A DNA stretch of 32,933 nucleotides. It comes from Candidatus Altimarinota bacterium (lineage in GTDB: Bacteria > Patescibacteriota > Gracilibacteria > BD1-5 > UBA6164). Position 1 is the first letter of the stretch. Each line of letters begins with the position of its first letter. The stretch is from NCBI GenBank assembly GCA_022448215.1, contig JAKVBB010000005.1:1-32933 (forward strand), in the 5' to 3' direction. Of this stretch, positions 1-32,933 are shown one piece after another. The translations under genes were made by a program, and so were the position numbers. The notes beneath the pieces are model-generated. The model made no database searches, was not told where the DNA came from, and saw only the letters and a list, made by a program, of their open reading frames with translations.

Positions 1-458
1 GTTTTGAAGTGAGTGATGCAAATGGAAATACGGTCTCTCAGCTACTGGATTTTTATATCGACATCCCAGAGTTTATTATCTCAACAGGAAGTATAGATAT
101 CTGAGTGATAGATCATCTCTCGGAGAGTTTTTCAGATACTGTGACGGTGACGGTGCGTACTCTCGGAGCTGGTTTTGATGTGACTATGAACACAACGACT
201 CTTCCAAGCTATAGTTCAGAAAGTCTTTCTGATTGGGATGGAAGTGATGGGTTTGGATATCAAGCATCTCCATTTTCTGGTACCATTACGACTATCGCAA
301 GTAACCAAAATATTGCCAGTCAAGCGAGTGGTATCAATACTAATGGACAAAAAAATACCTATACATACGATATACAACTGTGAGCTTTGATAGAACAGAC
401 TCAATCAGCATGAAACTATATCGGAAGTATTGATTTTGGTATAGAGTTGGATTATTAG
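1..458 (+). CDS. C-terminal part of a secreted surface protein (5' truncated)
   Basis: Open from the window edge in the frame starting at base 3 and ending at TAG 456-458. In-frame TGAs at 102, 381 and 411 are read as Gly. The visible 151 residues are rich in Ser, Thr, Gly, Asn and aromatic residues and look like beta-sandwich. They align by eye over their whole length with the C-terminus of the convergent gene at 571-2196: both have a YID..EF..STGS start, a VTVRT(L/I)GA segment, NTNGQKNTY, GAL(I/V)E and a final NIDF/SIDF..Y. This is therefore probably a paralogous exported protein whose N-terminal domains lie outside the window. No catalytic motif is visible. A role as surface adhesin or envelope component is inferred only from the neighbour's signal peptide and LamG-like region. 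Confidence 0.8.
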
Positions 459-570
459 AATGAAGGAATAAATATACTATTTGCAATCTTTTCGAAATCT
501 CAAGATGCGGCTTTTCGGGGCTTTCTCAATTTCTCAAAAATTCAAAGAGTATGCTTTACTAATAATAACT

Positions 571-2196
571 TTAGTAGTTAAATTGTATATTAAAATCAAT
601 ATTCCCACTATAATCTCCAGCTGCCTGTTGGGCTTCTACGAGAGCACCAATCTGGAGTTGGTAGTTATAGGTATTTTTTTGTCCATTAGTATTGAGATTC
701 TTGGTTTGAGTCCCAATAGTTGCTCATGTATCAAATGAAGTAATTATTCCATTGTATGGTGTTGATTCATATCCATACCCACTTCATCCATTCCATGAGG
801 AAATCTCTTGGGTTCATGAAAGTAGGTCAGTATTTTTTACTAAATCAACTTGGAATGGTGCTCCAATAGTACGAACAGTAACTTGTATTTCGTCAGAAAA
901 ATCAGCTATTCCAGACTCAAGAGAGCCAATATTGAGACTTCCAGTTGACACCATAAATTCAACTTCATCAATATAGAACTCAATCTCTTGGGTTCATGTA
1001 TTTTCTGCAATATCAGATATGCTAACAGTAGCTCTGTATCGACCATAATCAAGTCATGATATATCAAAGCTTCCCGTATTTGTTGTGATATTGCTTGATG
1101 TAACAGAAGTTCCAGAGATATCACTTCACCAATCTGAAGCTACAGAGTTCCACTTTTGTAGTATAATATTTCCAGTATTTGTGTCTACTCCTGATCCTCA
1201 TACTTCATCACTATAAGAGACGGTAAGGCTTATATCTCAGATAGGGGATATAGTATCATTCTGAGGAGTAAAGCTATGAAACACTGGTGCTGTGTTATCT
1301 CTCCATTTAGACAGATAATAACCATGTAGGTTCGCTACTTGAATTGTATCAAGTGCATTATTCCATTGATTTATTTCTCCAATAGTTCCTTCAAAGTAAT
1401 TTCATTGAAATGTGTTAAGTGTAAAACCAGTTTCTAGATTGAGAGTGTTGTTTTGAGTCGCTCATACTCCAATAGTTCATCCAGTGGAGTATACACTACA
1501 ACCAAATGCGGTATCGAGCTGACAGATTCCATGAATGGTTTGTATATCTGCTCCAGTGAGAGTCGTGATATGGTTTCCGTCGAGATATCCATGTACTTGA
1601 GTAGTATCGTGTATGAATGTAATAAAATAATCTGTGTTTGTAGTGATAGCACCATAGTCAATGATTTTTCTTTGGTCACTTGGAGACCAATCAATCGTAT
1701 TCCAAACTCATCCATAGAGGTGTCAGTTAGATATTTGAAAACCGTATCATTTTTCATGATCTCATTGTTCGTATATTGTTTGAAGTGAATGTATATCAGT
1801 ACCAGTTTCTATGACTATACCAAATGATTTTTCACTATAGGTAGGGGAGAGATTAATATCAGTGGTATCAAATACTTCTAGCATATCATCTACTCAATCA
1901 AATTGAATTCATGGATATCTATCGCTGATTCCTCCTGTCAGATATATCGGTTGTTTTGCTGGGTCTATTTGACTTCCGGTAGCACTTTGAATGATTTCTT
2001 GCCAAACACTGATAGAATTTCCATTATTTGGTTCCCCGGTATTCTCGTTTCCATCTGCATTTACATCTTGAGCATCAAAGTTTATTACCTCTCAGCCAAA
2101 ACTAGAATAGGCCATTGGGGCATGGTAGGTTCCGTTTCAAAAACCCATAAAAAAGAGCTGAAAGAAAACAAGGATGTAAGAAATATGTTTTTTCAT
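571..2196 (-). CDS. Secreted LamG-domain surface protein
   Basis: Reading TGA as Gly gives 541 residues from ATG 2196 to TAA 571 with no other stop; an upstream stop in frame (2227-2229) supports this start. Residues 1-26 form a signal peptide (KK, then a hydrophobic run). Residues about 85-298 look like a LamG/concanavalin-A-like jelly-roll: YPGIQFDGVDDMLEV near 94-108, FITFIHD near 191-197, GYLDG near 203-207 and a closing GTIGEINQWNNAL near 270-282. Residues about 302-412 look like a bacterial Ig-like domain (TAPVFHSFTP start, YSDEVGGSGVD). Residues 412-541 are the module shared with the gene at 1-458. It is probably exported and bound to the surface, with carbohydrate or protein binding. 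Domain assignment is by pattern, and the ligand is unknown. No clear terminator was seen between the two convergent genes (459-570). Confidence 0.85.
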
Positions 2197-2276
2197 GACT
2201 TTTTTATTTTTATTTTCTTTATTATTTTATCATAAAAAAGCCAAAAAATCGTATTTATTACTTGACAGAATCCTAT

Positions 2277-3590
2277 TTATATTTGCAGATTTTTCTGTAA
2301 TTCAGAAATATGGTCTATTTGTAATATTTCTATATCATGTTTTTGAGTTATTTTTGTTTTTGGGAGAATGATTTTTTTAAATCAGAGTTTTTCTGCTTCT
2401 GTAATTCTTTTTTCGAGTTGAATGGGTTTTTTGAGCTTTCCAGTGAGGGAAATTTCTCATACAAAGAGAGTATCTTTTGGAAGTGGTTTATTACTCTTTG
2501 AACTGATAATCGAAGCAGCAAGCGACAGATCAATTCAAGGTTCTTCTATTTTGAGTCATCGAGAAATATTACTATAGACATCATAGCTATCGAGACTGAT
2601 ACTTGTATATTTTCCTAGTACAGCGATAATGAGATCGAGTTTTGAAGTATTGATTCCCCTGGCTGATCGCTTTGGGTATCCAAATTTAGTGTATGTAGTC
2701 AAACTTTCTGTTTCTATAATGAGGGCTCGACTTCACTCAATAGTGACAGAGAGGCTCGATCCAACACTTGGTTCACTTCATTGGATAAATTCTATTCCAG
2801 GGTTTCGCATATCTTGGAGTCATTTTTCTCCCATAGAAAAAAGGGCAATTTCACTGGTGGGACCAAATCTGTTTTTAAGCCCTCGAAGCATCCTGAGATT
2901 ATCAAACTTATCTCACTCAAAATACAGAACCGTATCGACCATATGTTCAAGTGTCTTTGGTCCTGCTAGATTTCAGTCCTTGTTGATATGTCCAATAATA
3001 TAGACACAGGTACCCGTTGTTTTGGCATAATGAACGAGTATTTCTGTGATGTATCTGACCTGAGCGATGCTTCCTGATGTTCCGGTGATTTGATTGGAAT
3101 GCATGACACTAATAGAATCAATGACCAGTATTTTTGCAGTATTTTTTTTGAGGGTTTCGAGAATATTTTCAATACAACTTTCAGAAAGTATAGATAGATT
3201 ATTTGTCTCTATTCACAGTCTATTTGCTCGGTCTGAGAGTTGGTATTCGGTTTCTTCTCATGAGATATATATCATATCTTCTTTGATCCAGTCTGCGAGT
3301 TGGAGAGTGAGGGTAGACTTCCCAATTCATGGTTCTCCCGAGAGGAGTATTACACTTCCAGGAACCATTCATCCCCCAAGAAGGGTATTGAGTTCTTCTG
3401 ATTTGCTCAGTATACGTTTTTGATCTTCTGCTACATTATCAGATATTTTTTTGAGTTCTTGCGCTTGGCCTGTTGCATCTTGGGTTATTTTGGGTTCATG
3501 AAATTCTTTCATAGTATTCCATGATTTACATGATTCACACTGTCATTGCCACTTGACCGACTCATGACCACATTCACTACATACGTACAT
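2277..3590 (-). CDS. radA: DNA repair protein RadA (Sms)
   Basis: 437 residues, the usual RadA length. The N-terminus has the four-cysteine zinc finger (C4, C7, C18, C21). Walker A GEPGIGKST lies at about 85-93, and the Gly before Ile is encoded by TGA. Walker B (KILVIDS), the RadA-specific KNRFG motif and a Lon-C-like C-terminal domain follow. RadA is a RecA-like ATPase that drives branch migration of recombination intermediates. Start ATG 3590 gives the zinc finger at its normal position. The stop is TAA 2277-2279. The gene is divergent from the KAP NTPase gene. A good promoter lies upstream (3621-3648). Identification is secure; several glycines are TGA, so standard-code annotation would fragment it. 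Confidence 0.96.
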
Positions 3591-3620
3591 AGATATTTGA
3601 AAAGAAAATATTTATTAATA

Positions 3621-3648
3621 GTATATATTTTGTGTATATATTTGCAAG
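3621..3648 (-). promoter_or_regulatory. Sigma-70-type promoter for radA
   Basis: On the minus strand TTGCAA (3648-3643) and TATACT (3626-3621) are separated by 16 bases, about 30 bases upstream of the radA ATG. The surrounding 3591-3790 gap is very AT-rich. On the plus strand the gap holds a TATAAT at 3746-3751, about 40 bases before the KAP gene, without a convincing -35. Confidence 0.5.
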
Positions 3649-3790
3649 AGAAAATAAAAATAGTTTAATTTTTTATTGTTAATTTTTGTTCTTATCGCTA
3701 TTGATATTTAAATATTTATTAAACTACCATTTTCTTTTTTATATGTATAATAATTTTAAGTTATATTATGTTTTTTTTACTCTTTAACTT

Positions 3791-6700
3791 ATGAAACAAA
3801 TAGTAAAGTTTATTATTCGTATAATAACTTGAGTTTTAGTAATAACTTTATTAAAGAATTTTATAGATAATATAGATGATTTACAACTATATACTTACTA
3901 TATTATATCTATACTGTTGATAATATTTTTATATATAATTACAAAGTATAGGACTATATTAAATAAATTCTTTTGAAACTTAAATTATGCTTCTTCATCA
4001 GTTATTGTTTTGATCTTGTGATATATTATTTTAAAAGAAAGTATTTTTACTATTTTTAATTATATAAATGTTGAGGTTTCAAAGTTACATACTAATATTG
4101 AAATACTTATAGATACTATATTTAAGCATGAAAATATAGTTTACTTTGAATATATATTATTATTACTTTCTCTTTTTGTAATCATATTATTAATTAATTG
4201 TTTTTGTTGTAGAAATTATAATGAAAAAAAATGATTTTTGTTGCCAGATACTCCTATAGATGATGAACAATATGATAAATTATGAGCACCAGAGAAGGCA
4301 GAATCATTTGCGAATATAGTATATAATAATTGAAGTAGTAAGTCATTTATATTTTGATTAATAGCTCCTTGGGGGTACTGAAAAACTAGTTTTTTGAAAT
4401 TATTTAAAAAGTGAGATTATATAAATACAATAAATTATAAAAATCCTAGGAAAATAAAGGATGAGTGTATAGTAATTGATTTTAATCCTTGGTATTTTGA
4501 ATGAGATAATGATTTATTAGAGAAGTTTTTAAACCACTTTAAGAAAGAATTAAATAATAAAACTAGTAAATATCTACCTGAACTTAATTATGATTTATGA
4601 TTTTTGCTTCAGTTATTAGAAAAAAATTCAAAAAACATATTGGGATTATCTATTTGAATAGAGGCTAAAGATAATTTAGAAACACTAAAAAATAAGATAA
4701 ATATATCATTAAAAAAACTGAATAAAAAAATAATAATTATTGTCGATGATTTAGATAGAATATCCGATAATAAATTAAAATCTATATTTAAAATAATAGA
4801 TTTATGCAAAGATTTTTACAATACAAACTTTATTTTATGTTATGACCCAAATAACTTAAATAATATTGAGGAAAATCTAATAGATACTAAAGAAATAAAT
4901 GCAAAATGAGATATAAGTGTAACTTCTGAGGAAGTAAACAATAAAAATTTTATTGATTTTATATCAAAAATTATAAATGTAGAATATTCTTTATTACCTA
5001 GTCATTCAAAATTAAGAGATTATTTTATAGATACATTTATTAATAATAATGAAATAGAATTTAGTGATAATTCAAAAGATTGAATAGAAAAGGGAATAAA
5101 TAATTTATTTAATATTAATAATTATAGAATTTTTTGAAAATATATATCTAACCTTAGATGAATAAAAAGGGTTTATAATCTAATTATTTCTCTAATTTGA
5201 GATAATGAAGATAGGAAACATTATATTAAGGAAATTTTTGATATTAATAGATGAATAAGATTTGATGACTTCATTAAACTTATGATATTAAAAAGTAATT
5301 TCCCAGATTTGTTTATAGATGTATATCAAGAAACAAATTTAGATAGTGGTAAAATTGATATATGGTCTTCAAGCCAAAATAAATATAAATTTGTAAGTGA
5401 TTATAATTTTTGATCTTACAATAGTGAAACATTATATTATACAAATCAATTTTTAATCGATAAATTAAATCAGTTATCAATAGAAAAACAAGAGGTAATA
5501 AAAAATATATTTCCTATTCATAAATTAACTAAGAATAGTTCGTGAAAGAAAGTAGGATTAAAATATAATGAGAATGAGGACTTTAATGATTTAAGATTTC
5601 ATAATAATTTAGAAAAACATTTACATATAATAAATTTCGATTTTGATGACTTTGATAATACTATCATTTATGATAATTTTATACAAGATAATATAGAACA
5701 ATTTAAAGATAGTAAAAGTGATTTACAATCTATAGTTAGTAAAATAGAAAAAAAATATGATAATAAATGAATTAATAGTTTTAAAGATATTATAAAACAT
5801 AGTATAAATAATTGGGATAATAGAAAAGAGAAGTCCATCGAGCTTATAGATTATATGATAGATAATTTTTATCAATATTCTTTAAACTGATTAATTGATT
5901 GAATATATATTGATATAGAATTTTTACTAGAGAAATCTATACCTAGAAATAATAGTAAAATAGATAAACTTTTGTATATTGGTGATTTGATGTATTGAGA
6001 ATGAAACTTTAAAGATAAGTGAGTTATAGAAAGATTTTTTTGAGATAATTGGTGAGTTATATGACTATATATAAATTTATGATTTATGTACTATATTCAT
6101 AGCGAAAGGGATACTTTATATAATTATAGAAGATGAATAACTTGAACTGAGAAATTGAATATGCCAAATATGTTTTATTCTGCAAAAATATGTAGATATA
6201 TATATAGTTTCTTTAAAAGTTTATATATTGATAAGCAAAAGAATATTTTTGAAGAAATAGATAATATTCCAGATAATAAATTTGATTATGAAAAATGAGT
6301 AGATATATGGTCAACTAGATATAAAGATTGAATAGTTTGATTTATAATATATCAATTAACGACGGCAGTTTGAAGTTTTGATTACTATAAGGATAAAAAA
6401 TATTGGAATGAATATGGGGACCAAGAATGATGAATTAAAAAAGAATTAAATAAATATTACTTTGATTTTTGTTTTAAATGAAAATGAATTAAATATTTTG
6501 TTGAATATTTAGCTCATTTTATAGAATTAGAAAAGGACCGTTTTTGAGAGAATGATAAAAATATACACTATAAATTAAATGATTTATTATCTGTTTTTGA
6601 AAAAGAAAGACTAATAAAAATTTTTAAAGATAGAAAAGAAGATATTGATAAGTTTATTAAGAATAACTCTACTGAGATTGCTCATATAACACGCTATCAT

Positions 6701-6808
6701 AGTAGTAGTGAAGGAGATGTGGAAATAAAAGTTGATTATAAAGAATTTTGGAACTACTTTAATATAAATATTGATAAAATTACTTTAGATAGAATAATAA
6801 ATAAATAA
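3791..6808 (+). CDS. Membrane-anchored KAP-family P-loop NTPase
   Basis: 1005 residues when TGA is Gly. Four hydrophobic segments lie within residues 1-150. Walker A is APWGYGKTSF near 192-201, with the Gly directly before Lys encoded by TGA 4379-4381. FNPWYF follows at about 235, and Walker B IIIIVDDLDR lies near 314-323. This is the KAP arrangement: N-terminal membrane helices, P-loop, the FxPW(Y/W)F element and DDLDR. KAP NTPases are membrane-linked STAND/AAA-like ATPases, and many bacterial members occur in mobile or defence contexts. The roughly 650 residues after the NTPase core have no domain I recognise. The gene stands alone, is much more AT-rich than its neighbours, and encodes 41 of 49 glycines by TGA (hand count). 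It ends at a strong terminator next to tRNA-Leu. Family is confident; a defence role is inference. Confidence 0.88.
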
Positions 6809-6846
6809 ATAATTATTAATGAAATAAAAAAATACTTTGAGAAATT

Positions 6847-6880
6847 AAATACAACTCCTGCAAAGGAGTTGTATTTTGTT
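6847..6880 (+). terminator. Rho-independent terminator between KAP gene and tRNA-Leu
   Basis: A perfect 13-base-pair stem (6847-6859 with 6864-6876) closes a GCAA loop. T-rich sequence follows on the plus strand, and A-rich sequence precedes it, so it can serve both the KAP gene (+) and the tRNA (-). Confidence 0.85.
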
Positions 6881-6886
6881 ATTTTA

Positions 6887-6971
6887 TGGTACCCAGAGTG
6901 GGACTTGAACCCACACATCCGAAGATAGGGGATTTTGAGTCCCCCGTGTCTACCAATTCCACCATCTGGGC
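6887..6971 (-). tRNA. tRNA-Leu (anticodon CAA)
   Basis: The minus strand folds as a class II tRNA. The acceptor stem is GCCCAGA with TCTGGGT (a G-U pair at 1-72), with discriminator A and an encoded CCA (6889-6887). The D arm has GGTAGAC, the anticodon stem GGGGA/TCCCC encloses CTCAAAA (anticodon CAA, reads UUG), a variable arm with a TTCG loop follows, and the T arm is GTGGG TTCAAGT CCCAC. A promoter lies just upstream. This is not the UGA-reading glycine tRNA, which I did not find in the window. Confidence 0.95.
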
Positions 6972-7002
6972 AAATGACAGTAGCACATTTGAAGTGGTCT
7001 GC

Positions 7003-7029
7003 ATTATATAGATTTTCATATTTTTGCAA
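7003..7029 (-). promoter_or_regulatory. Promoter of tRNA-Leu
   Basis: On the minus strand TTGCAA (7029-7024) and TATAAT (7008-7003) are separated by 15 bases, about 30 bases upstream of the tRNA 5' end. Confidence 0.5.
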
Positions 7030-7093
7030 ACTATTTTCTATTATATTTCTCCCTTATATATATTATTTTTTTCTTCTTTTAAAAACTGTAAGT

Positions 7094-7111
7094 GTCCCGC
7101 AGCTGCGGGAC
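7094..7111. repeat. Perfect 18-bp palindrome
   Basis: GTCCCGCAGCTGCGGGAC is fully self-complementary with no spacer. It is a GC island in AT-rich DNA between the tRNA-Leu promoter and the rnr promoter. It could be an operator or a remnant of a repeat; with no loop it is a poor terminator. It differs in sequence from the CCCCCT-type repeats elsewhere in the window. Confidence 0.7.
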
Positions 7112-7164
7112 AAAGTGGATTATTTTTTTGTCAATACACTCTGTTTTCTTTTTCATAGAAAATA

Positions 7165-7173
7165 TGCTATACT
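7165..7173 (+). promoter_or_regulatory. Extended -10 promoter of rnr
   Basis: TGCTATACT is an extended -10 element (TG-N-TATACT) 29 bases before the rnr ATG, with no good -35. The same GCTATACT string recurs before the polysaccharide operon (19963-19970), and a TGGTATACT lies at 9462-9470, suggesting a common promoter style. Confidence 0.5.
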
Positions 7174-7201
7174 ACATACAATAATTTTAAATAAAATTTT
7201 T

Positions 7202-9196
7202 ATGGCTGAGTACCAACATTGAGTAGACTCTCAAGATGGATCAATAATTTGAGTATATTCTAAAGGAAAAGGGAGCTTTGGTTTTGTAGATATGGATAAT
7301 AGACCCAAAGGATATTTTGTATTTGGATGAAATACCCGCGATGCACTTTCATGAGATACGGTACGAGCAAAAATTAAAACATTCAAAGGACGAGAAGAAG
7401 CAGTGATTACCGAAGTGCTGGAAAGACGAAAAGCTCCAATTACAGGAATATTTGAACATAATAAAGGAAAAAAATTTGGTTTTGTGGTACCAAAAAATCC
7501 AGAATTTCAAAAAGATATATTTATACCAAAACGATTTTCTCATGGAGCCAGAAATGGTGATATGGTAGCCGTAGAAGTGACAGGTTGGAATGGGAAAAGT
7601 CCTGAGTGAAAAATCGTACAAGTGATTGGTGATCCAGATGAAAGAGGAGTAGATATTCTCGCTATTGCCGTTGAAAATGGAGCCAGAATGGGCTGGGATG
7701 ATGAAATCCGAGAAGAACTCAAACAGTTTTCTGCTCCAACGGAAGAAGATATGAAAAAACGACATGATTTTCGGGACGAATTTACTATTACTATTGATTG
7801 AGCAGACAGTAAAGATCTGGATGATGCCATTTCTGTTGAATTTATAACTCCCCCTAGCCCCCTCCAAGAGGGGGGACCAAAAGAGAAGAGTCCTCACTAT
7901 AAACTTTCAGTGCATATTGCTGATGTGACCCATTATGTAAATGAAAAATGAGCTATCGATACAGAAGCACTCAAACGAGGAACTTCTATCTATTTGGTAG
8001 ATAAGGTTATTCCAATGCTTCCAGAAGAGCTTTCCAATGGACTCTGTAGTCTCAATCCCCATGAACCAAAACTTTCTATGACCTGTGAAATGATCATTAA
8101 TTCAGCCGGTCATATTACAGAAACAAAGATATATGAATCGGTGATAGAAAGTGATTTCCGAATGACCTATAAAGAAGTTGATGAGATATTGAATGAAGAA
8201 CTATCTATTTGAGCGGACTTGATGTTTGGAGGAAAAGTAACCAAACAACTCATAGACATGTTGAAACATTCTCGAGACCTCCAACGCATTCTTACCAAAT
8301 ACAAAAAATCTCTTGGAGTGCTCGGATTTAATTTTCCCGAACCAAAGATAGAAGTAGACGAAAAAGGGTGGCCCATCGAATACAAAAAATATCCTCTCAG
8401 AGAATCCAATAAGATTATTGAAGAGTTTATGATTAGTGCAAATGAGGCAGTTGCTCGAGAAATGAGTCAATATCCATTTGTGTACCGAGCACATGAAGCT
8501 CCAGATGTGGAAGATCTTTCAAAACTTCATAAGGTTGTTTCTCAGTTTGGCTATACTCTTGAGAATATCAGAAAAATTTCTCCAAAAGACGTAGCAAACC
8601 TCCTCGAACAGATTGCAGGAGATCCAAAAGAAAAATTACTGGGAAAAATGGCTCTCAGGAGTCTCAAAAAAGCAAATTATTCTACCGAACTTATTGGTCA
8701 CTTTGGTCTCGCACTTCAGTATTATAGTCATTTCACATCACCAATTCGAAGATACCCTGATCTTCAAATTCATAGAATTATCAAAGAAAAAATTCATAAA
8801 AAACTCTCTCCAAGCAGAAAAGATTATTACAAAAAAATACTGGGACCCATTTGTGAACAAAACTCTGCGAGTGAAGTAGCGGCTCAAGATCTCGAATACA
8901 AGATCTGGGATCTCATGGCTGCCAAATATATGTCTGATAAAATAGGACAAGAATTTGAAGGAGTCATTTCTGGAGTGATGCAAGGATGATTTTTCGTGGA
9001 ACTCGATAATACGATCGAAGGTCATATAGCACTTGATTCACTCTGAGGAAGATTTGAATACTTTGAGGAGACGATGGAGCTCAAATGAGCTGGAACCAAA
9101 TTTCAGATTGGTGATAGAGTCAAAGTACAATTGGTAAATGTAAATATGGATCGGTATCAGATTGATTTTGAATTGATGGAAAAACTGGAAGAATAA
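7202..9196 (+). CDS. rnr: Ribonuclease R (RNase II/RNB family exoribonuclease)
   Basis: 664 residues. N-terminal cold-shock-like OB domains ([10 protein letters not shown] near 20-30, [10 protein letters not shown] near 95) are followed by the RNB domain with [17 protein letters not shown] around 198-214, holding the catalytic aspartates. HIADVTHYV, the RNB core segment [16 protein letters not shown] and a C-terminal S1 domain follow. RNase R degrades structured RNA 3' to 5'. TGA codes Gly at several sites, including TIDGAD. Just after the catalytic motif, where the family normally runs straight on to the VHIADV strand, lies a Pro/Gly-rich insert ([11 protein letters not shown]) encoded by a copy of the C-rich palindromic repeat (7844-7876). 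It is slightly shorter than typical RNase R. The start is ATG 7202, with an extended -10 upstream and no Shine-Dalgarno. Confidence 0.95.
7844..7876. repeat. C-rich palindromic repeat inside rnr
   Basis: CCCCCTAGCCCCCTC followed by an AAGAGGGGGG arm forms a hairpin-type repeat. Its first 21 bases are identical to those at 9193-9213 just after rnr. Here it is read in frame and supplies the peptide [11 protein letters not shown] inside the RNB domain. Confidence 0.8.
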
Positions 9197-9232
9197 CTCC
9201 CCCTAGCCCCCTCACTCGAGGGGTATTTTTAA
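9193..9232 (+). terminator. C-rich repeat copy acting as rnr terminator
   Basis: Begins inside the rnr stop codon. The 21 bases are identical to the copy inside rnr; then CCCCTC/GAGGGG forms a hairpin followed by a T run (9225-9230). A member of the dispersed repeat family appears to be co-opted as terminator. Confidence 0.65.
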
Positions 9233-9250
9233 TGAAAATAAAAATATTTA

Positions 9251-9279
9251 TTGACAAACTCAATCTAAATTTATAGTAT
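9251..9279 (+). promoter_or_regulatory. Promoter of the structured RNA
   Basis: A consensus TTGACA at 9251-9256 is followed by TATAGT (9272-9277, spacer 15) or TAGTAT (9274-9279, spacer 17). It is the best -35 match in this part of the window. It is not followed closely by a coding start; the next ATG gene lies beyond a terminator. Confidence 0.6.
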
Positions 9280-9450
9280 GTCGTTACATGTATAACTTGT
9301 AGCGATATTTTTTATGTTCAACCGAACAACTATTATTACCATTAAAAAAATCATCTCACACTCCGTGAAAATGATTTCTTTTGCTTGGTAAAAATATCAC
9401 TCAAAATCATGAAGAAGTTGTTTTCACTCTAGAAGACAACTTCTTTTTTT
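9280..9450 (+). ncRNA. Candidate structured small RNA, about 165 nt
   Basis: Between a good promoter and a terminator with no open reading frame, four nested or serial stems can be drawn. Stem 1 is 9282-9288/9298-9304. Stem 2 is 9315-9319/9324-9328 (TGTTC-AACC-GAACA). Stem 3 is a long composite of 9336-9341/9386-9391, 9348-9354/9371-9377 and 9356-9359/9365-9368 with loop ACTCC. The terminator is 9412-9424/9433-9445 followed by Ts. Two of the loops are C-rich. I do not recognise a known family; it lacks the features of tmRNA, SRP RNA or RNase P. It could instead be a long leader of the next small gene, but the terminator argues for a separate transcript. Confidence 0.55.
9412..9450 (+). terminator. 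Intrinsic terminator of the structured RNA
   Basis: AAGAAGTTGT pairs with ACAACTTCTT (9412-9421 with 9436-9445), extended inward by three pairs around the loop, and is followed by a run of Ts. Confidence 0.8.
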
Positions 9451-9470
9451 AATTTTTTATTTGGTATACT

Positions 9471-9719
9471 ATGAATCAACAACTTGCTGCAGTGAATATT
9501 TCTGATACATGATCAGAGAATCAAGAAATTCTTATAAGAACAGATATTTGACTTACTTTTCCTGATATTCTGGAGTTTTTAAAAAGACAAAATATATCTT
9601 TTGTATCATGAATTCTTGATAACAAAAAATCACTTATTTCTCTTACTTTTGATAATCGTCAAGCAGCTGAACAAGTAAAACAAATTTTAGATGAAGAGAT
9701 AGAGAGTAGAGTGGCTTAA
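9471..9719 (+). CDS. Small hypothetical protein, 82 aa
   Basis: ATG 9471 to TAA 9717-9719, with three in-frame TGAs read as Gly, so it is a genuine code-25 gene rather than a chance frame. The sequence has a pattern of alternating strands and helices (VNISDTG..., ILIRTDIGLTFPDILEFLKR, ISFVSGIL, SLISLTF, AAEQVKQILDEEI), which resembles a small ferredoxin/ACT-like fold, but no family can be named. A TGGTATACT extended -10 ends immediately before the ATG, so either the message starts inside this frame or another promoter is used. The stop overlaps that of the convergent hemerythrin gene by three bases. Confidence 0.7.
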
Positions 9720-10117
9720 TTTGACCCTGCTTTTACCAGAAAATCGCAAGCCATTTTATCCATACTCATCATATGGCCATTGAGCCAAGGACAGAGTTTT
9801 GTCTCGATATAGGTTTTGAGTAAGCAAACATCTTTATTTGCTTTCCAAGTATCTCGTGCTGCATAGAGTTGTTGAAGAGCGCACTCATGAGCATATTGAT
9901 GTTTATTTGCTTCAGGATAATGATACTCAAACATACGCTTTTCTTCGGATTCAAAATGATATTCTACATCAGCTACCAGAGCATCCAGTTTTGCATCAAT
10001 TTTATCCTTTTCTTCTCTGAGAGTCAATTCATAGAGGTCATTAATTATTTTAATTTCTCTGTAGTGAAGTTTATCAATAGATAGAAGGTCTTCGAGAAAC
10101 ATTTTTTCAATAATCAT
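9716..10117 (-). CDS. Bacteriohemerythrin
   Basis: 133 residues, the normal length for a single-domain hemerythrin. All seven di-iron ligands are visible in the expected order: H18, H54 and E58 (HFESE), H73 and H77 (HQYAH), H115 and D120 (HMMSMD). The fold is a four-helix bundle that binds O2 at a non-heme di-iron site and is used for oxygen carriage, sensing or storage in bacteria. It contains few glycines and no TGA codons, so it is intact in either code. It is convergent with the small gene at 9471-9719. In a fermentative CPR cell it probably handles oxygen stress; that role is inference. Confidence 0.93.
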   Translation of the reverse strand: MIIEKMFLEDLLSIDKLHYREIKIINDLYELTLREEKDKIDAKLDALVADVEYHFESEEKRMFEYHYPEANKHQYAHECALQQLYAARDTWKANKDVCLLKTYIETKLCPWLNGHMMSMDKMACDFLVKAGSN

Positions 10118-10249
10118 AAGCAGTGATTAAAAGTAATTTTCATATATATTACATCATAGTTGTTTTTATATGTCAAAAAATAGGCTATTTTTTGCTGGAG
10201 AATGTTTTTTGTGATAGAATAAATAATATTAAGAATAATTTTTATAGAT

Positions 10250-12079
10250 ATGCATTTTTTTGATTATTGTATTCGCTCTTTTTCGCATATTACTCAATCT
10301 TATTTTGTTCCAGAAAAATGACCTGTTTCAGAACTTGAAGAAAAACAAAAACCACAATTTGATGTAACAGATACATCGAGTTATTATACAGAAACTCAAC
10401 TTAAAGAACTTCAAGAATTGACCGAGCAACTTGACATCATTAAAGATTCTGAAACTATTGTAGGAATTCACTCTGAAACACTTCGAAAAGCTCTGCTAGA
10501 AAAATGAGATCCACAAGATAAAGAATATCAAGAATTGGCTCAAAAAGTAAAAAGACTTCAACAAGAAGTATCACTTTTTAGTATAAAAGAAGATGAACTG
10601 AGTCAAAAAATTGATGAACTCAAAAAGGAAGCTCAATCCCAGATTCAAGAACTAAAATGAGAAACACCAGAATTCTTAGAACAGCAAGCAAATGAATATA
10701 TCAGTGAACGTGCTGAAGAATTATGAGTTGAAGCGGAGGTACTGATAACTCTGTTACAAGGAAAAAATTATGAAGATGCAGAACCAAAAGATCGTATTAT
10801 AATGATAGATGAGCTTTTGAAAGATTCAAGAGTTATTGAATGACTGGAAAAATATAAAAGTGAGACAGATGATATTAAAAAAGCTCAAGCTCTTGTCTCA
10901 CTCACCACTCTTCTTCATCCGAGTAATGGATGAGAAGTATTGAAAAATTTAGAAAAAAATGAAAAAATCCCATTTATTGCCAAGATAATTATTAAATTTA
11001 TTGAAGCTATTAGTGGAAAAAGCTTTTTACAGGAAGATTTTTACCAAAGTAGAGATTTGAGGGAACGATATGTTGAATTGAATAGTACAGAACTTGGAAG
11101 TTTATCAAAAAAACATGAAAGTGGAGATAAATGATCGGATGCCATTAATTTTGATGATAATGGAGCTTCTTCATTTGGGAGCTATCAACTCAGGTCTGAT
11201 GCACTTCAAAAATTTGCCAAGCAAAATGGAATTGAATGATTTGAATCATGAATACTCACATCAGATCATGAATTTACCAAAAATTGGAAAGCAAAAATTG
11301 ATGAACTCTGAGCAAAAAAATTTCATGCACTTGAACATGCATTTATCAAAAAAACTCATTATGATATCCAAATGAATAGTATTCAACAAGCATGAGTTCA
11401 AGCAAGTAAATTCTCAAAAACACTCAAAAATGTTATTTGGAGTACCGCGGTACAGCACGGTCCAAATACCAGTATTATTACTGATGTACTCAAAGATTTT
11501 TGACCACTTGAACCAGGAAATCCACAAAGTGAAAAGAAACTTGTAGAAGCTATTTATGCAGCTCGACTTGAGAAAAACCCAAAAGGAGAGAATCGTTATA
11601 ATTCAGAAAAACTCATCGTAGCTCATCAGCTTCAGGTATACTGAGAAAATGGAAAATGATTTACCTCTTTTCATGCAGAGAGAAGTAGGAACTGAACGAC
11701 CTTATGTTCCAGAACTGCTCGATTGAATTTGCAAGAAAAACTCGGTATTCAAGATGCAGCCCATGGATCTTCTGCAAAAGAATCATTTGGTGCCATAAAA
11801 TGAAAAGAGAACTTTTCTGAAAATCTCCAAGATTTATTCAGTCGTACGGATATAAATGTCATTGATCTATACTGTGATGCATCTCCAAAAAATAGAGAAT
11901 ATGGTCATCGTGCCGTTGCAGTAAGAGAGGGATGAAACTGGAAAATTTATGACCCATATTATAAAGTTGCAAATGGTATTAACGGTGTTGATGCACAAGA
12001 ATATATCACTCATATGCAACAACAAAAATGAAGAACTTTTTGGTGAGGAGTTGGATATAATTCAAACAAAGTTACTTAA
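10250..12079 (+). CDS. Coiled-coil protein with lysozyme-like and putative papain-like domains
   Basis: 609 residues with TGA as Gly. Residues about 45-200 are charged, Glu/Lys/Gln-rich and coiled-coil-like. From about 285 comes a lysozyme/muramidase-like region: SKKHESGDKG (candidate catalytic E290), then ASSFGSYQLRSDALQKFA and, later, STAVQHGP, a pattern seen in VgrG3-type and related peptidoglycan hydrolases. The C-terminal part has GTTLCSRTARLN (C486), GHRAVAV (H553) and WKIYDPY (D568), the order and context of a papain-like Cys-His-Asp triad (CHAP/NlpC-like peptidase or amidase). No signal peptide is obvious. Together these suggest a cell-wall-degrading enzyme with both glycosidase and peptidase/amidase activity. 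Use in self-remodelling or attack on another cell cannot be told apart. It ends at a strong terminator. Confidence 0.75.
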
Positions 12080-12080
12080 A

Positions 12081-12112
12081 AAACAATCCCGCATTTTGCG
12101 GGATTGTTTTTT
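12081..12112 (+). terminator. Intrinsic terminator after the hydrolase gene
   Basis: A perfect 12-bp stem AAACAATCCCGC/GCGGGATTGTTT (12081-12092 with 12098-12109), extended by one A-T pair, has a three-base TTT loop and a T tail. Confidence 0.9.
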
Positions 12113-12470
12113 GCCAGAAAAATCTTTGAAACAATACAGATTATATTATATAGGAGATGAAGACAAGCAAGATGTGAGGAAATTGATATTGCATAAAAAA
12201 ACAAGATGATACTCTTTTCTGGGGAGAAAAAATAAGCCATTCGCACTGAGTCACGAATGAGAGTTGGCAAACAAAAAAGGATAACTTAGCTACTCTTTCA
12301 TGTTCGCCAAAACATCTCACGCATGACTCAAAATTTAGAATACAAGGTAAGGACGAGCAACTAAGTTACCCTTTTCTATATTCTAATATATTCGAGTCGT
12401 AGTATTGTCAGATATTTTGGCACACCCATAATACCATTCTCTCATAAAAATTCAATTTTTATTGTTTACT
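12113..12470. other. Intergenic DNA with overlapping long inverted repeats
   Basis: No recognisable gene lies here. Several imperfect inverted repeats overlap: 12279-12295 with 12355-12371 (14 of 17 pair), 12248-12262 with 12315-12329 (12 of 15), and a local hairpin 12238-12243/12254-12259. The arms compete, so alternative folds are possible. One plus-strand frame, ATG 12157 to TAG 12400-12402 (81 codons, TGAs near its start), is open, but its composition is unlike the neighbouring genes and it covers the repeats. A GGAG directly abuts its ATG. This could be a non-coding RNA, a MITE-like element or a degenerate gene. Confidence 0.5.
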
Positions 12471-12498
12471 TTGACAAAAAATAGAAAAAATATACACT
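12471..12498 (+). promoter_or_regulatory. Promoter of thrS and its leader
   Basis: TTGACA 12471-12476, 16 bases, TACACT 12493-12498 (an overlapping TATACA lies at 12491). Transcription would begin near 12505, leaving a leader of about 170 nt before thrS. Confidence 0.6.
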
Positions 12499-12529
12499 TG
12501 CACCTAAGTATTTTCTTTATCCAAGACAT

Positions 12530-12586
12530 ATGAGCTTCACATGACTTGAAACCATTGCCCAAACAACATCTTTACTGAAGCAGTAG
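12530..12586 (+). CDS. Putative threonine leader peptide of thrS (18 aa)
   Basis: The frame ATG 12530 to TAG 12584-12586 encodes MSFTGLETIAQTTSLLKQ, with 4 Thr in 18 residues, including a tandem ACA ACA at 12563-12568. The Gly is a TGA, so the peptide exists only under code 25. Its stop codon lies inside the first arm of the antiterminator stem (12581-12594), as in classical amino-acid attenuators. No Shine-Dalgarno is visible, as for other genes here. This is inferred from position, Thr content and RNA fold. Confidence 0.55.
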
Positions 12587-12651
12587 AGTATTTTTTGAGT
12601 CAATTATAAGAAAATCAAAATCTCTACTGAATCACAGGAAGAGATTTTTTT
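12572..12651 (+). promoter_or_regulatory. Transcription attenuator of thrS
   Basis: Three mutually exclusive stems can be drawn. The 1:2 hairpin is TTACTG 12572-12577 with CAGTAG 12581-12586 around AAG. The 2:3 antiterminator is CAGTAGAG 12581-12588 with CTCTACTG 12622-12629 (8 perfect pairs), plus ATTTT 12590-12594 with AAAAT 12617-12621, one bulge. The 3:4 terminator is AAAATCTCT 12617-12625 with AGAGATTTT 12640-12648, followed by Ts. A ribosome stalled at the two Thr codons would leave arm 2 free, form the antiterminator and allow thrS expression. A ribosome reaching the TAG would cover arm 2 and permit the terminator. Confidence 0.65.
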
Positions 12652-12673
12652 AAATATTTATTTTCATACCCCT

Positions 12674-14593
12674 ATGATACCACTTTCTACCAAACGACAC
12701 TCACTCGCACATATTATGGCACAAGCTGTAAAGCAAAACTTTCCGGATGCAAAAATAGCGACAGGACCAGATACTGAAGATGGATTTTACTATGATTTTG
12801 ATTTCTGAGATACTGAGTTCTCAGATAAAGACTTGAAAATCATTGAAAAAACGATGAAAAAAATCATCTCTCAAAACCAGGACTTTAAAACATTTGAAGT
12901 CAATTTTGATGAGGCACGAGACATTCTTGCTCAAATGGACGAAGAGTTTAAGTGTGAACTCGTTGATAAAATAGAGTCAGGGGATATGAAAAATACACTA
13001 CCCCCTACCCCCCTCCTTACTAAGGAGGGGGAAATGAGCGGAGCGAATGGGGGAGGTCCAATTAGTTTTTATTTCAATGTTGCAAAAGGGAAGAGTAATA
13101 ATGAAGATGTCCAAAATTTTCTTGCTCAAAAATCATTTGAAACATTTGAAGAACTGGATGGAGATCAAGTAAAAACACTCAAGTTTATCGATATGTGTAC
13201 TGGGCCTCATGTAGAAAACACGAGAGAACTTGATGCAAACAGCTTTAAGTTGGCTCGAGTTGCGGGAGCATACTGGTTGGGTGATGCTGATAATAAACAA
13301 CTTACTCGAATTTATGCCTATGCGTTTCATAACAAAGAAGAACTCGATGCTCATCTCAAAATGCTCGAAGAAGCCAAAAAACGAGATCATAGAGTGCTTG
13401 GGAAAAAACTCGATCTCTTCTGTTTTTCTGACTATGTATGACCTGGGCTTCCACTCTTTACTCCAGCCGGGGTAGTCATCCGAGATGAATTGCAGAATCA
13501 TATTGAGGGAGTATGTCGAAAGTATGGATTTGAAAAGGTCTGTACCCCGCATCTTTCAAAAATAGATCTGTTTAAATGTTCTGGACATGCCTATAAATTT
13601 AGCGATGAGCTCTTTCATGTAGGATCGGGGCATGGACATGAATTTGTTCTCAAACCAGTACAGTGTCCCCATCATACTCAGATATATGCTTCAAATCCAC
13701 GATCATATCGAGACCTTCCGTTTCGATATATGGAATCTGAAAAACAATACCGAGCAGAACAGAGTGGGGAAGTCGGAGGGCTTTCTCGAGTATATGCGAT
13801 CACCGTAGAGGATGGGCATGTATTCTGTCGAGTAGATCAAATCAAAGATGAAATCATTAATTTGATTCATATTATTCGAGAATTCTATACGGCTCTTGGT
13901 ATGTGGGATAAGGTATGGGTCAGTTTATCTGTACGAGATTATTCAAATCTCGATAACTATATTGGGGAAGAATCTGACTGGAATGTGGCTGAAAATATGC
14001 TTGCAGAAATCTCGGATGAACTCTGACTAGATGCAAAACGATGTGAATGAGAAGCTGCCCTCTATGGTCCAAAACTCGATTTTATGTTCAAAGATGCTAC
14101 GGGTCGAGAGATTCAAATACCTACTGTACAGCTTGACTTTGCAACACCACAGAGATTTGAACTCAGTTATAAAGACTCAAATGGAGAGGATGTCACTCCG
14201 GTCATGATTCATCGAGCGATTCTTGGATCATATGAGAGGTTTATGATGCTTCTCATCGAACACTTTGCGGGAACATTTCCACTTTGGCTGGCTCCACGAC
14301 AGGTTCGTGTGATCCCAGTTGCTGAAAAATTTGATGATTATGCCAAAAAAGTAGAACAAGAGTTAAAAGCAGAAGGTTTCCGAGTCGCTGGGGATTATAG
14401 CAATGATGGACTCAATAAAAAAGTACGAAATGCAGAGAAAATGCATGTGAACTATATACTCGTAGTTGGAGAAGAAGAACAAAATACATCTACAGTGTCT
14501 GTTCGAGATTATAAAACCAAAGAGCAAACTAGTGAAAACTTGCAAGATTTTAAGCAGAGAATTTTAGAAGAGTATAGAGAGAAGAGATTGTAG
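12674..14593 (+). CDS. thrS: Threonine--tRNA ligase, lacking the TGS domain
   Basis: 639 residues. The protein starts directly at the editing domain ([12 protein letters not shown] near 8-19, with the HxxxH; later CTGPHVENT) and lacks the N-terminal TGS domain of typical ThrRS. The catalytic class II core follows: KPVQCPHH (zinc ligand Cys), motif 2 [25 protein letters not shown], motif 3 around [15 protein letters not shown], then the anticodon-binding domain from [14 protein letters not shown]. It charges tRNA-Thr. Only 4 glycines use TGA by my count. Residues around 108-130 ([13 protein letters not shown]...GGGP) are an insert encoded by a C-rich palindromic repeat. It is preceded by a putative attenuator and stops at TAG. 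Confidence 0.96.
12998..13059. repeat. C-rich palindromic repeat inside thrS
   Basis: CTACCCCCTACCCCCCTCC-TTACTAA-GGAGGGGG and then a GAGCGGAGCGAA spacer and GGGGGAGGT: a full-length nested hairpin element. It is read in frame and contributes about 20 residues to ThrRS between the editing-domain segments. It is related in layout to the copies at 7844, 9193, 15984 and 16065. Confidence 0.85.
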
Positions 14594-14620
14594 TTGACTT
14601 TTCTCTTTAAATTATATAAT
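14594..14620 (+). promoter_or_regulatory. Promoter of the small membrane protein gene
   Basis: TTGACT 14594-14599, 15 bases, TATAAT 14615-14620, about 50 bases before ATG 14674. The -35 begins directly after the thrS stop codon. Confidence 0.55.
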
Positions 14621-14673
14621 TATTTTTAGCACTTTTGCCAAAAATTCAAACAAAATTTTAGTAGAGAACTTCT

Positions 14674-14961
14674 ATGAAAAATATATTTTCTTGGTATAAA
14701 GCAATAAGTATATTTATTTATTTTAAAGAGAAAAAACTTCCATTTTTTCTCAATATCCCGATTATTCAATGTATCTTATTAATTTGTTTTTTCGGATATA
14801 TTTTTTCAGGATTACCTAGTGAAATATATATTGATATTTTCATGATTTGTGTCAGTATTGAATGGTCGATAGTGTTTATATATACACTTCTACACATCGC
14901 TAAAAACCCAGATATAGCTTCAGATGTTTGGATTTTAGGTATTCATGATGTCTGAATTTAA
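14674..14961 (+). CDS. Small hypothetical membrane protein, 95 aa
   Basis: ATG 14674 to TAA 14959-14961; one TGA two codons before the stop is read as Gly. Two or three hydrophobic helices are visible (about 24-46 and 52-76, with a weaker one near 8-18), separated by short charged loops, and the C-terminus is soluble (IASDVWILGIHDVGI). It has its own promoter and terminator, so it is a single-gene unit. I recognise no family. Confidence 0.65.
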
Positions 14962-14966
14962 TTTTT

Positions 14967-14998
14967 AAAGACCCGTACTTTAGGGTCTTTTCTTTTTT
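14967..14998 (+). terminator. Intrinsic terminator
   Basis: AAAGACCC 14967-14974 pairs with GGGTCTTT 14983-14990 and is followed by a T-rich run. Confidence 0.8.
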
Positions 14999-15054
14999 AT
15001 TTGACTTATTTTTATGAAAAATAAACTAATAATAGTTGTTTATAAGAATGAATT

Positions 15055-15411
15055 ATGAAAAAATATACTATTTGTCTCATAGATGATAAATCATATGGTA
15101 TTCCTCAGCTCATTAATGCTATTCCTCAAGATATAGAATATGTATTTTATTACTATAATAGAATCACTGATATAGAAGATATTGACTTTGATATTGTGAT
15201 ACTTGATTATTATCTCGATAAAGACAATAAAACAGCACTCGAGATTATAGATAGGTTTCTGGGAAGTATTATTATTTGATTTTCTTCCGAAGACTCTTGT
15301 AACCAAAAAATGCTCCAAAATGGAGCTTTTTACTCTGCAAAAAAATTATCGAATACAAATTTAAATCTAGAATTACAAGAGATATTTAAAGATTTTTTAT
15401 TTCTTTCTTAA
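15055..15411 (+). CDS. Stand-alone response-regulator receiver domain protein
   Basis: 118 residues, the length of one REC domain with no output domain. It has the acidic pair D10-D11 (LIDD), the phosphoacceptor candidate D51 (VILDYYLD), a Ser near 77 after a hydrophobic strand (IIIGFSS) and the conserved Lys near 96 (SAKKL). The Gly before FSS is TGA 15277-15279. Such CheY/Spo0F-like proteins pass on phosphoryl signals or act by protein contact. No histidine kinase is nearby. The last 15 bases overlap the 3' end of tsaC on the other strand. Confidence 0.75.
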
Positions 15412-15963
15412 ATATTTTACTTCAATAGTATCTCATACAAATTCAAAAATATCTGATGGACTGATATTTGGATCCAGCTTTGGAGTACCAATAAATTCAA
15501 TTTTGTATTTTTCGATATTATAATTGAATCTCTCAAAAATATCATCTTTATTATACATCTCTGGTTCTCATGATTCATTCGCACTGGTGAGAAAGAGAGG
15601 ACCATGCTTTTTGAGGAGCTTTTCCTGTTCTGGAGTATGAGCTACTCGAAAAGCGATACGTTCGTATCTATCTCTATTTTCAAACATCACTTCATCATCT
15701 TCATAGTTCATCCAATGATGTACTGGAAGAGAATCTGTTAAAATCGTAAAAGGATTTGGGTACTTTTTTAAAAATTCGATTTGCTCATGAGTCAGGTCAG
15801 TATTTTTTTCAAGCCAAGAAAAACTCTCTACGAGAAGAGCGAGAGGTTTATCGAGTGTCCGTTTTTTAATCTTATAGATTTTTCTATAACTATTATGGTC
15901 ATTCATTGGGCAACCGAGTCAGTAGCAAGTGTCAGTTGCAATGAAGAATAAATTAAATTTCAT
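15397..15963 (-). CDS. tsaC: Sua5/YciO/YrdC-family L-threonylcarbamoyladenylate synthase
   Basis: 188 residues. TDTCYGLG at 10-17 (Gly 15 is TGA), KIYKIKKRTLDKPLALLV at 28-45, YPNPFTIL, an FRVA segment and GPLFLTSANESGEP are the signatures of the YrdC fold. TsaC/Sua5 uses threonine, bicarbonate and ATP to make threonylcarbamoyl-AMP for the t6A37 modification of ANN-reading tRNAs. It is the short (TsaC-like) form, without a Sua5 C-terminal domain. The start ATG 15963 places the TDTCYGLG strand close to the N-terminus as usual. YciO is an alternative family name. Confidence 0.85.
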
Positions 15964-15983
15964 GGTGTCTTGTTGTTAATATT

Positions 15984-16026
15984 GAACCCCTCCCCCTGCG
16001 GGGACTCTCCTTGAAAAGGGGAGAGT
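15984..16026. repeat. C-rich palindromic repeat, copy between tsaC and rsmG (A)
   Basis: GAACCCCTCCCCCTGCGGGG is followed by ACTCTCC (16004-16010) pairing with GGAGAGT (16020-16026). It resembles the elements in rnr and thrS in C-rich first half and G-rich second half. Confidence 0.75.
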
Positions 16027-16064
16027 AATTGCTATGAGGTTTTTTTGTTTAAAATCATTATTTT

Positions 16065-16113
16065 CTTCCCTTTTTAAGGGAAGTGTCTCGAAACGGAGTG
16101 GAGAGACGATGGG
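16065..16113. repeat. Palindromic repeat adjoining the rsmG stop (B)
   Basis: CTTCCCTT (16065-16072) pairs with AAGGGAAG (16076-16083). GTCTC (16085-16089) and GAGAC (about 16104) form a second hairpin around GAAACGGAGTGG, and GATGGG ends just at the rsmG stop codon. This is a second variant of the dispersed palindrome family. Confidence 0.7.
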
Positions 16114-16800
16114 TTATACTATCGGTTTTGCTAATGGTATCCCAACTTTCCTTGGATATTTTTTGTGTGTTGTCTGGAGTTTTTCTATGATAACCAGGGT
16201 TCTTTTTTGATCTCAAATTTCATAATTTTTTACCTTGAGTATTTTTGCTGAGAGTCGTGAGAGAGCTTTTTTGGCTGACTTGAGTTCTTCTTTATCATCG
16301 AGCTTGTAGGCTATAAATATTCATCCTACTTTCAAGAGAGGAATAACATATTCGAGAAGAGTAGGGAAGTAGGCAGTAGCTCTGGAAGTGACATAATCAA
16401 ACTGTTCCCTATAAGCTTCGTTTTGACCAATTTCTTCGGCTCTTCCGTTAAGAGTATTTACATTATCGAGACCCAGATCTTGGCTAAAACTATCAATGGC
16501 TTTGAGTTTTTTTCCCACACTATCTATACCGGTAAACTGTACGCTTGGGTTGATGATAGCCAGAGGAAGAAGAGGAAAACCTCATCCCGTTCACATATCT
16601 GCTATTTTTCATTCAAGCTCCATAAACACATTGAGCATAACCGAATCGATAAAATGTTTCTCTATGATTCATTCATCATCTCGTATGGCTGAGAGGTTAA
16701 TTTGAGCATTTTTTTCCTTAAAAATTTCAAGAAATTTCTCAAACTTTTTAAGTTCTTCCGTTTCGAGCTCGATATTATATTTTTTAAAATATTTTTGCAT
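16114..16800 (-). CDS. rsmG: 16S rRNA (guanine-N7)-methyltransferase RsmG
   Basis: 228 residues. The N-terminal helices (IELETEELKKFEKFLEIF) are followed by NLSAIRDDEGIIEKHFIDS, then the SAM-binding ADMGTGGGFPLLPLAI with two of its glycines encoded by TGA, a RAEEIG segment and FDYVTSRATA. It methylates G527 of 16S rRNA. Start ATG 16800, stop TAA 16116-16114, where the 3' end abuts palindromic repeat B. Divergent from recG. Confident by motif content and length. Confidence 0.95.
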
Positions 16801-16812
16801 TTCTATTTTTCT

Positions 16813-16840
16813 TTGATTAATAGTTCTGACTGATTATAAT
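16813..16840 (+). promoter_or_regulatory. Promoter of recG
   Basis: TTGATT 16813-16818, 16 bases, TATAAT 16835-16840, 28 bases before the recG ATG, in the short gap between the divergent rsmG and recG. Confidence 0.6.
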
Positions 16841-16868
16841 CACATTATCTCATTCACAAGTTTTTTTT

Positions 16869-18875
16869 ATGCTTTCATCAAAATTAACCAAGACATTGCT
16901 TCGTACCACCGATAATTATATCAAAGCCCTTGAAAAAGGGGGTATTGTGACGGTTGAAGATTTATTGAACCATATTCCAAGAGATTATGAGGATAGAACC
17001 CAAGTTCTCGATACTTTTTCACTCATCAATGTAAAAGAAAAAAATACTATTCTTGTGAAACTGCTCTCTATTGATACTCAAAAAACAGCGAATAATAAAC
17101 TCCTCACCAAATGAGTCATTGAAGATAAAAATGGATTTTTATCGGAATGTGTATGGTTTAATAGAAAATATCTCTCTACTCAACTCAAACCATATATTGG
17201 GAAGAAGATTTTACTCACAGGAAAGGTAAAATATGCTTTTGGGAAACTGAGTTTTCCTTCTCCTGAATGGGATGGAGATTTGTCAAAAGTAGGCTGAGAA
17301 GTGGTACCTGTATATAGTGAAGTGAATTATATCCCGAGTAAGTGGATTGTATCCAAAATGGATATTGTGAAGAAATATATTTGAGAGATTTCAGAAACAC
17401 TCCCAGAAGAAATTATACAAAAATATAATTTTATTTCTCGAAAACAGGCCCTGCATGAAGTGCATTTTCCAAAAAATATGCATGATGTGGAACAGGCAAA
17501 ATACAGACTTGCATACGAGGAACTTTTTGAGATTAATTATCGTGCGATCGCTTCGAAACATGAAACTTTTAAACAAACAGCAGGGAAGTCGGTTGCTATT
17601 AGACTCAATCCAGATCGAGTGAAAGACATACTTTCTCAACTTGAATTTGAGCTGACTGACCATCAAAAAATTGTTCTTTTTCAAATCTTGAAAGATATGG
17701 AAAAAGATCACTCTATGCAGAGACTCTTAGAGTGAGATGTGGGTACTGGAAAGACCATTGTGGCCTTGGTGAGTGTGATTCATGCGATTTTGGAAAGTGT
17801 AGGGAAAAGGATTCAAGTAGCCATTATGGCTCCGACAGAAATCCTTGCTAGGCAACATTTTTCGAGTATGCAAAATATGCTTTTTGAGTATGGAATATCA
17901 AGTGAACTCCTCGTATGAAGTACGACAGCAAAAAATAAAAAAGATATCAAATCAAAACTCAAATCAGGAAATCTGGATGTCGTTATTGGAACACATGCAC
18001 TCGTACAAGAGGATGTGTATTTTCAAAACCTCTGATATGTTATTATCGATGAACAGCATAGATTTGGTGTCAAACAACGAGAAGTGCTTGAGAAATGATT
18101 CTGAAATGCATGAACACTTGTACCTCATTCACTCAATATGACGGCTACTCCGATTCCTCGAACTTTGGCTCTGACCCTCTATGGAGATCAGGATCTTTCC
18201 ATCATTTCTCAGTATCCAAAAAATAGAAAAGAAATATTTACTAAAGTAGCAAAAACAGAGGCAGAGAGAGACCAGATTAATTTATTTGTGAGAAGTGAAA
18301 TAGAAAAAGGGAGACAGGTATTCTGGGTATCACCACTCGTTGAAGAATCAGAAAAAATAGATTTGGCCAATGCTATTTCTACCTATGAATCACTCGTAGA
18401 TATATTTTCTCCTTTTCAAGTGTGACTGATTCACGGAAAAATGAAGGCCAGTGAAAAGGACCAAATTATGAAAGACTTTGCAGAGAATAAGGTTCAGATT
18501 CTCTCCAGTACTTCGGTGATAGAGGTAGGAATCGATGTACCGAATTCTACGATTATGTGTATCGAAGGAGCAGAACGATTTGGTCTCTCACAATTGCATC
18601 AATTTAGAGGACGAGTTGGTCGATGAAAACATCAGTCTTATTGTTATCTCTTTCCAACGAGTGGAAATGATACAGATAGACTCAGAGCCATGGAGCGAAC
18701 CAATAATGGTTTTGAACTCTCTGAGATCGATCTTGAAATCCGGTGACCAGGGGAAGTGTATGGTCTGAGGCAATCATGAGTTCCAGATCTTAAAGTCGCA
18801 TCTCTCACGGATCTTGAATTTATTTCTCAAATTAGAGAAGATATAGAAGAAATGTTTCAGAAAACTAAAGAGTAA
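16869..18875 (+). CDS. recG: ATP-dependent DNA helicase RecG
   Basis: 668 residues, near the normal 680-700. The N-terminal wedge/OB domain ([38 protein letters not shown]) is followed by helicase motif [13 protein letters not shown], motif Ia [11 protein letters not shown], motif [16 protein letters not shown], motif [20 protein letters not shown], and motifs V-VI ([32 protein letters not shown]). RecG-specific [19 protein letters not shown] closes the core. Many glycines are TGA, including GRVGRG and IRGPGE. RecG remodels stalled replication forks and Holliday junctions. It is followed by an A/T-rich stem (18874-18902), probably a weak terminator. Confidence 0.97.
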
Positions 18876-18957
18876 AAAAAGTTTCTTTTTTCCTCTTTTT
18901 TTATATACTATTTTGAAACTTCCGTCTATCAAGAGTATTCATTTATACAAAAAAGTT

Positions 18958-19920
18958 ATGAAAATATTGATCTTATGACTCTGAGCTTTTGGTTTTTCTG
19001 TTGCAAAACACTTATGAGAAAATAATCCTGACTTGGAGATATTTTGATATACTCGTAATTCTGATACTTCTAAAATCATTGCTCAAACAAAGCAACATCC
19101 ATATTTTTTCTCTTGACATTCTCTTCCAAATAATATAACAGTGGTTTCAGATTATTCAGAAGTAATGCATGATGCAGATGTCGTTATTCTTGCTACTCAC
19201 GTAAGATTTGTACGTGATCTTTTAAGAGATATTCAACCAATGCTCAAAGATGGAGTTATTTTGGTAAATCTTGCAAAATGAATCGAAATTGAATCTAACT
19301 GTACTATTTCTCAAATAGTAGAGGAAGAAATGAAGGGAAAGTCTTACGAATATGCAGTATTATCTGGATGAATGATAGCAGAAGAAGTGGTGATATGAGC
19401 TGATTTAGGTACAGATATATGAGTTTCAAGTAAGGCAACAGGGGAAATACTCTATAATATTTTTTCCTGAAGGAATCTAGAGGTGGTTATAAAGGATGAT
19501 ATTATTAATATAGAACTGTACGGAAGTTTAAAAAATATTATTGCTATTATTATCGGTTATTATGAAGGAAAATCATATGGAAAATCGAGTATATGAAGGT
19601 ATATCGTTGAATTTTATGAAGAAATGAAGGACATCATCTACTTGTATGGAGGAAATAAACATGTAGATTTTTCCTCTTATTCTGTATGATGAGATATTAT
19701 TGCCACTTGTTTTGGGTGATCACGAAATAAATATTTTGGTCAGCTATTATGACTCTGACATACGACCAAAGAAGCTATTGAAATCCTCAAAAAAGAAAAA
19801 AAATATACTGAATGATATGATACATTTCAAGCAGTCTATGCAAAAGTAAAAGATAGAGAAGGGTGTGAGATGACAAAATATTTTTTTAAAAAAATATTTG
19901 AAGATCAAAATAAATCTTAA
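18958..19920 (+). CDS. gpsA: NAD(P)+-dependent glycerol-3-phosphate dehydrogenase
   Basis: 320 residues. N-terminal Rossmann GLGAFGFSVAKHL, then ADVVILATHVRFVRDLL, LVNLAKGIE, the VLSGGMIAEEVVIG segment corresponding to SGPSFAxEV, YGSLKNIIAIIIGYYEGKSYG (family GALKNVIAIxxG, catalytic Lys) and DIIATCFGGSRNKYFG (family D(L)xxTC..SRNRxxG). It reduces dihydroxyacetone phosphate to sn-glycerol 3-phosphate for lipid or teichoic-type glycerol-phosphate use. The motif glycines are a mix of TGA and GGN. It is more divergent than usual GpsA (SGGMIAEE for SGPSFAEE), so substrate use might differ slightly. Start ATG 18958. Confidence 0.88.
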
Positions 19921-19924
19921 GTAT

Positions 19925-19961
19925 AAAAAAGAGAAGAAAATGTTTTTTTTCTTCTCTTTTT
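19925..19961 (+). terminator. Intrinsic terminator after gpsA
   Basis: AAAAGAGAAGAAAA pairs with TTTTCTTCTCTTTT around a short TG/T loop, with a T tail. It separates gpsA from the polysaccharide operon. Confidence 0.85.
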
Positions 19962-19962
19962 C

Positions 19963-19970
19963 GCTATACT
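19963..19970 (+). promoter_or_regulatory. Promoter -10 of the polysaccharide operon
   Basis: GCTATACT, the same string as upstream of rnr, lies directly after the gpsA terminator and about 30 bases before ATG 20001. No clear -35 is seen because the upstream sequence is the terminator T run. It is the only promoter-like site I found for the following co-directional genes. Confidence 0.45.
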
Positions 19971-20000
19971 GGATGGGAATACTTTGAGTAATACTGCACT

Positions 20001-21029
20001 ATGAATCTTCTTCAGCTATTTTTTATTATATCATGAGTAATTATTTTTATACTTGCTCTAGATATTGCCAGAAAGCAAAAGTTTAATGCACTTCATTTTT
20101 TGGTATTTTTAGCAATAGGTTCAGGGTTACTTCTTTTTACTCTCAGTCCAAGTTTCCTAGATTTTGTATGAGGGATATTTGGACTACAAAGATGAGCGGA
20201 TGCACTGGTATATGGAAGTATTATTTTTTTGTTGTATTTTGTTTTACTCCTGCTTTCTAAAGTAGAGTGAAACAAGAATGATATGACCTATATATTACGG
20301 CAACTTACTATCAACTCTTGCAAGAAAAAAATACATACAGATATATTGATATTGGTACGAGCGTATAATGAGTGACCAGTGATTGCTCAGACTCTTAAAA
20401 GTATTTATGATGCAGGATATAAAGATATACTTGTTATAGATGATGGATCAACTGATGATACTATTGAACAGGTAGAGTCCTTAGGTCATGATCGTATAGT
20501 ACTTATGAGTCATTTGCAAAATAGAGGAGCATGAGCTGCTTTAGAAACAGCATTTGCTTATATACGAAAACATGTAGAGTGTAGATATGTAGTAACTTTT
20601 GATGCGGATGGGCAACATGATATCCAGGATTTGAAATGATTATGAGACTATATTCAAAAACACCCGAAAGTGGATGTGTTTTTAGGTTCTCGATTTTTAA
20701 AAAAACGAACGGTATGAATCCCACTAGGAAGAAGGATACTGTTAAAATGATGAATTTTATTTACTGCTGTGATGAGTCGAATAGTTCTCTCAGATGCTCA
20801 TAATGGGTTTCGAGTATTTAAATCTGAAGCTATTGATAAAATATCACTTACTATTGATGGTATGTGATATGCTTCAGAGTTGATAGATATTATTTGAAGA
20901 CTAAGGATTCCTTATAAAGAGATTCCAGTTAAAATTCGCTACACTCAATATAGTTTAGAAAAAGGACAAAAAAATGGGAATGCATGGAATGTTGTCATCA
21001 GTTTTATTTGGAATAAGTTTTTTAAGTAG
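20001..21029 (+). CDS. DUF2304 membrane domain fused to a family 2 glycosyltransferase
   Basis: 342 residues. Residues 1-87 contain three hydrophobic helices with the DUF2304 pattern (DIARKQKFNALHFLVFLAIG; LSPSFLDFVGGIFG; ADALVYGSIIFLLYFVLLLL). Residues about 112-340 are a GT-A glycosyltransferase: ILVRAYNEG, the nucleotide-binding IDDGSTDDT (146-154), the metal-binding DADGQHD (201-207), NGFRVFK and a closing basic region. DUF2304 usually stands as a separate gene next to such a GT2; here they are fused. By family it probably transfers a sugar from a nucleotide sugar to a polyprenyl phosphate or makes a related lipid-linked sugar. First gene of the operon; it stops at TAG 21027. Confidence 0.85.
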
Positions 21030-21038
21030 AGAAATATA

Positions 21039-22049
21039 ATGAAAAAAATATTACTCATTACATGAGGTATGGGATATATCTGATCCCACGCAGTAGTCGC
21101 TTTTGAACAAGCTGGTTACCGTACAGTGATAGTTGATAACCTATATAATAGTGACTTGTCTACCTATGAATGAATAGGTAATATTTTGTGATATAAGCCT
21201 GATTTTCATGAGCTAGATCTCAGGAATAAAAATGAATTAGAGGAAATATTTAAGAAGTATGATTTTGATTGAGTGCTTCATTTTGCTGGATTAAAAGCTC
21301 CTTTTGAATCTCAAGAAAAGCCTGTTTTATATTTTCAAAACAATATTTCAGGGAGTTTGAACTTGTTTGAACTCATGAATACATATGATGTAAAAAATAT
21401 AGTTTTTTCTTCGAGTGCGAGTACCTATTCGACGGTAAATGTACCACCTATTACTGAAAAATGTAACCAGGTTCCTGAGACTCCCTATGCAACGAGTAAG
21501 TTTGTATGAGAAAAAATACTGGAAGATCTATCAAAATTTTCAGGATTTAGAAGTATCAATCTCAGGTACTTTAATCCCGTATGATGCCATCCAAGTGGTC
21601 ACATTTGAGAATATTTAGACGATATCCCCAATAATTTATTCCCATATATTTTTCAGGTTTTAAGTGGAAGATTACCATCTTTAAAAGTATTTGGTTCAGA
21701 CTATGATACTCTTGATGGTACGGGTGTACGTGATTATATTGATGTAGTTGACCTGGTTGATGCTCATGTATTGGCATATAAGAAATTGAGTGGTATTACT
21801 GGTAATTTCTGATTTAACGATTCTTTTAATGTATGAACCGGAAAAGGGACTTCCGTATTGCAAGCTATTGATGTAGTAGAAACAGTAGTATGAAAAAAAG
21901 TAGAATATTCTATGATGGACAGAAGACCCGGAGATATTCCAGTGAGTTATTGTAATACCAATAAAATCCAGATTGAGCTTGGTTGGAAAAGTTTAACCTC
22001 TTTGGAACAGAGTATTCAAAACAGTTGGAAATTTTATAACAAACAATAA
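21039..22049 (+). CDS. galE: UDP-glucose 4-epimerase
   Basis: 336 residues, the normal GalE length. NAD-binding TGGMGYIGSH at 8-17 (one of its glycines is TGA), HFAGLKAP at 81-88, SSSAS at 125-129, catalytic Y150xxxK154 (YATSK), LRYFNPVGCHPSGHIGE and the C-terminal [10 protein letters not shown]. It interconverts UDP-glucose and UDP-galactose (or the N-acetyl forms), giving nucleotide sugars for the glycosyltransferases downstream. Nine bases after the preceding gene, so probably co-transcribed. Confidence 0.95.
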
Positions 22050-22055
22050 AACAGT

Positions 22056-23036
22056 ATGAAACTATTATTTGCAGTATTTCTATTTATAATCAGTTTTTTT
22101 CGTGTAGACGCATTTGATGCTCAATGATTTACATTATTTACGATTGATCAAAATATTGCGACTTTTGAGTGTGCTTCTACCTGTGCGATCAATCTAGGTG
22201 ATTATACCAATAACGATCAAGTACAGTTGAGTGGAGAAGTTGTCTGAAATGGTACTCTGAGCCTGTGAATTTTAGTATGAACAAATGTAAATGTACTTCA
22301 AAACTACAATGTTCAGGAATTGCTGATTTTGGACGAGAACTATACACTATTTAATAAAAATTTTTATGCTCGTATCCCAGAATGAGCTCAGTTGGTATTG
22401 GTTTTTTCTGGACAGATGAGCTCTCAAGAGTTCTGAGTCTCTTCTCACACTGCATGATTTATAACACATATTACTGAGTTTATACAATCAAATGAATGAC
22501 TCACTCCCTACAGTATTAATCTCAGATATGGTTCACAACTATTTGGAATGTCATGGACCCAAATACTCTATATTGTTTTTATTGTTTTTGCAGCTCTTTT
22601 ATTTTTGCTAGGGAAATGAAATAAACAGAACATCTTGTATCTGACTCTGGTTTTGTTTTTACTGGTTATGACAAAAAATATGTATGACTTTGGAAGAACT
22701 TACTATGAATGAGTTCAGTCATATCATCTCAGTGATACTCAAAAAACATTTCATCATATGTGAGACTATTATGATTTTACTCACAATGTCAGAGAGAAAA
22801 TGGGAATTGACGATGTATCAGATCCAAGAGGTATAAACTGTAGTTATTATTCAGAATGTCAGAGTCATTGGCCATTTTGCTATAACTGGAGAACGATATT
22901 CTTACAGCCCTGTCAAAATACCAAGGACCCGAATGAAGCAGATTTTATTCTCCTCCACAAAAAAGAGATTCCCGCATCGTTTCAATCTAAAGAAGTTCTT
23001 CATAGCCAAAATGGTAGTTATCTATTAAAAAACTAA
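22056..23036 (+). CDS. Exported/membrane protein of unknown function (glycan operon)
   Basis: 326 residues. Residues 1-19 are a signal peptide. An extracytoplasmic beta-rich segment follows (20-165) with a short CASTC motif at 39-43. Two transmembrane helices lie at about 168-187 and 192-207. A C-terminal region of about 115 residues is Tyr/His/Cys-rich (C262, C268, C275, C286). The tail (YYDFTHNVREKMG ... EADFILLHKKEIP ... GSYLLKN) is reminiscent of the soluble lobe of PMT/ArnT-like proteins and lies directly before a polytopic GT-C-like protein, so the two may work together. No family can be named. Confidence 0.7.
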
Positions 23037-23039
23037 ATC

Positions 23040-24467
23040 ATGTTTGATACATCAATATTCCTGTTTTTACAGCACATATTTTTATATATTCTGCTGCCTC
23101 TTATTCCATGAATCCTATTTATGTGGATATTTTTTGGAACCAAGTATAAATGACTCCTCTTATATATTGTTTCATGGTTTGTATGACTCTGAGTGGTAAC
23201 AGCTTTTTTCTATGCGCTTCAAATATTTGTATTTGGAATATCAAAATGGGAATATTTTATGCTTTTAGTTGTATTAATTCTCTCGTTTTTTATAAAATTA
23301 TTTCTTTCAAAATACTCTATAAAGAAATATTTTTCGACACTTTGTTTGGATATTTCTTTTTCTCCTATCAGAGAAAGTTTTCTCGCTCTGAGTAGGGTTA
23401 AGAAAATATTTTCACTCACATTCTTTGGTTATATACTGGTATTTTTATTATTAAGTTTATTATATAACATATCATTTCCAACTTATTTTGATGATTCTTT
23501 TGGGAATTGGACTTTGGGTGCTATCAATATGTATTTTGATGGTGGGTATAGAGTATTTGGCAGTGAAGATGAGATATTAGGGAAATGAGGTCGAACGAAT
23601 TACCCAATTTTTGTCTCTATTTTTCGAGCACTTGTGGCTGATTTTTCTGGATTTTGGTACGAAATATATCAGAATTTGTTTCAGTATGTTTCATTTTTTT
23701 TTACGGTAATGTTTACTTTTGTTATTTCTTTTAAGAAGACCAAAGATATTTTTGTATCTCTGCTACCTCCATTTTTTATTACCTCTATTCCGCTGGTATT
23801 TTTTCATATTACGGATGGATACATGGATTTGGCCTCATGACTTTACTCAGTGTTTACGATATACTTTTTATATCGATTTCTCAGCAAGAAGAATTATGAG
23901 AATTTTGTATTGTGAGCTCTTTTTTGAGCCCTACTGATTTGAACAAAGAACGATGCTCTAGTCGTTTATCTTCCAGGTATTGTTTTTGGTTTTATAATCT
24001 ATTTATTTTTGAATAAAGAAATATCAGATTTTTTTAGAGGATTATGTACGAGAAATAATATCACAAGATTAGGTTTTATTGTTTTATTCTTTTTAGCTCC
24101 TCAGTTTTTTGTACGATTCTATCATGGGTTGGCACTCAATCCCCAAGCGAATGATGGTTTTGAAAATCCTGCATGGTGGCATCTAGAGATTTTTACTTAC
24201 GCAGATGATATTTTTATCTTAGAGAATAATTATAATCTTATACTCCTCTTGATTCCTCTTTTATTTTTAGGGTTTTGGAAATGAAAGAAGAGTTTTATAC
24301 TCTACAGTGTGATATTTATATTTGCTATTTTTATCGCTGTATTCTTGTTTACCTCTAACTATAGATGGGTACTTGACCAGACCACAGTTAACAGAGCATT
24401 TATGTCTTGTTTTGTAATATTGGTATCTTTTTTTGCTCTTATTTACTCGGATAAAAAACAAAAATAA
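23040..24467 (+). CDS. Polytopic membrane protein, GT-C glycosyltransferase-like
   Basis: 475 residues with about ten or more hydrophobic helices. After the first helices, an extracytoplasmic loop carries YFDDSFGNWTLGAINMYFDGG and later GGRTNYPIFVSIFRAL, a layout seen in GT-C transferases (PMT/ArnT/GT39-83 type), where an acidic pair in the first large loop is catalytic. It would use a lipid-phosphate-linked sugar on the outer face of the membrane. Continuous only if TGAs (for example 23586 and 23838) are Gly. It starts three bases after the preceding stop. Family level only; an O-antigen-ligase-like role is an alternative. Confidence 0.7.
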
Positions 24468-24468
24468 T

Positions 24469-24855
24469 ATGATAAAAAATGTAGCTCATAAAATGGTAAA
24501 ATACATCTTTGGTGGATGAATGGCAGCTATGATAGATCTGTGATTTTTATGACTCTTTACCGATTATTTTGGGATATATTATCTGATTTCTGCGATACTG
24601 GCCTTTGTGATTTCATTCTTTTTTTGATTTTTCTTTCAAAAAATTATTACCTTTGAATCCAAGAGTGACAAGCACATTGTTGAGTGAACCTATTTTTTGA
24701 TTTTTCAACTGATCGGTCTTGGGATAAATCTGTTTTTACTTTGGTTATTATCATGAATTTTGTGATTTAACTATTTATATGTTGCCATATTTAATAAATT
24801 TGTGGTATTTGTTTGGAATTTTTTTATGAATTACTTTTTTAACTTCAAGGATTAA
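24469..24855 (+). CDS. GtrA-family membrane protein
   Basis: 128 residues with four transmembrane helices. It has the GtrA pattern of Lys/Phe-rich N-terminus (VKYIFGGGMAAMIDLGFLGLFTD), FFFQKIITFE between helices 2 and 3 and a C-terminal KFVVFVWNFFMNYFFNF (family K...WNFxxxxxxxF). GtrA proteins are proposed to assist flipping of polyprenyl-phosphate-linked sugars. It is one base from the previous gene, and its TAA overlaps the ATG of the next GT2 gene (TAATG), the usual GtrA/GT2 pairing. Confidence 0.88.
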
Positions 24856-25589
24856 TGCTTCTTTCTATTATAATTCCATTCTTGAATGAGCAAGAGACCA
24901 TAGGAGAGGTCTTGCAGCAGGTAACTTCGACGGTTATTGAATGATATAACTTTGAGATTATTTTAGTGAATGATGGAAGTGATGATCAGAGTGTGAATAT
25001 TATTCAAGATTTTATAGCTCAGTATACATGAGACTATAAAATACAACTTATAAACTTTGCAAAAAACTCAGGGAAGTGATTTGCTCTGAAGGCATGAATT
25101 GCGAAGTGTGAGTGAGACCTGATTTTGATTCAAGATGCAGATATGGAATATACTCCAAGAGATTACGCACCACTCATCTCACATTTGAATAAAAATAAAT
25201 TGGATTTTGTCTATGGTTCCAGAACACTTGGAATCAAGAAATTTGCGAACCATTATTCAAATAAAGTATTTTTGTTTTGAGGTTTGCTCGTATCCATTGT
25301 TACCAGTGTTTTGACTTTTACAAAGATGACTGATGAGCCGACTTGTTATAAATTATTTTCACAAAAAACTAAAGATTATTTATTGCTTCCTCCAGAAAAT
25401 GGTTTTGAATGGGAGCCTGCCATTACCATGATTCTCCTGAGAAAAAAATTTAGATACTGAGAATATCCAATTCACTATTTTCCAAGAGATGTCGCTCATG
25501 GGAAAAAAATAAATTGGAAAGATGGAGTGAAAGCCATCATGACCTTAATTGTCTGGAGATTCAAAAAAATACAGCTATGAAACAAATAA
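24855..25589 (+). CDS. Family 2 glycosyltransferase (polyprenyl-phosphate sugar synthase-like)
   Basis: 244 residues. SIIIPFLNEQETIG at 4-17, VNDGSDD (38-44), the metal-binding QDADMEY (93-99), YGSR and DEPTCYKLF. It resembles dolichyl/undecaprenyl-phosphate mannose or glucose synthases and lies next to GtrA, its usual partner. At the 3' end a TGA at 25578-25580 forms an ATGA overlap with the next gene. In the standard code this would be the stop; under code 25 it is Gly, and translation continues GNK to TAA 25587-25589, giving a 13-base overlap. Confidence 0.88.
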
Positions 25590-26737
25590 ATATTATACAA
25601 TTCACACCATACTTTCCACCTCATAAATGAGGTCTTGAGACGGTATGACAAGAAATCAGTAAGTACTGGGTATACAATAATTACTGAGATTTTATTAATG
25701 TCACTACTGAATTTGATCAACAAGACCATGGGGATGAAAAAATTATTTTTAAGTGACAGGAAATCTGATACAAAAAAGATGGATACCAAGTACTCGTATG
25801 CCCCAGTATTGAAATAGTGTATAACTTTCCAATATATAAATTTTGGGATCAAAAATACAAAATGATACAGAAATATTTGCGATCTTGTATAGAAAAAAGC
25901 AACTGTGAATATAGAGTTATTACGCATACCAGATTCTTTTTACCTACATTTTTTGGATGACTTTTTGCCAGAAAAAATAACATACCATGGTTGCATATAG
26001 AGCACGGAAGTGGGTATGCAAAATTGGGGAGTAAATTTAAGACCTATGTTTGAATCATATATGATCACACATTGTGAAAGTGGAGTTTAAAAAAAGCTGA
26101 TATCATACTTCCCATTAGTAAGGCATGTGAAAAATTTGTACTTCAAATAGGAGGAAATATTTCTCACAAGACACATATTTTTTATAGAGGACTGGATCTG
26201 GATATGAAACAAAAAGAGAAAAAAGATGATATAAAACTGGTATTTGTAGGACGACTGGTATCACTCAAATGAGTTGCTGATTTGATCGAAGCATATATTG
26301 CTTCAAGAGTGCAACAAGAACTGGTCATCATATGAGATGGGGACGAAGCTGAGAAACTAAAACAGCAAGCAAAGTGACATGATATTACATTTTTAGGCTT
26401 TCAAAAGAGCGATTTTGTGATAGACTTTCTGAATTCTCATAACTGTATTTTTATTAATCCCAGTTATCAGGAGTGATTGCCGACCACGGTTATAGAATGA
26501 CTGGCCACTAGAAATGTTGTCATAGCAACTGATGTATGAGGAACAAAAGAAATATCTGAGCAAGATGATCTGATGATTATAAACAGCTGAGATATACAGG
26601 AATTAAAAAATAAAATCTTATATGCTCTGGAAAATTATAGTACTCTCAAGTGATTGAGTCTGGAAAATGTAAACGAAAAATTTAATTGGGATAATAATAT
26701 TAAAAAATTATATAGACTCGCAAACAAATATGAATAA
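25577..26737 (+). CDS. Family 4 glycosyltransferase
   Basis: 386 residues. GT-B fold: N-terminal FTPYFPPHKGGLETVGQE, central KLVFVGRLVSLKGVADLIEA and the GT4 donor-site motif YQEGLPTTVIEGLA (EX7E), followed by VIATDVGGTKEI. It transfers a sugar from a nucleotide sugar to a growing glycan. Many glycines, including parts of HKGGLE and DVGGT, are TGA. It overlaps the genes on both sides (13 and 8 bases), indicating translational coupling. Confidence 0.9.
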
Positions 26738-27824
26738 GAAAAAAGTACTGATCATGAATCTGACACCGAGGGGATGAATGTTGCATTATTCTTCTCAGTT
26801 TTGTAATGAGCTGATGAAAAGAAATGATATAGAGCTCAAGGTAGGTATTGCTTCATACCATGATGGAAGCTTATATGATCATTCCACTTCATTTATCAAA
26901 ATCAGAACGAACCCAAATCCACTGAGCTTTGTATTTGATTCTCTCAATATTTTTTATCATCTCTATTTCTTATTTCAAATTATTGTTTTTCGCCCTCAGG
27001 TCGTTCATTTTTTAGACAACCATCCTTGGTATATTCTCTATGCCCCTATTTTTAAATGTATAGGAATGACTTTATATGTGACCCAGCACGACCCAGTTTT
27101 ACATTCTGGGGAGGACAGTTCTTTACTTGGAAAAATTTCTATACAGGTAAACAAGACGCTCAGAAATATATCTGATCAGATCATGGTTCATGGAGATATT
27201 CTGAAAAAACAAGTCATCGAGAATTATAATGTACCAGAGAATAAAATTCTTTCTATCAGGCATGGTTCCTATACTTTTTTTAATACATGGGCACAGGGTT
27301 TAGCAGTAAAAAAGAATACATTTTTATTTTTTGGAAGAATAGTAGACTATAAATGACTCGATGTATTGTTAGAAAGTTTGGAATATATTTCTCATAATAT
27401 TCCAGATTTCAAACTCATTATTGCTGGCCCATGAGATATCTCAAAATATAGCAAACTGATAAAAAAATACAGTGATAATATAGAGCTCTACAACTTTGAA
27501 ATACTTCCAGAGAATGCCTATAGATATTTTGAAGTCTCAGAGTTTGTAGTACTTCCGTATAAGGATGCATCTTGAACAGGAGTTGTTCCAGTAGCATATT
27601 GTTTTGAAAAACCAGTTATTGTCACTGATGTTGGTGAGCTTCCAAGTGTGGTCCAGGAAAATGAGACATGAAGCATTATTATTCCGAGTGATCCCAAAAC
27701 ACTTGGGGAAAAAATAGTTGAATTCTTAGAGCAAAAAGATAGAGTAGTACAGATGTGAAAACAAGCAAAAAAATGGAGTGACAGAGAGTTATCTTGGAAA
27801 GATATAATAAAGAGTATTTATTAA
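26730..27824 (+). CDS. Family 4 glycosyltransferase
   Basis: 364 residues. N-terminal KKVLIMNLTPRGGMLHYSSQ, a middle TQHDPVLHSGE/IMVHGD segment typical of GT4 acceptor lobes, then FLFFGRIVDYKGLDVLLESL, IIAGPGDISKY and the donor region LPYKDASGTGVVPVAYCFEKPVIVTDVGELP. The start ATG 26730 overlaps the previous gene by 8 bases. The EX7E motif is altered (no first Glu; SGTGVVPVAY), which occurs in some GT4 subfamilies. Confidence 0.88.
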
Positions 27825-27837
27825 ATTATTTATAATT

Positions 27838-28467
27838 ATGGCAAGAGAATTAACTTTTTGAGATTTACATAAAGATATTATCAAAATTGCTTTAAATAAA
27901 GTGAATAAAGATAATAAAATTTTAGATATTGGGTGTTGATACTGAGCTTTTTTGGAAAAATTGTATCATAATTGATTCAGTAACTTATATTGAGTAGATG
28001 GTTTTATAGATCCAGAATTTAAGAAAATGCTTTTTAAAAAAGCAAAATTTACAGAAAAATTACCTTTTTCTGATGATGAATTTGATACTATTTTTTGTAC
28101 AGAGGTTATTGAGCATGTAGAAGATCAATTTTTCCTGATAAACGAACAAATAAGAACTTTAAAAATATGAGGAAGCTTGTATATAACATCACCGAATATT
28201 TATTCTATTATTTCTAAAATAAGTTTTTTGTTAACAGATAGATTAGCATACTTTTATGATTCAGATGTAAAGTTTACTATATGTCCTTGACATTTAACCC
28301 CATTTTTTATTTCTATTATTCAGCAATATTTTGACGAAACTCTACATTTAAAAAGTACGTATTATTCTCAGTTTGTTTTACCGTTTACATGATGAAAAAT
28401 TAGACTCCCACTTAGAAATAAATTATTTTGAAATATAGCTATTTATGAATTTGAAAAAATCAAATAA
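27838..28467 (+). CDS. Class I SAM-dependent methyltransferase
   Basis: 209 residues. Motif I LDIGCGYGAFLEKL (two of its glycines are TGA), a VDG strand, LPFSDDEFDTIFCTEVIEHVED (motif II/IV region of Methyltransf_11/23) and IGGSLYITSPN. Located among glycosyltransferases, it probably methylates a sugar or a glycan end. The last 23 bases overlap the next gene. Substrate not determinable. Confidence 0.85.
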
Positions 28468-29509
28468 AAAATTTATATCTATCATTTGGTGATACCATAC
28501 ACAAATATTTGACTTTCATAAAGAGCAAAATTATCATATGATGCCCTTTGAAGTGATGATGGAACAATGATATGAATGTGAACTTTTTGCTATAGATAGT
28601 AGAGTCAATATATCAGATGATCCTCATTTTATAAAAGGAGTAAAAGTTACATATTATAAAAATATTTTGAGTTATTTACTGTATCTCTATAAAAATAGAG
28701 AGAATGTCATCTACTCAAATAGCCTCACTATCAAGACACTATTGGTAGGACTGATCTGAAAAAATACATTTTTTTATCCTCATGATAATATCTTTTGAAG
28801 AACAGGAAAAAATATTATCAAGATATGCATTATTAAGTTTTTTTATAGATTTTTTACGAAAATTCGCATTAATAATACAGATGAGAAAAAAGCATTGGAT
28901 GTCATAAGAAAGGGTCTCGGATATATATGTCCACTTCCTATTTCTGCAGATTTTTATTCTGACAAAAAGCAAAACAGATCAGATGCAGTATTTATATGAA
29001 ATCTCACCTCTGCAAAAAATCCTGAATTTCTCATTGATACTTGTAAAATTTTGCGTGATAGAAAAATACACTTTCAAATACATATTATTTGAGAAGATAG
29101 ATACAGTAAAAATGGAAGAAATTTTTCCGATTTAGTACAGGAAAATAACTTAGAAAGCTCTATGATTCTTCATTGATTTCTTGAACCCAAAGAAATAAAA
29201 AAGAGATTACACAAATCTCTTATATATATAAATACTTCTCTTGGGGAATGACAGTGCCTCGCAGTATATGAGTGAGCACTTGCTGGAAATATACTCTGTC
29301 TTCCAAATATTATGAGTTTTCCCTCAGTGTTTCATAAAAATGCTTTCTATCATAATAACCCCCAAGGCCTAGCAGATAATATCATGAATATCTTACAAGA
29401 TACTCAGAAATATCAAAAGAGTATAGAAAAAACTCAGAAAATGATCTGAGAAAAATATTCTTATGAAACGATTAAAAAACAACTAACACAGCTTTTTGAT
29501 GAAAGATAA
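28445..29509 (+). CDS. Family 4-like glycosyltransferase
   Basis: 354 residues. N-terminal SIIWGYHTQIFDFHKEQNYHM, a middle FYPHDN/DFYSDKK segment, then AVFIGNLTSAKNPEFLIDT, IHIIGEDRYS, GFLEPKEIKKRL and the donor site SLGEGQCLAVYEGALAGN (EX7E-type Glu pair). The long 23-base overlap with the methyltransferase is supported by both frames being open and homologous-looking. Probably transfers one sugar of the operon's glycan. Confidence 0.82.
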
Positions 29510-30602
29510 CCGTACAAACATACTCTTTTTTGCACAACAAATACATGCACCATGGATTGAGTGAGTCAAGAATAATGCTATGAAAATATGTGAGTGACTG
29601 AATAAAAAAGTACAAGTACAGATTATTAGCCATACATGACCTCATAATAATAAAAGGCATGATTTGATTCATGGAGTAGAGGTACATTATTTGTTACAAC
29701 TGACGAATAATTTTGTATTACAATTGTGGTACTTATGTATCTGAACTATACGGTCTATTCGTTTTATCTGTAACGAAAGACCTCAAAAAATATTTATTCA
29801 ATATCTCGATACTTCGTACTTGTGAGCTATTTTGCTGGTAAGGATATTCTTTCCCAAGACTCCTATTATTCTAACTCTTTATAGTACCGATGAGCTGAGC
29901 ATATGGTATAAAAAAATATTTTTAAGGTGGGTGAAATTCTCTCAAGTAATTATTATTTCAGAGTATCTCAGAGAGTCGATTCAGTCTTTAGGGTATAAAG
30001 ATCAGGATATCATTCATATCCCACTTTCTTATGATAAAGCCAGATATCTGAAAAAAAGTGATTTTCATCTCAGAGATACAAAAAAAATTCTTTTCTCTGC
30101 TGGTATCAAAAAAGAAGCATGAAGCTTTTTTATGGTAGATCTGGCAAAAAAAATGCCAGAATATACATTTATTTTTACTCTGCGTCAGTTTAATACAAAG
30201 AGTGAAAATGAATTAGAATTGCTAAAAAAATATATTCAAGACTCAGGGGTAAGCAATATTAAAATTCTGAGAAATATTGAAAATATGGAAGAGCTTCTCT
30301 CCGGGGTGTGAGCTCTTGTTTTACCTTTGCAAGATATACGAATCAAGATGCTCACTCCAGTAGCTCTCCTAGAGGCTATGTCTCGAAGAACTCTTTGTTT
30401 TGTAGCTGATTTACCAAACTTAGTACAATTAGTTGATAATAACCAGAATGCCATTATATTTGATAGGTACAATACGAGTGACTTAGAGAAAAAAATAGAA
30501 GAGAATATTCATCGGGAAGATATTGCCCAGAATGCCTATCATTTTGCTGAGAAATTTCCAGATTTTGACGATGTGGTAGAAAAATATTTTGAACTTATTT
30601 AA
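29499..30602 (+). CDS. Family 4-like glycosyltransferase
   Basis: 367 residues. N-terminal NILFFAQQIHAPWIEGVKNNAM, TLYSTDEL, a SQVIIISEYLRESIQ segment, ILFSAGIKKEAGSFFMVDLA, and a donor region LPLQDIRIKMLTPVALLEAM with CFVADLPNLVQLV. This is a GT-B/GT4 layout with a degenerate EX7E (only the second Glu, in LLEAM). It overlaps the previous gene by 11 bases and ends at TAA 30600-30602, five bases before the HprK-like gene. Confidence 0.82.
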
Positions 30603-30606
30603 ATAC

Positions 30607-31626
30607 ATGACCCTTTATATAGATATTTATGGAATACAAATAGAGGTATATACTCAAAACACCTCTCTTTTTTCTATGATTCAAAAATACTATGCTCCTT
30701 TTTTAGTGGATGCCATAGAAAAACCAGATGTGTATATCAACTTAGAGAGATATGGTTATGTGTCTCGTAAAAAACACTTTGTCTTAGATTCTGATTTTGC
30801 TACCTTTTGATCTGCAGTCCAGATAGATACAAATAATAAGAGATACTTTTTCTCTCAGCAGGAGATGTCTGGTACCCTTGATTTTTCAGATCCTGATATC
30901 ATAAAAGTACATGGAAAACTAATCCCAAACAAGATACGTCACTGGGTAAATATTGCACTGCAATGATTCACCAGAATAGATAAATACTATAACAGATTTA
31001 TTATAAAAACTTGTATTCATGATATAGTGTTTATATTGCTGGAACAAAAATTATCCTCTTGTTTACTCCATGCAACAGCTGTTACTAATGGAGAAAAAAC
31101 ATATCTTTTTACTGGACTTTGATGATCTGGTAAATCTACTCTCGCATCTTCATTTCTCCAGAAAAAATGATTTACTATTCTTTCTGATAACTATGGAATT
31201 GTTGCTGGTAATAAAATATTTCCATTTCCAGAGCTTCCTCGTATTACAAAAGGTACTCAAAAATTACTCTGAATGGACTTGAAAAATAAGGCTGATGGAA
31301 CAAAAAATTATCTAGAAAATAATACTGACAGCCTACAAAAATCTTATCAGATAGACTGAATTTTTGTATGTTCTTATGGAAAAGAATTTGAACTCAGTGT
31401 AATAGAAGATACTGCTTATATATTTGAACTCCTTAGTTCTATCAATAATTATACAAAAGAATTTCCAGAGTATTTAAATCTATCACTTTTATCAGTGATA
31501 GGAAAGTTTAATACCAATGAACAAAGAATAAAAAATCTCAAAAATATTATAGATAATAATAGATTTTACCTACTCAAAAATAATAAGGATATAGATAATA
31601 CTCTTAACAGCATACTGAATGTATAA
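30607..31626 (+). CDS. HPr kinase-like P-loop protein
   Basis: 339 residues. After an alpha/beta N-terminal half comes LLHATAVTNGEKTYLFTGLGGSGKSTLASSF (about 153-183) and ILSDNYGIV (191-199), then FPFPELPR. This is the HprK/PEPCK-like kinase core: the H-A pattern, Walker A and LSD(D). Two adjacent TGAs (31120-31125) encode the tandem Gly of the Walker A. In proteobacterial exopolysaccharide clusters such HprK-related kinases occur beside nucleotidyltransferase-like genes, and that is also the order here. Its substrate is unknown; classic HPr phosphorylation is unlikely because no PTS gene is seen. ATG 30607 is preferred to the upstream TTG. Confidence 0.72.
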
Positions 31627-32593
31627 GTTTATAGATTTTCCAAAACAGATTTCTCTCGAAGAGTATACAGCTCAAGAACAGGCTTTTGTATCTTTTTTAT
31701 GAAAAATAAAACAAGTGATATCTCTCTATTCTATCTGAGAAATGGAGCTACTATGAGTTTCAGATTTAGACTATTTGATAGTATATGATGGAAATATTGA
31801 TACAAATAAAATCAAAGAATGTATAAAAAAATATTCCTTGATCGATACAGTTTTATTTTTGGATATAAGTGAAATAAAAAATAAAAACTATCTTTCACAT
31901 CATATTTTATATAATTTGGTGTATGGGAAAGACTTGAAGTTTCATTTTGATGCAAGTAATAAAAATTTGAATATTATTTATGCTTGGAAAGGAGTATTTT
32001 TTTCTTTGCTAAGAAACTTTTATTATTACAGATCTCACAGAACTATTTCTGTGAAAAAGTTATTATCCCATATCAATGATATGAGATATCCAATTTTTTT
32101 TCTTGGGAATCTTTGAGTAAATGTCTCAGAATATCAAAAATTTATGGATGAATTTTCTCAGTATAGACAGAATTATTTTGATCATAATAATTATGAGATT
32201 CTAGAAAAATATTTAGAAACATCTATTGCTATGAGCTGGAAAATAGTATTTGATCTCAAGCAGTTTTTACCAGATGTGCAAAGCGTTTCTGAGATATATG
32301 GAAGGTTTCCTACCATCTATACTGAGTTTAAAAACCATCAAGATTATATAAAAAATACTGAGCAAGTAATTGAGCATATTGGAAAAATAAGTAGATTTTT
32401 ATATCTTCCACCTGGATATGATTATAGGAAGTGGGACTGAGAGTTGAAGAGAGATCTTGATATGATACTCAAAAATAATCCTGATTTTTTACAGATGTGA
32501 TTTTCAGAATATATTTTACAAATAGCACTGATTTGAAAAAAAATATTCGATTATATAACTATAAAAATTCTATGAATAAACAAAAATACTTAA
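31619..32593 (+). CDS. Nucleotidyltransferase-like protein
   Basis: 324 residues. Near residues 37-58, YSIGEMELLGVSDLDYLIVYDG has the hG-x(n)-(G/S)-S-D-x-D layout of nucleotidyltransferase-fold proteins, with the D49-x-D51 metal pair. The rest is helical, rich in Tyr, Phe and Lys, and has no motif I recognise. The start overlaps the HprK-like gene by 8 bases. At the 3' end TGA 32573-32575 forms ATGA with the next gene and is read as Gly, adding GINKNT before TAA 32591-32593. Sugar or protein nucleotidylation is possible but unproven. Confidence 0.6.
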
Positions 32594-32933
32594 TAAACGG
32601 TTTCTGAAAGCTCTTTCAACCTCTCAAAAAACATCTCTGATATGATGTTGAAGTATTATTACCACAGTCACGACGATTTGATATTATCACAAATTTCTTA
32701 AAATTTTTTGTGTATAGTATTTCAGGAAAAACAAAAAAATATCAGGTAATTCACATAAATGCTTGGGAAAATTTTTTGAACTTCTGGAACAGAAAATGAA
32801 AAATTATCATCGGAGAAAGCCATGGATTTCACTTTTGAATCAATTTTAGTGATACACTCCAACATTTTCACGGATGAAAAAAAATACTTGCCTCTATCGT
32901 AAATACTTTTGTACAACCATTGCTAGAATATAG
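32572..32933 (+). CDS. N-terminal part of a probable glycosyltransferase (3' truncated)
   Basis: ATG 32572, in an ATGA overlap with the previous gene; open to the window edge (about 120 residues). The N-terminus shows QKYLINGFGKLFQPLKKH, HINAWENFL, KGKIIIGESHGFHFGIN and TFVQPLLEY, which fits the N-terminal lobe of a GT4-type glycosyltransferase, but the donor domain lies outside. In-frame TGAs are read as Gly. Operon position (after five transferases) supports this; confidence is limited by truncation. Confidence 0.6.

Follow-up and report, generated by a model that had tools for sequence, protein, structure and literature searches.

The window, by which we mean the whole 32,933-nt stretch of DNA analysed here, encodes proteins that, among named genomes, match those of Candidatus Gracilibacteria MAGs. 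On its forward strand it carries thrS, preceded by a promoter, a short leader open reading frame (ORF) and a series of competing RNA helices whose arms are numbered 1 to 4 from 5′ to 3′:

12080–12110, + strand: intrinsic terminator of the gene upstream, a 14-bp perfect hairpin followed by a T-run
12471–12498, + strand: promoter, TTGACA (12471–12476), 16 nt, TACACT (12493–12498)
12510–12615, + strand: outermost helix of the default fold, ATTTTCTT (12510–12517) pairing with AAGAAAAT (12608–12615)
12530–12586, + strand: leader ORF MSFTGLETIAQTTSLLKQ, 18 codons, ATG at 12530, stop codon UAG (12584–12586) inside arm 2
12542–12602, + strand: outer part of the 1:2 stem, UGACU (12542–12546) with AGUCA (12598–12602)
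12570–12588, + strand: hairpin 1:2, arm 1 CTTTACTG (12570–12577) and arm 2 CAGTAGAG (12581–12588)
12581–12629, + strand: antiterminator 2:3, 12581–12594 with 12617–12629, −13.3 kcal/mol
12617–12652, + strand: intrinsic terminator 3:4, AAAATCTCT (12617–12625) with AGAGATTTT (12640–12648), U-run to 12652
12674–14593, + strand: thrS, threonine–tRNA ligase (ThrRS), 639 aa, with four in-frame UGA codons read as Gly

The gene upstream ends in a strong terminator of its own, which sets the thrS transcription unit apart. The leader ORF lies 87 nt and the end of the U-run 21 nt 5′ of thrS, the identity of which is given by NCBIfam TIGR00418 (612.9 bits against a cut-off of 383.65). Promoter and terminator scans of the window sequence alone each scored at chance level. 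Most genomes of the family, however, have the same promoter layout (TTGACA/T-N16-TAnAnT about 40 nt 5′ of the leader start), with a mean best score of 9.3 of 12 versus 7.35 for shuffled sequences. Several neighbouring features were recorded in passing. The gene adjoining the thrS unit upstream (10250–12076, + strand) encodes, in this CPR genome, a protein of 609 aa that carries a T6SS VgrG3-like domain (PF21277) at its C terminus, and near thrS, on the opposite strand (15400–15963), lies a gene of the Sua5/YrdC/TsaC family, which acts in the threonine-using synthesis of threonylcarbamoyl-AMP. Inside the thrS coding region, a palindrome, CCCTCCTTACTAAGGAGGG (13011–13029), forms an in-frame insertion at about residues 107–128; palindrome-like repeats also occur within or just 5′ of thrS in four relatives (L003, L004, L010 and L016), and all of this has the look of a mobile palindromic element able to sit in coding regions.

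The leader ORF contains Thr codons at 12539, 12551, 12563 and 12566, the last two forming a tandem ACA ACA, and its codon 5 (12542–12544) is a UGA that must be read as Gly. All of the elements named in the preliminary description of this locus (the promoter, the 18-codon leader with four Thr codons and tandem ACA ACA, and the stop inside arm 2) are present in the sequence. The dependence of the peptide on UGA=Gly, also pointed out there, agrees with the decoding of ThrRS itself: two of its four UGA codons fall at positions that are Gly (GGN or UGA) in 11/11 relatives checked, the third lies where most relatives have Gly and the fourth occupies a variable position, a comparison that supports UGA=Gly for the genome.

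Downstream of the Thr codons, the RNA can form three alternative helices. The antiterminator (12581–12594/12617–12629) and the terminator (12617–12625/12640–12648 with its U-run) lie exactly where the preliminary description had placed them; the 1:2 stem, assigned there to 12572–12586, exists and is somewhat longer (12570–12577/12581–12588), and a T-run (12591–12596) follows its arm 2. Antiterminator and terminator are mutually exclusive, arm 3 being common to both, and arms 1 and 3 have almost the same sequence, as would be expected of two arms that share arm 2 as partner. Stand-alone energies in the window are −7.0 (1:2, a modest hairpin), −13.3 (2:3) and −10.6 (3:4) kcal/mol, with z-scores against shuffled sequences of −2.7, −3.6 and −3.3, respectively, and the folding of the whole leader was beaten by just 3/200 shuffles. 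Within the single sequence of the window, this fold evidence is suggestive.

To follow the element through relatives, in 57/60 of which thrS was located, we used a covariance model built from 30 leaders (R1) and a broader one (R2). R1 found one strong copy in each of 36/36 family genomes, most of them training genomes, normally 5′ of thrS; the E-value was 6.5e-16 for the window and 2.4e-9 to 1.4e-24 for the other family genomes, mostly training sequences. R2 detected the element in seven family genomes absent from training (G203, G228, G247, G267, G283, G286 and G293). Many genomes of the sister family f2 have it too, as do five from f13, a further family of the class, in all five directly 5′ of thrS. 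Secondary model matches (G000:C71, G024, G018, G009 and others) resemble ordinary terminators, and a search with a simple DNA pattern of the leader core lacked specificity. In a survey of 30 further genomes of the class, Thr-run leaders (for example, MKNTTTTTTTITE, MFAFPAIFTTTTTG and MNTVSTTSTTTTTLLSPEVV) precede thrS in f7, f8, f9 and f13, mostly with a terminator; these leaders retain their Thr runs and have lost most of the conserved block described below. Of 40 genomes from other classes in the phylum, five have T-box cores at thrS, two have Thr-run ORFs and most have neither. In this sample, the leader-peptide solution is thus dominant in the family and order of the window, common across the class and seldom seen beyond it.

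Other genes stand between leader and thrS in some genomes and are presumably co-regulated with it. In G033, the leader is followed by threonine synthase (TIGR00260, over cut-off), NUDIX, a protein of the shikimate kinase family (best NCBIfam model homoserine kinase, below cut-off), an unknown gene and, last, thrS; elsewhere, unrelated genes (NUDIX, VKOR, lipoproteins, Imp-YgjV) are found in this position.

The relatives share one plan: promoter, start codon, x-L-A-Q-L-x-T, Thr-rich run, stop codon, U-run and terminator. Comparison of 59 leaders, with peptides of 11–25 residues, showed that both the reading frame and the Thr codons are kept, two features for which the preliminary description had proposed such a comparison. 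Of the in-frame codons, 26.9% are Thr, compared with 4.0% and 13.0% for the two alternative frames, and the total of 246 Thr codons compares with 88 ± 8 after the bases of each ORF were shuffled; as the set was gathered partly through Thr content or core sequence, these figures describe the set and are not fully independent of its selection, which affects the same-frame comparison and synonymous variation less. In 58/58 alignable leaders, a Thr stands two codons past the conserved Leu, encoded by ACC in 35, ACG in 15, ACA in 7 and ACT in 1, and this use of all four codons indicates that it is the amino acid that is conserved. Thr-poor leaders with one or two Thr codons also exist (L014, L053, L007 and L040).

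Owing to length differences in arm 2 and the spacer, RNAalifold on a MAFFT alignment recovers the terminator alone, and we therefore adopted a cross-pairing test that compares, for each arm pair, the pairing of own partners with that of partners from other genomes. Own partners beat every permutation for 1:2, 2:3 and 3:4 (0/10,000 each, in permutations that ignore relatedness), whereas for control arms (5′ UTR versus arm 3) 936/10,000 permutations reached the own pairing. As relatedness is ignored in these permutations, the comparison was repeated within genera: in 36 same-genus pairs, own pairing was better in 25 (1:2), 21 (2:3) and 27 (3:4) and worse in 8, 8 and 2, respectively, the others being ties, and a Wilcoxon test over 13 genera gave p = 0.009, 0.003 and 0.0005. 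Kinship entered this same-genus test alone, and the other genome counts given here are uncorrected for phylogeny. In the terminator, compensatory changes occur at 6/9 pairs. The covariation of stems that the preliminary description had suggested looking for in relatives is thus found in all three helices.

Co-evolution extends outwards from hairpin 1:2. For the outer extension of its stem, the own-partner mean was reached by 7/5000 permutations; for the outermost helix (12510–12517/12608–12615), co-evolution is weak (71/5000). Where the window has UGACU/AGUCA in the outer 1:2 stem, relatives have CACAAC/GUUGUG, so that the change of a Gln codon to UGA has its counterpart in the opposite strand of the helix. 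This UGA sits where most relatives carry CAA (Gln), and the same CAA to UGA change is seen in G007 and G042/G056; other genomes of f2 have CGA, a possible intermediate between CAA and UGA.

The position of the ORF relative to the helices is that of the trp, his and thr leaders. The leading edge of a ribosome lies about 12 nt past the A site. With the ACA at 12563–12565 in its A site, a ribosome on the window leader would reach approximately 12577, the end of arm 1, and one at the stop codon would cover arm 2. Across the leaders, the distance from the end of the stop codon to the T-run closing arm 2 has a median of 4 nt (10–90%: 2–12 nt), and that from the start of the last Thr codon to the U-run closing arm 2 has a median of 22 nt. 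Under a strict criterion, only 26/59 leaders show a 1:2 hairpin that reaches 3 kcal/mol and has a U-run, versus 3 in shuffled sequences.

We propose that the thrS leader very probably senses charged tRNA-Thr as a ribosome-mediated transcription attenuator of the classical kind. The trp/thr-type logic had been put forward in the preliminary description and is supported by the stem compensation and by the conserved frame and Thr codons. The threonine synthase gene behind the leader in G033 and the matching-codon leaders at proS and valS (below) also speak for it, whereas the Thr-poor leaders, the modest 1:2 hairpin and the genes that separate leader and thrS in some genomes fit it less well. As read from the sequence and its comparison, the leader has the frame, the Thr codons, the promoter, three exclusive co-evolving helices, the terminator, the spacing and the position at thrS that such a device would need; the coupling of ribosome and polymerase, the stalling and the response to threonine we infer from them. 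Transcription would start near 12505, and a ribosome would then translate the leader. When Thr-tRNA is plentiful, it would reach the UAG at 12584–12586 and cover arm 2, leaving arm 3 to pair with arm 4, so that the terminator would form and thrS would remain untranscribed. When Thr-tRNA is scarce, the ribosome would stall at the tandem ACA (12563–12568) and cover arm 1 (12570–12577); arm 2, now free, would pair with arm 3 in an antiterminator that excludes the terminator, and thrS would be transcribed. Without a ribosome, 1:2 would form and termination would be the default.

One feature exceeds this scheme. At the start of the leader ORF, GCACAACTT is conserved at the nucleotide level, with GCA as 45/45 of the Ala codons and CTT as 54/57 of the Leu codons, GC-rich genomes included, and neither this block nor its fixed codons are required by a codon-counting mechanism. 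We entertain, as a doubtful possibility, a second, sequence-specific input besides Thr counting, located at GCA CAA CUU, x-Thr in the covarying outer helix, where the partner might be a protein, an RNA or the nascent chain. Under the same reading, the recurrence of UGA at the Gln codon might tie the switch to the decoding of the reassigned codon.

The same fixation of GCA and CTT could be explained by a protein or RNA binding site, and ThrRS or another protein might bind the leader RNA and shift the balance of terminator and antiterminator, with the ORF playing a secondary part. E. coli ThrRS, which has a TGS domain, binds its own mRNA, and the arrangement would resemble that of E. coli thrS, acting on transcription instead. 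We regard this as unlikely, given that the Thr codons vary synonymously yet stay Thr, that the leaders in f7, f8, f9 and f13 keep their Thr runs without most of the conserved block, and that no TGS domain was seen by Pfam in the window ThrRS, unlike in the E. coli repressor. In translational autoregulation of the E. coli type, ThrRS represses through tRNA-like operator hairpins that overlap the thrS start; the conserved structure here lies upstream of the gene and ends in a terminator. More improbable again is that the leader encodes a nascent arrest peptide (M-x-L-A-Q-L-x-T...) responding to a signal different from Thr starvation, with the same hairpins as output: the conserved N terminus does exceed the needs of codon counting, but a peptide of 11–25 residues would barely fill the exit tunnel, its Q gives way to L, R, K, H or Gly in relatives, and Thr content is the sole feature common to all families.

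Control of the terminator by a T-box or by some other riboswitch that binds tRNA or a ligand, with an incidental leader ORF, would have precedent within the phylum. The window gave no match to the T-box (RF00230; stem I with specifier, core NGGGTGGNACCGCGG) at the gathering threshold or at E ≤ 1, nor to any other Rfam family, Thr_leader included; a match to HIV_GSL3 at E = 0.4 is due to chance. No T-box was found in the leaders of the family either. The leader is, moreover, too short for a T-box, and its frame and Thr codons are conserved, so that a riboswitch is highly improbable here. The preliminary description, which contrasted this locus with the T-boxes at thrS in Firmicutes, was right that none is present; in other families of the same class, however, T-box-like leaders do occur at thrS. 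They are L267 of f14 (E = 8.7e-8) and L262 and L265 of f12 (0.0017 and 0.034), all under the Rfam gathering score, and the core GGGTGGAACC is also visible in L261. Further T-box-like leaders or cores at thrS, from elsewhere in the phylum (other families and classes), are L278, L279, L283, L286 and L308. Scoring below the gathering threshold where scored, such leaders are probably missed by standard annotation. Finally, although promoter and terminator scans of the single sequence are at chance level, the idea that hairpins and an accidental ORF fell into line by chance is refuted by conservation (36/36 family genomes, seven non-training genomes, Thr enrichment and co-evolving arms), and we give it practically no weight.

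Similar leaders precede other aminoacyl-tRNA synthetase genes. In two genera, the model matches upstream of proS (assigned by TIGR00409), where the leaders have conserved Pro codons (MNKQMNLHLQPLNPSQ, MKQLLNWHLQPLNLSS, MNTKQNRNLQPLIPSI and MNTQNNWYLQPVNPSI); the proS leaders of L116, L117, L235 and L241 look attenuator-like and conserve LQP. At valS, an attenuator-like leader with Val codons (VVV; L157) was found once; in G036, the gene is preceded by MFYKNTTSVVVKA with its stop codon and by a terminator. No consistent leader with terminator was found among 30 pheS loci, no consistent leader at serS and the other class IIb synthetase genes sampled, and no such leader at ileS in family searches. 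Separately, the valS 5′ UTRs of family genomes L160, L166, L167, L170 and L171 conserve a box, taatatgacaacatatta ... acgagtc ... aacaggcaatt, with no obvious leader peptide, which is possibly another regulatory RNA. A Phe-rich short ORF (..NFFYFFFS..) followed by a terminator and a small-gene/trxB cluster with trxB-like genes was seen at L107 (G027:C10:119843), and a related one (..LQPFYFFFSR, L214, G001) precedes a class IIb synthetase gene.

Attenuation at a synthetase gene, which the preliminary description had set against control of a biosynthetic operon, is not unusual in itself. The E. coli pheST operon, with its pheM leader peptide, has a cognate-codon attenuator of an aminoacyl-tRNA synthetase, and like it the window combines a cognate-codon leader peptide, antiterminator and terminator at a synthetase gene, for another amino acid and with no sequence relation shown, pheST belonging to a gammaproteobacterium with the standard code. 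The E. coli thr operon leader (Rfam Thr_leader), which counts Ile as well as Thr, shares with it a Thr-rich leader peptide and competing hairpins; it controls biosynthesis, however, and the window has no Rfam match to it. In the literature, pheST is cited as classical attenuation, and Streptomyces trpS and leuS have predicted ribosome-mediated attenuators (PMC1262725), as have hisS/hisZ of bacilli, with His leader peptides (PMC2965389), all of these predictions concerning other amino acids and phyla. The closest counterpart in target is the candidate thrL leader MKRVRPFLETTPGFVPAR upstream of thrS in Streptomyces lividans TK24, likewise a short leader with Thr codons; it has two Thr only and one hairpin, with no U-rich stretch and no clear terminator (PMC8079986), whereas terminator and antiterminator are present and co-evolve in the family of the window. 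The T-box riboswitch at thrS in Bacillota (PMC12452182) serves the same gene through the same signal, uncharged tRNA-Thr, and by transcription antitermination, but there the RNA binds the tRNA directly, with no ORF. In the literature that we searched, we came across no publication dealing with leader peptides of Gracilibacteria or Patescibacteria.

The mechanism is thus already known in other bacteria and apparently not previously described in this group; what is surprising is not the logic but the lineage, the breadth, the alternation with T-boxes and the recoded leader. Within one class and at one gene, a leader-peptide attenuator in at least six families stands beside T-box-like leaders in two others, so that the exchange of two sensing systems for one signal becomes testable on a tree. 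For an uncultured class of CPR bacteria with reduced genomes, some of whose lineages read UGA as Gly, the comparison of sequences points to functional coupling of ribosome and RNA polymerase, and suggests that these cells tune their supply of synthetase to the level of charged tRNA.
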